DNA of 64,000 nucleotides, taken from contig JAVHMA010000015.1 of the NCBI GenBank assembly GCA_031081715.1, positions 1 through 64,000 on the forward strand, written 5' to 3'. Source of the DNA: Armatimonadota bacterium (GTDB taxonomy: Bacteria > Sysuimicrobiota > Sysuimicrobiia > Sysuimicrobiales > Humicultoraceae). Below the pieces are notes generated by a model. That model searched no databases, had not been told where the DNA came from, and saw nothing but the letters and a program-made list of their open reading frames with translations. Below are positions 1 through 64,000 of this stretch, in pieces; position 1 is the first letter of the stretch; each line of letters opens with the position of its first letter. The position numbers and the translations under genes are program-made.

Positions 1-90
<90 letters not shown>

Positions 91-830
91 AAGTGACCGC
101 TGCTGTCTATAAATCTGGCTATATGCTGGAAAGCCTGGGGTATCCCATGCTACCCTCCCAAAACCCCTCGGTGCGATGCCGAAGGAGTGAGGGGGGGTCA
201 CAACGCGATGGGTGCAGGCAATCAGCAGGGAAGGCCAGACGAGCAGATCGGCCACTACAGTGCGGGTTTTGTCGACGGAGAAGGTAGTTTCCACGTGGCG
301 GTCCAGTGTAATCCCACCACGCGGTTGAAGTGGCAGGTGGTTCCGGAGTTCCACGTTTCCCAGAACGATGGGAATCAGCATGTGCTGGCGCTGATTCGAG
401 ATATGCCGGGATGTGGATACATCAAGCCGAACCACCAGCGCAGTATTCGCGACAGAACCTACGTGCTGGTGGTAAGAAATCACGCCGACCTTGCGGGGAA
501 GGTGGTACCGTTCTTTAGGCGGTATCCCCTGCGCACGACCAAGCGCGCCGACTTTGATCGGTTCGCAGAAGTCGTCGCGATGGTCGATGAAGGCAGGCAC
601 CTCGCTCGAACCGGGTTGAGGGAGGTCCTGGCGCTCGCCTTCTCGATGAATCAAGCCGGCGTGAGGCGGCGCAAGCCGCTCGACGCGATCCTTGCTCATC
701 TGGAACCCTCAGAGACTATACGCCAGACGCTCAATATCGGGCGAAGATATAGTCCGAGCTTCCAGGCGACTGGAAGAGGCAGGCAGAAATGACCTGCCCC
801 CTCCGCATGCAGGGAGGTGTAACAGAACTG
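91..830 (+). mobile_element. Group I intron in 23S rRNA at the L2593 site
   Basis: This 740 nt insert splits the universally conserved string GAGACAGT|TCGGTCCC. Splice-site pairing is complete: exon bases 84-90 (AGACAGT) pair with guide bases 102-108 (GCTGTCT), giving the usual U-G wobble at the 5' splice site, and 3' exon bases 832-836 (CGGTC) pair with 95-99 (GACCG) as P10. The intron ends in G at 830, as group I introns do. Bases 715-720 (ACTATA) and 748-753 (TATAGT) pair as a P7-like core helix. It carries a homing endonuclease gene whose 3' end overlaps this core. The insertion site equals that of the Chlamydomonas chloroplast intron encoding I-CreI. Subgroup was not determined. Confidence 0.93.
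208..792 (+). CDS. LAGLIDADG homing endonuclease, I-CreI-like, intron-encoded
   Basis: A 194-residue protein with one LAGLIDADG-type motif, [12 protein letters not shown], at residues 17-28; single-motif enzymes act as homodimers. Asp23 occupies the place of the catalytic metal-binding Asp20 of I-CreI. Downstream features (a VSQ motif after the first strand pair, a GCGYI segment, and the PFF/LR-TTK stretch) follow the I-CreI layout. It should cut intronless 23S genes at the L2593 site and promote intron homing. ATG 208 is chosen because GAAGGAGTGAGG lies upstream; GTG 187 would add seven residues but overlaps that purine tract. The last ~30 codons are also the catalytic core of the intron, so protein and ribozyme share sequence. 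Activity is inferred from intact motifs. Confidence 0.93.
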
Positions 831-1127
<297 letters not shown>

Positions 1128-1247
1128 AGGGGCGGCTGTATAGAGCCTGCACGAAACCCACCGTGACCGGTCTGGGGGTTGTCGATCGAGAGCCAACACG
1201 GTTGTGCAGTAGTCCGACTCTCAGACCCGGTCAGGACTTGTCGTCCA

Positions 1248-1367
1248 TTCCCGGTGGCGATGCCGGAGGGGCCACACCCGTTCCCATTCCGAACACGGTC
1301 GTTAAGCCCTCCAGGGCCGATGGTACTGCGCTGGTAACGGCGCGGGAGAGTAGGTCGCTGCCGGGAG
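1248..1367 (+). rRNA. rrf: 5S ribosomal RNA
   Basis: About 120 nt containing the conserved CCGAACACGG and CGCGGGAGAGTAGGTCGCTGCCGGGA elements, described here by their parts. The ends close helix I: TCCCGGTGGCG at the 5' side pairs with CGCTGCCGGGA at the 3' side. It follows 23S in the usual 16S-23S-5S order. Confidence 0.97.
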
Positions 1368-1372
1368 TATCG

Positions 1373-1402
1373 TCGAGGGGAGGCCCGCGGGCCTCCCCTC
1401 GA
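1373..1402 (+). terminator. rRNA operon terminator hairpin
   Basis: A perfect 30 nt inverted repeat (arms TCGAGGGGAGGCCCG and its complement) starts six bases after 5S rRNA. There is no following T run, as often in very GC-rich genomes. It sits between the rRNA operon and a gene converging from the other strand, so it may serve both. Confidence 0.75.
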
Positions 1403-1419
1403 TGCGTCTGAGCCGGGCC

Positions 1420-3777
1420 CTACCGGAATGACTCGAAGACGCCGCGGCCGAGCGGGCTGTCGGCGAACTCCCCGCGGCCATGCACCACGCCGATGACCAC
1501 CGTACCCAGGCCGGATACGCCGACGCCGACGCGAGCCCGGCCGTCTGCGTAGGTGTAGGTCGCCTGGCGGGTGTAGACGAGCTGGAACCCGGGGCCCAGG
1601 AACGGTGCACCCTCCACGGCGGTCGCGACCCGTGCCGAGGTGAGGCCCAGGCGCCCCAGCGCCCACGCCGTGAAGGCGTCCACCGCGGCGCGCGCGCCGG
1701 CGGTCCCGCCCGGGTTGCGGAACCGGAACAGGTGCGCGCCCGCCGACCGATCGGCCGCGACGAGCCCCTCGACCACGCCCGGGACGGTGTGCGGTGACGG
1801 GAGCCACTCGAGCGGGTGACACATCCGCAGCGCCAGGTCGGGGAACTCGCGGTGGTCGAGCGCCGGCAGACGGGCCTCGGTCTCCGCGCTCCCGACGGGG
1901 CGTCCATTGACGTAGAGCTCCAGGCGGTACCGGCCGCCCTCCAGGCAGCGGTACGGGGTCGGGGCGTAGCTGCGGGTCCGCTGGAGCGTGCCGTCTGCGG
2001 CCACCCCGACCGGGCCGGACAGCGACGGCAGCGCGTGCCACACCCAGGCGCCCGGCCGGTACTCCCGATGGCGGTACCATACCGCGACGACGGCGTCGTC
2101 CCGGGGGTTGATGTGGGCGACGGTCGCCTCCCAGCCGACGGCGGTCGAGCTCACGGCGATCCGGAGGTCGGGCAGGCGCCGGGCGCGGGCGCCGTACGCG
2201 TCGGCTGCGCCCGGCCACGCCTTTCCCACGAGCCAGGCCTTGCGCGCGTCGATCGCACCCGCCAGGTGCGGTGCGAACGCGCGGAGCAGCTCGAGGTCGG
2301 TCAGGTCGCTGACGATCCGGTCGCGCAGGTCCGACGCCGTGCGCGGTACCGTTGTCCCCGCCCGCGCGTACTGCGCACGGCGGACGGCGTCCTCGTAGTA
2401 GCGCTCGCTGTCCGTCTCGTGGCCTACCAGAAGCGCGGCCAGGCCGAGGTTCGAATACGCAATGGACTCGTCCGGGTCGCGGCGCGCGGCCTCGCGCGCC
2501 AGCGCGATGCTTTCCTCCACGAGGCGGCGTCGCGCCGGCTCGGGGACCTCGAGCGCGGCCAGGAAGGTGTTCCAGCCCAGGCTGATCAGGATCGCGGCGC
2601 GGCGCAGACCACGCTGCCGGGCCTCCCAGGCGGCCTGCCGCGCTCCCTGCAGGGCAGCAGGGTTGGTCATGCTGACGAACCGCTCCTCCGCCTGCGGCGA
2701 CCCCTGCAGGAAGAGCGCACTCGCGAGCTCGGCGTGGGCATGGACCAAGTTCGGCCGGTGCTCGAGCGCGTGCCTGAGGTGGCGCACCGCCTGTTCGTAC
2801 TCCGCGGGCGTGGACGCCAACGCCGCGGCCTCCGCGCCGTCGGCGTACTTCTCGGCCGCTTGTTCCGCCGCTGTCCGGGCGGCCCCTTCGCGCGGGGAGG
2901 TGACGGCGCCGTAGACGGCCCCGGCCGTGGCTACGAGCACCAGTGCGAGTCCGAGTACCGCGAACAGCAGCGCCGCGGGCGGTCGTGTCCGCTGCGGCGG
3001 CGCCTCTTCCTCGCCAAGCGGGGCCCGCCGCCGGGGCCACGCGCGGCTGCGGCCGGGCCACCGCCGCCAGGGTGGCGCGATCCCGCCGGCGGGCGTCATC
3101 ATGAGGGCAAGGCTGAACAGGTAGACCGCGACCGCATACGCGGTGAGGCACGCGGTGTACCAGCCGGCGCGGATCCGCCAGGCGGCGTTGAGCTCGTTGA
3201 ACGCGTCCTGCATCGCCAGCAGGCGCGCCCGGGCGTGGACGGTCTTGATCGTCCTGATCAGGAACCGGTTGGGAAACGCCGGATCCCGGCCCGGCGCCTC
3301 GGGGCCGTCCGGGACGATCCCGGAGACCCGGTTGAGGTGCGCCGCCAGCGCCCGCAGGCGCGCGATCTCGCCGTCGACGTCCTCGGTGCCGCCTGCCGCG
3401 GCCGGTAGCAGCCGCAGCTCCCGCAGGATCCTACGGTGCTCGAGGTTGATGACCTGCGTGCGCGTAAGCCCGGCGCGCGCGGCCCACTCCAGGCGGGCGT
3501 GCCCGTCCTCCTGGCGGCGCAGCGACTCCTCGGCCATCTTCGCGCCGTACGCCTGCGCCTCGAGCCCGGCGTGGTTGGCCCGCGACATGGAGTAGCTGTG
3601 CAGCACGGCGGTCAGCGCGCCGAGAAAGGTCGTGACGACGATCAGCGCGATCAGCGCCCGGCTGAACTCGTCGCGCGCTGACGCGTGGACCGCGGGCGGC
3701 GCGTGCGGCGAGTCCGGGGCCAGGTGCGGGATCTCCGGGAGCGGAGGGGCGTGGCCGTGGTCATCCGGTCCGCTCAC
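1420..3777 (-). CDS. Membrane protein with TPR-like repeats, function unknown
   Basis: A 785-residue protein. After a proline-rich N-terminus there is one membrane segment (about residues 40-62), a helical loop of some 150 residues, a second segment (about 205-228) and a third near 270-295. The middle holds helical repeats with TPR character (alternating ALEHRPNLVHAHAELASAL and ESIAYSNLGLAALLVGHE type pairs). The C-terminal third is rich in beta strands and aromatic residues and resembles no family I can name. GTG 3777 is chosen because the preceding gene stops at 3780-3782, two bases away, so the two are surely co-transcribed. Its first TM-loop-TM unit has the same design as the whole neighbouring protein, hinting at a related module. 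Confidence 0.8.
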   Translation of the reverse strand: MSGPDDHGHAPPLPEIPHLAPDSPHAPPAVHASARDEFSRALIALIVVTTFLGALTAVLHSYSMSRANHAGLEAQAYGAKMAEESLRRQEDGHARLEWAARAGLTRTQVINLEHRRILRELRLLPAAAGGTEDVDGEIARLRALAAHLNRVSGIVPDGPEAPGRDPAFPNRFLIRTIKTVHARARLLAMQDAFNELNAAWRIRAGWYTACLTAYAVAVYLFSLALMMTPAGGIAPPWRRWPGRSRAWPRRRAPLGEEEAPPQRTRPPAALLFAVLGLALVLVATAGAVYGAVTSPREGAARTAAEQAAEKYADGAEAAALASTPAEYEQAVRHLRHALEHRPNLVHAHAELASALFLQGSPQAEERFVSMTNPAALQGARQAAWEARQRGLRRAAILISLGWNTFLAALEVPEPARRRLVEESIALAREAARRDPDESIAYSNLGLAALLVGHETDSERYYEDAVRRAQYARAGTTVPRTASDLRDRIVSDLTDLELLRAFAPHLAGAIDARKAWLVGKAWPGAADAYGARARRLPDLRIAVSSTAVGWEATVAHINPRDDAVVAVWYRHREYRPGAWVWHALPSLSGPVGVAADGTLQRTRSYAPTPYRCLEGGRYRLELYVNGRPVGSAETEARLPALDHREFPDLALRMCHPLEWLPSPHTVPGVVEGLVAADRSAGAHLFRFRNPGGTAGARAAVDAFTAWALGRLGLTSARVATAVEGAPFLGPGFQLVYTRQATYTYADGRARVGVGVSGLGTVVIGVVHGRGEFADSPLGRGVFESFR

Positions 3778-3779
3778 GG

Positions 3780-4556
3780 TCAGTGGCCTCCAGCCTTGAG
3801 GAAGAGGTCGACGATCCAGCCGGTCTCGACGAGCAGCCCGACCGCGAGGCCCATCGCGCCGAAGCCGATGCCCAGCCCGACCAGCGGTCCGCGCCAGTGC
3901 GCGCCGCCCACGACGGCCATGGCCAGGGTGAGGAACACCAGCGAGAGTACCAGGATTGCGACGCACGCCTCCATGAGCCAGGCGCGCTGGTGCGCCCGAT
4001 CGAGCAGCACGGCGGTCTCGGCGATATCGGCGTCGATCTCGCGGAGCTCGCTGTCGGCGGCGAGCCGGCGCTGGAGGATGGCGGCTTTATCGTGGTCTGG
4101 CAGGCCGCCCTCGGTGGCCACCGGCACGTCTAGCCGGAAGTAGGGGAACAGCGCGCGACGGAGCGCCCGCTCCTCCTGGGCCTGGAGCGCCAGGGCCGCG
4201 GCGCGATCCGGCTGGGTGGCCCGCAGCCGGTCCGCGTCGCGCTGCAGGCCGTCGGCCCGGATGTCCAGGGCGGTGTACAACGCGGCGAGCCGGTGGTCGT
4301 GATCCACGCGGCTCTGGATGTCCAGCGTGCGCCGCTGCTTGAGCATGAGGGCCTGGACATGCCGGCGTTCGAGCAGGGTGGCGTCCTGGGCCTCCCACGC
4401 GGCGCGCGCCGCGGCCAGCGCGCCGGCGATCGAGATGCAGGCGATGAGCAGCGCGATCGTGTTCGGACTGTGCGGACCAAATCGGGACCGGGGCTCGGCC
4501 GCGGGCTCCTCGGGCCCCCGGCTCACGGCCGTGGACGTGGACGCAGGGTCGGTCAC
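3780..4556 (-). CDS. Membrane protein with TM-helical loop-TM layout, unknown function
   Basis: A 258-residue protein: short Pro/Ser-rich N-terminus, membrane segment at about residues 38-58, a charged helical region of ~120 residues probably outside the membrane, and two membrane segments near the C-terminus (around 185-210 and 220-242). This layout is reminiscent of DUF4337-type proteins, but I cannot confirm that. GTG 4556 is preceded by TGAGGAT about seven bases upstream. It is transcribed ahead of, and almost abuts, the TPR membrane protein gene, and diverges from a cytochrome c gene across 96 bases that must contain both promoters. Confidence 0.75.
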   Translation of the reverse strand: MTDPASTSTAVSRGPEEPAAEPRSRFGPHSPNTIALLIACISIAGALAAARAAWEAQDATLLERRHVQALMLKQRRTLDIQSRVDHDHRLAALYTALDIRADGLQRDADRLRATQPDRAAALALQAQEERALRRALFPYFRLDVPVATEGGLPDHDKAAILQRRLAADSELREIDADIAETAVLLDRAHQRAWLMEACVAILVLSLVFLTLAMAVVGGAHWRGPLVGLGIGFGAMGLAVGLLVETGWIVDLFLKAGGH

Positions 4557-4652
4557 GACGGGATCCTCATCGGCTCTGCCGCGTATTCTTCGCGGCGCGG
4601 CCGACCCCTCCGGGCACAAGGGAGTCGCCCTCGGCGCGGGGAACCCCTGCGC

Positions 4653-5795
4653 ATGACCGTGCCGGCTCGCCGTGCGCTGCTCGCGTTTCTGGCCGCCTGC
4701 GTGCTGCTCCTCGGCTGCGCGCGCCCGCCGGAGGCGCCGCCGGCGGCCGGACCGCCCGACGACCCGGGTGTGGACGAGCTCATGGGCGGAAGGGGCCGTC
4801 AGACGGTCGCCGAGCGCATCGGGCGCGCCGGGGGGACGTGGGACCAGTACGTGGCGTGGGGACGGGAGCTGTTCACTACGGGCTCCGTCGCGCGGCCGCC
4901 CGTCGGGCCCCGACCGTCGCCGCCGGTGTCGCGCTGGTACACCTGTGATCGCTGCCACAATGTCGCCCGGGAAGACCCCGTGCTCACGGTGCAGGACCCC
5001 GAGGCTCGCCTGCGCTACATCGCCGGTCGGCCCGGAATGGCCCTGCTGCAGGGAACCACGTTCTGGGGCGCGGTCAACCGCGAGACCTTCTACAATGGCT
5101 ACTACGCGCAGTACCACGACCTGTGCGTCCCCGAGACCACGACCGACCAGCCGGTGGCCAACGGCGGCCCCGACGACGCAGGACGCTGCCGGCCCGGCAC
5201 GCGCCGCATGGTGGCGACCAGCTTCGAGGACGCTATCCAGGTGTGCAGCGGGTACTGCAGCCTTGGTCGCTACCTGGTGCGCTGGGAGCTCGACGCCCTG
5301 CTCGCCTACTTCTGGACGCTGGAAGTGCGGCTCTCGGATCTCGGCCTGGCGCCCCACGACGAGGCCCTGGTGCGCCGGACCTTGCGTCCGCTGTCGCGGA
5401 GCCGCCGGCACGTGGAGGAGGCCCGCGCGCTCCTCGCGGGACGGTACCTGCGTCGGGCCGGGGATACGTTCCGCGGCGTGCCTGCTGTCAGGCGGCGGCC
5501 CGACGGGACGTGGGAGGTCGGCGCCTATGCCGACGGCCGGCGCTTTACCGGCGACCCGGCCCGCGGACAGGTCATCTACGAGAGGAGCTGCCTGCACTGC
5601 CACGACACCGCGGTCTCACCGGTTGCCGGCGGCGACCTGGCAGGCGACGTCGGTCAGTTCTTCCAGATCCTGGCCAAGGGCACGACCCAGAGCGACACCT
5701 GGTATATGCCCGAGTTCACGCTGGAGCGCCTCAGCCGCCAGCAGAGCGCCGACGTGCTGGCCTACCTGCGCCGCCTGCGGCAGCAGAACCGGTAG
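4653..5795 (+). CDS. Di-haem cytochrome c lipoprotein
   Basis: A 380-residue exported protein. The N-terminus is a lipoprotein signal ending in LLGC (Cys about residue 22). Two covalent haem-binding motifs are present, CDRCH at residues 98-102 and CLHCH at 313-317, the latter in a typical C-terminal cytochrome c domain with a YMPEF methionine-ligand region. The middle contains extra cysteines (C-VPE, RC-, VCSGYC) that may form disulfides. It probably carries electrons on the outer face of the membrane; the partner enzyme is not in the window. ATG 4653 is the first start that gives the signal peptide. The purine-rich GGGGAACC upstream is a weak ribosome site. Confidence 0.88.
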   Translation: MTVPARRALLAFLAACVLLLGCARPPEAPPAAGPPDDPGVDELMGGRGRQTVAERIGRAGGTWDQYVAWGRELFTTGSVARPPVGPRPSPPVSRWYTCDRCHNVAREDPVLTVQDPEARLRYIAGRPGMALLQGTTFWGAVNRETFYNGYYAQYHDLCVPETTTDQPVANGGPDDAGRCRPGTRRMVATSFEDAIQVCSGYCSLGRYLVRWELDALLAYFWTLEVRLSDLGLAPHDEALVRRTLRPLSRSRRHVEEARALLAGRYLRRAGDTFRGVPAVRRRPDGTWEVGAYADGRRFTGDPARGQVIYERSCLHCHDTAVSPVAGGDLAGDVGQFFQILAKGTTQSDTWYMPEFTLERLSRQQSADVLAYLRRLRQQNR

Positions 5796-5890
5796 TCGGG
5801 TGGCTTAGCGGTCGCCGATCCAGTCCTCGGCGCGGGGAAAGGACGCCTTGACGCTACCACCGCGGCAGGCGGGCGGGCAAGCGCCGGGGG

Positions 5891-6262
5891 CTACTGCGAG
5901 AACTGCTGGCTGACGATCACCGTGCGGAAGGGCACCGTGGTACCGCGGCGCTGGACCTCTCGGCCGTCGACGAGCAGGCGGACGACCAGCTCGCCGTCGC
6001 CGCCGGTCATGCTGAACGACGCGACGACCGCCACCGCCGTCTTCACCGTGTAGCGGGCCGGCACGGTGCCGCGTACCGACGTCGTCTGTAGCGGCGTTCC
6101 GTAGGAGCCCTCGAACGTCACGCCCGGGGTGCCGTCCAGGACGACGATCACCTCGCGCTCGCGGAAGGCGCCGGGCCGCGCCTGTGGCGGCGGGGCGAGG
6201 AACAGGCAGCCGGCCGCGGTCGCCGCGGCGAGCGCGACCAGGACGAGGCGCGTGGCCTTCAG
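5891..6262 (-). CDS. Small lipoprotein, translationally coupled, probable CTG start
   Basis: A 123-residue protein with a clear lipoprotein signal (LVLVALAAATAAGC) followed by a mostly beta-strand domain containing REREVIVVLDGTPGV and a C-terminal VIVSQQFSQ. No ATG, GTG or TTG lies in frame before the signal peptide; the only suitable start is CTG at 6262-6260, which overlaps the TGA of the upstream DinB-like gene (CTGA) and has GGAGG seven bases before it. That arrangement is a classic coupled start, so a rare CTG initiation is likely. The function is unknown; small lipoproteins of this sort often resemble MmpS/DUF4307-like beta proteins, but no match is evident. Confidence 0.75.
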   Translation of the reverse strand: MKATRLVLVALAAATAAGCLFLAPPPQARPGAFREREVIVVLDGTPGVTFEGSYGTPLQTTSVRGTVPARYTVKTAVAVVASFSMTGGDGELVVRLLVDGREVQRRGTTVPFRTVIVSQQFSQ

Positions 6263-6774
6263 GACGCCTCCGGTTGCCGGTCGAACATCAGGGCGGAGAA
6301 GTCCAAATTCTGCGCCGCGATACCGTGCTGGCGCAACATGGACATCACCTGCGACCGGTGGTGCACCTCGTGGAGGATCATCTGCGAGGCCACCCCGGCC
6401 CTCGTGGTGCGGATGCGCACCGCCGGCGCGTTGGGCGGCGTCATCCGGTACTCGACCGGCGCGTCCCAGTCCTCGACTGCGGCGAGCGCCGCGCGGGACT
6501 CGTCGGCTAGGCCGCGCCACTGCGCCTCGAGCTCGGCGAAGGTCTTGACCTTTTCCGCTGTGTAGGGACTGTCGGCGACCGCGGCCGGCTGGCCACGCAG
6601 CCGGCGGCCGTAGATCCACTCCGCGCTCGCTGTGTGTACCAGCGTGGCGTGGATGGTCCTCAAGCCGTAGGGAAACTCGCGCGCGTACTGCTCGGGGGTC
6701 AGCGCGCGCACCCAGTCGAACAGGCGCGCCCGCGCCCTTGCCAGGTAGTCGTACATCTGCGGGTACGGCTGCAT
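6259..6774 (-). CDS. DinB/YfiT-family putative metal-dependent protein
   Basis: A 171-residue four-helix-bundle protein of the DinB superfamily. The pattern YDYLARARARLFDWVRALT, then HTASAEWIY, then HEVHHRSQVMSMLRQHG supplies the three histidines that usually bind a divalent metal in this family. Members include thiol transferases using bacillithiol or mycothiol as well as many proteins of unknown role. The start ATG 6774 begins MQPYPQMYDYLA, which aligns with usual family N-termini. It is co-transcribed with the lipoprotein gene whose start overlaps its stop. Confidence 0.85.
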   Translation of the reverse strand: MQPYPQMYDYLARARARLFDWVRALTPEQYAREFPYGLRTIHATLVHTASAEWIYGRRLRGQPAAVADSPYTAEKVKTFAELEAQWRGLADESRAALAAVEDWDAPVEYRMTPPNAPAVRIRTTRAGVASQMILHEVHHRSQVMSMLRQHGIAAQNLDFSALMFDRQPEAS

Positions 6775-6913
6775 GCGGTCGGCCCTCCGTGGCGTACGGA
6801 TGGTGCGATGTTCTCGGCCGCCACGCGCCGGCCCTGCCGGAACCCGCCCCGCGCGCGGCGAACTCATTCGTCCAGGCCGCCCGGTGCGGCGGCCGTCGAG
6901 GGAGGCCCACGAG

Positions 6914-7873
6914 ATGCCCAGCGGTTCCGACCCGTCGCTTGCCGAGGTGGAGGCGGCCCGCGCCCTGATCGCCGATCGTGTCCACCGCACACCCCTGGTC
7001 TCCTCACAGACGCTGGCCGACCTGGCCGGCGCGCCGATCCTGCTCAAGGCGGAGAACCTCCAGAAGACCGGGTCGTTCAAGGCGCGCGGCGCGACCAACG
7101 CGGTGCGGCGCCTGGGGGGCGACGCCCGGGCGGCGGGGATCGTTACGATCTCGGCGGGCAACCACGCGCAGGCGGTCGCCTACGCCGCGGCGGCGGAGCG
7201 CGTCCGCTGCGTGGTCGTCATGCACGCGGCCGCCTCCGCCGGCAAGGTCGCGGCCACCCGGGCGTTCGGCGCAGAGGTGGTGCTCCACGGCACCCCGCAC
7301 GAGGCGTTCGCGCGCTTCGAGGCCCTGCAGCGCGAGCGTGGGCTGGTGCCGGTCCATCCATTCGACGACCCCGACGTCATCGCGGGCCAGGGGACCGTGG
7401 GGCTGGAGATCGCGGAAGACGCTCCGGACGCCGGTCTGGTGGTGGTGCCGGTCGGCGGCGGCGGGTTGATCAGCGGTATCGCCCTGGCGCTGCGCGGCCG
7501 TGGGATGCCGGCCCGCATCGTCGGGGTGGAGCCGGAGGGATCGGCCGCGATGCGGCGCGCCCTCGACGCGGGCCGGCCGGTCGCGCTGGACGCGATCACG
7601 TCGATCGCCGACGGGCTCGGAGCGCCGGCGGTGAGCGAACGGACGCTGCGCCTCGTCCGCCATCTGGTGGACGACGTCGTGCTCGTCACCGACGCCGAAA
7701 TCGTGGACGCCATGCGGCTGTTGCTGGAGCGCACCAAGCTGCTCGCGGAGCCCGCCGGTGCGGCGGGCCTGGCCGCGGCGCTCTCCGGCCGCCTGGGTCG
7801 GTTCACCGGACCGATCGTGGTCGTGCTCAGCGGCGGCAACGTGGACCTGGGCCGTCTCTGCGCGTGGCTGTGA
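6914..7873 (+). CDS. Threonine/serine dehydratase-like PLP enzyme
   Basis: A 319-residue fold-type II pyridoxal-phosphate enzyme. Lys56 in SFKARGATN is the cofactor lysine; the SAGNHAQ loop and the glycine-rich VPVGGGGLISG phosphate loop are intact. It should deaminate threonine or serine to the 2-oxo acid. It lacks the C-terminal ACT regulatory domain of biosynthetic IlvA, so it resembles catabolic TdcB or serine racemase/hydroxyaspartate dehydratase; sequence alone does not decide. ATG 6914 has GAGGGAGG just upstream. It overlaps the EamA transporter gene by four bases (GTGA), suggesting that transport of an amino acid or its product is linked to this enzyme. Confidence 0.9.
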   Translation: MPSGSDPSLAEVEAARALIADRVHRTPLVSSQTLADLAGAPILLKAENLQKTGSFKARGATNAVRRLGGDARAAGIVTISAGNHAQAVAYAAAAERVRCVVVMHAAASAGKVAATRAFGAEVVLHGTPHEAFARFEALQRERGLVPVHPFDDPDVIAGQGTVGLEIAEDAPDAGLVVVPVGGGGLISGIALALRGRGMPARIVGVEPEGSAAMRRALDAGRPVALDAITSIADGLGAPAVSERTLRLVRHLVDDVVLVTDAEIVDAMRLLLERTKLLAEPAGAAGLAAALSGRLGRFTGPIVVVLSGGNVDLGRLCAWL

Positions 7874-8787
7874 CCGACCCGTCGCGGCGCGCGTCCGTCG
7901 CGATGGCCCTGCTCGTGGTGATCTGGGGCGTGAACTTCCCGGTCATCAAGGGCGCCTTCGGCGACCTGCCGCCCTTCGTGTTCAACGCGCTCCGGGTGCC
8001 GGCGGCCGCGGCGCTGCTCGCCGGCGTCGCCTGGCGGCTGGAGGGGCGCTGGTGGCCCGCGCGCGCCGATGTGCCCGGGCTGGCCGTGCTCGGGCTGGTG
8101 GGCCACGTGGCCTACCAGACGCTCTTCATCGCCGGGCTGGCCCGCACGAGCTCGGTGCACTCGTCGATTATTCTGGCGATGGTCCCGCTACTGGTCGGTG
8201 TGCTGGGTGTCGCGCTCGGCATCGAGCGGCCGACGGGACGCATGTGGCTCGGGCTGGTCGTGGCGTTCGCCGGTGTCGTGGTGCTGGTGCGCGACGGGGC
8301 GGGCGGTGCCGGCCCGTCGTCCACGCTCGCCGGCGACGCGATCACGTTCGCGGCGGCGTCCTGTTGGGCCGCCTATACGGTGCTCGCGCGGCCCTACTTG
8401 GCGCGGATGTCGGCCCTGCGCGTGACCACCGCGACCCTGGCGATGAGCGCGCCGGTGCTCGCGGCCGCCGGCGTGCCGGGCGCCCGCGCCGTGGCCTGGG
8501 CCGCGGTGGGCGCGGGGTCGTGGGCCGCGCTGGGGTTCTCAACGCTCTTCGCCATCGTGGTGAGCTACGTCATCTGGTACCGCTCGGTGCAGCTCGTCGG
8601 CGGCGCGCGCACCGCCGCCGTCTCCAATCTCATCCCGATCGTCACTGTGGCGGCGTCGTGGGCGTGGTTCGGCGAGCCGCCGCGCGCGGCGCAGGCCGTC
8701 GCGGTCGGCGTCGTCCTCTTCGGCGTGTGGCTCGCGCGGCGCCCCGGCGACCGCGCGGCGTCTAGGACCGTGGAGCCGGGGGCATAA
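7870..8787 (+). CDS. EamA/DMT-family transporter
   Basis: A 305-residue integral membrane protein with ten predicted helices made of two five-helix EamA repeats; the first repeat opens with LLVVIWGVNFPVIKG, a hallmark of the drug/metabolite transporter superfamily, and the second with FAAASCWAAYTVLARP. Members usually export amino acids or other small metabolites. GTG 7870 overlaps the stop of the dehydratase gene, so the pair is translated together. GTG 7864 is also in frame but overlaps more. Confidence 0.9.
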   Translation: MTDPSRRASVAMALLVVIWGVNFPVIKGAFGDLPPFVFNALRVPAAAALLAGVAWRLEGRWWPARADVPGLAVLGLVGHVAYQTLFIAGLARTSSVHSSIILAMVPLLVGVLGVALGIERPTGRMWLGLVVAFAGVVVLVRDGAGGAGPSSTLAGDAITFAAASCWAAYTVLARPYLARMSALRVTTATLAMSAPVLAAAGVPGARAVAWAAVGAGSWAALGFSTLFAIVVSYVIWYRSVQLVGGARTAAVSNLIPIVTVAASWAWFGEPPRAAQAVAVGVVLFGVWLARRPGDRAASRTVEPGA

Positions 8788-8849
8788 CCCCCTCAGCATC
8801 CCGCTCGCCCCCCACGGGCACGCGTCAACCCAGGAGCCGCTGAGCCGCC

Positions 8850-9932
8850 ATGATGACGATGGAGCACCTGCTGCGGATGGTCGTCGAGCGCCGTGCCTCC
8901 GACCTCCACATCAAAGCCGGGACGCGCGCGATGCTACGCGTCGACGGCCGGCTTGTGGCCGCGACCGAGGACCGGCTGCCCGACGAGCGGGTCCGGGCGT
9001 TGCTCGCCGAGATCCTGTCGCCGGAGCACCTGGAGCGGTTCCACCGCGACCTCGAGCTCGATCTGGCCTACAGCCTGCCGGGCGTCTCGCGCTTCCGCGT
9101 CAACGTCTACCAGCAGCGAGGCGGGGTCGGGGCCGCGATCCGGACGATTCCGGCGACGGTCCCCACGGTGGAGACGCTGGGCCTGCCCCCCGTGGTCAAA
9201 CGCCTGGCCTCCCTGCCGCGGGGGCTGGTGCTCGTGACCGGGCCAACGGGGAGCGGCAAGTCGACGACGCTGGCCGCCATCGTGGACCACATCAACCACA
9301 CGCGCTCCTGCCACGTCGTCACCATCGAGGACCCCATCGAGTACCTCCACCAGGACGACCTCTCGATCATCACGCAGCGCGAGGTGGGCGCCGACACGCA
9401 CTCGTTCGCCGACGCGCTGCGGCACGTGCTCAGGCAGGACCCCGACGTCATCCTGGTGGGCGAGATGCGCGACCACGAGACCATCGCGACCGCGATCACC
9501 GCGGCGGAGACCGGCCACCTGGTGCTGGCGACGCTGCACACGGTCAGCGCGGCCCAGACGGTGGACCGCATCATCGACGTCTTCCCGCCGCACCAGCAGC
9601 CCCAGGTGCGGATGCAACTCTCCGTCGCCCTGGAAGGCGTGCTCTCGCAGACGCTGTTGCCGCGCCAGGAGGGAAAGGGGCGCATCGCCGCGGTGGAGAT
9701 CATGGTGGGCACGCCCGCGGTGCGCAACCTGATCCGGGAGGGGAAGACGCACCAGCTCCCGTCGATCATCCAGTCCAGCGCCAAGGAAGGCATGCAGAGC
9801 CTCAACCAGGCCCTCCGCCAGCTCGTGCGCGAGCGGCGCGTGAGCTTCGAGGACGCGTTGGCCCACACGAGCAACCCCGCCGAGCTCGCGCAGTTCTGCG
9901 GTCGCGAGGCGGCGTCGGCCGCGGCTCTCTAG
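8850..9932 (+). CDS. pilT: Type IV pilus retraction ATPase PilT
   Basis: A 360-residue AAA+ motor ATPase. The N-terminal PAS-like domain carries RASDLHIKAG, followed by Walker A GPTGSGKST at about residues 131-139, the Asp box TIEDPIEYLH, Walker B ILVGEMRD and the His box LATLHTVSA. These mark PilT rather than the PilB extension ATPase, which has a longer N-terminus and a zinc motif. It drives pilus disassembly for twitching motility and DNA uptake. AGGAG precedes the ATG by about 13 bases. No other pilus gene is adjacent; comF at 53.8 kb is the only other competence-type gene here. Confidence 0.95.
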   Translation: MMTMEHLLRMVVERRASDLHIKAGTRAMLRVDGRLVAATEDRLPDERVRALLAEILSPEHLERFHRDLELDLAYSLPGVSRFRVNVYQQRGGVGAAIRTIPATVPTVETLGLPPVVKRLASLPRGLVLVTGPTGSGKSTTLAAIVDHINHTRSCHVVTIEDPIEYLHQDDLSIITQREVGADTHSFADALRHVLRQDPDVILVGEMRDHETIATAITAAETGHLVLATLHTVSAAQTVDRIIDVFPPHQQPQVRMQLSVALEGVLSQTLLPRQEGKGRIAAVEIMVGTPAVRNLIREGKTHQLPSIIQSSAKEGMQSLNQALRQLVRERRVSFEDALAHTSNPAELAQFCGREAASAAAL

Positions 9933-9991
9933 ACAAGACATCGGGACGCCCGTCGGCCGCGCGGCCGGCGCGATGCGAACCGCCCGGGGTG

Positions 9992-10022
9992 TTGACGCGC
10001 CCGCGGCGCAGCCTGCTACAAT
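9992..10022 (+). promoter_or_regulatory. Sigma-70-type promoter of rpoZ
   Basis: TTGACG (9992-9997) and TACAAT (10017-10022) are separated by 19 bases, slightly long, and lie about 30 bases ahead of the rpoZ start. Confidence 0.65.
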
Positions 10023-10052
10023 ACCCTGGTGCTCGCATCGAGGTGAACGATC

Positions 10053-10259
10053 GTGATCAGGCCTCCGCTGGAAGAACTGCTCGAGCAGGTCGACTCCAAG
10101 TACGCCCTGGTGCTGGCCGCCGCGAAGCGGGCGCGGCAGCTCAAGGAGGGCGGCCTGCCGCTCGTGGACGTGGACTCGACGAACCCCGTGACCATCGCGC
10201 TCGAGGAGATCGCCACCGGCAGGATCCGTATCGAGGCGCCGGCCGACGCCAGCCGCTAG
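10053..10259 (+). CDS. rpoZ: RNA polymerase omega subunit
   Basis: A 68-residue protein matching Rpo[21 protein letters not shown] is the conserved helical part, followed by [15 protein letters not shown]. Omega wraps the C-terminus of the beta' subunit and helps polymerase assembly. In many bacteria it follows gmk; here it stands alone behind its own promoter. GTG 10053 gives the standard N-terminus, with GAGGTGAACGATC providing a modest ribosome site. Confidence 0.93.
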
Positions 10260-10333
10260 CGCCGTGGCGCCCGCACCGGGAGGTGCCGGGAACCCACCGC
10301 GGCGTGCCGGCGTAGTGCGGGACGGGTGACGTG

Positions 10334-10798
10334 ATGGGCCTGGCCGGTTCCGCCACCGTCGTGTGTGCGCTGGCGCTGTTGCTGAGCGGCGCCACGGTCG
10401 CGGTGCGCGCGGTCGACGACCTGCGCTTCGAGATGAGTCTGGAGCGCGCGGCCTACGCGCCCGGCGACCCGGTGCGGGTCGTGATGCGCGTCGCGAGCGC
10501 CGCGGCGGTCCCCGTGACTCTGAAGACTACCGGGCAGGCCTACGACGTACTCGTCCGCCAGCGAGGGGCCCTCGTCTGGCAGTGGTCGCACGACAAGGCG
10601 TTCGCCCAGGTGCTCCGCGTCCACACGCTCGTCCCGGGCGAGGCCCTGCTCTACGAGGTGGCCTGGGATCAGCGGGACCTGCAAGGGCGCCGCGTGGATG
10701 CCGGGCGCTACGAGGTCTCGTGCGTGTTCCTCGCGCGGTTCCGAGAGCCGTACGCGCCGGTCGAGGTCGGGCCGGTCCGCATCGCCATCGGCCGATAG
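10334..10798 (+). CDS. BsuPI-like secreted protein
   Basis: A 154-residue exported protein. After a hydrophobic signal (LAGSATVVCALALLLSGATVAVRA) the mature part is an immunoglobulin-like beta domain with the AAYAPGDPVRVVMRV ... YDVLVRQ ... VWQWSHDKAFAQ pattern typical of the intracellular proteinase inhibitor (BsuPI) domain. The family name comes from a Bacillus subtilisin inhibitor, but most members are uncharacterised secreted proteins. ATG 10334 is used; GTG 10331 directly before it is equally possible. No clear ribosome site is visible. Confidence 0.75.
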   Translation: MGLAGSATVVCALALLLSGATVAVRAVDDLRFEMSLERAAYAPGDPVRVVMRVASAAAVPVTLKTTGQAYDVLVRQRGALVWQWSHDKAFAQVLRVHTLVPGEALLYEVAWDQRDLQGRRVDAGRYEVSCVFLARFREPYAPVEVGPVRIAIGR

Positions 10799-10818
10799 CC
10801 TCGTCCCCCGCGGTACGC

Positions 10819-10824
10819 TATAAT
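10819..10824 (+). promoter_or_regulatory. -10 element of the tRNA-Met promoter
   Basis: A perfect TATAAT ends 13 bases before the tRNA. No convincing -35 hexamer is present at the usual distance. Confidence 0.55.
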
Positions 10825-10837
10825 CGAGCCGACGCGT

Positions 10838-10914
10838 GGCGGCGTAGCTCAGCTGGATAGAGCACGCGGCTCATACCCGCGGAGTCGGGAGTTCGAGTCT
10901 CCCCGCCGCCACCA
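10838..10914 (+). tRNA. tRNA-Met (CAT), elongator type
   Basis: A 77 nt cloverleaf with encoded CCA. The acceptor stem pairs GGCGGCG with CGCCGCC; the anticodon stem CGCGG/CCGCG holds loop CTCATAC, anticodon CAT. The A-C-C-C-G around the loop matches Bacillus elongator tRNA-Met better than tRNA-Ile2 (which usually has CTCATAA), and G1-C72 rules out an initiator. The neighbouring tilS modifies tRNA-Ile2(CAT), so the identity deserves care. Confidence 0.9.
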
Positions 10915-10923
10915 GACTGTCTT

Positions 10924-10948
10924 CCGGCGGCCCGCCGCGGGCCGCCGG
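10924..10948 (+). terminator. GC-rich hairpin between tRNA-Met and tilS
   Basis: Arms CCGGCGGCCCG (10924-10934) and CGGGCCGCCGG (10938-10948) form a perfect 11 bp stem with a 3 nt loop, ten bases after the tRNA and eight before the tilS ATG. It lacks a T run. It probably terminates or processes the tRNA transcript and, if read through, would sit where a tilS ribosome site is expected. Confidence 0.6.
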
Positions 10949-10956
10949 CTCCCCAC

Positions 10957-11994
10957 ATGACGACGCCCGCGGGTGCCCGCCGCACGCTCCAGACGCTCGC
11001 CACCGTGCGGACGACAATCCGGCGCCGGCGCCTGCTGGCCCGCGGCGATGGCGTCGCCGTGGCGGTCTCCGGCGGTCCGGACTCGATGGTGCTGCTGCAC
11101 CTCCTGCGGCGGCTCGCCGGCGAGTGGCGCCTGCGGCTGCACGCCGTGCACGTGGACCACGGCCTGCACGCGCGTAGCGCGGCGCACGCGGCCTTCGTGC
11201 GCGCGACCGCCCGGGCCTGGGGGGTGCCGTGCACGGTGCACCGGGTGGCGGTCGCGGCGCTGGCCCGGCGCCGCCGGCTCTCGATGGAGGAGGCCGCGCG
11301 CATCGCGCGCTATGACGTCCTAGCGCGTGCCGCGCGGCGGCTCGGCGCCCGGCGGGTCGCCGTGGCCCACACCGCGGACGACCAAGTGGAGACCGTGCTA
11401 CTGTGGCTCCTGCGGGGTGCCAACCCCGACGGCCTGGCGGGCATGCCGGTCAGCCGTCCCCTCAACGGTGCAATGGTGATTCGGCCGTTGCTGGACATCT
11501 GGCGGCGCGAGGTCCTGGCGTACGCTGCGGCCGAGCGCGTGCCGTTCCGGATCGATCCTACCAACCGGGGCCGCGGACCGCTGCGTAACCGCATCCGAGG
11601 GGACTTGCTGCCGCGCCTGGAAGGGTATAACCCGGGTGTACGGGCGGTGCTGCGGCGGCTGGCGGACGCGGCGGCCGACGACGCGGCCTACCTGGAGGCT
11701 CGGGCTGCCGCGGCCCGGCGGCGGGTCGTACGGGCGGTGCCCGGCGGACTGGCGATCGACGCGGCGCGGTTCAGGCGGCTTCCCCCGAGCCTGCAGCGGC
11801 GCGTCGCCTACCGCGCAGCCGCCGAGGCCGGCGGGAACATCCGCGCGGTTGGGTTCGTTCACATTGAGCGACTGCGCGCGATGGCCGCCGGCCGGGACGG
11901 GGATCAGGCTGACCTCCCGGGCCTGCGCGCGCGGCGCACCGCCAAGGACCTGGTGCTCACACGAGTCGATCGCCGGTCGCAGCGGATACTATAA
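10957..11994 (+). CDS. tilS: tRNA(Ile)-lysidine synthetase TilS
   Basis: A 345-residue N-type ATP pyrophosphatase. The PP-loop SGGPDSMVLLHLL lies at about residues 38-50, followed by VHVDHGLHARSAAHA and VAHTADDQVETVLLWLLRG, which are diagnostic of TilS. It attaches lysine to C34 of tRNA-Ile2(CAT), switching decoding from AUG to AUA. The C-terminal part is short relative to the E. coli enzyme, as in many Gram-positive-type versions. No ribosome site precedes ATG 10957; a strong hairpin ends eight bases before it. The order tRNA-Met, tilS, ftsH echoes Bacillus, but hprT, usual between tilS and ftsH there, is absent. Confidence 0.93.
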   Translation: MTTPAGARRTLQTLATVRTTIRRRRLLARGDGVAVAVSGGPDSMVLLHLLRRLAGEWRLRLHAVHVDHGLHARSAAHAAFVRATARAWGVPCTVHRVAVAALARRRRLSMEEAARIARYDVLARAARRLGARRVAVAHTADDQVETVLLWLLRGANPDGLAGMPVSRPLNGAMVIRPLLDIWRREVLAYAAAERVPFRIDPTNRGRGPLRNRIRGDLLPRLEGYNPGVRAVLRRLADAAADDAAYLEARAAAARRRVVRAVPGGLAIDAARFRRLPPSLQRRVAYRAAAEAGGNIRAVGFVHIERLRAMAAGRDGDQADLPGLRARRTAKDLVLTRVDRRSQRIL

Positions 11995-12073
11995 GAAGCG
12001 GACCGAGGAACGGCCGGACCGCAGGGCGTGACGCGGGGGGACCGTGCCCCGTGACGTCGAAGGAAGGCGTGCT

Positions 12074-13981
<1,908 letters not shown>

Positions 13982-13988
13982 TCGCGCG

Positions 13989-14591
13989 ATGGCGTCGTCC
14001 GTGGAGGTTCCCAGCTACACGGTCGCGCGCGAGCTCGCCGTGCCGGCGGGTACCGCGGCGCTGATCGTGGTCGACATGCAGAACGACTTCGTCACCGCCG
14101 GGGGCGCCCTGGTCGTGCCCGACGCGCAGGCGACGGTTCCGGTGATCGCGGGCCTGCTGGCGCGGGCGCGCGCGGCCGGGACACGGGTGTTCTACACGCA
14201 GGACTCCCACGCGCCGGGCGACATGGAGTTTCCCATCTGGGGCCAGCACGTCCTGGAGGGCACGTGGGGCTGGCAGATTGTCGACGCGCTGGCGCCGCAG
14301 CCCGGGGAGCGCGTGATCCGCAAGCTCCGCTACGACGGGTTTTTTGGCACCTCGCTCGACCACGAGCTGCGTCTCGCCGGCATCGCCACGGTGGTCGTCT
14401 GCGGGACCGTCGCCAACATCTGCGTGCTCCACACCGCGGGCAGCGCGGCCCTGCGCGGTTACCGCGTCGTGGTGCCGGTGGAGGCGGTCTCGGCCCTAGC
14501 GCCCTTCGACCTGCACGCCGCCTTCCGCCAGATCGACTTCCTCTACAAAGGGACGCTCGTCCACGCCGACGGTCTCCGGTTCGCGGCCTGA
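13989..14591 (+). CDS. Isochorismatase-fold hydrolase, nicotinamidase-like
   Basis: A 200-residue cysteine hydrolase. The catalytic triad is visible as Asp in LIVVDMQNDF, Lys in VIRKLRYDGF and Cys in ANICVLHTA, and a cis-peptide GT-V region precedes the Cys. This matches nicotinamidase (PncA), which converts nicotinamide to nicotinate for NAD salvage; the metal-binding DSH (QDSHAPGD) is also present, which favours a nicotinamidase over an isochorismatase. It starts seven bases after ftsH and is likely in the same transcript. Confidence 0.85.
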   Translation: MASSVEVPSYTVARELAVPAGTAALIVVDMQNDFVTAGGALVVPDAQATVPVIAGLLARARAAGTRVFYTQDSHAPGDMEFPIWGQHVLEGTWGWQIVDALAPQPGERVIRKLRYDGFFGTSLDHELRLAGIATVVVCGTVANICVLHTAGSAALRGYRVVVPVEAVSALAPFDLHAAFRQIDFLYKGTLVHADGLRFAA

Positions 14592-14656
14592 GCCCTTCGG
14601 GGAGGGAGGCCGCGCGTCGGGTGGAATACTTCCCGGGCTCTTGGGGGAGGTGGCTG

Positions 14657-15139
14657 GTGGCCAGCATGCGCCCGCGGGGGGTGGTCCGCAAGACGGGGAT
14701 CAACCTTCTGCCGATCATCGTCTACGTCGCCGTGGCGATCGTCGTCGCCGGCGGCATGTACGCCTGGGACGTCCAGCACCGCCGCGCCGAGGACGCCCGG
14801 CGGCGGCCACCCGCCCCGGAGGTCATCGCCCGCAACCTGGTCGAGAACGTGATCGGCGCCGACACCGTGAAGGAGGTCCGAATCGTCGCCGACCGGAAAC
14901 TGGTCGCGGTCACCTTCGACTCGGTGCTTTACAAGCCACAGCGCACGAAGGCCGAGCTGCGCGAGCTGCTCGAGGCCGAGGGCACGCTGGCGACGCAGGC
15001 GATCCTCGGCGCGATGCGGGAGATCGACCGCGTGGCGGCCACGATCGTCCACCAGGGACGGACGCTGGTGATCGTCGAGGCCGAGCGCGGCAGGGAGCGC
15101 GTGACCACGACGATCGTCGACGATGGCCTGAGGAACTGA
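14657..15139 (+). CDS. Single-pass membrane protein of unknown function
   Basis: A 160-residue protein with one membrane anchor near residues 16-36 (INLLPIIVYVAVAIVVAGGMYAW, shown here only by its start and end) and a hydrophilic ~110-residue domain outside with mixed alpha/beta character (VRIVADRKLVAVTFDSVLYK). No family is recognised. GTG 14657 is chosen because GGGGGAGG lies six bases upstream; ATG 14666 in the same frame is the alternative. It sits between the nicotinamidase-like gene and an ASCH-domain gene with a nine-base gap to the latter. Confidence 0.7.
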   Translation: MASMRPRGVVRKTGINLLPIIVYVAVAIVVAGGMYAWDVQHRRAEDARRRPPAPEVIARNLVENVIGADTVKEVRIVADRKLVAVTFDSVLYKPQRTKAELRELLEAEGTLATQAILGAMREIDRVAATIVHQGRTLVIVEAERGRERVTTTIVDDGLRN

Positions 15140-15148
15140 GGGGGACGG

Positions 15149-15523
15149 ATGTACGCGCTGAACTTCTACTCGTCGCTGTTCGCCGATGCCCTGCGCCAGG
15201 GCCGCAAGACCGCCACCATCCGACTGGGGAACAAGCTCGACAAGTACCGCGACGGCCAGATCGTCTGGATCACCGTCGGGCGGCGGTTCGGGACCCGGCG
15301 CAAGATCTTCCCCGCGGTCATCGACCGGGTCGAGGTCAAACGCGTCGCCGAGGTCACGCCGCGCGAGATCGAGCGGGATAACCCGCAGGCCCGCCGGCAC
15401 GAGGATCTCATCGAGTTTCTCTCCAAGGTGTACGGGCGGCCGGTCACCCTCGACGACGAGGTCACGGTCGTGCACTTCTCGCGGGTTGAGGAGGCCGACG
15501 GCCAGGCGGCGGCCGACCAGTAA
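15149..15523 (+). CDS. ASCH-domain protein
   Basis: A 124-residue protein. The N-terminal LRQGRKTATIRLGN is the GxKxxExR-like signature of the ASCH domain, an RNA-binding beta-barrel related to PUA. The following DGQIVWITVGRRFGTRRK and VVHFSRV fill out the barrel. ASCH proteins are proposed to act in RNA metabolism or as cytidine-acetyl amidohydrolases; the substrate here is unknown. The start has GAGGGGGACGG directly upstream. It converges with an RNA 2'-phosphotransferase gene nine bases further on. Confidence 0.85.
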   Translation: MYALNFYSSLFADALRQGRKTATIRLGNKLDKYRDGQIVWITVGRRFGTRRKIFPAVIDRVEVKRVAEVTPREIERDNPQARRHEDLIEFLSKVYGRPVTLDDEVTVVHFSRVEEADGQAAADQ

Positions 15524-15532
15524 GCCGCCCCG

Positions 15533-16117
15533 CTACCCGCGCGCCGGCGGCAGCAGGAAGGCCGACGGGATGGGCGGCGCCAGGAACAGCGCGGGGCCGG
15601 CGCGGCGGAACAGAAGCCCGCTCGCGGCGGCCTGCCGCGCCAGTACCACCACGACGACGGCGTCCGGCGCGTGCCGCCGCGCAACCTCCAGCGCGGCAGC
15701 CGGCGTGGTGGCCAGGTGCACCATCTGGCGCCGGTCCGGCCGGATGCCGCGCGCCGCGATCTCCGCGAGCGCATCGGGTGCCACGCCGAGATACAGCCAC
15801 TCCGGGGGCCGCGCGGGCTCGCCCGGTCGCTCCACGGCCACGGTGTGGCCGTAGCGCGCGCGCATGCGGCCGTCCTGGATCTCGTACCGGCGGGGGTCCG
15901 CGGCGGCCAACGCGCGCAGGTCCGCGGTGGAGACCGACGTCCACCCGGGCTGCGCCGCGAGGCCGCGGGCGAGCGCCTCGAGTTCGACGTAGCCACCGGC
16001 GTCCAGGCGCACGCCGGCCTCCTCCGGCCGGTGGCGCAACACAAGCGCAACGAGACGGGACAGGCGGGCGAGGCGCGCGGCGGCGCCGTTGCGGGGGCCG
16101 GTACGTGAACCTGCCAT
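15533..16117 (-). CDS. kptA: RNA 2'-phosphotransferase (Tpt1/KptA family)
   Basis: A 194-residue protein. The first domain has LSRLVALVLRHRPEEAGV and the wing LDAGGYVELEALA; the second carries RYEIQDGRMRARYGHT and YLGVAPDALAEIAARGI, matching the catalytic R-H-R-R arrangement of Tpt1. The eukaryotic enzyme removes the 2'-phosphate left by tRNA ligation, using NAD+; bacterial homologues are active, but their natural substrate is unclear. The usual start is kept at ATG 16117. Its 5' end faces the glutamate formimidoyltransferase gene, 88 bases away, so this gap must hold divergent promoters. Confidence 0.92.
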   Translation of the reverse strand: MAGSRTGPRNGAAARLARLSRLVALVLRHRPEEAGVRLDAGGYVELEALARGLAAQPGWTSVSTADLRALAAADPRRYEIQDGRMRARYGHTVAVERPGEPARPPEWLYLGVAPDALAEIAARGIRPDRRQMVHLATTPAAALEVARRHAPDAVVVVVLARQAAASGLLFRRAGPALFLAPPIPSAFLLPPARG

Positions 16118-16205
16118 GGATCCGTGGTCATGGTTGGCCGTCCGGTCGAGGAGAACCTCCCGCCGCGCCGAAGCAGACACCGACGCGGACGGGCGGAGGG
16201 ACCGC

Positions 16206-17102
16206 ATGGCGCTGCGCGCAATCGAGTGCGTGCCCAACATCAGCGAGGGCCGGCGCCCCGAGGTGATCGAGGCCGTGGCTGCCGCCGTGCGCGCGACCCC
16301 CGGTGTGAAGCTGCTCGATGTCCAGTCGGATGCGAGCCACAACCGCACGGTGGTTACCTTCGCCGGCGGGCCTAACGCGGTGGCGGCCGCTGCGCTCGCG
16401 GTGGTGCGGGAGGCCGTCGCGCGCATCGACCTGCGCGAGCACCGCGGTGAGCACCCGCGCATCGGCGCGGCGGACGTCGTGCCGTTCGTGCCGGTCGGTG
16501 CCGCAACGATGGAGGAGTGTGTGGCGCTGGCGCGGCGGGTGGGCCAGGAGGTGTGGACAGCGCTGCGCGTACCTGTCTACTTCTACGCGCGGGCTGCCAC
16601 GGCGCCGCATCGCGTGCGGCTGCCCGACATTCGCAAGGGCGAGTTCGAGGGGCTCGCGGCGAAGATGCGCCAGCCCGGATGGGCGCCCGACATCGGCGAG
16701 GCCGCACCGCATCCCACCGCGGGGGCCGTGGCGATTGGAGCCCGGCCGCCGCTCATCGCGTACAACATCAACCTCCACACGACGGATCTGGCGGTGGCCC
16801 GCGCGGTCGCCAGGGCGATCCGCGAGTCCAGCGGCGGTCTGGTCGGCGTGCAGGCGATGGGCGTGACCGCCACCTCCGGGCTCGCGCAGGTCTCGATCAA
16901 CGTCCTCGACCACCGGCGCACCCCGCTGGCGCGCATCTTCGACCTGGTCCGCCTCGAGGCCGAGCGCTACGGCGTGGCCGTGGCGGAGAGCGAGATCGTC
17001 GGGCTGGTGCCGCTGGACGCCGTCGTAGATGTGGCAAAGGCCGCGCTGCGGCTCCACGCGTTCGACGCCGCCCAGGTGCTCGAGGCGCGCCTCGTGGACT
17101 GA
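16206..17102 (+). CDS. ftcD: Glutamate formimidoyltransferase
   Basis: A 298-residue protein equal to the transferase part of FTCD, without the cyclodeaminase domain. IECVPNISEGRRPEVIEA at the N-terminus, SDASHNRTVVTF and the VGVQAMGV-type region are diagnostic. It moves the formimino group from formiminoglutamate, the end product of histidine degradation, onto tetrahydrofolate. GGAGGGACCGC precedes ATG 16206. The next gene is imidazolonepropionase, nine bases on, and a folate biosynthesis pair follows. The rest of the histidine pathway (hutH, hutU) is not in the window. Confidence 0.93.
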   Translation: MALRAIECVPNISEGRRPEVIEAVAAAVRATPGVKLLDVQSDASHNRTVVTFAGGPNAVAAAALAVVREAVARIDLREHRGEHPRIGAADVVPFVPVGAATMEECVALARRVGQEVWTALRVPVYFYARAATAPHRVRLPDIRKGEFEGLAAKMRQPGWAPDIGEAAPHPTAGAVAIGARPPLIAYNINLHTTDLAVARAVARAIRESSGGLVGVQAMGVTATSGLAQVSINVLDHRRTPLARIFDLVRLEAERYGVAVAESEIVGLVPLDAVVDVAKAALRLHAFDAAQVLEARLVD

Positions 17103-17110
17103 CCCGCCGG

Positions 17111-18370
17111 ATGCACGTCGCCGACCTCATCGTGCTCCACGCCGCCGAGCTGCTGACCCTGGCCGGCGACCCGGCCGGGCCCCGCGTCGGCCCGGCGCTG
17201 GCGGAGGTCGGGCTCGTGACCGACGGCGCCGTGGCCGCGGCCGACGGGCAGATCGTGGCAGCCGGGCCGACCCCAGAGGTGCTGGACCTGGTCCGGCCGG
17301 CCCGGCGCGCCCGCCGCATCGACGCGACGGGCCGCGCCGTGCTCCCGGGTTTCGTCGACCCGCACACGCACCTGATCTTCGCGGGCGACCGAACGGACGA
17401 GTTCGAGCGCCGGCTTCGCGGGGCGAGCTACCAGGAGATCGCGGCCGCCGGCGGCGGAATCCTGAGCACCGTGGCGGCGACGCGCGCCGCGGACGAGGAG
17501 ACGTTGGTGCGTCTGGGGTGGGGCCGCCTCGACCGCATGCTGGCTTGCGGGACGACCACCGCCGAGGCTAAGAGCGGCTACGGGCTCACCGTGGACGACG
17601 AGCTGAAGCAACTGCGCGCGGTGCACCGCCTGTCGGCGCGACACGACGTCGATCTGGTCGCGACACTGCTCGCAGCCCACGCGGTGCCCCCGGAGTTCGC
17701 CGCGGCCCCCGACGCGTACGTGGCCCTCATTACCGACGACCTCCTCCCGCTCGTGGCCGACGAGGACCTGGCGGAGTTCTGCGACGCCTTCTGCGACGTG
17801 GGCGCGTTCACCGTCGAGCAGAGCCGCGCGGTGCTGGAGGCCGGGGACGACCTCGGTCTGCGTCCCAAGCTGCACGCGGACGAGTTCGCCGATGTGGGCG
17901 GTGCCCGCCTGGCCGCGGAGCTCGAGGCGATCTCGGCTGACCACCTCCTGCGCGCGTCGGACGACGGGTTGCGCGCCATGGCCGCGGCAGGCGTGATCGG
18001 TGTCTTGCTTCCCGGGACGGCGTTCTTCCTCGGGCTCCCCTATGCGGACGCCCGTCGGATCATCGAGCAGGGGGTCCCCGTGGCCTTGGCGACCGACTTC
18101 AACCCGGGTACGTCGCCGACCTGGTCGATGCCCGCGGTGATCGCGCTGGCCTGCGCCGGCATGAAGCTGACGCCCGCCGAGGCGATCGCCGCGGCCACGA
18201 TCAACGCGGCCTGGGCGATTGGCCTCGCCGACGAGGTGGGCAGCCTCGAGCCGGGCAAGGCGGCCGACCTGGTCATCCTCGACGCGCCTGACCACCGTGC
18301 GCTCGCCATGCACTTCGGGGCGCCGCTCGTGCGCACGGTGGTGAAGCGCGGGCGCGTGGTCGTCGGATGA
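17111..18370 (+). CDS. hutI: Imidazolonepropionase HutI
   Basis: A 419-residue amidohydrolase-superfamily enzyme that opens imidazolone propionate to formiminoglutamate. Metal ligands are seen as VDPHTHLIFAGDR, a later KLHADEF and ATDFNPG. The TTTAEAKSGYGL and TWSMPAVIALACAGMKLTP segments are typical of HutI. It lies directly upstream of the formiminoglutamate-using step's gene product in pathway order (its product feeds FtcD). Its stop overlaps the folB start (ATGA). Confidence 0.95.
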   Translation: MHVADLIVLHAAELLTLAGDPAGPRVGPALAEVGLVTDGAVAAADGQIVAAGPTPEVLDLVRPARRARRIDATGRAVLPGFVDPHTHLIFAGDRTDEFERRLRGASYQEIAAAGGGILSTVAATRAADEETLVRLGWGRLDRMLACGTTTAEAKSGYGLTVDDELKQLRAVHRLSARHDVDLVATLLAAHAVPPEFAAAPDAYVALITDDLLPLVADEDLAEFCDAFCDVGAFTVEQSRAVLEAGDDLGLRPKLHADEFADVGGARLAAELEAISADHLLRASDDGLRAMAAAGVIGVLLPGTAFFLGLPYADARRIIEQGVPVALATDFNPGTSPTWSMPAVIALACAGMKLTPAEAIAAATINAAWAIGLADEVGSLEPGKAADLVILDAPDHRALAMHFGAPLVRTVVKRGRVVVG

Positions 18371-18756
18371 GCCGCGACCGCATCGTGCTGGCGGGGATGC
18401 GCTTCCAGGGCCGCCACGGCGTGCTGCCCGCGGAGCGGGCCGCGCGCCAGCCGTTTCACGTGGACGTGGAGATCGAGACGGACCTGCGCCCCTCCGGTCG
18501 GCGGGACGACCTGACGCGCACGGTGGACTACCGCGGGGTCTATGCGGTCGTGCGCCGTATCGTGGAGGGATCGCCGCGCCGACTGGTGGAGGCGCTCGCC
18601 GAGGCGATCGCCGCCGGCGTGCTTGCCCTGCCGCGTGTGCGCGCGGTGACCGTGCGCGTGCGCAAGCCCAGGGTGCGGCTGGGCGGCCCGCTACAGGCCG
18701 CGGGCGTCGAGATCCGGCGGATGCGGCGCCGCGCCCGCCGCGGGCCGCGCCCATGA
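18367..18756 (+). CDS. folB: Dihydroneopterin aldolase FolB
   Basis: A 129-residue folate enzyme that cleaves dihydroneopterin. MRFQGRHGVLPAERAARQPF contains the pterin-binding region with the conserved GRHGV, and TVDYRGVY supplies the family's catalytic tyrosine region. The C-terminus is extended by an Arg-rich tail. It overlaps hutI upstream and folK downstream by four bases each, so all are co-translated. Confidence 0.94.
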   Translation: MSRDRIVLAGMRFQGRHGVLPAERAARQPFHVDVEIETDLRPSGRRDDLTRTVDYRGVYAVVRRIVEGSPRRLVEALAEAIAAGVLALPRVRAVTVRVRKPRVRLGGPLQAAGVEIRRMRRRARRGPRP

Positions 18757-19901
18757 CGCGCGTCTACCTGGGGCTCGGCGCCAACCTCGGCGACCGGGAG
18801 ACGACGCTGGCCCGCGCGCTGGAGGCCCTGGCGGCGCGCGGTGTGCGCGTGCTCCGCCGCTCGCCGGTCTACGAAACGGAGCCGGTCGGCCGCGCCAACC
18901 AGCCGCCTTTCCTCAACCAGGTAGTCGAGGCCGAGACCGACTTGACCCCCGAGGAGTTGCTCGAGGTCGCGCAGGCGATCGAACGCGACCACGGCCGCGT
19001 GCGCGGCGAGCGATGGGGGCCCCGCACCCTCGATCTGGACATCCTGCTGTTCGGCGACGCGACCGTCGCGAGTGCGCGGCTGCACCTGCCCCATCCGGAA
19101 GTGACCCGCCGCCGATTCGTCCTGCAGCCGCTGGCCGACCTGCAGCCGGATTTGGTGCTGCCGGGTGGAGCAAGCGTGGCCGAGGCGCTGGCGGCGCTGC
19201 CGGCGGCACCCGCGGTCCGGCGCTGGTCGCGGCCGGGCGTGCCGGCGGTTGAGGTCCGCCGTCCCCTGGGGCAGCAGCGGCCGCTGCTGCCCGGGCGACG
19301 GGCGGGGTGGCTGCTCGCGGTCGAAGGCCCGATCGGCGTCGGCAAGACGACGCTCGCGCGCCGGCTCGCCGCGCGGCTGGACGCCGACCTGCTGCTCGAG
19401 GTGGTGGAGCAGAACCCGTTCCTGCACGCCTTCTACCAGGACATCCGGGGCAAGGCGTTCCAGACGCAGCTCTTCTTCCTGTTGAGCCGGTACCGCCAGC
19501 AGCGGGGGCTCGCGGAGCGGCTCGCCGCCGGCCGCCCGGTCGTCGCGGACTACATGTTCGCCAAGGACCGGTTGTTCGCAGGCCTGACCCTGGAGGCCGC
19601 CGAGCTCGCGCTCTACGAGCACGTCTACGAGCTCGTCGCGCCGCTGGTCCCCGCCCCCGACGTCGTCGTCTACCTGCGGGCGCCGGTGGCCGTCCTGCTG
19701 CGGCGCATCGCGGCGCGCGGCCGGCCGTTCGAGCGCGACGTGACAGCGGACTATCTGGAGCGGCTGGCCGAGGCCTACGACCGTTTCTTCGGCCGGCGAG
19801 CCGGGCCGCCCGTCGTGGCCGTGGATACCGAGCGGCTCGACCCGCGCGCCGACGCGGACCTGGCCGCCGTGGTCGCCGGCGTGGAGGAGGCCCGCGCGTG
19901 A
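18753..19901 (+). CDS. folK: Fused FolK (HPPK) and deoxynucleoside kinase
   Basis: A 382-residue fusion. Residues 1-150 are HPPK: VYLGLGANLGDR, SPVYETEPVG, FLNQVVEAET and WGPRTLDLDILLFG with the two metal-binding aspartates. After a Pro/Arg-rich linker (about 151-184), residues 185-382 form a deoxynucleoside kinase: P-loop GPIGVGKT at 192-199, EQNPFLHAFYQD, and an ADYMFAKDRLFAG stretch with the catalytic DR motif. The first activity makes the pyrophosphorylated pterin for folate, the second salvages deoxynucleosides. There is no internal stop or restart. A separate kinase of the same family follows with a four-base overlap. Confidence 0.93.
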   Translation: MTRVYLGLGANLGDRETTLARALEALAARGVRVLRRSPVYETEPVGRANQPPFLNQVVEAETDLTPEELLEVAQAIERDHGRVRGERWGPRTLDLDILLFGDATVASARLHLPHPEVTRRRFVLQPLADLQPDLVLPGGASVAEALAALPAAPAVRRWSRPGVPAVEVRRPLGQQRPLLPGRRAGWLLAVEGPIGVGKTTLARRLAARLDADLLLEVVEQNPFLHAFYQDIRGKAFQTQLFFLLSRYRQQRGLAERLAAGRPVVADYMFAKDRLFAGLTLEAAELALYEHVYELVAPLVPAPDVVVYLRAPVAVLLRRIAARGRPFERDVTADYLERLAEAYDRFFGRRAGPPVVAVDTERLDPRADADLAAVVAGVEEARA

Positions 19902-20539
19902 CGCGGTTCGTCGCGATGAGTGGCAACATCGGGTCGGGGAAGTCGACGCTGACCGCGCGACTCTGCCAGCGCCTGGGGTGGCAGCCGTACTACGAGGTGG
20001 TGGACGAGAACCCCTACCTGGCGGATTTCTACCACGACATGGCACGCTGGAGTTTTCCGCTCCAGGTGTTCTTCCTCACGCGCCGCTTCCGCCACCACCA
20101 GGAGATCCTCCGCGCACCGCACCCGGTTATCCAGGACCGCACGATCTACGAGGACACCGAGGTCTTCGCCCGTAACCTCTACCTGCAGGGCCTGATGGAC
20201 GAGCGCGATTACCGCGCCTACGTCGACCTCTTCGCGATCATGGCGGACGTTCTGCGGCCGCCCGACCTGGTGGTCTACCTGCGCGCGCCGGTCGCGCTGC
20301 TGATCGAGCGCATCGAGGCGCGCGACCGAGCCTACGAGCGCGCGATCCCGGCCGACTACCTGGCCCAGCTCAACGACCGCTACGAGGAGTGGATCGCGCG
20401 CTTCGACCGCTGCCCGGTCCTGGTCCTCGACGCGGCGGCGGTGCGGCTGGACCGGCTCGACGACGTGATCGCCGCGATGCAGGCCCGGGTGCCGACGATC
20501 TTTCCGCCGATCTTTCCGCTGGAGGGTCGGCGCTCGTGA
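19898..20539 (+). CDS. Deoxynucleoside kinase (dAdo/dGuo/dCyd type)
   Basis: A 213-residue kinase with P-loop SGNIGSGKSTL, DENPYLADFYHDM, the substrate-binding QVFFLTRRFRHH and the catalytic DRTIYEDTEVFA (DR-IYED) motif, plus the LID arginines in RIEARDRAYER. It phosphorylates a deoxynucleoside for dNTP salvage. It overlaps the fused FolK-kinase, so the cell makes both together, as with the dgk/dck pair of Bacillus; the two probably differ in base preference or form a heterodimer, as known for Lactobacillus enzymes. The specificity cannot be read from sequence here. Confidence 0.92.
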   Translation: MTRFVAMSGNIGSGKSTLTARLCQRLGWQPYYEVVDENPYLADFYHDMARWSFPLQVFFLTRRFRHHQEILRAPHPVIQDRTIYEDTEVFARNLYLQGLMDERDYRAYVDLFAIMADVLRPPDLVVYLRAPVALLIERIEARDRAYERAIPADYLAQLNDRYEEWIARFDRCPVLVLDAAAVRLDRLDDVIAAMQARVPTIFPPIFPLEGRRS

Positions 20540-21297
20540 CCGGCGCGCCGCCGGCGAGCCCTCGGCTCGGCCGGCCGCTCGTCCGGCTGGACGAGGCGAC
20601 GTCCACCAACGACCTGGCCAGGCGTCTGGCCGAGGCCGGCGTCGCCGAGGGCGCGGTGGTGGTGGCCTCGCGCCAGACGCGCGGCCGCGGCCGGCTGGGC
20701 CGGGCCTGGGCTTCGCCGCCCGGCGGCGTGTGGTGCAGCGTGCTGCTGAGGCCGGCGGGCGGCTCCCCGGGGCTGCTCAGCCTGGCGGTCGGCGTGGCCA
20801 CCGCGGAGGCCGTGGAGGCCGCCGGCGTGCCCGCCGCGCTGCGCTGGCCGAACGACGTGCTGGTCGCTGGCCGGAAGATCGCGGGTGTCCTGCTCGAGGC
20901 GGTGGGCACCGCGGTCGTCGCCGGGATCGGCGTCAACGTGTGCGTGCCGCTCGAGGCGCTTCCCGCCCCGGTGGCCGCCGCCGCGACGTCGCTGCACCTG
21001 CACGCTCGCGGCGCCGTCGCGCCCGAGGGTGTGCTCGAGGCGCTGCTCAAGCGGCTGGAGCACTGGTACGGGCGGTGGGCGCACGATCCCGACGCGGTGC
21101 TGGCCGCGTGGTCGTCCCGCGATGCACTGCGCGGCCAGCCCGTGCGCGTGACCGGCGCCGAGCCGGTGGTGGGCACGGCCGAGGGCATCGCGCCAGACGG
21201 CGCGCTGATCGTCCGCGAGCTCCACGGCCGGCCGCGCACGGTCATGGCCGGCGACGTCTCGCTGGCGCCGGGCAGGAGAGCGCTCGAGGGCGTCTAA
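20536..21297 (+). CDS. birA: Biotin-[acetyl-CoA-carboxylase] ligase
   Basis: A 253-residue biotin protein ligase. EATSTNDLARRLA, the adenylate-binding SRQTRGRGRLGRAW, the RWPNDVLVAGRKIAGVLLE block and the C-terminal SH3-like part (VRVTGAEP ... GTAEGIAPDGALIV) are complete. It lacks the N-terminal DNA-binding domain, so it is a class I enzyme that does not repress biotin genes. GTG 20536 overlaps the kinase stop by four bases. A coaX or panB partner, common in other phyla, is not present. Confidence 0.94.
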   Translation: MTGAPPASPRLGRPLVRLDEATSTNDLARRLAEAGVAEGAVVVASRQTRGRGRLGRAWASPPGGVWCSVLLRPAGGSPGLLSLAVGVATAEAVEAAGVPAALRWPNDVLVAGRKIAGVLLEAVGTAVVAGIGVNVCVPLEALPAPVAAAATSLHLHARGAVAPEGVLEALLKRLEHWYGRWAHDPDAVLAAWSSRDALRGQPVRVTGAEPVVGTAEGIAPDGALIVRELHGRPRTVMAGDVSLAPGRRALEGV

Positions 21298-21309
21298 GGA
21301 CCGGCCGTC

Positions 21310-22257
21310 GTGGAGCGCCCCAAGCGTGTGGTCAGCATCAGCCTCGGCTCGAGCCGGCGCGACAAGCGGGTCGAGGTGACGCTGCTCGGTCAACGCGTGA
21401 TCATCGAGCGCATTGGCACGGACGGCGACTACGCGCTGTTCTGCCGTCGGCTCCGCGAGATGGATGGGGTCGTCGACGCGATCGGGCTTGGCGGGATCAA
21501 CCTCGCGCTCGCAGCCGGGCGCCGACGCTATCCCATTCGGGACGCGGTGCGCGCGACAGCCGGGCTTCGCACGCCGGTCGTGGACGGCAGCGGCATCAAG
21601 TGGAGCTGGGAGCGCCACATCCTGCTCTCGGCGCTCCCGGAGGCCCTCGGGCGCCCGCTGGCGGGCCGGCGCGTGCTGCTGGTCTCGTCCGTGGATCGCT
21701 TCGGGCTGGCCGAGGCGCTCGTCACGGCCGGCGCGGACGTGCTCTTCGGCGACCTGATGTTCGGGCTCGGGCTCCCGATCGGGCTCCGAGGGTTGTGGAC
21801 GGTGCAAGCGCTGGCCGCGCTGCTGTTGCCGGTCCTGACCCGTCTGCCGTTTGCGTGGCTGTACCCTACCGGCGAGCACCAGGAGCGCATCGTACCGAGG
21901 TTCGGCGGCGCCTACCGCTGGGCGGAGATCGTCTGCGGCGACTTCCACCTTATCCGGCGCCATATGCCCGACGACCTGGACGGCAAGGTCATCTTCACCA
22001 ACACCATCACCGCCGACGACATGGACGCGCTGCGTCGCCGGCGTGCCGCGCTGGTCGTCACGTCCACGCCGGAGATGGACGGGCGGTCGTTCGCGACCAA
22101 TGTTCTCGAGGCCGTGGTCGTGGCGCTCTCCGGGCGGCGGCCGGGCGAGCTGCTCGAGGTGGACTACTTGGACTGGATGCGACGCGCCGGGTTTCAGCCG
22201 CGGGTCGAGCGGCCCGCGGCAGCCGCGCCGGTCGCTGCGAGTTCGGCGCCGCAGTGA
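21310..22257 (+). CDS. Conserved protein, 'quinate 5-dehydrogenase'-labelled family, function unproven
   Basis: A 315-residue protein starting VVSISLGSSRRDKRVEV and containing AIGLGGINLALAAGRRRYPI, VVDGSGIKWSWERHIL, a Rossmann-like RRVLLVSSVDRFGLAEAL and VIFTNTITADDMDALRRR. I believe this family is labelled quinate 5-dehydrogenase in some Firmicute genomes, but I see no basis for that activity here. The beta-alpha-beta pattern suggests nucleotide binding. GTG 21310 follows birA by 12 bases. It ends two bases before the greA promoter, so it closes the folate/biotin gene run. Confidence 0.75.
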   Translation: MERPKRVVSISLGSSRRDKRVEVTLLGQRVIIERIGTDGDYALFCRRLREMDGVVDAIGLGGINLALAAGRRRYPIRDAVRATAGLRTPVVDGSGIKWSWERHILLSALPEALGRPLAGRRVLLVSSVDRFGLAEALVTAGADVLFGDLMFGLGLPIGLRGLWTVQALAALLLPVLTRLPFAWLYPTGEHQERIVPRFGGAYRWAEIVCGDFHLIRRHMPDDLDGKVIFTNTITADDMDALRRRRAALVVTSTPEMDGRSFATNVLEAVVVALSGRRPGELLEVDYLDWMRRAGFQPRVERPAAAAPVAASSAPQ

Positions 22258-22258
22258 C

Positions 22259-22288
22259 TTGACGGCGCGTGCGCAGGCTGGCTATACT
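22259..22288 (+). promoter_or_regulatory. Sigma-70-type promoter of greA
   Basis: TTGACG (22259-22264) and TATACT (22283-22288) are 18 bases apart. Transcription should start near 22295, leaving a ~57 nt leader that contains a long palindrome. Confidence 0.75.
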
Positions 22289-22304
22289 CCGAGTGTGCTG
22301 CACC

Positions 22305-22330
22305 GACCGCCGGACCCGGGTCCGGCGGTC
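22305..22330 (+). promoter_or_regulatory. 26 nt perfect palindrome in the greA leader
   Basis: GACCGCCGGACCC is followed at once by its reverse complement. The palindrome lies about ten bases after the predicted start of transcription and 21 bases before the greA ATG. It could be a leader hairpin (pause or attenuator) or a protein operator. No T run follows. Confidence 0.6.
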
Positions 22331-22351
22331 GCATCCGTTGTGGCGGGCCAC

Positions 22352-22888
22352 ATGCCGAATCGAAACATCAAGCCGACCAAAAAGGTCAACCGCGCCCCCG
22401 ACGGCGAGAAGGAGACCATCCTCACCGAGTCCGGCCGCCGCCGCCTCGAGGAGGAGCTCGAGTTCCTGAAGGGCACCCGGCGCAAGGAGATCGCCGAGCG
22501 CATCAAGCAAGCCAAGGAGTTCGGCGACCTGTTCGAGAACGCCGAGTACGACGACGCGAAGAACGAGCAGGCGTTCGTGGAGGGGCGGATCCTCCAGCTC
22601 GAGCAGATGCTCCGCAGCGCTCGGGTCATCGATAACCACGACGCGCCGGCCGACGCCGTGACCGTGGGCAGCACGGTGCGCCTGCGCGACGTCGCCGCGG
22701 GCGACGAGCTCACCTACACGATCGTCGGGTCGGCCGAGGCCGACCCGCTGAGCGACCGGATCAGCAACGAGTCCCCGGTGGGGCAGGCGTTGCTCGGCCG
22801 GAAGAAGGGCGAGACCGTGACGGTCCGCGCGCCGGCCGGGACGCTCAAGTACACGATCCTCGACATCGCCCAACAGTCCCAGGTCTAG
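22352..22888 (+). CDS. greA: Transcription elongation factor GreA
   Basis: A 178-residue protein. The coiled-coil N-domain contains TILTESGRRRLEEELEFLKG and the tip acidic pair in EFGDLFENAEYDDAKNEQAF; the C-domain has VTVGSTVRL and ISNESPVGQALLGRKKGETV. GreA triggers cleavage of backtracked RNA in RNA polymerase. A basic extension of ~25 residues (MPNRNIKPTKKVNRAPDGEK) precedes the usual start and may reflect use of a later start, though no better start codon exists in frame. Its own promoter and a leader palindrome lie upstream. Confidence 0.93.
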   Translation: MPNRNIKPTKKVNRAPDGEKETILTESGRRRLEEELEFLKGTRRKEIAERIKQAKEFGDLFENAEYDDAKNEQAFVEGRILQLEQMLRSARVIDNHDAPADAVTVGSTVRLRDVAAGDELTYTIVGSAEADPLSDRISNESPVGQALLGRKKGETVTVRAPAGTLKYTILDIAQQSQV

Positions 22889-23088
22889 GTCCCTTGGGTA
22901 GAATAGGGGTGGGGCTCGGCGGCCGGCGCGGTGCCGCCGGGGAATGATCGTTGGTCTTTGCGCGTCATCAGGGGCGGGAGGACGGCGCCGCCGCGCGCGG
23001 GGCCGGGCAGGAGAGAACAAAGACGGGACAGAATCCGTGACCACGTACGAGCGGGGTCCTCTCACGCGGCAAGGGAGAGGAGAGTGCG

Positions 23089-25551
<2,463 letters not shown>

Positions 25552-25566
25552 CCGCGAGGGGAGTCC

Positions 25567-25601
25567 GACGGGACCCGGGAGGGGGCCTCCCGGGTCCCGT
25601 C
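25567..25601 (+). terminator. clpC terminator hairpin
   Basis: A 16 bp perfect stem (GACGGGACCCGGGAGG with its complement) and a GGG loop begin 16 bases after the clpC stop. There is only a weak T content after it, as in other terminators of this window. Confidence 0.8.
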
Positions 25602-25698
25602 GTGTCCGGGCGCCTCCCGCGCGCCTCGCGTCCCACAGGCACACCCGATCCGCAGGAACACCCGGCCCGCGCGGCCGATTCTCCCGTCGGGAGGCCCG

Positions 25699-27045
25699 AT
25701 GGAGCGTACCCGCACCCGTTACGTCTGCCAGGCCTGCGGCCACGAGTCCACCAAGTGGATGGGCCGCTGTCCGTCGTGCGGCGAGTGGAACACGCTGGTC
25801 GAGGAGCCGCAGACGCCACCGGGCCGGGCCGCCCGCCGGGCGGCGCCCGCCGAGCCGGTCTCGGTCGTCGACGTGGCGACGCCGCCGGAGCGGCGCATCG
25901 CCACCGGGATCAGCGAGCTCGACCGCGTGCTCGGCGGCGGGGTCGTGGTGGGCTCCGCGGTGCTGGTCGGCGGCGACCCCGGTATCGGCAAGTCCACGCT
26001 GCTGCTCCAGCTCGCCGACCGCCTGGCGCGCGCGGACGGCCGCGTGCTCTACGTAAGCGCCGAGGAGTCCGTCCGCCAGACCAAGCTACGGGCCGAGCGC
26101 CTCGGCGCTGCGGCGCCCGGGCTGCTTCTGCTGGCCGAGAACGATCTCGACGCGATCGTCGAGACCGCGACGCGCGTCCGGCCGGCGCTGCTGGTCGTCG
26201 ACTCGATCCAGACCGTCTACCGTCGCGATGTGGCCTCAGCCCCGGGGAGCGTGGCGCAGGTCCGCGAGTGCGCCGGCGTCCTCGTGCGGCTGGCGAAGGA
26301 GGAGGCGATCGCGGTCTTCATCGTCGGTCACGTCACCAAGGAGGGGGTGCTCGCCGGCCCGCGCGTGATGGAGCACCTGGTGGACACCGTGCTCGCGTTC
26401 GAGGGCGACCGGCACCACGCGTACCGCATCCTGCGCGGGTCGAAGAACCGGTTCGGGTCGACCAACGAGATCGGGGTCTTCGAGATGGGCACGGCCGGTC
26501 TGGTCGAGGTGCCGAATCCCTCGGCGGCCTTCCTCGCAGAGCGGCCGGCATCGGCGCCCGGCTCCGCCGTCGTTTGCGCGATAGAGGGGACGCGGCCGCT
26601 GCTGGTCGAGGTGCAGGCGCTCGTGAGCCCGACGCACTTCGGCATGCCCCGGCGCACCGCAGCCGGCGTGGACTACAATCGGTTGCTGCTGCTCCTGGCC
26701 GTGCTCGAGCGCCGCGCGGGCCTGCAGTTCGCCAGCCAGGACGCCTACGTGAGCGTGGCGGGCGGGATCACGGTCGAGGAGCCGGCGGCCGATCTGGGCG
26801 TCGCCGTCGCGCTGGCGAGCAGCCTGCGCAACCGGCCCATCGACCCGCACACGGTGATCATCGGCGAGATCGGGCTGGCGGGCGAGGTCCGCGCCGTGCC
26901 GCAGCTTGGCAAGCGCCTGGCGGAGGCGGCACGGCTGGGGTTCGCGCGGGCGGTGGTCCCGCGTGGCGACGGCGACGGGACGCCGGCGGGGATGGAACGG
27001 ATCGTGGTCACGCAGCTCGGTGAGGCGCTGCGTCTGCTGGGTTGA
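25699..27045 (+). CDS. radA: DNA repair protein RadA
   Basis: A 448-residue recombination helper. The N-terminal zinc finger is C-x2-C-x10-C-x2-C (YVCQACG, GRCPSCGEWNT). The RecA-like core has Walker A GGDPGIGKST, LLVVDSIQT, and the RadA-specific KNRFGSTNE motif. The C-terminal Lon-like domain contains QDAYVSVAGGI and IGEIGLAGEVRAV; the protease Ser/Lys pair is not active in this family. RadA drives branch migration in recombination. GGGAGG lies before ATG 25699. It stands alone here between the clpC terminator and a convergent gene 12 bases away; disA, usual next to radA, is missing. Confidence 0.96.
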   Translation: MERTRTRYVCQACGHESTKWMGRCPSCGEWNTLVEEPQTPPGRAARRAAPAEPVSVVDVATPPERRIATGISELDRVLGGGVVVGSAVLVGGDPGIGKSTLLLQLADRLARADGRVLYVSAEESVRQTKLRAERLGAAAPGLLLLAENDLDAIVETATRVRPALLVVDSIQTVYRRDVASAPGSVAQVRECAGVLVRLAKEEAIAVFIVGHVTKEGVLAGPRVMEHLVDTVLAFEGDRHHAYRILRGSKNRFGSTNEIGVFEMGTAGLVEVPNPSAAFLAERPASAPGSAVVCAIEGTRPLLVEVQALVSPTHFGMPRRTAAGVDYNRLLLLLAVLERRAGLQFASQDAYVSVAGGITVEEPAADLGVAVALASSLRNRPIDPHTVIIGEIGLAGEVRAVPQLGKRLAEAARLGFARAVVPRGDGDGTPAGMERIVVTQLGEALRLLG

Positions 27046-27057
27046 GCGGCGCGGGCG

Positions 27058-27453
27058 TCAGGTAAGGTGGAAGACGCCGAGCGTCGCGACCCGGGCGTGC
27101 TCCTTCCGTTCGATCGCGGCGAGGTCGAGACCAAAGAGGCTGCAGATCGCGGCCAGGTAGAACAGGGTCATCCCGATCTCGGTCTCGACGGCCTCGCGGC
27201 ACCGCGCGCACAGCTCGCCCTCCAGGTGGCTCTGCATGAGCTCGCGGAGCCCGGCCAGGCCGTGGTCGGTGGGGAACTTCTGCCGGCCGGCGTGGATCGA
27301 TACGCACCCGCAGGTGGTCACGGCCTTCGCGATTGCCCGGTTGACGCGGGCGACCGCCTCGGTGAGCTTGCTCTCCACATCCAGGACGCTGCGGTGGCGG
27401 ATCAGATACTCGTCGACGGTGCGTTGAAACGTTCCCTCGCTGAGCTCGGCCAT
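27058..27453 (-). CDS. Small conserved protein with MazG-like C-terminus
   Basis: A 131-residue helical protein. The first half has TTCGCVSIHAGRQ; the second half contains LCARCREAVETEIGMTLF and LAAICSLFGLDLAAIERKEH. The E-T-E-I-G ... LAAICSLFGLDL pattern resembles the MazG/dUTPase helical fold (acidic metal-binding face), but the extra CGC and CARC cysteines suggest a metal site, and I do not assign an activity. Similar proteins occur in Firmicutes, to my recollection. ATG 27453 has GAGGTGAGCG directly upstream and a near-perfect promoter 45-74 bases ahead, so it is probably well expressed. Confidence 0.8.
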   Translation of the reverse strand: MAELSEGTFQRTVDEYLIRHRSVLDVESKLTEAVARVNRAIAKAVTTCGCVSIHAGRQKFPTDHGLAGLRELMQSHLEGELCARCREAVETEIGMTLFYLAAICSLFGLDLAAIERKEHARVATLGVFHLT

Positions 27454-27497
27454 CGCTCACCTCGCGCCAGGGCTGTTGCCCTGTGGTTGGCTGAGCC

Positions 27498-27527
27498 ATT
27501 ATACGGACGGTGTCGCGCGACTGTCAA
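27498..27527 (-). promoter_or_regulatory. Consensus sigma-70 promoter of the MazG-like gene
   Basis: On the minus strand TTGACA (27527-27522) and TATAAT (27503-27498) are both perfect, with an 18-base spacer. It lies 45 bases ahead of the ATG at 27453 and is the best match to consensus in the window. Confidence 0.85.
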
Positions 27528-27579
27528 ATCGCGCGTCCGAGCCCCGTGCGGCGGCTTCTCCGCGCCTGCGCGCGTGTGC

Positions 27580-27585
27580 TATACT
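27580..27585 (+). promoter_or_regulatory. Possible -10 element for the PIN-TRAM gene
   Basis: TATACT lies 71 bases before the ATG at 27656; the best -35 candidate (TTCTCC, 18 bases upstream) is weak. It would drive the run of genes from the PIN-TRAM protein to rlmB. Confidence 0.45.
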
Positions 27586-27655
27586 CACCGCGAGGCCGGC
27601 GTGCGACCGCTGCTGCCGGCCCGCTGAATCCGGACTCGTCTATCGGGCGCCAGTC

Positions 27656-28753
27656 ATGCGTGAGCGCGTGATCCGGGGGGCCGGTGTGCTCCTCGGGGGG
27701 ATTGCCGGTCACGAAATCGTGCGCCTGGCCCGCTTGTGGGTCCCGTTCGTCGTCACCGATGACTTCGTGGTCACCGCCGCCGGGGTCGTCGTCGGCGGAC
27801 TCGGCGGGTGGCTGCTCATGCCGATCGTGTCGCGCGCGTTCGTGACCGCCATGGCCTGGGCGCTGCACGGACTGTCCGCGCTCTCCCTCCACGAGCTCCT
27901 CCTTGCGGCGTTCGGGCTCACCTCGGGCCTGCTGATCGCCTACATCGTCGGCGGGTTGCTGGAGGGGCTGCCGCTGGTGGGGCCCTACGTGCGCCTGGTG
28001 GCGGCGGTCGTCCTGGGCTATCTCGGCCTGCATCTGGCTCGCCAGCGGCGCGACGAGGTCACCCACGCGCTCTCGCGAGTCGCCGCGCGGCGCGAGCCCG
28101 ACCGGCCCGCCGGCGATGCCGGCGGGCCGCGCGCCAGCGCCAAGCTGCTGGACACCAGCGTCATCATCGACGGCCGTATCACCGACGTCGCCATGGCAGG
28201 GTTCCTGGAGGGCCCGTTGCTGGTGCCGCGGTCGGTCCTGCTGGAGCTGCAGCGCATCGCCGACTCGCCCGACGCGGTGAAGCGCAACCGCGGGCGGCGC
28301 GGGCTGGACATCCTCAACCGGCTCCAGAAGGAGTTCGCCACGGTCCAAATCCTGGAAGATGCCGCCGGCGGCCGCGACGTGGACAACCAGCTCGTGGCCC
28401 TGGCCCGAGACCGCGGCGCCGCGATCGTTACCACCGACTTCAACCTCAGCAAGATCGCCGAGCTCCAGGGCGTCCGCGTGCTCAACGTCAACCAGCTCGC
28501 CCAGGCGCTGCGACCCACGGTGCTGCCCGGCGAGGAGCTGTCGGTCCACATCATCCGCGACGGCAAGGAAGCCGGGCAAGGAGTCGCCTACCTGGAGGAC
28601 GGCACCATGATCGTCGTCGAGGGCGGAAAGCGCTATATGGGCGAGACCTTCGACGTCGTCGTCACCAGCGTGCTGCAGACCTCGGCCGGCCGGATGGTCT
28701 TCGCCCGGCCCAAGTCGAGCGAACCCGCGGGGCCCACGGTCGAGCGGCGGTGA
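27656..28753 (+). CDS. PIN/TRAM-domain membrane protein (YacL family)
   Basis: A 365-residue protein. Four membrane helices occupy about residues 5-140 (FGLTSGLLIAYIVGGLL is one). A PIN nuclease domain follows, with the acidic residues in KLLDTSVIIDGRI, RRGLDILNRL, GGRDVDNQLVAL and VTTDFNL, and then a TRAM RNA-binding domain (VHIIRDGKEAGQGVAYLEDG). YacL-type proteins are thought to be membrane-bound RNases. In Bacillus the same order holds: radA, (disA), yacL, ispD, ispF. The stop overlaps the ispDF start (GTGA). ATG 27656 gives a short charged N-terminus before helix 1. Confidence 0.92.
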   Translation: MRERVIRGAGVLLGGIAGHEIVRLARLWVPFVVTDDFVVTAAGVVVGGLGGWLLMPIVSRAFVTAMAWALHGLSALSLHELLLAAFGLTSGLLIAYIVGGLLEGLPLVGPYVRLVAAVVLGYLGLHLARQRRDEVTHALSRVAARREPDRPAGDAGGPRASAKLLDTSVIIDGRITDVAMAGFLEGPLLVPRSVLLELQRIADSPDAVKRNRGRRGLDILNRLQKEFATVQILEDAAGGRDVDNQLVALARDRGAAIVTTDFNLSKIAELQGVRVLNVNQLAQALRPTVLPGEELSVHIIRDGKEAGQGVAYLEDGTMIVVEGGKRYMGETFDVVVTSVLQTSAGRMVFARPKSSEPAGPTVERR

Positions 28754-29904
28754 GCGCCGGGGGGGTCGGCGCGGTGATCGTGGCCGCAGGCCGCAGCACC
28801 CGGCTGCCCGGCCGCGTGCCCAAGCCGTTCCGGACGTTGGGCGGCCGCTGGATCGTCGAGTACGCTGTCGCCGCGTTCGCGCGGTGCCCGCGGGTCGACG
28901 CGACTGCGGTGGTCGTGGCCGCCGATCAGGTGGACGCGGTCCGCGAGCGCCTGGGCGGCCGGGTCGCGGCGGTGGTCGCCGGCGGCGCCGAGCGCCGGCA
29001 GTCCGTGGCCGCGGGCCTGGACGCGCTCCCCGGGGCCGCGTGGATCGTCGTCCACGATGGCGCGCGGCCGTTCGTGACCGATACGCTTATCACCCGTGTG
29101 CTGGACGCGGCCGCGCGCACCGGCGCCGCGACCGCCGGGCTGCCGGTCACCGATACGGTCAAGGAGGTGGCGGGCGACCGCGTGCGCCGCACGGTGGACC
29201 GGGCGCCGTTGTGGACCGTTCAGACCCCGCAGGCCTTTCACGCCGACCTGCTGCGCGAGGCCCACCGCCGGGTGTCGGCCGACGCCCCGGTGACCGACGA
29301 CGCCGGGCTCGTCGAGCGGATTGGCGGCGAGGTCGCGGTAGTCCCGGGCGACCCGCGCAACCTGAAGATAACGACCGCCGACGATCTCGAGCGCGCGCGA
29401 GACCAGCTCGCTGCCGAGGCCGCGCCGGTGCGGGTGGGCATGGGGTACGACGTGCACCGGTTCGCGCCGGACCGGCCGCTGGTGCTGGGGGGCGTCCGTA
29501 TCGCCCACCCCCGCGGGTTGGAGGGCCACTCGGACGCGGACGCGCTCGCCCACGCGATCGCCGATGCGGTGCTCGGCGCCGCCGGCGAGCGTGACATCGG
29601 CCGCCAGTTCCCGCCCGACGACCCGGCCTACCGCGGCGCGGACAGTATGGGGCTGCTCGCGCGGGTCGCGGCGCGGGCGCGCGACGCCGGCTGGGAGGTG
29701 GCCAACGTGGACGCGGTGGTCGTCGCCGAGGCGCCCAGGCTGGCATCGCACGTGGACGCGATGTGCGAGCGCATCGCCGCGGCGCTCGGCGTGCCCGCGG
29801 ACCGCGTGGCCGTGAAGGCGACCACCAGCGAGGGCCTGGGCGCGCTAGGGCGCGGTGACGGCGTGGCCGCCCAGGCGGTCGCGCTCGTCCGGAGGCTGTG
29901 GTGA
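28750..29904 (+). CDS. ispDF: Bifunctional IspD/IspF
   Basis: A 384-residue fusion of two MEP-pathway enzymes. Residues 1-225 are the cytidylyltransferase IspD (VIVAAGRSTRLPG with the CTP loop, VHDGARPFV, QTPQAFH, DDAGLVE). Residues ~226-384 are IspF (GMGYDVHRFAPDRPLVLGG with zinc ligands D-x-H, EGHSDADALAHA, and KATTSEGLGALGRGDG). Together they convert MEP to CDP-ME and CDP-MEP to the cyclodiphosphate in isoprenoid synthesis; IspE acts between and is elsewhere. The fusion is well known in alpha- and epsilonproteobacteria but is less usual in a Firmicute-like gene order. Confidence 0.95.
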   Translation: MSAGGVGAVIVAAGRSTRLPGRVPKPFRTLGGRWIVEYAVAAFARCPRVDATAVVVAADQVDAVRERLGGRVAAVVAGGAERRQSVAAGLDALPGAAWIVVHDGARPFVTDTLITRVLDAAARTGAATAGLPVTDTVKEVAGDRVRRTVDRAPLWTVQTPQAFHADLLREAHRRVSADAPVTDDAGLVERIGGEVAVVPGDPRNLKITTADDLERARDQLAAEAAPVRVGMGYDVHRFAPDRPLVLGGVRIAHPRGLEGHSDADALAHAIADAVLGAAGERDIGRQFPPDDPAYRGADSMGLLARVAARARDAGWEVANVDAVVVAEAPRLASHVDAMCERIAAALGVPADRVAVKATTSEGLGALGRGDGVAAQAVALVRRLW

Positions 29905-30272
29905 GCCGGGGCGGGCGCGGGCGGAACCGTCGCACCGGGCCGGGGCGGCGGGAGGCGCCCGATCCCGGGTCCCACGATCTGATCTTCATCGAGCGCGCCC
30001 GTACCCTGGAGCCGGTGGTCGTGGAGATCGACCGCCCGATGGCCTACCGACCGCGGCTCGTCGGTTTCTGGCGCGGCACCGAGTTCCATCTGATCGCGAA
30101 GGTGGTCACGACCCGACGGGAGTACGACGCCGTCTACCACCGGGTGGTGACCGACCGCGGCGCCTTCGACCTGCGATGCGTCCGGCAGATGGACCCGCAC
30201 ACGCTGCGGGTGCGGCGGGCCTGGCAGCTCTGCGCCGAGCTCGAGGCGATCCCGATCGCGCGCCTGCCGTAG
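29901..30272 (+). CDS. Small uncharacterised protein
   Basis: A 123-residue protein. The first ~30 residues are Arg/Gly-rich and look disordered; the remainder (PVVVEIDRPMAYRPRLVGFW ... HLIAKVVTTRREYDAVYHRVV ... FDLRC) is a small beta-rich domain. It has the look of a DUF6504-type protein, but I cannot confirm it. GTG 29901 overlaps the ispDF stop by four bases; GTG 29898 is equally possible. Its place between ispDF and cysS, where Bacillus has cysE, suggests only co-transcription. Confidence 0.65.
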   Translation: MSRGGRGRNRRTGPGRREAPDPGSHDLIFIERARTLEPVVVEIDRPMAYRPRLVGFWRGTEFHLIAKVVTTRREYDAVYHRVVTDRGAFDLRCVRQMDPHTLRVRRAWQLCAELEAIPIARLP

Positions 30273-30314
30273 CGCGGCGCCGGCCGGCACCGGGAGGACG
30301 CGTGAGGTGGCGGC

Positions 30315-31841
<1,527 letters not shown>

Positions 31842-32630
31842 CGCCCGGCGTCCAGATCGAGGGCCGCCACCCGGTGCTCGAGGCGCTGCGCGTCGGCCGG
31901 CCGATCCGCAAACTGCTCGTGAGCCGTTCCGCCGTGCCGGGCCCGGCGATCGGGGAGCTACTCCGCGAGGCGCGGCGGCGCGGCGTCCCGGTCCAGCAGG
32001 TCGACCCTGCGGCCCTGGCGCGCCTGGCCCGCACGCGCGCGCCGCAGGGCGTGATTGCGCTCGCCGCGGCGCGGCCCACCGTCGAGCTGGCCGACATCTT
32101 GGCCGGCGCGCGCAGTCGGGGCGAGGCCCCGTTCGTCGTGCTGCTCGACGGGGTGGAGGACCCGGGCAACCTGGGTGCGGTCATCCGTTCGGCCGAGGCG
32201 GCCGGCGCGCACGGCGTCGTGATTCCCCGGCGGCGGGCCGCGGGGCTGTCCCCGGCCGTCGCGGCCGCGTCGGCCGGCGCGGTGGAGCACCTGCCGGTCG
32301 CGCAGGTGCCGAACCTGGCGGCCGCGATCGAGCAGCTCAAGCGCGAGGGAGTGTGGGTCATCGGCGCCGACGCCGCGGCCAGGGAGAGCCTCTACGACGT
32401 GGACCTGCGCCCCCCGGTCGCGCTTGTCGCGGGCGGCGAGGGTCGGGGGTTGTCGCGCCTTGTGCGCGAGCGGTGCGACCGCCTCGTGCGGATCCCGATG
32501 CGCGGCGCCACGGCGTCGCTGAACGTGTCGGTGGCGGCGGCCGTGCTGATGTTCGAGGTGCGCCGGCAGGTGGAGCGCGGTGGTGGCCGGTGAGCCGCCT
32601 TCGGCGGGCGCCTCGTGGCGCGACGCTGCC

Positions 32631-32659
32631 TTGACGCCCCCAGAGGCGGTTCATATAAT
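32631..32659 (+). promoter_or_regulatory. Sigma-70-type promoter of sigH
   Basis: TTGACG (32631-32636) and TATAAT (32654-32659) have an ideal 17-base spacer. The message starts near 32666, giving a ~80 nt leader before the GTG at 32749. Confidence 0.82.
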
Positions 32660-32748
32660 GAGGGCTGACTCGCTGTGATGATGCGCGCGACGGGCACCGC
32701 CGACAGATGATAGCCCATTCCTCGTGGGAGAGCCGGAGGGGATAGCGG

Positions 32749-33387
32749 GTGGCGCTTGCGCGTCGGGAAGGGCTGGGCTATCACGAACTGGTAGACGAAG
32801 AGCTCGTCGATTGTGCGAAGGGCGGCGATGACCGCGCCGCCGAGTTTCTGATCGCGAAGTACCGCAACTTCGTCCGCGTCAAAGCCAAGGCGTACTTCCT
32901 CATCGGCGCCGACCGCGAGGACATCATCCAGGAAGGCATGATCGGCCTCTACAAGGCCATCCGTGACTTCCGTCGCGACAAACTCTCGTCGTTCCGCGCG
33001 TTCGCCGAGCTCTGCATCACCCGCCAGATCATCACCGCTATCAAGACGGCCACCCGTCAGAAGCACATCCCGCTGAACTCGTACATCTCGCTCAACAAGC
33101 CGATCTACGACGAGGACTCCGACCGCACACTGCTCGATGTCATCAGCAGCATCAAGGTCTCCGACCCCGAGGAACTGGTCATCAACCAGGAAGCCTCGGC
33201 GACGATGCGCGAGCGCATCCGCAAGAACTTGAGCGAGCTCGAGTGCAAGGTGCTTACCGCCTACCTGGAGGGCAAGTCCTACCAGGAGATGGCCAACGAG
33301 CTCAACCGCCACGTCAAGTCCATCGACAACGCCCTCCAGCGCGTCAAGCGTAAGCTCGAGCGCAACCTGGAAGGCGAGGACGCGTAA
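32749..33387 (+). CDS. sigH: RNA polymerase sigma-H-type factor
   Basis: A 212-residue sigma-70 family member of the SigH type. Region 2 contains LIAKYRNFVRVKAKAYFLIGADREDIIQEGMIGLYKA (given here only by start and end) with the core-binding DIIQEG; region 4 has LSELECKVLTAYLEGKSYQEMANELNRH with the HTH. In Bacillus SigH is needed for the stationary-phase and sporulation switch and for competence; its regulon here is unknown. GTG 32749 has GGAGGGG seven bases upstream. In Bacillus it is followed by rpmG, secE and nusG; here it is followed by an in-frame zinc-ribbon reading frame right after its TAA. Confidence 0.94.
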   Translation: MALARREGLGYHELVDEELVDCAKGGDDRAAEFLIAKYRNFVRVKAKAYFLIGADREDIIQEGMIGLYKAIRDFRRDKLSSFRAFAELCITRQIITAIKTATRQKHIPLNSYISLNKPIYDEDSDRTLLDVISSIKVSDPEELVINQEASATMRERIRKNLSELECKVLTAYLEGKSYQEMANELNRHVKSIDNALQRVKRKLERNLEGEDA

Positions 33388-33528
33388 GTCTACCGCCTCA
33401 CCTGTCCCTCCTGCCGGCACGTCTTCCTGCTCGTCGCACCCGCGGACGATGCCCCGCTGACCTGCCCGCGGTGCGGCCGGGCGTTCGTGCCCGCCGAGGA
33501 AGAGCTGCTCGATCCCGAGGACGACTGA
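33388..33528 (+). CDS. Zinc-ribbon reading frame directly after sigH, no standard start
   Basis: This 46-codon frame lies in the same phase as sigH, separated only by its TAA stop (33385-33387). It encodes a zinc ribbon: LTCPSCRHVFLL ... LTCPRCGRAFV, then an acidic tail EEELLDPEDD. Codon use is strongly GC at third positions, as in real genes. No ATG, GTG or TTG precedes the first cysteine pair. Options are initiation at GTC 33388 (GGCGAGG lies eight bases upstream), readthrough of the sigH stop, or a damaged start. I do not know its function; such ribbons occur as small transcription or ribosome-associated proteins. Confidence is modest because of the missing start. Confidence 0.55.
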   Translation, partial: VYRLTCPSCRHVFLLVAPADDAPLTCPRCGRAFVPAEEELLDPEDD

Positions 33529-33615
33529 CCGTCCCGGCCGTCTCGCGCGCTCAACCTGGCGCGCGCCTCCCGCGTCACATTAGGTGGAACGTGCACAGAG
33601 CGAGGAGGGTCGTTC

Positions 33616-34116
33616 ATGAGGACCGTGTTGGGCTGTGCGATCGTGGCTGCGGCGCTGCTCGTGGGCCTGGCGTCGGCGGCCGGGGCGGAGGGGCAGGCGT
33701 GGGATGGCGCCGACCATGGCGTGCTGGTCGCGCAACAGATTCCCCCCGCGGCGGTGCCCGCGACGCCCGGTGACCGCCTGCGCCGCGCGCTCGGGCTGTC
33801 CGAGGAGCAGGCCCGGCGCGTGGACCAGATCCTGACCGCGCACCGGGCCCGGACTGCGCAACTGCGCATCGACCTAGCCCGGGCGCACCTGGACGCGCGC
33901 GAGGCGCTGCTCGCGGCGTCGCCCGACCGGGCCCGGCTGGACGCGGTGGCGCGCCGCGTGGGCGAGCTGCAGGGTCAGCTCACCGCGGCCCGCTACGGGA
34001 TGCTGGTCGAGGTGCGCGCGGTGCTGACGCCAGAGCAGTGGACGCGGTTCCAGGGCATGATGCTGCGAGGTCCGGCCGTCGGCCCGGGGTCCATGCGGGG
34101 CCGCCTGCGCCGCTAG
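33616..34116 (+). CDS. Spy/CpxP-like periplasmic protein
   Basis: A 166-residue exported protein. Signal peptide MRTVLGCAIVAAALLVGLAS-type cleaved near AGAEG; the mature part is helical with LGLSEEQARRVDQIL, an RARTAQLRIDLARAHLD helix and RAVLTPEQWTRFQGM, the LTPEQ repeat seen in Spy, CpxP and ZraP. Such proteins bind unfolded proteins or metals in the periplasm. GAGGAGGG precedes the ATG. The preceding 87 bases (33529-33615) contain no clear promoter. Confidence 0.85.
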   Translation: MRTVLGCAIVAAALLVGLASAAGAEGQAWDGADHGVLVAQQIPPAAVPATPGDRLRRALGLSEEQARRVDQILTAHRARTAQLRIDLARAHLDAREALLAASPDRARLDAVARRVGELQGQLTAARYGMLVEVRAVLTPEQWTRFQGMMLRGPAVGPGSMRGRLRR

Positions 34117-34120
34117 CGCG

Positions 34121-34136
34121 CGGCGGTTAGCCGCCG
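34121..34136. terminator. Short hairpin at a convergent gene junction
   Basis: CGGCGG and CCGCCG with a four-base loop lie at the facing ends of the Spy-like gene and moaA, overlapping the moaA stop. A weak bidirectional terminator is possible. Confidence 0.35.
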
Positions 34137-35104
34137 ATCTGGATCATCACGCGTTTCTCGGGGTAGAGCTTCTCCGCGAGCGCGTGGCCGAACGGCCGCC
34201 GGTACGCGGCGGCGCGAAAGCGCATCTTCATCTCGTCGCGGGAGGCGCCCGCTCGCAGCGGTCCGAGCAGGTCTGCCTCGTCGTCGCGCAGCAGGCACAG
34301 CCGCAGGCGGCCGTCCGCGGTCAGGCGGATGCGCCCGCACTTCGCGCAGAACGGCTCGCTCACCGGGCTGATGAAGCCGAGCCGGCCCTCGGCGCCCGGC
34401 AGCCGGTAGGTACGCGCCGGCGCGTCGCCGGTGAGGTCGAGCGGCTCGAGCCGGCCGAGCGCAGCCTCGATCGTGGCCATGGTCTCCGCCGAGGAGACGA
34501 TGCCGGCGTCGGCCACATCGGCGACCGTCCCGAACGGCATCACCTCGATGAAGCGGACCTCCCAGGGTCGGTCCAGCGTGAGCGCCGCGAGCGCTACCAC
34601 CTCGTCCTCGTTGAAACCGCGGACGACGACCGCGTTGAGCTTGATCGGCCCGAGTCCCGCGGCCTCGGCCGCCCGAATGCCGGCCAGCACGCGCCCGACG
34701 TCGCCGCCGCGCGTGATCCGCCGGAACTTCGCCGCATCTAGCGTGTCCAGGCTGACGTTCACGCGCGTCAGGCCGGCCGCGGCGAGCGGCCGGGCGAGCA
34801 TCTCGAGGAGCAGGCCGTTGGTGGTGAGCGCCAGGTCGGTGATGCCGGGGATAGCGCCCACCCGGCGCACGAGCTCGACGATCCGCGGCCGCACCGTGGG
34901 CTCGCCGCCGGTGAGGCGTACCTTCGAGACGCCCAGCTCGGCGGCGATCTCGACCAGCAGCACCAGCTCATCATCCTGGAGCAGCTCGGCGGGCGGTCGG
35001 AAGTCGATGCCGTCCTCGGGCATGCAGTACACGCACCGGAGGTTGCACCGGTCGGTGAGCGACACGCGCAGGTCGGTGAGCGGCCGCCCGTACTGATCCC
35101 GCAT
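34127..35104 (-). CDS. moaA: GTP 3',8-cyclase MoaA
   Basis: A 325-residue radical SAM enzyme of molybdenum-cofactor synthesis. The N-terminal [4Fe-4S] cluster is SLTDRCNLRCVYCMPEDG (Cx3Cx2C); the S-adenosylmethionine GGE motif is LTGGEP. The C-terminal cluster is CAKCGRIRLTADGRLRLC, and the chain ends in the double glycine IGG needed for activity. The start is ATG 35104; ATG codons at 35110 and 35113 are also in frame. A TAGAAT lies so close upstream that the message may be leaderless. No other moa gene is in the window. Confidence 0.95.
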   Translation of the reverse strand: MRDQYGRPLTDLRVSLTDRCNLRCVYCMPEDGIDFRPPAELLQDDELVLLVEIAAELGVSKVRLTGGEPTVRPRIVELVRRVGAIPGITDLALTTNGLLLEMLARPLAAAGLTRVNVSLDTLDAAKFRRITRGGDVGRVLAGIRAAEAAGLGPIKLNAVVVRGFNEDEVVALAALTLDRPWEVRFIEVMPFGTVADVADAGIVSSAETMATIEAALGRLEPLDLTGDAPARTYRLPGAEGRLGFISPVSEPFCAKCGRIRLTADGRLRLCLLRDDEADLLGPLRAGASRDEMKMRFRAAAYRRPFGHALAEKLYPEKRVMIQIGG

Positions 35105-35111
35105 GGCCATC

Positions 35112-35117
35112 ATTCTA
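35112..35117 (-). promoter_or_regulatory. -10-like element immediately before moaA
   Basis: TAGAAT on the minus strand (35117-35112) ends seven bases before ATG 35104, so transcription would begin at or next to the start codon. No -35 is evident. The same 90-base gap carries the promoter of the divergent histidine kinase gene. Confidence 0.45.
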
Positions 35118-35199
35118 GCACAACGGGTCCCCACGCGGCCCTGATTCCCCGTCCGCCGCGGCCGGGCGGGGGGCATAACCCCTCCGGAGGCGCGTGCAC

Positions 35200-37389
35200 A
35201 TGCTCGAGCGGGTGGGCTGGCTTCGGGTGCACCTGGTGCTTCTGGTGCTGGTGGCGGTCGTCCCGATCGCGGGCTTCGCGGTGGTCGACGGCTTGTACCG
35301 CCGCGCGGGGGACCGTTACGAGGCTGCGGGCAATGTTGCCCGCGCCGCAGACCTCGCGGCGGCCGAGATCGCGCGGGCGCTGGAGGGCATGCGCCAGACC
35401 CTGATCGTCGCGACCCACCTCAGCGGTGTGCAGGCCGGCGGCGGAGGGGAGTGCAGCCGGCAGCTCGGGCGTCTGGTGGGGCACTCCAGCCTCTACGTCA
35501 ACATGATCGTGGTCGCGGCCGACGGCCGGGTGACCTGCAGTGGCGTGCCGATGCGCTCGCCGGTCCAGGTGGCCGACCGCGTGTGGTTCCGGCGCGTGGT
35601 CTCGGCCCGGCGCTTCACCGTCGGGACCTACACCGTCGAGCGGATCGGCCAGCGGCCGGTCGTGCCGGTGGCCTACCCGATCTTCGACGCGGCGGGCCGC
35701 CTGCGCGGGGTGGTTGCCGCGGCGCTATCCGTCGACTACCTGCGCGACCTCGCGGCCGTGGCGCGTATCCCGCCGGGCGGCTCCATCCTGGTGATCGACG
35801 ACGAGGGGACGATTTTGACCCGTCACCCGAACCCGGAGCTGTGGAGGGGCCGGTCCGTGCCTGACGAGCCCCTGGTCGCGCGCATCCTGGCTGGCCGCGA
35901 GGTGGCCGAGCTGGACTTTCAGGGGGCCGACGGCGTACGCCGCCTCCACGGGGTGGCACGCGTCGGCGTGCCCGAGCAGATGGGGTCGCTGTTCGTGAGC
36001 GTCGGCGTCCCGGTCGCGATGGCCTACGAGCAGGCCAATCAAGCGATGGCCCGCAACCTGGCCGGCATCGCCGCGGTCGCGCTGGTCGCGCTGCTGCTCG
36101 CGGTGGGCGGGGGGTCGGTCCTGCTGGTGCGGCCTATCGCCCGAGTGGCCGCGGCGGCGCGGCGCATGGCCGCCGGCGACCTCGACGTCCGGACGGGGGT
36201 GCGGTCGCACGGCGAGGTGGGACGGCTCGCCGCGGCGTTCGACGACATGGCCGAGGCCCTGGCCGCACGGTCGGCCGAGCTGCGTAGGGCCCGCGATTTC
36301 CTGGACCGGCTCGTCGCGACGGTGCCCGGCATGGTGTTCCGCATCGACCCCGCGACCCTGCGCTTCTCGTACGTCAGTCCTGGCGTCCGGTTCCTGACCG
36401 GCCGTACGGTCGAAGAGCTGGCTCTGCTCGGCGAGGGCTGGCTCGCCCTGATCCATCCCGACGACCGTACGGCGTTCCGCGAGGCCGTCGGCGGCCTGTT
36501 GCGCGCGCGCGCCGAGCGTGGCGAGCTCACCTTCCGGCTGCGCCACGCGGACGGTGGCTTGCGGTGGATTCTAGCGCCGCTGCAAATCGAGTACGACGCC
36601 GGCGGCGCACCCGCGGGCGCCGTGGGGTGCGCGTTCGACATCACCGAGCGCGTCCAGGCGGAGGAGCGGGTGCGGGCCGCTCTTTCCGACGCCGAGCGCG
36701 CCAACCGGGCAAAGAGCGAGTTCCTCTCGCGCGTCAGCCACGAGCTGCGCACGCCGCTTGGTGTCGCCATGGGCTTCGCGCAGCTCCTGGAGGCGGACTC
36801 CCTGAGCGAGGAGCAGCGGGACGCGGTCGGGCACATCATGGAGGCCAGTGGCCACCTGCTCGAGCTCATCGACCGGGTGCTCGACGTCGCCCGGATGGAG
36901 ACTATCGGCCAGTCGGTATCGGTCGGCGCGGTGGCCCTGGGTCCGGTGCTGCAGGAGAGTCTGGATCACATCCGGCCGATGGCCGCCAGGCACGACGTGG
37001 CCCTGCCGGATGGGCCGAAGGGCGCGAACGGCGTCCTCGTGGTCGCGGATGCGCGCAGGTTGGGACAGGTCTTCCGTAGTCTGCTCAGCAACGCGGTCAA
37101 GTTCAACCGTCCGGGCGGCCGCGTGGAGGTCGTGACCTCGGCGCCGGCCGACGGCCGGGTGCGGGTCGAGGTGCGCGACACCGGCTTCGGGATGGCGCCG
37201 GAGGTGGCGGCTCGGCTCTTCGTGCCGTTCGAGCGTGGAGACGCCGAGGCGCGCGGCATCGGCGGGATGGGGATCCGGCTGGCGCTGTCGCGGGCGCTCG
37301 TCGAGGCGATGGGCGGTCGGATGGGGGTGGAGAGCACACCCGGGCAGGGCAGCCGCTTCTGGGTGGAGTTGCACGCGGCGGAGCGGTAG
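35200..37389 (+). CDS. Membrane sensor histidine kinase with Cache, HAMP and PAS domains
   Basis: A 729-residue sensor. A membrane helix near residues 8-32 and another near 285-310 enclose a Cache-type extracellular domain (VWFRRVVSARRFTVGTYTVER, AYPIFDAAGRLRGVVAAALS). A HAMP linker, a PAS domain (YVSPGVRFLTGRTVEE; WRILAPLQ-type PAC end), a HisKA helix with His514 in VSHELRTPLG, and an HATPase with LLSNAVKFNR and DTGFGMAP follow. It phosphorylates a response regulator that is not adjacent. The start ATG 35200 has CCGGAGG nine bases upstream; GTG 35194 is an alternative. It is followed nine bases later by the MmgE/PrpD gene. Confidence 0.9.
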   Translation: MLERVGWLRVHLVLLVLVAVVPIAGFAVVDGLYRRAGDRYEAAGNVARAADLAAAEIARALEGMRQTLIVATHLSGVQAGGGGECSRQLGRLVGHSSLYVNMIVVAADGRVTCSGVPMRSPVQVADRVWFRRVVSARRFTVGTYTVERIGQRPVVPVAYPIFDAAGRLRGVVAAALSVDYLRDLAAVARIPPGGSILVIDDEGTILTRHPNPELWRGRSVPDEPLVARILAGREVAELDFQGADGVRRLHGVARVGVPEQMGSLFVSVGVPVAMAYEQANQAMARNLAGIAAVALVALLLAVGGGSVLLVRPIARVAAAARRMAAGDLDVRTGVRSHGEVGRLAAAFDDMAEALAARSAELRRARDFLDRLVATVPGMVFRIDPATLRFSYVSPGVRFLTGRTVEELALLGEGWLALIHPDDRTAFREAVGGLLRARAERGELTFRLRHADGGLRWILAPLQIEYDAGGAPAGAVGCAFDITERVQAEERVRAALSDAERANRAKSEFLSRVSHELRTPLGVAMGFAQLLEADSLSEEQRDAVGHIMEASGHLLELIDRVLDVARMETIGQSVSVGAVALGPVLQESLDHIRPMAARHDVALPDGPKGANGVLVVADARRLGQVFRSLLSNAVKFNRPGGRVEVVTSAPADGRVRVEVRDTGFGMAPEVAARLFVPFERGDAEARGIGGMGIRLALSRALVEAMGGRMGVESTPGQGSRFWVELHAAER

Positions 37390-37398
37390 ACTGGGACC

Positions 37399-38763
37399 GT
37401 GACCGCGGTCCAGCGCCTGGCGTCGTTCGTGACCCGTGCCCGGTTCGACGACCTCTCCGACGACGCCCGCACCCAGATCAAGATCCGGGTGCTCGACGCC
37501 CTGGGATGCGCGATCGGCGCGCTGGGCGGCGAGCCGGTGCGGATGGTCCGCGCCCACGTGGACGAGTTCGGCGGCACCGGCCGGTGCACGCTCGTTGGCG
37601 GCGGCCGCACGGCGCCGGACCGCGCGGCGCTGTACAACGGCGCCCTCGTCCGCTACCTGGATTTCAACGACAGCTACCTGGCCCCGCGCGAGACCTGCCA
37701 CCCCAGCGACAACCTGGGCGCGGTGCTCGCGGCCGCGGAGTACGCCGGCGCCGACGGCCGCACGCTGCTCGTCGCGCTGGCCGTCGCCTACCAGGTGCAG
37801 TGCCGGTTGAGCGACGTCGCGCCGGTCCGCGCGAAGGGGTTCGACCACACCACCCAGGGGGCGTACGCGGTGGCCGCCGGCGTGTCGCGGGCGCTCGGGC
37901 TCGACGAGGGGCGCACGGCCCACGCGATCGCCATCTCGGGCACGGCGTTCAACGCGTTGCGGGTCACCCGCACCGGCGCGCTCTCGCACTGGAAGGGCCT
38001 GGCCTACCCCAACACCGCGTTCGCCGCCACGCACGCGACCTTTCTGGCGATGCGCGGCATCACCGGCCCGCCCGAGGTCTTCGAGGGACCGAAGGGCTTC
38101 ATGGAGGCGATCGCCGGTCGGTTCGAAATCGACTGGGCGCGCGAAGACCTCGAGCGTGTACGCCAGACGATCGTCAAGCGTTACAACGCCGAGATCCACT
38201 CACAGACCTCGATCGAGGCCGCGCTCGACCTGCGGCGGCGCGCCGGGTTCGACCCCGCGCAGATCGAGCGGGTCGAGGTCGACACCTTCGACGTCGCCTT
38301 CCACATCATCGGCGGCGGCGAGGAAGGCGACAAGACCGTGGTGCGCACCAAGGAGGAGGCCGACCACAGCCTGCCCTACATGGTGGCAGCCGCCCTGCTC
38401 GACGGGCAGGTGATGCCCGAGCAGTACCGGCCGGAGCGCATCCAGCGCGATGACGTGCAGGCCCTGCTCCGCCGTGTCCAGGTGCGGCCCGTGGAGGCGT
38501 ACAGCCGGCAGTTCCCCGCGCGCATGCCGAGCCGCGTGCGCGTCACCCTGCGCGACGGGCGGACCCTGGCGACCGAGCAGGAGGACTACGAGGGGTTCCA
38601 TACGCGGCCGGCGGGATGGGAGACGATCGTGGAGAAGTTCGACCGGCTGAGCGCGCCGCACGCCGACGCCGGGCTGCGGCGAGAGATTGTCGCCGCGGTC
38701 CGGGGGCTGGAGACACTGCAGGTCGCCGACCTGACACGCCTACTCGCGAGCGTGCGGACCTGA
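37399..38763 (+). CDS. MmgE/PrpD-family protein
   Basis: A 454-residue protein of the 2-methylcitrate dehydratase / cis-aconitate decarboxylase superfamily. Family features include VLDALGCAIGALGGE, YLDFNDSYLAPRETCHPSDNL, the KGFDHTTQGAYA segment and the NAEIHSQTSIEAAL block. PrpD dehydrates 2-methylcitrate in propionate breakdown, but many relatives act on unknown substrates and no prpB or prpC is here. The neighbours are a sensor kinase upstream and a phosphosulfolactate-synthase-like gene downstream, 19 bases away, pointing to a small metabolic operon. GTG 37399 is the only suitable start. Confidence 0.88.
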   Translation: MTAVQRLASFVTRARFDDLSDDARTQIKIRVLDALGCAIGALGGEPVRMVRAHVDEFGGTGRCTLVGGGRTAPDRAALYNGALVRYLDFNDSYLAPRETCHPSDNLGAVLAAAEYAGADGRTLLVALAVAYQVQCRLSDVAPVRAKGFDHTTQGAYAVAAGVSRALGLDEGRTAHAIAISGTAFNALRVTRTGALSHWKGLAYPNTAFAATHATFLAMRGITGPPEVFEGPKGFMEAIAGRFEIDWAREDLERVRQTIVKRYNAEIHSQTSIEAALDLRRRAGFDPAQIERVEVDTFDVAFHIIGGGEEGDKTVVRTKEEADHSLPYMVAAALLDGQVMPEQYRPERIQRDDVQALLRRVQVRPVEAYSRQFPARMPSRVRVTLRDGRTLATEQEDYEGFHTRPAGWETIVEKFDRLSAPHADAGLRREIVAAVRGLETLQVADLTRLLASVRT

Positions 38764-38782
38764 CCGGCGGAGGGAGACGACG

Positions 38783-39637
38783 ATGGACCGGGCGTTCCCG
38801 TTCCTGGCCACCAACGACCGGCCGCTCAAACCGCGGACCCGGGGCATCACCGAGATTCGCGGCCCGTACTACACGCCTATGGGCCCCCGCTACCTCCAGG
38901 ACGTCCTGGAGACCATGGGCGCGTACGTGGACGCGCTCAAGTTCGCCGGCGGGTCGTTCTCGCTGATGCCGCGCGAGGCGGTGCGCGCGCTCATCGAGCA
39001 CTGCCACCGGTACGACGTGTTGGTCTCCACCGGCGGGTTCATCGAGCGGGTGGTCACCCAGGGTCCGCGGGCCGTCCGGCGGTACATCGACGAGTGCGCG
39101 GCGCTGGGGTTCGACATCGTCGAGATCTCCAGCGGGTTCATCACCATTCCGACCGACGACTGGGTGCGCCTGGTGAAGGACGTGCAGGCCGCCGGGCTGC
39201 GGGCCAAGCCCGAGGTCGGCATCCAGTTCGGGGCCGGCGGCGCGACCGCGGCCGCGGAGCTCGCGGCAGAGGGCACCCGCGCGCCCGAGTGGGCCATCGC
39301 TCAGGCCCGACGCTTCCTGGATGCCGGGGCGTACATGATCATGGTCGAGTCCGAGGGCATCACGGAAAGCGTCGAAAGCTGGCGCACGGACGTGCCCGCC
39401 AAGTTTGTGGACGCGCTCGGCCTCGAGCGGGTGATGTTCGAGGCCGCCGAGCCGGACGTCTTCGCCTGGTACATCAAGAACTACGGCCCGGAGGTCAACC
39501 TGTTCGTGGACCACAGTCAGATCGTGCAGCTCGAGTGCCTGCGGTCGGGGATCTGGGGAACGAAAGGGTTGTGGGGGCGAGTCGTCACGTACAAGGGCGC
39601 CGACCCGGCGCCAGGCGCTCCAGATGCGGATGGCTGA
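38783..39637 (+). CDS. Phosphosulfolactate synthase (ComA)-family protein
   Basis: A 284-residue TIM-barrel protein. KPRTRGITEIRGPYY, the following DALKFAGGSFSLMPREAVR, VSTGGFIERVV and GFDIVEISSGFITI match ComA, which adds sulfite to phosphoenolpyruvate in coenzyme M synthesis; bacteria such as Bacillus have relatives that make sulfolactate. No other coenzyme M gene is present, so the true reaction may differ. GCGGAGGGAGACG precedes ATG 38783. It probably shares a transcript with the MmgE/PrpD gene. Confidence 0.85.
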   Translation: MDRAFPFLATNDRPLKPRTRGITEIRGPYYTPMGPRYLQDVLETMGAYVDALKFAGGSFSLMPREAVRALIEHCHRYDVLVSTGGFIERVVTQGPRAVRRYIDECAALGFDIVEISSGFITIPTDDWVRLVKDVQAAGLRAKPEVGIQFGAGGATAAAELAAEGTRAPEWAIAQARRFLDAGAYMIMVESEGITESVESWRTDVPAKFVDALGLERVMFEAAEPDVFAWYIKNYGPEVNLFVDHSQIVQLECLRSGIWGTKGLWGRVVTYKGADPAPGAPDADG

Positions 39638-39660
39638 GGGTCTGGGCAGGGCAGAGGCCC

Positions 39661-39737
39661 TGGAGCCGCCGACCGGAGTCGAACCGGTAACCCCCGCATT
39701 ACAAGTGCGGTGCTCTGCCGGGTTGAGCTACGGCGGC
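39661..39737 (-). tRNA. tRNA-Thr (TGT)
   Basis: A 77 nt cloverleaf on the minus strand with encoded CCA. Acceptor arms GCCGCCG and CGGCGGC pair; the anticodon stem CCGCA/TGCGG holds loop CTTGTAA, anticodon TGT. Its TATAAT lies about 15 bases upstream. Confidence 0.95.
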
Positions 39738-39751
39738 CCGGTGCGGGCATG

Positions 39752-39757
39752 ATTATA
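39752..39757 (-). promoter_or_regulatory. -10 element of tRNA-Thr
   Basis: TATAAT on the minus strand, 14 bases before the tRNA 5' end. No good -35 is seen. Confidence 0.55.
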
Positions 39758-39807
39758 GCACGCCCGCCCGACGCGACGGATGGGTCCTTCGCGCGGCCCC
39801 GGCGAGG

Positions 39808-40200
39808 TCAGTAGACGCTGCGGCTGGCGACGCGGAACTCGAGGAGGTCCTCGTTGGCCTTGAACCCGCAGTAGAGCCAGACGATCGGCGCCAGCAGCCC
39901 GCCACTCAATCCCACGAGCGCGGCCATGATTGAAGCGTGGACCCACAGCCCGACCAGCAGGTACCAAACCGGTCCCAGGACGAGCGCCAGCCAGTTGAGT
40001 TGCAGACGGCGCGGGTAGGGGTGGTAGTAGAGTTCCGCGGGTACATCCGGGTCGAGCCGGGGCAGGCCGATCGGCGCCTCGAGTACGCGCCGCAGCCAGG
40101 AGAAAGGCCACAGATCGATGGTCCGGATCAGGTACGAGAGCAGGATCAGTCCCAGGCCGCCTGCGATGAACCCAATGATCCACCAGCCCCACGTCGTCAT
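39808..40200 (-). CDS. Small membrane protein of unknown function
   Basis: A 130-residue protein with a first helix at about residues 4-24 (WWIIGFIAGGLGLILLSYLI by its ends), a middle loop rich in Pro and Tyr (LDPDVPAELYYHPYP), and two further helices in the C-terminal half. No family recognised. GAGGTGGAGC directly precedes ATG 40200, a strong start signal. It lies upstream of and in line with tRNA-Thr, 70 bases from it. Confidence 0.7.
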   Translation of the reverse strand: MTTWGWWIIGFIAGGLGLILLSYLIRTIDLWPFSWLRRVLEAPIGLPRLDPDVPAELYYHPYPRRLQLNWLALVLGPVWYLLVGLWVHASIMAALVGLSGGLLAPIVWLYCGFKANEDLLEFRVASRSVY

Positions 40201-40574
40201 GCTCCACCTCGCGCCGGCGCTCAGCCGTGGATATTCTCGCCGGCGCGGCGCGTCCCTCTCGGCGGCAGCGCGCGAAGCGGCCGCGGTCGCGAGCAGAACC
40301 GGCGCGGCGCGCCACGGCGTGGCCTCGCTCCCGCGGGGCGTGGGCATCACGAACGTCGGGCGCGGTTGCAGGGGGCTGCCGCGCTGTGGCTTGTCCGTCG
40401 CCTCGTCGTGGTTGTGGAGGATGCGTGAGGCTCTCCGCGGCGGCCGACCTCGCGCCCGAAGGGCACGACGTGGTGGAACTCGCGGAGGGCCAAGGCGGGT
40501 CGCCGCCGGTTTGCCCGGGGCGGACAGACCCGCCGCCGCTGCCCCAGACGGGCTGCACCGTGGCGTGCGCCTGC
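40201..40574. other. Gap without a recognised gene
   Basis: About 370 bases between a small membrane protein gene and the tRNA-Tyr promoter. It has open frames on both strands, but none has a family resemblance or a convincing start with a ribosome site. It must hold the promoter for the membrane protein gene. I see no repeat or palindrome of note. Confidence 0.5.
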
Positions 40575-40580
40575 TATAAT
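40575..40580 (+). promoter_or_regulatory. -10 element of the tRNA-Tyr/tRNA-Gly unit
   Basis: TATAAT 12 bases before tRNA-Tyr; a CTGCAC at the -35 distance is a poor match. Confidence 0.55.
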
Positions 40581-40592
40581 CTCAGGTGGCGC

Positions 40593-40679
40593 GGGCGGGT
40601 ACCCAAGTGGCCAAAGGGGGCTGACTGTAGATCAGCTGCGCAACGCGCTTCGGAGGTTCGAATCCTTCCCCGCCCACCA
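40593..40679 (+). tRNA. tRNA-Tyr (GTA)
   Basis: An 87 nt class II tRNA with encoded CCA and a long variable arm, as expected for tRNA-Tyr. Acceptor GGGCGGG pairs with CCCGCCC; the anticodon stem GCTGA/TCAGC holds loop CTGTAGA, anticodon GTA. Confidence 0.95.
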
Positions 40680-40685
40680 CGCCTC

Positions 40686-40759
<74 letters not shown>

Positions 40760-40774
40760 GACCTCCCACCGTAG

Positions 40775-41284
40775 TTAGGGCGTCACCACGAGGCGCCCGA
40801 CCATCCCGGCTTCGCGGTGCCCCGGCACGCTGCAGAAGAACGCGTAGGTTCCTGGCTGGTCGAGTCGCAGGCCGCTCGTCGCCGACCGTCCCGGCGGCGC
40901 GACGATCCAGACCTCGAGGGCCGGCACCAGCAGATCGTGGGCCGTGACCCCTCGATTGACGAGTCGAATGTTGACGGCCTCGCCGGCCCTGACGGTGACT
41001 TCGGCGGGTTGGAACGCGAAGTCGGTCGCGACGATCTCGACGGTGCGGGCCCCGGCGACCGGCGGTATCTGACCGCCGCCCAACCCCCCGCGCCGCCACA
41101 TCCACGGGCCCATGTGAGGCCCGCCGAACCCGGGCCCCATGGGTCCGCGCCACTCCCATGCGTCAGGTCCGCCGTCCGAGGCAAAGGGGGCCCAGGCGTC
41201 ACCCCCGACGAGGGCGCTCAGCACGGCCAGCCCGACCATGCCGGCGACGATGAGCGCGATGCCCCAGGTGGTCTGCCGCGACAT
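40775..41284 (-). CDS. Membrane-anchored cupredoxin (plastocyanin-like)
   Basis: A 169-residue protein. A membrane anchor (IALIVAGMVGLAVLSALV) is followed by a Gly/Met/His-rich linker (GPMGPGFGGPHMGPWMWRR) and a cupredoxin domain. Type 1 copper ligands are seen as His in TAHDL and Cys, His and Met in FFCSVPGHREAGM. It should bind copper on the outer membrane face and may transfer electrons or sense/buffer copper. It lies 11 bases after a Met-rich SHOCT protein gene, so the two form an operon. It converges with tRNA-Gly, 15 bases away. Confidence 0.88.
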   Translation of the reverse strand: MSRQTTWGIALIVAGMVGLAVLSALVGGDAWAPFASDGGPDAWEWRGPMGPGFGGPHMGPWMWRRGGLGGGQIPPVAGARTVEIVATDFAFQPAEVTVRAGEAVNIRLVNRGVTAHDLLVPALEVWIVAPPGRSATSGLRLDQPGTYAFFCSVPGHREAGMVGRLVVTP

Positions 41285-41295
41285 CGGGCGACGCC

Positions 41296-41646
41296 CTACG
41301 AGAGTTCGCGCTTGAGCGCGTCGTACTCCTCGCGGCTGATCTCCCCGCGGGCGAGCCGGCGCTTGAGGATCTCCAACGGTGCCTCCTCGCCGCCGGCACG
41401 CGGCGGCGCCTGGCGCACAAGCGAGACGATCAACAGTACCACGCCCGCGAGGATCGCCAGCCAGAAGATCCCGCTGAGGAGGAAGGGGCCGCCGCCCCGA
41501 CCATACCACTGGCCACCCATCATGCCGGGCCCCATCATGCCCGGGCCCATGCCCCAGCCGCCCATCATCCCGCCCCCGAGCAGCGGGATCAGGATGAGTG
41601 CGCCGACGACCACGAGCGCGACGATAGCAACATCACGGCCGCTCAC
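41296..41646 (-). CDS. Met-rich SHOCT-domain membrane protein
   Basis: A 116-residue protein. Two membrane helices (VAIVALVVVGALILIPLL and FWLAILAGVVLLIVSLV) flank a Gly/Met-rich loop with repeated GMM/GPGMM units. The C-terminus is a SHOCT helix pair, LEILKRRLARGEISREEYDALKREL. Met-rich segments commonly bind Cu(I), and the next gene is a cupredoxin with a similar linker, supporting a metal-handling role. GTG 41646 has GAGGTGACAG upstream. Confidence 0.85.
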   Translation of the reverse strand: MSGRDVAIVALVVVGALILIPLLGGGMMGGWGMGPGMMGPGMMGGQWYGRGGGPFLLSGIFWLAILAGVVLLIVSLVRQAPPRAGGEEAPLEILKRRLARGEISREEYDALKRELS

Positions 41647-41870
41647 GGCTGTCACCTCGCCTCCGGCGATGTCACGTCCCCCTTCTTCAAGTATGACACA
41701 CCGCGGCCTGGCGGGTCGGGGGAGGGGCTCGTCCTCCCGTCCGGTGCGACCGCAACGAGCTTGCGGGCGCGTTCGTGCTCGGCCCGCCGCTAGTGATCCT
41801 CGGCCGACGGGGCCGGTCGTTGGCTGCCGGAGAGCAGGAAACGCCCGAAGGGGCGCCGTAGCAGGCACGC

Positions 41871-42050
41871 ATGCGTGTGGGGAAGCGCTTCCTCTACGAG
41901 CTCGACGCGATGTTCCTGACCTCCTCGTCGATCATCGCGGGACATTTCGACCCCTACCGCCTGCTGACCCCGTACTGGGCCGGGTTCCTGGTCTACCACG
42001 TCGAACGCGACCTGGCCCGAGGGCTGCTGCTGACTGGCCAGCGGCACTAG
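41871..42050 (+). CDS. Small hypothetical protein
   Basis: A 59-residue frame beginning MRVGKRFLYELDAMFLTSSS, with a hydrophobic aromatic stretch (YWAGFLVYHVERDLARGLLL) and almost all third codon bases G or C, which supports coding. There is no clear ribosome site (GCAGGCACGC precedes the ATG). No family recognised. The 224 bases before it, back to 41647, hold nothing I can name. Confidence 0.5.
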   Translation: MRVGKRFLYELDAMFLTSSSIIAGHFDPYRLLTPYWAGFLVYHVERDLARGLLLTGQRH

Positions 42051-42069
42051 CCCCGCCGCGCCCCGTCGG

Positions 42070-42978
42070 TTGAGCGCCAGCCCGCAGCCACCGGCTTCAC
42101 GGCCAGCACCGCGCGGCGCGGTCGTCGTCACCGGCGCCTCTCGGGGGATCGGCGAGGCCTGCGCGCTGCGTCTCGCCGCGGCCGGGTTTCATGTCTTCGC
42201 CGGCGTACGCCGCGCGGCCGACGGCGAGGCGCTTCGCCAGGAGGCGGGCGGCGCGCTGTCGCCGCTTCTGCTCGACGTCACCAGCACGGCCTCGCTCGCG
42301 GCCGCGGCCTCCGCCGTGGACGCCGCGGTGGGGCAGGGGGGGCTCGCCGGTCTGGTGAACAACGCCGGCATCGCGGTCCCGGCCCCCCTCGAGTTCCTGC
42401 CGCCCGAGGAGTTGCGCCGGCAGTTCGAGGTCAACGTGGTCGGTCAGCTGGCCGCAACCCAGGCGTTTTTGCCGGCGTTGCGGAGGGCCAGAGGCCGCAT
42501 CGTGAACATGAGCTCGGTCTCCGGCCTGATCGCCTCGCCCATGCTCGGCGCCTACGCCACCTCGAAGTTCGCGCTGGAGGCGATGAGCGACGTGCTGCGC
42601 CTGGAGCTCTCGCTGTGGGGCCTGCACGTGGTCGTGATCGAGCCAGGCAGCGTAGCCACCTCCATCTGGGAGACGTCGCTTGGCCGCGGCGAGGCGATTC
42701 TGGCGGCGGCCCCTGGCGCGGCGGCACTGTACGGTCCCGCGATCGCCGCCGCCCGGCGCTTCGCACGGCGTCGCGCGGCCGCAGGCCTGCGGCCCGATGT
42801 GGTTGCGCGGGCGGTGGAGCACGCGCTCACAGCGCCGCGTCCGAAGACGCGCTATCTGGTCGGCGCCGACGCGCGCCTGGGCGCGCTGGTGCGCCGTCTG
42901 CCCGACCGGGTGCGCGACTGGCTGCTGCTGCGGCGCTACGACCGCCACTGGCCACCCCGGGCGCGGCCGGCCGAATAG
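42070..42978 (+). CDS. Short-chain dehydrogenase/reductase
   Basis: A 302-residue Rossmann enzyme of the SDR family. The NAD(P) loop is VVTGASRGIG, followed by LVNNAGIAVPAP, and the catalytic Ser, Tyr and Lys of VNMSSVSGLIAS and YATSKFALEAM. The length and the C-terminal part (about 50 residues longer than the minimum) resemble SDRs acting on steroid/retinol-like or fatty compounds, but the substrate is unknown. TTG 42070 is the only start ahead of the loop; no good ribosome site is visible, so the true start is uncertain. Confidence 0.88.
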   Translation: MSASPQPPASRPAPRGAVVVTGASRGIGEACALRLAAAGFHVFAGVRRAADGEALRQEAGGALSPLLLDVTSTASLAAAASAVDAAVGQGGLAGLVNNAGIAVPAPLEFLPPEELRRQFEVNVVGQLAATQAFLPALRRARGRIVNMSSVSGLIASPMLGAYATSKFALEAMSDVLRLELSLWGLHVVVIEPGSVATSIWETSLGRGEAILAAAPGAAALYGPAIAAARRFARRRAAAGLRPDVVARAVEHALTAPRPKTRYLVGADARLGALVRRLPDRVRDWLLLRRYDRHWPPRARPAE

Positions 42979-43084
42979 TGCACGCCGGGGCGCCAAGCGT
43001 GCCGCAGGAGTCCGCGCAGGGGTGCCGAATCGAGTCCGCGGCGCGCCGGCCGGTGCGCGTCTTTGTGCGGCGAGGAGGTGAGGG

Positions 43085-43357
43085 ATGAACAAAGAGCAGC
43101 TCGTCGAGAGGGTCGCCGACAAGACCGGCGCGACGAAGAAGGACGCACTCGAGATCGTGAACAGCGCGCTGGACCTGATCGCGGGCGAGCTGAAGCGAGG
43201 CGGCAAGGTCACGCTCGTCGGCTTCGGCACCTTCCTCGTCCGGAAGCGCAAGGCGCGCGAGGGCCGCAACCCGCAGACTGGCGCGAAGATCAGGATTCCG
43301 GCCAAGCGGGTCCCGGCGTTCACCGCGGGGAAGGAGCTGAAGGCGGCGGTCAAGTAA
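43085..43357 (+). CDS. hup: DNA-binding protein HU
   Basis: A 90-residue histone-like protein, full family length. MNKEQLVERVADKTGATKKD begins helix 1, VTLVGFGTFLVRKRKAREGRNPQTG is the saddle and DNA-binding arm with the conserved RNPxTG turn, and VPAFTAGKELKAAV ends the chain. It bends and compacts DNA. GAGGAGGTGAGGG directly precedes the ATG, the strongest ribosome site in this region, as expected for an abundant protein; a terminator follows. Confidence 0.97.
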   Translation: MNKEQLVERVADKTGATKKDALEIVNSALDLIAGELKRGGKVTLVGFGTFLVRKRKAREGRNPQTGAKIRIPAKRVPAFTAGKELKAAVK

Positions 43358-43376
43358 GCGTGGCCCGGACCACGGC

Positions 43377-43408
43377 GGGCAGGTCGCCGGCGGCGGCCTG
43401 CCCCTTTT
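43377..43408 (+). terminator. Intrinsic terminator after HU
   Basis: GGGCAGGTCGCCG (43377-43389) pairs with CGGCGGCCTGCCC (43391-43403) with one G-U pair, followed by TTTT, about 20 bases after the HU stop. Confidence 0.8.
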
Positions 43409-43441
43409 GTCGCCGTCCGGTCGCCGCGGCGTGAGTGCGTG

Positions 43442-44773
43442 ATGGCCTACCACGACGCTCTGGCGTATCTTGGCAGCCTGCTCGAGGGGCGCCGGCCACA
43501 CCTGGGTCCGGACGACCGGCTGGCGCGCATGGCTCGGCTGCTCGCCACCCTGGACCTGGCGAGGCCGTCGTACCCCGTCGTGCTCGTGGCCGGGACCAAG
43601 GGCAAGGGCTCGACGTCGACCATGCTGGCCGCCATCCTCGCCGCATCCGGCCGGCGGCCCGGGCTCTACACGAAGCCCCACGTCTCCGACTTTCGCGAGC
43701 GCATCCGGGTCGGCGGCGAGATGATCGGCGAGGAGCATCTCGCGGCGCTGGTGGCCGGGGTGGCACCGGCCGTCGAGGCGGCCGGCCGCGCGGGCCTCGG
43801 CCGGCCGACCTACTTCGAAGTCTCGCTCGCGCTGGCGCTGCGCTGCTTTTGCGAGCAGGCCGCGGATGCGGCCGTCGTGGAGGTGGGCATCGGCGGCCGC
43901 TACGACGCGGCCAACGTGCTCGACCCCGCGGTCTCCGTGATCACGCCGATCAGCCGCGATCACACCGACCTGCTCGGGGACAGCCTGGCGTCCATCGCCG
44001 CCCACAAGGCCGGCGTGATGCGGCCCGGCCGGCCGGTCGTGGTCGCGCCCCAGGTGCCCGAGGTCGATGGCGTCGTGGCGGCCCGGGCGGTGTCCGTGGG
44101 CGCGCGGCTGATCCGGGTGGCGGAGGTCGCCCGGTGGCTGGACGGCGGTCGGGCGAACGGCGGGCACCGGCTGCGCCTCGAGGCGGGTGGCGATTACGGC
44201 TGGATGGAGAGCCGGCTGCGCGGACCGCACCAGGTCATCAACGCCGCCACAGCGGTGGTGGCGGCCGAGGCGTTCCTGGCGCCCGCGCCGCTGCCGCGCG
44301 ACGCCGTCGCCGCGGGGCTGCAGGCCGCGGTCCTGCCCGGGCGTTTCGAGGTGCTCGATGGCCAACCGCCGCTGGTCCTCGATGTGGCGCACAACGCCGC
44401 GGCGATGGAGGCGCTGCGCGCCTCCCTCGACGTCTATTTCCCGCGGCGGCCGCTCGTGGTGGTCTTCGGCATGCTCGCGACCCACGACGCGGCGTCGGCC
44501 GTGCCCCCGGTCGCGGGTCGGGCGCGGCTGGTCGTGGTGACCGAGCCCCCGCACCTACGGGCGATCGGCGCGCCGCAGCTCGCCGAGGTGGTGCGCGGTC
44601 AGGGGCCCGAGGTCGTCGAGGTTCCCGGCCCGGTGGCCGCGCTCGCGCGGGCGGAGGCCGAGGCGCGGGCGGGCGAGGTCCTCTGCGTGACGGGGTCTGT
44701 CTACCTGGTCGGCGCGGTGCGCGAGCGCGCGCTCGCCGCGCGCCGGCGGGAGGCCTCGCGCCGTGTGGGTTGA
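43442..44773 (+). CDS. folC: Folylpolyglutamate / dihydrofolate synthase FolC
   Basis: A 443-residue Mur-ligase-fold enzyme that adds glutamate to (dihydro)folate. The ATP loop VLVAGTKGKGSTSTML, PHVSDFRERIR, EVGIGGRYDAANVL, SRDHTDLLG and DVAHNAAAMEAL are complete. The family normally reads GTNGKGS; here Asn is Lys, a mild change. ATG 43442 is chosen; GTG 43439 abuts it. The stop overlaps the LysRS start by 11 bases. It complements folB and folK at 18.4-19.9 kb. Confidence 0.94.
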   Translation: MAYHDALAYLGSLLEGRRPHLGPDDRLARMARLLATLDLARPSYPVVLVAGTKGKGSTSTMLAAILAASGRRPGLYTKPHVSDFRERIRVGGEMIGEEHLAALVAGVAPAVEAAGRAGLGRPTYFEVSLALALRCFCEQAADAAVVEVGIGGRYDAANVLDPAVSVITPISRDHTDLLGDSLASIAAHKAGVMRPGRPVVVAPQVPEVDGVVAARAVSVGARLIRVAEVARWLDGGRANGGHRLRLEAGGDYGWMESRLRGPHQVINAATAVVAAEAFLAPAPLPRDAVAAGLQAAVLPGRFEVLDGQPPLVLDVAHNAAAMEALRASLDVYFPRRPLVVVFGMLATHDAASAVPPVAGRARLVVVTEPPHLRAIGAPQLAEVVRGQGPEVVEVPGPVAALARAEAEARAGEVLCVTGSVYLVGAVRERALAARRREASRRVG

Positions 44774-46322
44774 CCTCCTGGCGGAGGAGATCCGGCGCAC
44801 GCGGCCGGCACCCCGGCATGTGGTCAACGACGCCAAGAGCCCCTCGGGCCGGGTCCACGTCGGCTCGCTGCGCGGGGTGATCCTCCACGACTGTGTGGCG
44901 CGCGCCCTGGCCGACCGAGGCGCCGCGGTCGAGTTCCTCTATGGCTACGACGACTACGACCCGCTCGACGGCCTGCCCGCCGGCCGTGACGACCTGGCCG
45001 CGCACCTGGGGCGGCCGCTGTGCGACGTGCCCTCGCCCGACCCCGCCGCGGCCCCGAGTTTCGCGCGCTACTACGGCGATGAGTTCACCGCGATCTTCAC
45101 TCGCCTGGGCGCGCGGCCGAGAGTGTACTGGACCAGCGAGTTGTACCGGGAAGGCGTGTTCGACGATGCCATCCGCGTGGCACTGGACCGGGCGAGCGAG
45201 ATCATCGAGCTCGACCGAGCCATCAGCGGAAGCCGGAAGGCCGAGCGCCATCCGGTGCAGGTCGTCTGTGAGGCGTGCGGCAAGATCGGGACCACGGTCG
45301 TTGTCGGCTGGGATGGGGCCCTGGTCGCCTACGCCTGCCGGCCCGACAAGGTCGCTTGGGCACAGGGATGCGGCCACGAGGGCCGCCGTTCGCCGTTTCG
45401 CGGCGGAAGCAAGCTCCAGTACATCACCGAGTGGGCGGCCAAGTGGCGGCTGTTCGGCGTCACCGTGGAGGGCGCCGGCAAGGACCACATGACCCGCGGT
45501 GGCAGCCACGATCGCGCGAGCGCGATCGTAGAGGCGATCTACGGCGGCCGCCCGCCGTTTCCCATCGCGTACGAGTGGTTCCTGGTGGGCGGCCGGAAGA
45601 TGGCGTCCAGTCGCGGCGTCGGCGTGCCGGCCGCGGAGTTCGCCGACCTGCTGCGGCCCGAGCTCGCCCGGTTCGCGATCGTGCGGCCGCACTTCCGCCA
45701 GCAGGTCAACTTCGATCCGGGTGGCGAGACCATCCCGCTGCTTTACGACGAGTTCGACCGCGCGGCGCGCGCCTACTTCGGTCGGGAGGACGACCCTGAC
45801 CTGGCCCGGACCTTCTACTACGCGCACGCCGGCGGAGGGATGGCCGACGTTTTTCGGCTACGGTTCGCGCGCGTGGCCCACTTGTGCCAGATCCCGTCCG
45901 TGGACATTGCCGCCGTCGCCGAGGCCGAGAAGGGCGGTGCGCTCACGCCCGCCGACCGTGCCGAGCTCGACGCGCGCGTGGCGGACGCGCGCCGCTGGCT
46001 GGAGACCTACGCGCCGCCGCACTACCGCTTCGAGGTCCAGCCGGCCTTGCCCGACACCGCGGCGGCGCTAACCCCGGAGCAGCGCCGGTTCCTGGCCGCG
46101 CTCGTCCCGTTGGTCGAGCAGGCTCTGGCCGGCGAGGAGCTTCACGCCGCCATCCACGCGCTGAAGGGAGAGCACGGGCTTGCGCCGAAGGCGGCGTTCG
46201 GCGCCATCTATCAGGCCTTTCTCGGTAAGGACTCCGGGCCCCAGGCCGGGTGGTTCTTGGCCGCCCTGGACCGCGACTTCGTGGTGCGCCGCCTGCGCGA
46301 GGCCGCTGGCCAGGCGGGGTGA
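44763..46322 (+). CDS. lysK: Class I lysyl-tRNA synthetase
   Basis: A 519-residue class I enzyme that charges tRNA-Lys. The HIGH-equivalent is SGRVHVGSLRG, the zinc-like CEACGK follows, the LysRS-I signature GAGKDHMTRGGSHDRA is present, and the KMSKS loop reads RKMASSRG. The class II LysRS (LysS) usual in bacteria is unrelated; class I occurs in archaea, spirochaetes, alphaproteobacteria and scattered others. GTG 44763 overlaps folC. Whether a LysS is also encoded cannot be seen here. Confidence 0.94.
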   Translation: MWVDLLAEEIRRTRPAPRHVVNDAKSPSGRVHVGSLRGVILHDCVARALADRGAAVEFLYGYDDYDPLDGLPAGRDDLAAHLGRPLCDVPSPDPAAAPSFARYYGDEFTAIFTRLGARPRVYWTSELYREGVFDDAIRVALDRASEIIELDRAISGSRKAERHPVQVVCEACGKIGTTVVVGWDGALVAYACRPDKVAWAQGCGHEGRRSPFRGGSKLQYITEWAAKWRLFGVTVEGAGKDHMTRGGSHDRASAIVEAIYGGRPPFPIAYEWFLVGGRKMASSRGVGVPAAEFADLLRPELARFAIVRPHFRQQVNFDPGGETIPLLYDEFDRAARAYFGREDDPDLARTFYYAHAGGGMADVFRLRFARVAHLCQIPSVDIAAVAEAEKGGALTPADRAELDARVADARRWLETYAPPHYRFEVQPALPDTAAALTPEQRRFLAALVPLVEQALAGEELHAAIHALKGEHGLAPKAAFGAIYQAFLGKDSGPQAGWFLAALDRDFVVRRLREAAGQAG

Positions 46323-46350
46323 GCCCTGCGCGCGAGGAGATCCGGGTGGG

Positions 46351-47310
46351 ATGAGTACCGAACCGTTGACCGTGCTGGTGCTGGCACGGGTGGACGACCG
46401 GTACCTGGAGATGATCCGGGCCGTCGATCCGCGGGTGCGCGTGATCGCGGCCGCAGACCTGGACCGTGCTGCGGCTGCCGCGCCCCAAGCCGACGCTATC
46501 GTCGCCTGGCAAATCCCTTCGGAGGTGCTGGCGCGTGCCTCGCGGCTCCGGTGGATCCACACCACCGCGGCCGGGGCCGACGGCCTGATCGTGCCCGCGG
46601 TCCGCGAGGGTCGGGTCGTGCTCACCAGTTCGGTGGGCATCCACACCGTGGGGCTGCCGGAGCACGTCATGGCCCTTGTGCTCGCGTTCGCGCGGCGGTT
46701 GCACGTGGCGGTTCGCCAGCAGGCGGCGCGTCGCTGGGATCGCGCCGCGGTCGTGGGCGAAGAGATCCAGGGCAAGACGCTGGGCATTCTGGGGCTGGGG
46801 GCGATCGGCCGCGCGGTCGCCGAGCGCGCCGCCGCCTTCGGCATGCGGGTGATCGGGACCCGACGCACACCGACCGCGGTGCCGCACGTCGAGCGCGTGC
46901 TCGGGCCCGAGGGCACCGACGAGGTGCTGCGCGCGGCCGACTACCTGGTGATCGTGGTGCCGCTCACCCCCCAGACCGAGGGTCTGATCGACGCCCGGGC
47001 GCTAGGCCTGATGAAGCGCAGCGCGATCCTCATCAACGTGGGCCGCGGCAAGGTTGTCCGGGAGGCGGACCTGATCGCGGCACTGCGGGAAGGGGTCATC
47101 GCCGGGGCTGGCCTGGACGTGTTCGAGCGGGAACCGCTGCCGGCCGACAGCCCGTTGTACGCCATGGAGAACGTCATCATCACGCCGCACGTGTCGGGCG
47201 CGTCGCGCACCTACTACGACCGCGCGATCCCGCTGTTCTGCGACAACCTGCGCCGGTTCCTTGACGGCCGGCCGATGGTCAACGTGGTCGATCCGGGACG
47301 CGGGTACTAG
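46351..47310 (+). CDS. D-2-hydroxyacid dehydrogenase (NAD-dependent)
   Basis: A 319-residue protein of the D-isomer-specific dehydrogenase family. The NAD loop LGILGLGAIGRAVAERAA, the catalytic Arg in LINVGRGKVV, the Glu in FEREPLPADSPL and the His in ITPHVSG are all in place. The length and the divergent catalytic-domain start (VLVLARVDDRYLEMI) fit the glyoxylate/hydroxypyruvate or PdxB-like group, with no clear assignment. It lies 28 bases after LysRS. Confidence 0.92.
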   Translation: MSTEPLTVLVLARVDDRYLEMIRAVDPRVRVIAAADLDRAAAAAPQADAIVAWQIPSEVLARASRLRWIHTTAAGADGLIVPAVREGRVVLTSSVGIHTVGLPEHVMALVLAFARRLHVAVRQQAARRWDRAAVVGEEIQGKTLGILGLGAIGRAVAERAAAFGMRVIGTRRTPTAVPHVERVLGPEGTDEVLRAADYLVIVVPLTPQTEGLIDARALGLMKRSAILINVGRGKVVREADLIAALREGVIAGAGLDVFEREPLPADSPLYAMENVIITPHVSGASRTYYDRAIPLFCDNLRRFLDGRPMVNVVDPGRGY

Positions 47311-47343
47311 GCGCGGCCGGGCGGCCCGTGGGGGAGGGTGGGC

Positions 47344-49440
47344 TTGAAGCGCTACGGACCTGAGCAGATCCGTAATGTCGCCGTGGCCGGGCACGGCGGG
47401 GTCGGCAAGACCTCGCTGGTCGAGGCGATGCTGTTCGTCACCGGCGCGATCGACCGGCTCGGCCGCGTGGACGACGGTACTACGACCACGGACTTCGACC
47501 CCGAGGAGATCCGGCGCAAGCACACCATCAACGCGTCGCTGGCGCCCGTCGAGTGGGACGGGGTGAAAATCAACCTGATCGACACCCCCGGCTATCCTGA
47601 CTTCGTCGGCGAGGTCGTCGGCGCGTTGCGCGTGTGCGAGGGCGTCGTCGTGGTCACAGACGCGCGCGCCGGGGTCGAGGTGCAGACCGAGTACGTCTGG
47701 GCGCGCGCCGAGGACCGCGACCTGCCCCGGCTCGTCGTGGTGAACCGGCTCGACCGCGAGAACGCGAGCTTCGACGAGACGGTGGAGATGCTGCGTCGGC
47801 GATTCGGTACGCGTGTGGTGCCGGTGCACCTGCCGGTGGGCGCCGAGGCGGCGCTGGCCGGGGTAGTGGACCTGCTCACCATGAAGGCCCACCTCGTCAA
47901 GGACGGCAAGGAGACCGTCGAGGACATCCCGGCCGCGCTGCGCGAGACGGCGCAGGCGGCGCGCGAGCGGCTGATGGAGGTCGCGGCGGAGAGCGACGAC
48001 GCGCTGGTCGAGCAGTACCTGGAGGCCGGCAGCCTCAGCGACGAGGAGCTTGCGCGCGGGCTCGTGGCCGGGGTGCGTTCCGGCAGGGTGGTGCCGGTGC
48101 TGGCGGCCGCGGCCGGACGGCTGGTGGGCGCCCGGCAGCTCCTCGCCGCGATTACCCGGCTGTTGCCCTCGCCCGCGGACCGGGGCCCGGTCGCCGGGAC
48201 GCACCCGCGCAACGCCGCCGAGGTCCGCGTGAGCCCCGACGAGCGGGGGCCGCTCGCGGCCCTGGTTTTCAAGACCATGGCCGACCCCTATGTAGGCCGG
48301 CTGTCCTACTTCCGCGTCTTTGGCGGCGTGCTGGTCTCCGACTCGCAGGTCTACAACGCCACCCGCGACAAGAACGAGCGCCTCGGGCAGCTCTACATCC
48401 TCCGCGGTAAGCACCAGGAGGCGACGCCGCAGGTGGGGCCCGGCGACATCGGCGCCGTGGCCAAGCTCGCGGAGACGGGCACCGGTGACACCCTCTGCAG
48501 CAAGGACGCGCCCGTGCGCCTGGAGCCCGTGGCGTTCCCGCAGCCGGCGATCTCCATGGCGATCGAGCCGAAGAGCAAGGCGGACGAGGATAAGATGGGC
48601 AACGCGCTCCACCGGCTGGCGGAGGAGGATCCGACCTTCACCGTCCGCCGCGACGCCGAGCTCAAGCAGACGGTGATCTCGGGCATGGGGGAGTCGCACC
48701 TGGAGATCATGGCTGACCGGTTGCGGCGGAAGTTCGGTGTGGACGTGACACTGGCCCCCCCACGCGTCCCCTACCGGGAGACGGTCAAGGGCAAGGCGCA
48801 GGGCCAGGGCCGGCACGTGAAGCAGAGTGGCGGCCGGGGCCAGTACGGCGTCTGCTTCCTGGAGGTCGAGCCGCTGCCGCGCGGCGCCGGGTTCGAGTTC
48901 GTGGACAAGATCTACGGGGGCGCCATCCCCAACCAGTTCATTCCGTCGGTCGAGAAAGGCGTCCGCAAGGCCCTGGAAGAGGGAATACTGGCAGGGTATC
49001 CTGTCGTGGATATTCGTGTCACCCTCGTGGACGGCAAGTACCACGACGTCGACTCCTCCGACATCGCATTCCAGCTCGCCGGGGCGCTCGGCCTCAAGGA
49101 GGCCGCCACCAAGGCGGGGCTGGTGCTGCTCGAGCCGATTCTCAACATCGAGGTGCGGGTGCCCGAGGAGCAGATGGGCGACATCATCGGCGACCTGAAC
49201 TCCAAGCGGGCGCGGATCGCGGGCATGGAGCCGCAGGGCGACGGGACGACCCTGGTGCGAGCGCAGGTGCCGCAGGGCGAGGTGCTGCGCTACGCCTCCG
49301 ACCTCCGGTCGCTGACCGGCGGCCGGGGGAGCTTCACCACCTCGTTCTCGCACTACGAGCCGGTGCCGGCGCACGTCGCGGACCGCCTGGTGGCCGAGGC
49401 CAAGCGGCAGAAGCAGGAAGCGGAGGGCAGCCGGGCATAG
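47344..49440 (+). CDS. Elongation factor G-like protein (EF-G2)
   Basis: A 698-residue GTPase with the full EF-G domain set: G1 GHGGVGKTSL, G3 DTPGYPDFVGE, domain II, domain III, domain IV starting at VPYRETVKG with RHVKQSGGRGQYG, and domain V. The G4 motif reads NRLD instead of NKxD. The N-terminus KRYGPEQIRNVAV and short effector region resemble the EF-G paralogue of Firmicutes and Actinobacteria, not the str-operon fusA. TTG 47344 is chosen: it gives that N-terminus and has GGGGAGGG six bases upstream; GTG 47338 overlaps the ribosome site. Its function in the family is unclear. Confidence 0.9.
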   Translation: MKRYGPEQIRNVAVAGHGGVGKTSLVEAMLFVTGAIDRLGRVDDGTTTTDFDPEEIRRKHTINASLAPVEWDGVKINLIDTPGYPDFVGEVVGALRVCEGVVVVTDARAGVEVQTEYVWARAEDRDLPRLVVVNRLDRENASFDETVEMLRRRFGTRVVPVHLPVGAEAALAGVVDLLTMKAHLVKDGKETVEDIPAALRETAQAARERLMEVAAESDDALVEQYLEAGSLSDEELARGLVAGVRSGRVVPVLAAAAGRLVGARQLLAAITRLLPSPADRGPVAGTHPRNAAEVRVSPDERGPLAALVFKTMADPYVGRLSYFRVFGGVLVSDSQVYNATRDKNERLGQLYILRGKHQEATPQVGPGDIGAVAKLAETGTGDTLCSKDAPVRLEPVAFPQPAISMAIEPKSKADEDKMGNALHRLAEEDPTFTVRRDAELKQTVISGMGESHLEIMADRLRRKFGVDVTLAPPRVPYRETVKGKAQGQGRHVKQSGGRGQYGVCFLEVEPLPRGAGFEFVDKIYGGAIPNQFIPSVEKGVRKALEEGILAGYPVVDIRVTLVDGKYHDVDSSDIAFQLAGALGLKEAATKAGLVLLEPILNIEVRVPEEQMGDIIGDLNSKRARIAGMEPQGDGTTLVRAQVPQGEVLRYASDLRSLTGGRGSFTTSFSHYEPVPAHVADRLVAEAKRQKQEAEGSRA

Positions 49441-49473
49441 AAGAGCCCGATGCCGGGTGAGGGCTGAGGTGAG

Positions 49474-51243
49474 ATGAGTCGCGGGTTCCTGACCCCGGAG
49501 GTCAAGGAGGAGATCCGCCGGCGCACCGATCTTGTGGCGCTGGTTGGGGCCCACGCGGCCCTGAAGAGGTCGGGCCGCTACTACAAGGGGCTCTGTCCGT
49601 TCCACCAGGAGAAGACGCCGTCGTTCCACGTAGACGCCGAGCGGGGCCTGTTCCACTGCTTCGGCTGTGGGGCCGGCGGCGACGTCTTCGACTTCGTGAT
49701 GCGGACCGCGAACCTGACGTTTGCCGAAGCGGCGCACGAACTCGCGCGTCGGGCGGGCGTGGTGATCGACACGTCACCCGAGGCGGCACAGCGGGCCTCG
49801 GAGCGTCAGCAGCTCCTGCGCGCCCTGGATGCGGCCCACGACTACTTCCGGACCGCGCTGGCCGGGCCCCGAGGGAAGAGAGCGCGCGACTACCTGGCTC
49901 GCCGGGGCGTCAACGAGACGGTGGCGGCCCGCTTCGGCCTGGGCTACGCGCCGCCCGGCTGGGACGGCCTGCTCGGCGCGCTCGGGGGGAGGGGCTACGC
50001 CCCGGCGGTGCTGGAGGCAGCCGGGCTCGTCGCGGCCCGCCAGGGTGGGGATGGCTACTTCGACATGTTCCGCGACCGGCTCATCTTCCCCATCATGGAC
50101 CTCCAGGAGCGGGTGGTGGCGTTCGGGGGCCGGGCGCTGGACGACAGCGAGCCGAAATACCTGAACTCACGGGAGTCTGCGGCGTTCTCAAAGGGGAGGC
50201 TGCTCTACGCGCTCGCCCAGGCCCGCGAGGCCGTGCGGGAGCGCGGTCAGGTGCTAGTCGTGGAAGGATACATGGACGCCCTCACCTGCCATCAGTTCGG
50301 GTTCCAAAACGCCGTGGCGTCCCTGGGCACCGCGCTCACCCCGGAGCAGGTGGCGCTGCTGCGACGGTTCACGTCCGATGTCGTGTTCGTCTACGACGCG
50401 GACCAGGCCGGGCAGGCTGCGGCCGAGCGCGGCCTCCAGCTCTGCGAGGAGGCCGAGATGGTGGCGCGCGTGGCAGCCCTCCCGCCGGGAGAGGACCCGG
50501 ACGCCTTCCTGCGGAAGCACGGCGCCGAGGCGTTCTCCCGGATGGTAGCCACGGCGCTGCCCATGTTCGAGTACCGGCTGCAGGTGGCTGCGGAGCGCCA
50601 CGACCCGGCCGGCAGGGAAGGAAGGATCGCGCTCATCGACGAAATGTTGACTGTTATCCAGTCCGTGGCCAACCCGGTTCGCGCGGCCGAGTACCTGCGG
50701 ACGCTCGCCGGGCGGTTCGGGGTGCCCGAGGACGCTCTCCGCCAGCGCCTGCGGTCGCGGAAGCGCGCCGGCAGGCCAACGGGCCCGCAGGCCGGGACCG
50801 CGGGGCCGCGAGGGGACCGGGCCCGCGAGGAAGCGGAGCGGTTGCTCCTCCACCTGATGGTGCAGGAACCGCCCCGCCGGGCCGAGATCGCGGCCAACCT
50901 GCGGCCGGAGTCGTTCGCGTTGCCCGCCCACCAGGCCCTGGCGGCGGCGTTGTTCGCCGCGCCGCGGGCCGGGGTGCACGAGATCCGTGAGGGGCTCGAC
51001 GACGCCGCGGCGGCGCTACTCGCCCGCCTGGCGTTCGAGCCGCCGCCGGTCACGGCCCGGGACAAGGAGCGGGCCGCAGCAGAGGCCGTCCGCTACCTGG
51101 TGCACCACGAACCCGCCGCCGCCGAGCGCGAGCGGGTCTGGGCCGCGATTCAGGCTGCCCAGGCGAGCGGCGACGAAGCGGAGCTGCGACGGCTGCAGGC
51201 GGCCTACGCCGGGTTGATCGTGGCCGGGAAGCGAGGCAGGTAG
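49474..51243 (+). CDS. dnaG: DNA primase DnaG
   Basis: A 589-residue primase. The zinc-binding domain is CPFHQEKTPSFHVDAERGLFHCFGC (only the CPFH and CFGC parts are quoted as ligands). The TOPRIM core holds VVEGYMDALT and VFVYDADQAG with the acidic residues, preceded by RDRLIFPIMD and the SKGRLLYAL pocket. The C-terminal helicase-binding domain is present. DnaG and the main sigma factor are adjacent, a conserved macromolecular-synthesis arrangement, though rpsU is lacking. Confidence 0.96.
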   Translation: MSRGFLTPEVKEEIRRRTDLVALVGAHAALKRSGRYYKGLCPFHQEKTPSFHVDAERGLFHCFGCGAGGDVFDFVMRTANLTFAEAAHELARRAGVVIDTSPEAAQRASERQQLLRALDAAHDYFRTALAGPRGKRARDYLARRGVNETVAARFGLGYAPPGWDGLLGALGGRGYAPAVLEAAGLVAARQGGDGYFDMFRDRLIFPIMDLQERVVAFGGRALDDSEPKYLNSRESAAFSKGRLLYALAQAREAVRERGQVLVVEGYMDALTCHQFGFQNAVASLGTALTPEQVALLRRFTSDVVFVYDADQAGQAAAERGLQLCEEAEMVARVAALPPGEDPDAFLRKHGAEAFSRMVATALPMFEYRLQVAAERHDPAGREGRIALIDEMLTVIQSVANPVRAAEYLRTLAGRFGVPEDALRQRLRSRKRAGRPTGPQAGTAGPRGDRAREEAERLLLHLMVQEPPRRAEIAANLRPESFALPAHQALAAALFAAPRAGVHEIREGLDDAAAALLARLAFEPPPVTARDKERAAAEAVRYLVHHEPAAAERERVWAAIQAAQASGDEAELRRLQAAYAGLIVAGKRGR

Positions 51244-51273
51244 ACGCAGGATCGCGTCGGAGCCGGACTGACG

Positions 51274-52389
51274 ATGGCGAAGAAGAAGGCCCAGACCCCG
51301 ACGACCACACCGACCGAGGAGCTCAGCGCCGAGATGCGCGCGCTGGTGGAGCTCGGGCGGAAGCGTGGCTTCGTGACCCACGACGACATCCTGGAGCAGT
51401 TCCCCGACGTCGAGCAGAACCTGGAGCAGGTGGATCGGCTGTACAGCGTGCTGGCCGAACAGGGCATCGAGATCGTCGAGGACGAGAAGGCCGCCGAGCC
51501 CAAGACCAAGGCCGAGGCCGAGGAGGAGGCGGAGGCGACCCTGCGCGCGCCGGAGGGGATTTCCATCGACGATCCCGTCCGGATGTACCTCAAGGAGATC
51601 GGCAAGGTCGCGCTGCTGACCCAGGCGCAGGAGGTTGCGCTGGCGCAGCGGATGGAGAAGGGCGACGAGGAGGCCAAGCGGCGCCTGATCGAGGCCAACC
51701 TGCGGCTGGTCGTTTCCATCGCCAAGAAGTACGTGGGCCGCGGCATGCTCTTCCTGGACCTGATCCAGGAGGGCAACCTCGGTCTGATCCGGGCGGTCGA
51801 GAAGTTCGACTACCGGAAGGGGTTCAAGTTCAGCACCTACGCCACGTGGTGGATTCGGCAGGCGATCACGCGGGCGCTGGCGGACCAGGCGCGCACGATC
51901 CGCATCCCGGTCCACATGGTCGAGACCATCAACAAGCTCGTGCGCGTCTCGCGCCAGCTCCTCCAGGAGCTGGGCCGGGAGCCTAACCCGGAGGAGATCG
52001 CCGAGGCGATGGGCCTGCCCGTGGAGCGCGTGCGCGAGATCAACAAGATCGCGCAGGAGCCGATCTCGCTGGAGACGCCCATCGGCGAGGAAGAGGACAG
52101 TCACCTGGGCGACTTCATCGAAGACCACGACGCGCTGGCCCCTGCCGAGGCCGCGTCGTTTACCATGCTGAAGGAACAGCTCGACGGCGTGCTCGAGACG
52201 CTCACGCCGCGTGAGCGCAAGGTGCTCAAGCTGCGCTTCGGGCTCGACGACGGCCGGCCGCGGACCCTGGAGGAGGTGGGCCGTGAGTTTGGTGTCACGC
52301 GCGAGCGCATCCGGCAGATCGAGGCCAAGGCGCTGCGGAAGCTGAGGCACCCGTCCCGCAGCAAGCGGCTCAAGGACTTCATCGAGTAA
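51274..52389 (+). CDS. rpoD: Primary RNA polymerase sigma factor
   Basis: A 371-residue SigA/RpoD. Region 1.1 is short (to ~residue 90, with a Lys/Glu-rich linker); region 1.2 starts [17 protein letters not shown]; region 2 has [28 protein letters not shown] and the -10-melting [15 protein letters not shown]; region 3 and region 4 ([34 protein letters not shown]) complete it. The TATAAT and TTGACG boxes of this window match what this factor reads. It is 30 bases downstream of dnaG. Confidence 0.97.
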
Positions 52390-52496
52390 CGATCGCCGCC
52401 AGGCGACGGACGCGCGCCCGGCCTGCGTACGCGACGAATCGGTGGGCCGACGCCTGGAATTCACCCCGTGAGCACTCGCGATCCCTGGAGGGCCGC

Positions 52497-53753
52497 ATGA
52501 CACACGACGTGCGCGATGTGAACCTGGCCGCGGACGGCCTGCGGCGTATGGCCTGGGCCGAGCGGGAGATGCCGGTGCTGCGGCGGATCAAGGAGCGATT
52601 CGCCGCCGACCAGCCGCTCCGCGGCGTGCGCATCGCCGCCTGTCTGCACGTGACCACCGAGACCGCCGCGTTGGTGCTCACCCTGCGCGCGGGCGGCGCG
52701 CACGTGTTGCTGTGCGCCAGCAACCCGCTCTCCACCCAGGACGACGTCGCCGCGGCGCTCGCGGCCGAGTACGGCGTCGGCGTCTACGCGATCCGCGGGG
52801 AGGACCGCGACACCTACTACCGGCACATCCACCAGGCGCTGGCGCACGCGCCGCAGATCACCATGGACGACGGCGCGGACCTGGTCTCGACGCTGCACCG
52901 GGAGCGGACCGACCTGCTCCCGTCGGTGATCGGTGGTACCGAGGAAACGACCACCGGCGTGATCCGGCTGCGCGCCATGGCTCGCGACGGCGCCCTGCGC
53001 TACCCGATCATCGCCGTCAACGACGCCAAGACCAAGCACCTGTTCGACAACCGGTACGGCACCGGGCAGTCCACCATCGACGGTCTGCTCCGCGCCACCA
53101 ACCTGCTGCTGGCCGGCCGGACGCTGGTAGTTTGCGGCTACGGTTCGTGCGGCCGGGGCGTGGCGATGCGTGCGCGGGGCATGGGCGCGCGCGTCGTGGT
53201 CACGGAGGTCTCTCCCCTGCACGCGCTGGAGGCCGTGATGGACGGGTACGAGGTGCTGCCCGCGGCGCAGGCGGCGCGGGTCGGTGACGTGTTCGTCACG
53301 GTGACCGGCAACACGGGCGTGCTCCGGGCGGAGCACTTCGACGTCATGAAGGACGGCGCCATCCTGGCCAACAGCGGGCACTTCAACGTAGAGATCGAGA
53401 TCCCGGCGCTTGAGCGCATGGCCGTCTCGCGCCGCGCGGCGCGCGAGCACGTGGAGGAGTTCGCGATGCCCGACGGCCGGCGGCTCTACCTGCTGGCCGA
53501 GGGCCGGCTGCTGAACCTGGCCGCGGCCGAAGGCCACCCCGCCGCGGTCATGGACATGTCGTTCGCCAACCAGGCGCTGTCCGTGGCGCACCTGGCCGCG
53601 GCGGGCGCGGGTATGGAGCGCACCGTCCACGCGGTGCCCCGCGCGATCGACGAGGCCGTGGCTCGCCTCAAGCTCGAGGCGCTCGGCGTGGGCATCGACG
53701 CCCTCACCGACGCTCAGCGCAGCTACCTGGAGTCCTGGCAGGAAGGGACCTGA
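52497..53753 (+). CDS. ahcY: Adenosylhomocysteinase
   Basis: A 418-residue NAD-dependent enzyme that splits S-adenosylhomocysteine to adenosine and homocysteine. [42 protein letters not shown] and the NAD loop [12 protein letters not shown] are diagnostic, as is GHFNVEIEI. The length matches the shorter archaeal/Thermotoga-type form that lacks the ~40-residue insert of animal and E. coli-type forms. CTGGAGGGCC precedes the ATG. It supports the many SAM-using methylations of the cell. Confidence 0.95.
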
Positions 53754-53842
53754 GCGGGGCCGCGCCAGCCCCAGCCCCGCAACCGTCCGCATCCCGCCCG
53801 GGCCCGCCCCGCAGCGGCCAGCCACCGCTGCCGATAGCAGGG

Positions 53843-54604
53843 GTGTGGGCCGCGCTCGTCGACCTGCTCTACCCGCCGCGGTGTGCCGCGTGCGACGCGC
53901 CAGCATCGCGGCTGTGCGCCGCCTGCCTCGGAGGCTTCGTGCGCCTTCCGTCGCCGGTGTGCGCCGTCTGCGGCGATCCCCTCGCCGGGGCGGCGTCCGG
54001 CGGTCCCAGCCGGCCGACCTGCGGGGCGTGCCGCCGGCGGCCGCCGGCGTTCGCAGTCGCGCGCTCGGTCTTCATCTACGGCGGCCCGCTGCGGCTCGCG
54101 CTCCACGCGCTGAAATACCACGGCCGCCGGGACGTGGCGGCGCCGCTGGGCGGCCTGCTCGCCGCCCTGGCTCCCGCCGAGGTCGCCGAGGGCGCGAGCG
54201 CCATGGTTCCCGTGCCCCTGCATCCCCACCGATTCGCCGCCCGTGGGTTCAATCAGGCCGAGCTGCTGGCCGCCAGGCTGGCCTCGCGGCTCGGGCTGCC
54301 GCTTCTGCCCGCGGTCCTGCGGCGCCTCCGGCAGGAGCTGCCCCAGGTCGCCCTGGACGCGGCGGCCCGGCGCGCGAACGTGGCGCGGGCGTTCGTGGTC
54401 GGTGGTGCGGCCGTGCGCGGTCGGATTTTGCTGGTGGACGACGTCTTCTCCACGGGGGCCACGGCCGAGGCGTGCGCGCGAGCGCTGCGCGAGGCGGGCG
54501 CTGCGGAGGTCGCCGTGATCACGCTGGCGCGGGCGATCCTGGGCGTCCCGGCTCCGGCAACTCGCGTCTCAAACCACCGTGCGCCGGGTGCGCCCGGCCG
54601 ATAG
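53843..54604 (+). CDS. comF: ComF-family protein
   Basis: A 253-residue protein. The N-terminus has zinc-finger cysteines (PPRCAACDAP, LCAACLGG, VCAVCGDPL, CGACRRRPP) and the C-terminus a phosphoribosyltransferase fold with ILLVDDVFSTGATAEA. ComF helps import of transforming DNA in competent bacteria; GntX-type relatives act in other ways. GTG 53843 is used; the spacing to ahcY is 89 bases, with no clear promoter. Together with pilT it suggests competence genes in this genome. Confidence 0.92.
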   Translation: MWAALVDLLYPPRCAACDAPASRLCAACLGGFVRLPSPVCAVCGDPLAGAASGGPSRPTCGACRRRPPAFAVARSVFIYGGPLRLALHALKYHGRRDVAAPLGGLLAALAPAEVAEGASAMVPVPLHPHRFAARGFNQAELLAARLASRLGLPLLPAVLRRLRQELPQVALDAAARRANVARAFVVGGAAVRGRILLVDDVFSTGATAEACARALREAGAAEVAVITLARAILGVPAPATRVSNHRAPGAPGR

Positions 54605-54679
54605 AGCGGGTGCAGGCCGGAGCCGGCCGCTGAGAGCGCCCGGAGAGACCACGCCGGTCTGTTAGAGGAGGCGATCAGC

Positions 54680-55123
54680 ATGAAGACGATGGCCATGCTG
54701 CTGGCCCTCGTGCTAGCCCTGGTCGGCCTGGCGGCCCACGGGTCGACCGCCTCGCCGGTGGCGGCATCGAGCGCGGCCTTCGCGCAGTGCTTCGGGCACG
54801 GCGACGCCAGCGCGTGTCGGCCGCTCCGGCTGTACACTCTGGCGGATCTGCCCGAGGGACGCGAGTACGGCGAGAGCGCCTCGGACGGCGGCTGGAGTTT
54901 CGGTGGCAGCACCGTGGGCGAAGATCCGGATCACACCATACGCGACCAGCCGGCGCCGGAGTTCTGGCGCGAACTCGCCATGGCCGTGGTGCGAGCCGGG
55001 CTCAACTACGTGGCGGGCGAGGCGGTTCGGTACGCGCTCGACCGGCTCTTCGGCGGCGGGCACCGGCTCCCGATCGAGCCCGACGAGCAGGTCGCCGCGC
55101 ACGCGTTCGACCCGGTGTGGTAG
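54680..55123 (+). CDS. Small exported protein of unknown function
   Basis: A 147-residue protein with a signal peptide (MLLALVLALVGLAAHGSTA) and a mature chain with two cysteines (AQCFGHGDASACRP) that may form a disulfide, an aromatic-glycine stretch and a C-terminal helix (FWRELAMAVVRAGLNYVAGE). No family recognised. GAGGAGGCGATC precedes the ATG. A hairpin terminator follows, separating it from the next operon. Confidence 0.7.
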   Translation: MKTMAMLLALVLALVGLAAHGSTASPVAASSAAFAQCFGHGDASACRPLRLYTLADLPEGREYGESASDGGWSFGGSTVGEDPDHTIRDQPAPEFWRELAMAVVRAGLNYVAGEAVRYALDRLFGGGHRLPIEPDEQVAAHAFDPVW

Positions 55124-55128
55124 CCCCG

Positions 55129-55160
55129 CCCGGAGGGGAGGCCGGCGCCTCCCCTCCGGG
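55129..55160 (+). terminator. Terminator hairpin
   Basis: CCCGGAGGGGAGGC (55129-55142) pairs perfectly with GCCTCCCCTCCGGG (55147-55160), loop CGGC, starting five bases after the exported protein's stop. No T run. Confidence 0.75.
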
Positions 55161-55177
55161 GCGATGAGGAGGCCACC

Positions 55178-55828
55178 ATGGCACGTACCGCCGTCGTCTG
55201 GCTCACCATCGCCGTCCTCGGTGGCGCGGCTGGCGTCTACCTGCTCAACACCGTGCTCTACCTGGCGCCGCCGAACCCGGTGAAGGCGCAGTGGTTCCGC
55301 GTCGTCGTCGGGCTCCAGCACCCGCTGTTCGAGCAGAACTGGCACCTGTTCGCGCCTAACCCCATCCGGTCCAACTTCGTGCTCACCGTGCGCTGCCGCA
55401 CCTCGGCCGGGGTCTCGCCGTGGCAGGACGCGACCATGCCCCTGCTCGCGCGGCTGCATCGCGACCGGCACTCGCCGGCGGCCCGGCTGTTGCGGGTCCA
55501 GCAGAACGCGATCCGCAACTTCCTGTTCGGCGACCCCTCGGAGTGGCGGATGCTGGCCTGCCGGCGGGACCGCGTCTCGCCCGCGTGCCGGCGCGAGTCG
55601 GACGCCGACCGCCGGATCCGTGACGCCGGCGCGTACCTGCTGGGTCGGGCCGCGTCCGCCGCGTGCGATCGCCTCGTCGGCCGGGGGCGCGCCACCGCGG
55701 TCCAGGCCGGAATCCTGATCCACCAGCCGCCGCCGTGGTCGCGGCGCCACGAGCCGGACGCGGCCGGGACGACGCACCTGGTCCGCCTGCCGTGGGCACC
55801 CTACGGCGCGGCGGCGGAAGGGCGGTGA
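55178..55828 (+). CDS. DUF5819-like membrane-anchored protein
   Basis: A 216-residue protein with an N-terminal membrane segment (VVWLTIAVLGGAAGVYLL) and a segment FEQNWHLFAPNPIRSNFVL that is characteristic of DUF5819-type proteins. Such genes are, to my knowledge, regularly next to HTTM genes, as here. The mature part has many Arg and Cys (MLACRRDRVSPACRRESD). GATGAGGAGGCC precedes the ATG. The stop overlaps the HTTM gene by four bases. Confidence 0.8.
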   Translation: MARTAVVWLTIAVLGGAAGVYLLNTVLYLAPPNPVKAQWFRVVVGLQHPLFEQNWHLFAPNPIRSNFVLTVRCRTSAGVSPWQDATMPLLARLHRDRHSPAARLLRVQQNAIRNFLFGDPSEWRMLACRRDRVSPACRRESDADRRIRDAGAYLLGRAASAACDRLVGRGRATAVQAGILIHQPPPWSRRHEPDAAGTTHLVRLPWAPYGAAAEGR

Positions 55829-57120
55829 GCGGCGTGGCGCTGCTCGATCGCCTGCAGCGGTGGCTCGTCCGCGAGCACTGGCTGACCGGCGCGGCGCTCA
55901 CGCGGATTTTGCTGGGGACGTGGGCGCTCTACTACTACGCGCTGCACCTGCCCGTACGCGGCGTGCTCTGGGGACCGGACGGGTGGTGGCCCTTCGAGCG
56001 GTTCGTCGCCGCCAGGCCGGTGCTCAGCGTCTGGGCGTTCAGCTCGTCGCCCGCGTACGCCGAGGCGCTCTACCTGGTCGGGATCGCGGTAGCGGCCGCC
56101 TACACGCTGGGATGGCACGCGCGCCTGATGGGCGCGCTGCACTGGCTGGCGGTCTGGTCGCTCCAGGAGCGCAACCCGTTCATCGGCGACGGCGGCGACA
56201 ACCTGATGCGCATCGTCCTGCTGTTCCTGGTGCTGGTGGACGCGGGCGCGCGCCTGTCGGTGGACGCGCGCCGGCCGCGCCGAGTCTCTCCCCTGTGGGT
56301 CCGCGAGGTAGCTGCCGTCGCGCACAACGTCGGTGTGGTTCTGGTCGTGGCGCAACTCGCGCTCCTCTATGCCAGCACAGGGCTCTATAAGGCGGCCGGC
56401 GAGCTGTGGCAGAACGGGACGGCACTGTACTACATCCTGCGCGTGGACGAGTTCTCCAACCCCGCGCTGGCCGCCACGGTCTACCGCAGTCCCTATCTGG
56501 TTGTCGGGGGCACGTACGGCACGGTGCTGTTCGAGGTCATGTTTCCCGCCGCGCTCTTCAACCCGTGGACGCGCGGCGTGCTCATCGTGACCGGCGTGCT
56601 GTTCCACGTGGGCATCGCCGTGCTCATGGGGCTCGTGACCTTCGCCTGGAGCATGCTGAGTCTCTACCCGCTGCTTCTGACCGACGCGCAGTACCGCCGC
56701 GCCGGCGCGTGGGTGGAAGGTCGGTGGAGCCTGACGGTGTTCTACGACGGCTGGTGTGCGGACTGCCGGCGGAGCATCGCCGTGCTGCGGGCAGCCGATC
56801 TGACCGGCCTGGTGCGGTTCGTCTCGTTTCGCGAGCCCGGCGTCGCCGAGCTGTTCGCCCTCGACCCGCGGCGCCTGGAGCGCCGTATCCACAGCGTGCG
56901 ACCCGACGGGGCGGTTCGGGAGGGCATGGATGTCATGGTCCAGGTCGCCGGCCGTGCGGTCCTGCTGTGGCCGCTGGCGCCGCTGCTGGCCGCCTTGCGA
57001 CTGGCAGCCGGACAGCGCGTCTACGACCTGCTGGCGGCGCGGCGGACGGTGCTGGTGCCGCCCGCCTGCGGCAACGTGTGCGCCGCAGCGGGCCGGCGGC
57101 GGCCGTCGCCGGAGCCGTGA
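55825..57120 (+). CDS. HTTM membrane protein fused to a DCC thiol-redox domain
   Basis: A 431-residue protein. The first ~300 residues are a multi-helix membrane module of the HTTM/vitamin-K-dependent gamma-carboxylase type (ILLGTWALYYYALHLPV, GDNLMRIVLLFLVLVDAGA, YASTGLYKAAGELWQNGTA). The C-terminal ~120 residues carry LTVFYDGWCADCRRSI, the DxxCxxC signature of DCC (DUF393) thioredoxin-like proteins. The joining of a carboxylase-like membrane domain with a redox Cys pair suggests oxidative modification or a quinone-linked reaction on the outer face. It overlaps its neighbours on both sides (GTGA), so the three form a coupled unit. Confidence 0.85.
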   Translation: MSGVALLDRLQRWLVREHWLTGAALTRILLGTWALYYYALHLPVRGVLWGPDGWWPFERFVAARPVLSVWAFSSSPAYAEALYLVGIAVAAAYTLGWHARLMGALHWLAVWSLQERNPFIGDGGDNLMRIVLLFLVLVDAGARLSVDARRPRRVSPLWVREVAAVAHNVGVVLVVAQLALLYASTGLYKAAGELWQNGTALYYILRVDEFSNPALAATVYRSPYLVVGGTYGTVLFEVMFPAALFNPWTRGVLIVTGVLFHVGIAVLMGLVTFAWSMLSLYPLLLTDAQYRRAGAWVEGRWSLTVFYDGWCADCRRSIAVLRAADLTGLVRFVSFREPGVAELFALDPRRLERRIHSVRPDGAVREGMDVMVQVAGRAVLLWPLAPLLAALRLAAGQRVYDLLAARRTVLVPPACGNVCAAAGRRRPSPEP

Positions 57121-57836
57121 GGCCCGGCGCGCGGCGGCCCGCCGCCGACGCCCTCTGCGCCGCCGCCGCCTGGGTCGGCGTCGAGGCGGGGGTGCGGTGG
57201 ACCGCGCAGGCGCTGGTCGTGCTGCCTGCGCGCGACGGGCCAGGCCTCCCAGGCCGCCTCGAGGCGGCGGACGCGTGGGCGCTCCTGGCGGTCGCGGGCC
57301 TGTCGTGGGGCCTGTTCACCTGGCTGGCGCGAACGCGGGGGCTGGGCTGGTCCGACCTCGGCTATCGCTTCGACCGTACCGTCCCGGTCGTCGGTGTCCT
57401 GGGCGGGCTCGTCGTGGGCGCGGTCGCCGCGACGGCTGCGATCGGCGTCGACGTCCCGATCTTCGGGCTGCGCCTGGACGACGAGGTGCTCCGGCGCGTG
57501 GTCGAGGCCGGACCCTGGACCGCGGCGCTCATGCTACTTGGCAACGGCCTGGCCGGCCCGGCTGCCGAGGAGTACGCGTGGCGCGGGTACATTCAGCGCG
57601 CGGCCACGGCGGCGTGGGGCCGCGCCGCCGGGGTCGCGCTGACCGCCGCGGCCTTCGCCGCCAAGCATGTTCTCCTGGACCTATCAACGGCGCGGACCGC
57701 CTCGCTGCTGGTCGTCGCCGCCGGGCTCGGCATCGTGGCGGCGCGCTGGGGCACGGCGGCCTCGACCGTAGCGCACGTGATCCTGAACACCAGTGCCGCA
57801 GTAGCGCTACTCGTGCTGGCACTGCGCGGCGCCTGA
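57117..57836 (+). CDS. CPBP (CAAX/Abi) family membrane protease-like protein
   Basis: A 239-residue membrane protein with about six helices. The CPBP motifs are present: EEYAWRGYIQ (the EExxxR site), FAAKHVLL (FxxxH) and HVILN (HxxxN/B). These form the intramembrane metal site seen in Rce1-like proteases. The target is unknown. GTG 57117 overlaps the HTTM-DCC stop, so its role is probably tied to that protein, for example in maturation or immunity. Confidence 0.88.
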   Translation: MRPGARRPAADALCAAAAWVGVEAGVRWTAQALVVLPARDGPGLPGRLEAADAWALLAVAGLSWGLFTWLARTRGLGWSDLGYRFDRTVPVVGVLGGLVVGAVAATAAIGVDVPIFGLRLDDEVLRRVVEAGPWTAALMLLGNGLAGPAAEEYAWRGYIQRAATAAWGRAAGVALTAAAFAAKHVLLDLSTARTASLLVVAAGLGIVAARWGTAASTVAHVILNTSAAVALLVLALRGA

Positions 57837-57843
57837 GCGGCGG

Positions 57844-58791
57844 CTACGCGTGCAGGGCGGCCAGGCGCGAGACCGTCGTCAGCCCGGGCGGCGCGGAGAG
57901 CACTAGGGGGATCGCGTTGACCGCGATCGCGCAGGTAGCGACGTCGCCATGGATGCCACCGGCCGCGGTCACGTGAATCGGCGGGTCGGCGTCGAGGATG
58001 ATCTCGTCACGCGGGTCGGGCGCGCCGACGGCCATCGTGAGGTCGAGCGTGATCGCCTCCCGGCCTGCACACCGGCCGCGGGCGACCTGGTGCAGGCCCG
58101 TCACGCGGCCGCCGTCTACTACGGGCTCGATGGTCTCGGTGACGTCGTCCAGCGGCCAGCGCAGGGCGTCGGCGATCATTGCCGCAGACTCGCCGAGCCC
58201 AACGTGTCCCAGCGTGCCGGCGGCGACGCCGGCCTCGAACTCGGTGCGTGTCATCCCGGCTCCCACCTTGCGTTGGAGCGGCAGGCGACGCTTGCCCGCG
58301 TCCACGACGCGGACCACGCGGACCGCGCGCACCTGACGGCACGGTGCCGTGAGCACGACCGGAAGCAAGTCCATCACGAATCCCGGGTTGACCCCGACAC
58401 CCACAGCCGCCACCCCGCGGCTCCGTGCGACGCCGTCGATGCGGTCCGCGACGGCGGCGTGCCGGTACCAGGGGAATGCCAGTTCCTCGCACGTGGAGAC
58501 GACCGAGGCGCCCGCCTCCAGGCAGGCGACGATCTGACCGGCCACCTGCGGGATGCGCGATTGCGTGGAGTGCAGTACCACCTGCGGCCGCCGGCCCAGC
58601 GCCTCGGCGGCGTCGGCGGTCACCGGGACGCCGATCGGCTGACGCCCGAGCAGGACGCCGAGGTCGCGCCCGACCTTGGCGGGGTCGATGTCGACGGCCC
58701 CAACGATCTGGTGCCCGCGCTCGAGCGCGAGCCCGGCGATGGCCAGGCCGATCGGGCCCAGGCCGTAGGAGACGAGCGTCAGCGGTGTCAT
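57844..58791 (-). CDS. NAD(P)-dependent dehydrogenase, dihydrodipicolinate-reductase/2,4-diaminopentanoate-dehydrogenase type
   Basis: A 315-residue Rossmann protein. VSYGLGPIGLAIAGLAL is the nucleotide loop, VLHSTQSRIPQVAGQI and VSTCEELAFPWYR the following strands, and VGVGVNPGFVMDLLP a conserved turn seen in the DapB-like oxidoreductases used in amino-acid fermentation (Ord). The substrate is not shown by neighbours. ATG 58791 is chosen; GTG 58797 is possible. It converges with the CPBP gene and diverges from an aminotransferase gene. Confidence 0.85.
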   Translation of the reverse strand: MTPLTLVSYGLGPIGLAIAGLALERGHQIVGAVDIDPAKVGRDLGVLLGRQPIGVPVTADAAEALGRRPQVVLHSTQSRIPQVAGQIVACLEAGASVVSTCEELAFPWYRHAAVADRIDGVARSRGVAAVGVGVNPGFVMDLLPVVLTAPCRQVRAVRVVRVVDAGKRRLPLQRKVGAGMTRTEFEAGVAAGTLGHVGLGESAAMIADALRWPLDDVTETIEPVVDGGRVTGLHQVARGRCAGREAITLDLTMAVGAPDPRDEIILDADPPIHVTAAGGIHGDVATCAIAVNAIPLVLSAPPGLTTVSRLAALHA

Positions 58792-58832
58792 GGTCACCGT
58801 CCCGGCGCGTGGTGTGGAGCGGACCGAACAGG

Positions 58833-58862
58833 AGTGTAGCAGACCCGGCGGCGGCTGGCCAA
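58833..58862 (-). promoter_or_regulatory. Possible promoter of the DapB-like dehydrogenase gene
   Basis: On the minus strand TTGGCC (58862-58857) and TACACT (58838-58833) are 18 bases apart, about 41 bases ahead of the ATG. Confidence 0.45.
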
Positions 58863-58963
58863 TCGGGTGAGCGGCGACCGCGACGAGTTGGCGCAGAAGC
58901 CGCAGGGAGCCCGCGGGCGGCCGCAGAAGCCCCCAGGAACGAATCGTCGCGGAGGGATCGACC

Positions 58964-60157
58964 GTGGACGTTGAGTTCGCGTCACGAATGCAGACGCTCG
59001 GCACGGAGACGGCGTTCGAGGTCCTGGCGCGTGCCCGCCAGCTCGAGGCGCGGGGCCGCAGCATCGTGCACCTCGAGATCGGCGAGCCCGACTTCGACAC
59101 GCCGCCGCACATCGTCGAGGCGGCAGTGCGGGCGATGCGGGACGGTTACACCCACTACACCCCGGCTGCCGGGCTCGCACCGGCGCGCGAGGCCGTGGCC
59201 GACTACGTCGCGCGCACCCGGGGCATTCCCGTGGACCCGGGCCAGGTCGTGATCACGCCCGGGTCCAAGAACGTCCTACTGTTCGCGATGCTCGCGCTGG
59301 TGAGCCCCGGCGACGAGGTCGTCTACCCCGACCCCGGCTACCCGATCTACGAGTCGCTCGCGCGCTTCGTCGGCGCGACGCTCCGACCGGTCCGTCTGCG
59401 CGAGGAGCACGACTTCCGCGTCGACCTGGACGAGTTCCGTGCGCTGTTGGGGCCGCGCACCCGGATGGTCATCCTCAACGCGCCGCACAACCCGTGCGGC
59501 TCGATCCTTGAGGCCGACGACCTGCGCGCGATTGCCGAGGCCGTGCTCCAAACTCGCGCGGTGGTCCTCAGCGACGAGATCTACAGCCGCATCGTCTACG
59601 AGGGCGCGCAGCCGAGCATCGCGGCGCTGCCGGGCATGGCCGAGCGGACCATCATCATGGACGGTCTGTCCAAGACCTACGCGATGACCGGCTGGCGCAT
59701 CGGGTTCGGGGTGATGTGGCCGGGTCTCGTGGAGAAGATGGCGCAGCTCATGATCAACTCGAGCTCGTGCGCCGCGGCGTTCGCGCAGATCGCGACCATC
59801 GCCGCGTTGGGCGGACCGCAGGAGGCCGTGGACCGCATGGTCGCCGAGTTCCGCGCACGCCGGGCGGTCATCACCGACGAGCTCAACCGCATGGAGGGCG
59901 TCCGGTGCCGCATGCCGCGCGGCGCGTTCTACGTGTTTCCCAACGTGGCCGCCGTGGACCGGGACGTGCGCCGGCTCGCCGCCTACCTGCTCGACGAGGC
60001 CGGTGTGGCCTGCCTGGCCGGCACGTCGTTCGGCCCGGGCGGCGAGGGTTACCTCCGGTTCTCCTACGCCACCAGCCCGGAGAACATCCGCGAAGGGATG
60101 CGGCGCGTGCGCGAGGCGCTGCCGGCGTACCGGCCGGCCGTGCCCGCGGGCCCGTGA
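58964..60157 (+). CDS. Class I/II PLP-dependent aminotransferase
   Basis: A 397-residue aspartate-aminotransferase-fold enzyme. The cofactor lysine is Lys237 in GLSKTYAMTGWRIGF; HYTPAAGLAPAREAVADY, NAPHNPCGSILE and SDEIYSRIVYE are the other hallmarks. It transfers an amino group between an amino acid and a 2-oxo acid; substrate not defined. GCGGAGGGATCG precedes GTG 58964. It lies beside a DapB-like dehydrogenase (divergent) and close to an isocitrate-dehydrogenase-family gene, which may mean an amino-acid pathway. Confidence 0.93.
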   Translation: MDVEFASRMQTLGTETAFEVLARARQLEARGRSIVHLEIGEPDFDTPPHIVEAAVRAMRDGYTHYTPAAGLAPAREAVADYVARTRGIPVDPGQVVITPGSKNVLLFAMLALVSPGDEVVYPDPGYPIYESLARFVGATLRPVRLREEHDFRVDLDEFRALLGPRTRMVILNAPHNPCGSILEADDLRAIAEAVLQTRAVVLSDEIYSRIVYEGAQPSIAALPGMAERTIIMDGLSKTYAMTGWRIGFGVMWPGLVEKMAQLMINSSSCAAAFAQIATIAALGGPQEAVDRMVAEFRARRAVITDELNRMEGVRCRMPRGAFYVFPNVAAVDRDVRRLAAYLLDEAGVACLAGTSFGPGGEGYLRFSYATSPENIREGMRRVREALPAYRPAVPAGP

Positions 60158-60212
60158 CGGCTCGCGCCCGGCGCAGGACGCCTCGGCGGCGTGAAGAACT
60201 TCCCGCGGCAGG

Positions 60213-60695
60213 TTGGCAGGGCGCGTGCCGTCCGGCGGCACCGAGGGCGCGTGGCGGACGGTTCACGCCGTCTGGGTGGGCTGCGCCGCCCTCGCGGCCG
60301 CGGTCTGGGTGGTCCTGCCGGTGCTCGTGCGGGTCACGCCGCGCGCCGATGCCGTCGGCCGGCTCCTTACGCTGATCTTTCTCGGCGTGGGCGCGCTCGA
60401 GGTCGCGATCGGGGTGTGGTTCAAGCGCCGGGCGCTGCACCCGGGGCCGGTCGCGGCTACCGCCCGGGAAGCGCTGGGTCGACTCGTCGGGCAGTCGCTC
60501 GTCGCCGTGGTCATGACGCAGACGCCGGCCGTCCTCGGCATCGTCGCCTACATCGTGACAGGGAGCCGGGTCGCCCTCTCGCTGCTGTGCGGGATGAGCG
60601 TGCTCGGGCTGTTTCTGGTGCGGCCGCGGCTTGAGGAGTGGCAGGAGACTTTGCTCACCCTGCGCATCGATGAGGATCGTCGTCCTCGAGGGTGA
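60213..60695 (+). CDS. Small multi-helix membrane protein
   Basis: A ~160-residue protein with four predicted helices (WVGCAALAAAVWVVLPVLV; LLTLIFLGVGALEVAIGVWF; a central one; and VALSLLCGMSVLGLFLV). No family recognised. TTG 60213 and GTG 60225 are both possible starts; neither has a clear ribosome site. It overlaps the following dehydrogenase gene by 26 bases in another frame. Confidence 0.65.
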   Translation: MAGRVPSGGTEGAWRTVHAVWVGCAALAAAVWVVLPVLVRVTPRADAVGRLLTLIFLGVGALEVAIGVWFKRRALHPGPVAATAREALGRLVGQSLVAVVMTQTPAVLGIVAYIVTGSRVALSLLCGMSVLGLFLVRPRLEEWQETLLTLRIDEDRRPRG

Positions 60696-61737
60696 CGAGA
60701 CCGGTCAGGAGCTGCTGGAAGAGGCACTGCGCGTGCTCGATCCGGCGGTAGTTGGGTTGCCGCTTCAGTTCGAACGGTACGACCTCCGGCTGACGACACG
60801 GCGGCGGACCGCCAACCGTGTCGTGCGCGAGGCCGCGGACGCCCTGCGGCGCTGGGGTTTCGGGATCAAGGCTGCCACCATCACGCCGGACGACCCTGGG
60901 GACGTCGGGAGCCCCAACGCCCTCCTGCGTGAGTGGATTGAGGCCACGGTCATCCTCCGCGTCGGTCGGCGGATCCCGGGGGTGCGGCCCGTCACCGGCG
61001 TCGTTGCGCCCATCGCGGTGGTGCGCATGGCCGTGGGGGATGCCTACAACGCCAGAGAGTGGCGGGAGGGAACGGGCGCCGACGAGGTCGCCCGCCGCAC
61101 CACCACCATCACCCGCCGCCACTGCCGCGACGTCGCCGAGTTCGCCTTTCGCTACGCGGCCCAGCGGGGGGCCAAGGTCTTCGGCGGCCCGAAGTACACG
61201 GTGAGCCCGGTCTACGAGGGCATGCTGAAGGAGGAGATGGACGCGGCCGCGGCCCGCCATCCAGAGGTGCCTTACGACCCGCAGCTCATCGACGCGGTCT
61301 TCGCCCTGTTGCTCCAGTCGACGGGCGAGGCGCTGGTGATCCCGGCCCTGAACCGCGACGGCGACACGCTGAGCGACCTGGTCATGCAGATGTTCGGGAG
61401 TATCGCCGGCGCGGAGTCGGTGGTCCTGAGCCTCGACCCCCAGGGCGGCCCCCGGGTCGTGCTCACCGAGGCGCCGCACGGCACCGCTCCGCGCCTGTTC
61501 GGCCGCAACGTCGCCAATCCCATGGCCATGATCCTGGCGGGTGCGGCGCTCCTGGCCTACCTGCCGCACCCGGCCGCGGAGGCGGCCTCCCGCGCGGTTT
61601 ACGACGCGGTCTCCGAGGCGGTACAGGCCGGGGTGCGCACGGTGGATCTCGGCGGCGAGGCGTCCACCAGCGAGTTCACCGACGAGGTCATCCGCCGCGT
61701 GCGCTCCCGGGCCGTGGGATGGCGGCCCACGGGCTAG
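60670..61737 (+). CDS. Isocitrate/isopropylmalate-type dehydrogenase, substrate uncertain
   Basis: A 355-residue beta-decarboxylating dehydrogenase. The metal-binding aspartates sit in NRDGDTLSDLVMQMFGSI and the NAD loop in APHGTAPRLFGRNVANPMAMIL. The substrate-binding segment reads RVGRRIPGVRPV rather than the usual Arg triad (R-x-L-D-L-x-x-N-x-R), and the middle Lys/Tyr region reads FGGPKYTVSPVYEGM, so the substrate may differ from isocitrate or isopropylmalate. ATG 60670 overlaps the preceding gene. The TCA-cycle role is possible but unproven. Confidence 0.85.
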   Translation: MRIVVLEGDETGQELLEEALRVLDPAVVGLPLQFERYDLRLTTRRRTANRVVREAADALRRWGFGIKAATITPDDPGDVGSPNALLREWIEATVILRVGRRIPGVRPVTGVVAPIAVVRMAVGDAYNAREWREGTGADEVARRTTTITRRHCRDVAEFAFRYAAQRGAKVFGGPKYTVSPVYEGMLKEEMDAAAARHPEVPYDPQLIDAVFALLLQSTGEALVIPALNRDGDTLSDLVMQMFGSIAGAESVVLSLDPQGGPRVVLTEAPHGTAPRLFGRNVANPMAMILAGAALLAYLPHPAAEAASRAVYDAVSEAVQAGVRTVDLGGEASTSEFTDEVIRRVRSRAVGWRPTG

Positions 61738-61956
61738 CCTCGCGGTGCCCCCGCGCGGCGCGAGTCTATGGTGTCCCCGCCCGCACGTGCGAGGCGATGC
61801 GGCTCTACTTCGGCGGCGGCCTGGGGGCGGGGGCCGGACTTAGTCGTGGCGGTGGTTCGCGTGCGGGGTGGGGATGGTGAAGGCGGACGATATTCTCCAG
61901 CAGGGCGCGCAGCCGCTTGGGATGCGCGCCGAGCTGGCGCGCATGGTGCCACTTCG

Positions 61957-63777
61957 GTGACGCACACGACGCGCGTGAGCGGCGCGGCCGGTGCCGCCGT
62001 TCGCTGGCTCGCGGCGGCCGCGGCCTGCGGGCTGCTGGCGCTCACGGCCGCCCCCGCGTGGGCCAAGTCGTACGACTTCGAGCGGGTGTCCATCGAAGCC
62101 GTGGTCACGGTGGACGGGCACCTGCGCATCGTGGAGGCCCGCACCTACCGGTTCGACGGATCGTTCTCCTGGGCGACCTATGAGCTGCCGCTGGCCGGCA
62201 CCTCGGGCATCCGCGACGTCAGCGTGGCGGACGACCGGGGTCCATACCGGCTCTCGACCAGCGGCGAGCCCGGCACCTACCGTGTCAGTCGCGGCGGCGG
62301 GGGGGTCGAAATCCGCTGGCACTTCCGCGCGGAGAGCGAGACCCGCACCTTCACCTTCCGCTACCACCTCGATGACGTCGTGGCCGTCTACGACGACGTC
62401 GCCGAACTCTACTGGAAGTTCATCGGCACGGGATGGGACGTGCCGACCCGCACGGCCGTGGTGAACGTCAGGCTACCGGGACGGGTGCCGGCGGACCAGA
62501 TCCGGGTCTGGGGGCACGGGCCGCTCCACGGCCACGCGACCCCGGTGGAGGGTGGCGCGCGGTTGGAGATCGAACGCCTGCCGGCCTCCACGATGCTGGA
62601 GGGCCGCGTCGTCTTCCCGCGGTCGGTGGTGCCCGGCGCGCGCGTCGTGCGGGGTGGCCAGGGGCTGCCGCGCATCCTGGCCGAGGAGCAGCGGTGGGCG
62701 AGGGCCGCGAACCTGCGGCGTGTGGCCGCGCGCCTGGTGATCTACGCGTCGGCGGTGTTGCCGGTGATCGTCCTCGGCGTCTGGGTCTGGCTCTACGGCC
62801 GCTACGGTCGCGAGTACCGGCCGGCGGATGCCGGCGACTACTACCGCGAGCTGCCGGGAACCTACTCGCCCGCAGAGCTCGGGGTGCTGTGGCGCTTTGG
62901 CGCGGTGGCGCCTGCGGACTTCGTGGCCACCATCCTGGATCTGGCGCGCCGGGGCTTCATCGCGATCGACCGCAGGCACGGGCGGTGGGGTCGCGAGACC
63001 TACACGCTCGCGCGCACCGGCAAGGGCGGCGTGCTGCAGCCGTTCGAACGCGAGGCGCTTGAGCTCTTGTTCGGCAAGACCGACGGGCCAGGCCAGCCGA
63101 TCACGATCGAGCGGGGCGGCCTGCCCGCGGACGTGCAGCGACGCATCGGCCGGTCCTTCTCGGCGTGGAAGTCGAAGGTGCAGGCTGCCGCGCACTACCA
63201 CGGCTTCTTCGATCCGGCGAGCGCGCGGGTGAGCGGCTGGAGTCTGGGGATCGGCATCCTGCTCCTGGTGGCGGCTTGGTTCGGCGGCTTCACCTCGGGG
63301 TTCGTGGCAGGACTGGGCATCTTCCCGGCCGTCAGCCTGGTTGCCTGCGGCCTCGTGCTGCTCGCGGGCAGCGGCGCCCTGCGGCGGCGCTCCCGGCGCG
63401 GCGCCGACGACCTCGGCCGGTGGCAGGCGTTCCGGCGGTTCCTGCTGCACTTCTCGGAGATGCCGCGCGCGGATCTGCCGTCGCTCGCGATCTGGGAGCA
63501 CTACCTGGTCTACGCGGTCCCGCTCGGGGTCGCCGACCAGGTCATCCGCCAGCTCGGTAAGCTCTACTCACCAGAGGAGCTCGCGCAAGCACCGAGCCTG
63601 CGGGTGTGGTCGTCTGGAGCGGCATCGCGGGGTGGCGCCCCCCTGGCCTCGCTTGCGACCTTCACCACCGCGCTCGCGGCCGCGACGTCCTCGGCGACCT
63701 CGGGCAGGGGCTCCGGCGGCGGGTTCTCGGGTGGGGGCGGCGGGGGCGGGGGCGGCTCGGGCGGGCGCGCCGGTTAG
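61957..63777 (+). CDS. DUF2207-like membrane protein
   Basis: A 606-residue protein. After a signal peptide ending near AAPAWA there is a ~230-residue beta-rich extracellular domain (SWATYELPLAGTSGIRDVSV, VAVYDDVAELYWKFIG), a membrane helix, a cytosolic-type winged region, and two further helices near residues 425-470. The C-terminus is a Gly-rich tail (GGGFSGGGGGG). This arrangement matches DUF2207 predicted membrane proteins, whose function is unknown. GTG 61957 is chosen; GTG 61975 would also give a signal peptide. The 219 bases between 61737 and 61956 show no clear gene. Confidence 0.8.
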   Translation: MTHTTRVSGAAGAAVRWLAAAAACGLLALTAAPAWAKSYDFERVSIEAVVTVDGHLRIVEARTYRFDGSFSWATYELPLAGTSGIRDVSVADDRGPYRLSTSGEPGTYRVSRGGGGVEIRWHFRAESETRTFTFRYHLDDVVAVYDDVAELYWKFIGTGWDVPTRTAVVNVRLPGRVPADQIRVWGHGPLHGHATPVEGGARLEIERLPASTMLEGRVVFPRSVVPGARVVRGGQGLPRILAEEQRWARAANLRRVAARLVIYASAVLPVIVLGVWVWLYGRYGREYRPADAGDYYRELPGTYSPAELGVLWRFGAVAPADFVATILDLARRGFIAIDRRHGRWGRETYTLARTGKGGVLQPFEREALELLFGKTDGPGQPITIERGGLPADVQRRIGRSFSAWKSKVQAAAHYHGFFDPASARVSGWSLGIGILLLVAAWFGGFTSGFVAGLGIFPAVSLVACGLVLLAGSGALRRRSRRGADDLGRWQAFRRFLLHFSEMPRADLPSLAIWEHYLVYAVPLGVADQVIRQLGKLYSPEELAQAPSLRVWSSGAASRGGAPLASLATFTTALAAATSSATSGRGSGGGFSGGGGGGGGGSGGRAG

Positions 63778-63989
63778 GCGCCGCGGCCTTCGCCACGGTG
63801 GAGCAGGTGCCGGGCGAGGTGGAGCAGCGCGGCACGGTCCTCGCGCCGCAGCCGCCGGCCGATCACCAGCAGCTCGTTGAGCACCAGGTCCCGCTCCGCG
63901 TCTGCGCGGCGCCGGCGCGGCCCGCTGGCCGGTGCGTCGTCGCTGGAGAACAGCGGCAGGGGCCGGCCGCGGCGCAGCGTGAGCTGCAC
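63774..63989 (-). CDS. Protein of unknown function at the window edge
   Basis: A reading frame of ~71 residues that stays open to the right edge; GTG 63989 is the first start inside the window, but the gene may begin beyond it. The chain has VLNELLVIGRRLRREDRAALLHLARHLL, helical and Arg/Leu-rich. Its stop overlaps the stop region of the DUF2207-like gene in convergent orientation. Nothing more can be said. Confidence 0.5.
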   Translation of the reverse strand: MQLTLRRGRPLPLFSSDDAPASGPRRRRADAERDLVLNELLVIGRRLRREDRAALLHLARHLLHRGEGRGA

Positions 63990-64000
63990 CGGGCGCGCGC

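Follow-up and report, generated by a model that had tools for sequence, protein, structure and literature searches.

A conserved zinc-ribbon gene with a probable GTC or ATC start codon abuts the sigH stop codon in a family of Sysuimicrobiota

Directly behind the sigH gene of an Armatimonadota bacterium lies an open reading frame that is probably a separate gene for a 46-residue zinc-ribbon protein (the ribbon, below); it would start with GTC, or with ATC in one related genome, no more than 1 nt from the sigH stop codon, and would be made by re-initiation after SigH has been translated. From the comparison of sequences, we give this reading a probability of about 75%. It draws on a conserved protein with a conserved start position, the absence of a canonical start codon that could be used, a frame relative to sigH that varies among close relatives, and weak start codons of infC. 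The DNA analyzed (the window) is the stretch of 64,000 nt from position 1 of contig JAVHMA010000015.1 (assembly GCA_031081715.1); its genome is designated G000 and its family f1, and the features of the junction are collected in Table 1. Statements attributed to papers by PMC number refer to excerpts of those papers.

Table 1. Features at the junction of sigH and the ribbon gene (positions in the window)
Feature	Position	Strand	Description
sigH	32749..33387	+	212 aa; starts with GTG and ends with TAA; first gene of the putative coupled pair
GAGG, Shine-Dalgarno-like	33376..33379	+	within the 3' end of sigH; 8-nt spacer to GTC
sigH stop TAA	33385..33387	+	directly abuts the first ribbon codon
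GTC, inferred noncanonical ribbon start	33388..33390	+	from alignment with the start codons of relatives
Zinc-ribbon small-protein gene (predicted)	33388..33528	+	46 codons plus TGA; motifs R3, CPxC, CPxC, EEExxDPED

The product of sigH matches two SigH equivalog profiles of NCBIfam, NF006148 (367 bits; cutoff, 208) and TIGR02859 (351 bits; cutoff, 294.8), and orthologues are present in f1 and in the order. The original prediction described 46 open codons with two CPxC pairs and an acidic end behind the sigH TAA, with no ATG, GTG, or TTG ahead of the first Cys pair, and both points hold. Positions 33388 to 33525 read VYRLTCPSCRHVFLLVAPADDAPLTCPRCGRAFVPAEEELLDPEDD, the stop codon TGA occupies 33526 to 33528, the product has the form VYRLTCPSC...CPRC...EEELLDPEDD, and codon 34, a GTG beyond the Cys codons 6, 9, 26, and 29, is the sole ATG, GTG, or TTG in this frame. 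The gene-like codon use that it also described is real but by itself weak: this frame scores 0.24 bits/codon and the remaining two sense frames -0.65 and -0.18, yet one antisense frame reaches 0.25. It is conservation in the order (35 of 43 genomes), together with a dN below dS in 10 of 10 pairs within f1, that raises the open reading frame above chance. Other start-less, coding-like open reading frames occur in the window, for example at 26089 to 26235 and 5619 to 5804, both on the minus strand. At its left end (1 to 1366), the window carries a 5S rRNA gene and the 3' portion of a 23S rRNA gene. The product of the gene after the ribbon (33616 to 34116) is a Spy/CpxP-like Metal_resist protein (PF13801, 57.3 bits); in G005, another f1 genome, a moaA-like sequence directly follows the ribbon instead.

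A sequencing error at 33388, suggested beforehand as a way in which the observation might collapse, cannot be its only cause: in Armatimonadetes bacterium CSP1-3 (G007; LDXQ01000001.1, locus L056), the junction is independently TAA GTC TAC CGC as well, and five f1 genomes agree. The sigH gene of G007 is itself split into two overlapping frames (frames 2 and 1; L056:2363-2994) near codon 60, which reflects either an assembly error or a real frameshift.

To judge from its distribution, the ribbon represents a genuine family of small proteins in the phylum known as CSP1-3 or Sysuimicrobiota (PMC11604079; neither "zinc" nor "start codon" nor "sigma factor" occurs in the main text of that paper). 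A protein search of 61 genomes gave a match in 40 at an E value of ≤0.01, and in the order (43 genomes, G000 included) 35 matched at an E value of <1e-5. The order members outside these 35 are G001, G002, G003, G008, G009, G010, G016, and G033, with G003 and G033 giving weak partial matches only. For G001 and G003, which belong to f1, neither sigH nor a full ribbon was found, and a DNA query, run without a positive control, found nothing either. A scan of public genomes, made with one peptide pattern as the query, so that absence elsewhere does not follow, returned 15 loci in metagenome-assembled genomes titled Armatimonadetes (CSP1-3 included), Terrabacteria group ANGP1, and, in one case, Bacillota. 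The 23 ribbons that were aligned, of 30 ribbon loci, have R3, both CPxC pairs, and a DPxD end in common; R3, C6, P7, C9, C26, P27, C29, P35, D42, P43, and D45 are invariant among them. Outside family f7, sigH adjoins the ribbon in 23 of 24 carriers (G021 and G024 being counted from separate inspection of their loci), and the contig of the remaining one, G032, ends too early to tell. All 11 ribbon loci of f7, each about 3 to 4 kb, are without sigH.

The alignment places GTC at the initiator position, ahead of the invariant R3. Among 30 ribbons outside f1 (28 parsed automatically; G021 and G024 read by eye), the aligned codon is ATG in 15, GTG in 10, TTG in 4, and CTG in 1, whereas within f1 it is GTC in G000, G004, G005, and G007 and ATC in G006. 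A canonical codon thus stands at this position in 29 of 30 ribbons outside f1 against none of five inside (Fisher's exact test, which ignores shared ancestry, P = 1.8e-5). The single CTG start (L014:1498-1500, in G039), 3 nt past a sigH TAG, is the sole ribbon outside f1 that does not begin with ATG, GTG, or TTG. In G000, G005, and G007, the stretch from the last in-frame stop to the first CPxC contains no canonical start; in the ribbon frame of G006 and G004, the nearest one upstream lies within sigH, 16 and 125 codons back, respectively. As in the infC and sigR type of gene, the start position holds a codon other than ATG, GTG, or TTG that is conserved in relatives, here in all five f1 carriers. 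Of the two possibilities originally offered, readthrough of the sigH stop or initiation at GTC, these data support the second, with start codons at exactly the aligned position in relatives. An ATG-started ribbon gene in relatives had been named as a finding that would speak against the proposal; such genes exist outside f1, and none was found within it.

The f1 ribbons begin -1 nt (G004, TAGTC), 0 nt (G000 and G007, TAAGTC), or +1 nt (G005, TGACGTC; G006, TAAGATC) from the sigH stop, so that the stop/start overlap or gap of a few nucleotides that marks termination-reinitiation pairs is found in all five carriers. Elsewhere outside f7 the distance is 1 to 175 nt and the ribbon has its own start. 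ATG is absent from all 10 ribbons that lie within 6 nt of a sigH stop, drawn from three families only and not phylogenetically independent, and is present in 15 of the 25 others. We read this bias as coupling that may relax, or regulation that may favor, weak starts.

A GAGG motif lies 7 to 9 nt upstream of the ribbon start in four of the five f1 members (G000, G004, G005, and G007), and G006 has GAAG motifs instead. The motif may be mere sigH coding sequence; it is also present in G011, though the ribbon is 30 nt away there. Pairing of the sigH tail with the anti-Shine-Dalgarno sequence amounts to -0.3 to -2.2 kcal/mol in the genus g3 of f1, which is without the ribbon, versus -5.5 to -7.5 kcal/mol in the f1 ribbon carriers, a contrast that lends weak support to a Shine-Dalgarno role; order members with a distant ribbon pair equally well, down to -9.8 kcal/mol. 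A search for initiator anticodon arms with any anticodon yielded 8 matches, in 7 of 11 f1 genomes, all of them with CAU; an initiator tRNA altered to a GAC or GAU anticodon was accordingly rejected, within a search that arms with other flanking bases would escape. With a CAU initiator tRNA, efficiency on GUC could be very low.

The start of infC served as a control for weak starts in the order. All 28 readable loci have an apparent weak start, ATC in 22 and ATA in 6; the codons were identified by eye from their position, -5 or -7, to a conserved R-[VI]-N. Of 40 infC matches, 30 loci were fetched, and all of these but G014 and G015 were parsed. For G023, G026, and G030, a GTG also falls within the 15 displayed infC codons. 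The apparent ATC/ATA start runs through the order (loci L071 to L100), and annotation tools likely mis-start infC there. An ATT or ATC start of infC is known to be conserved across a phylum, and the ATC of the G006 ribbon is the same type of codon. Unlike the ribbon, infC codes for the inspector of start codons itself and is thereby autoregulated.

The reading that we prefer would work as follows. After finishing SigH, ribosomes or 30S subunits would stay near the stop codon, aided by the GAGG in the 3' end of sigH, and the initiator tRNA would re-initiate on GTC, the ribbon protein presumably starting with fMet. IF3 represses noncanonical starts; because it disfavors GUC and AUC, the output of ribbon protein would be low, tied to the translation of SigH, and sensitive to IF3. 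Translation of the ribbon, its re-initiation or coupling, its control by IF3, and any role together with SigH are what we infer from these features. Re-initiation drops steeply with distance from the stop, and at about 20 nt almost none is left (PMC10666635); it has been studied in a reporter in which GAGG had been added and the spacer was 1 nt (PMC2268962), and published re-initiation on GUC relied on a mutant initiator tRNA (PMC2268962). More tentatively, and at somewhat less than even odds, re-initiating ribosomes might accept GUC or AUC in any frame, so that placement at the stop would substitute for a proper start and the ratio of ribbon to SigH would be set low by IF3.

Initiation de novo at GTC on the GAGG, as in Streptomyces sigR, with the proximity of the sigH stop incidental, is unlikely. 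In its favor, GAGG lies at 7 to 9 nt in four of five members, infC uses ATC or ATA in the order, and the GTC of sigR functions with an extensive ribosome-binding site of its own (PMC5472188). Against it, the five f1 ribbons all start at -1 to +1 nt from the stop, the range in which re-initiation is strongest (PMC10666635); ATG is missing from the 10 ribbons within 6 nt of a sigH stop, which are not phylogenetically independent, and present in 15 of the 25 others; and G006 is without GAGG.

Still less probable is a decaying gene, which lost its start in the f1 ancestor, is untranslated, and was later deleted in g3. The ribbon is indeed missing from all four g3 genomes (G002, G008, G009, and G010), which keep sigH at 95% identity, so that SigH does not need the ribbon there, and two pairs that involve G005 show weak constraint (dN/dS of about 0.7 to 0.8). 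The four Cys codons, R3, and the DPED end have nevertheless been retained in five genera without an in-frame stop; in a neutral simulation on a star tree with a simple substitution model, retention of the four Cys codons and an open frame in five lineages had a probability of about 1e-3 at a branch length of 0.1 and of 2e-6 to 5e-6 at 0.2. The dN value is below dS in every f1 pair, and GTC or ATC stands in all five carriers with position and stop spacing nearly fixed, all of which speaks against decay. After sigH, the g3 loci (L032 to L034 and L036) have the apparent end of a moaA gene on the opposite strand, and their SigH tail reads LEDDDA or LEDDA in place of a LEGEDA-like end.

Readthrough or frameshifting at the stop, which would yield a SigH with a C-terminal zinc ribbon beside the ordinary SigH, is highly improbable: the ribbon does continue the sigH frame right after TAA in G000 and G007 with no other start, and CCC TGA C in G005 resembles the RF2 +1 frameshift site, but close relatives have frames 0, 0, +1, +1, and -1 and would need readthrough and both kinds of shift, TAA is three of the five stops, and the ribbon is independently started outside f1 and unlinked to sigH in f7. 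A fusion requires a constant frame; two of the five f1 ribbons are in frame with sigH, two are in the +1 frame, and one overlaps by 1 nt, which argues against it. A partial sigH tree (429 to 441 nt; weakly supported, with outgroups falling among f1) pairs the in-frame G000 with G005 and the in-frame G007 with G006, and the frame thus seems to have changed more than once. Proximity to the stop has been kept while the frame varied, which argues against readthrough and for initiation at GTC or ATC. The SigH with a zinc-ribbon tail that was originally proposed is therefore unsupported, three of five ribbons being out of frame and others lying up to 175 nt downstream with a start of their own, and no support was found for the redox- or zinc-sensing sigma tail suggested with it.

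The putative initiation at GTC or ATC after SigH has a close natural counterpart in Streptomyces sigR, with a GTC start under repression from IF3 (Feeney et al. 2017, PMC5472188). There GTC is found in 32 of 34 species and GTT in the other two, and infC starts with ATC (PMC5472188). The two cases share a clade-conserved GTC start in a sigma-factor operon and, in the same organism, an infC gene with ATC. They differ in phylum and protein family and in the gene that carries the weak start, which in Streptomyces is the sigma gene, with ATG on the downstream rsrA, and here is the ribbon abutting the stop of a sigH gene that starts with GTG; the effect of IF3 was shown there and is predicted here. 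Termination-reinitiation is described for overlapping or abutting genes (UGAUG, AUGA; PMC6728339, PMC10666635, and PMC12548453), and the ribbon resembles these pairs in its spacing of -1, 0, or +1 nt and in a Shine-Dalgarno-like motif within the upstream gene. The natural cases in the excerpts of these three papers use NTG starts, in contrast to GTC or ATC. At the level of titles and abstract openings, we found no description of the ribbon gene or of a GTC start abutting an upstream stop.

Modeled with AlphaFold2 (mean pLDDT, 78.8; pTM, 0.50), the ribbon gave no Foldseek match in the PDB at an E value of ≤0.001, and no function follows from the fold. The best, weak structural match was the amino-carrier protein LysW (E value, 0.78; probability, 0.80), and the LysW profile also matched weakly (E value, 0.1). 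Like LysW, the ribbon is a small, acidic zinc ribbon. LysW proteins end in a conserved C-terminal Glu (EDWGE), whereas the ribbon, located beside sigH, ends in DPED followed by a residue that varies (D, E, A, V, G, or L), and LysW was rejected on this ground. In Firmicutes, sigH is followed by rpmG, the gene of ribosomal protein bL33, which the ribbon resembles in its length of about 46 to 50 aa, its two Cys pairs, and its place after sigH. A true L33 (rpmG) is encoded elsewhere in G000 (C8, 84.6 bits), and no Pfam L33 match was among the best 25 of 57 matches, so bL33 was discarded. RsrA, encoded downstream of sigR as its partner, is a zinc-binding anti-sigma factor, and RsrA-like ZAS anti-sigma factors carry an H-x3-C-x2-C motif; by eye, none of the 23 aligned ribbons has a His at that spacing before CPxC. 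An FmdB-type zinc ribbon was rejected, with scores below the cutoffs for PF09723 (26.8 versus 34.4 bits) and TIGR02605 (25.6 versus 31.3 bits). Among the best 25 of 57 matches, general zinc-ribbon profiles stayed below their cutoffs, except for Trm112p, a marginal pass (22.7 versus 22 bits) whose best stretch is 10 residues. From gene order, a partner or modulator of SigH or of RNA polymerase is the natural guess.

The ribbon belongs to a protein family that has no name and adjoins sigH in nearly all carriers outside f7, and its start would be the second natural clade-conserved GTC start beside that of sigR, the sole one found in print in the literature excerpts, and in a different phylum. Gene finders largely assume ATG, GTG, or TTG, and the conserved ribbon is likely missed in f1. 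The junction offers a clean test case of whether post-termination ribosomes tolerate codons that are rejected by de novo initiation. If the tentative proposal is true, this would be a sigma-factor operon under the control of IF3 that arose separately from that of Streptomyces sigR and has its weak start on the partner of the sigma gene, not on the sigma gene itself.
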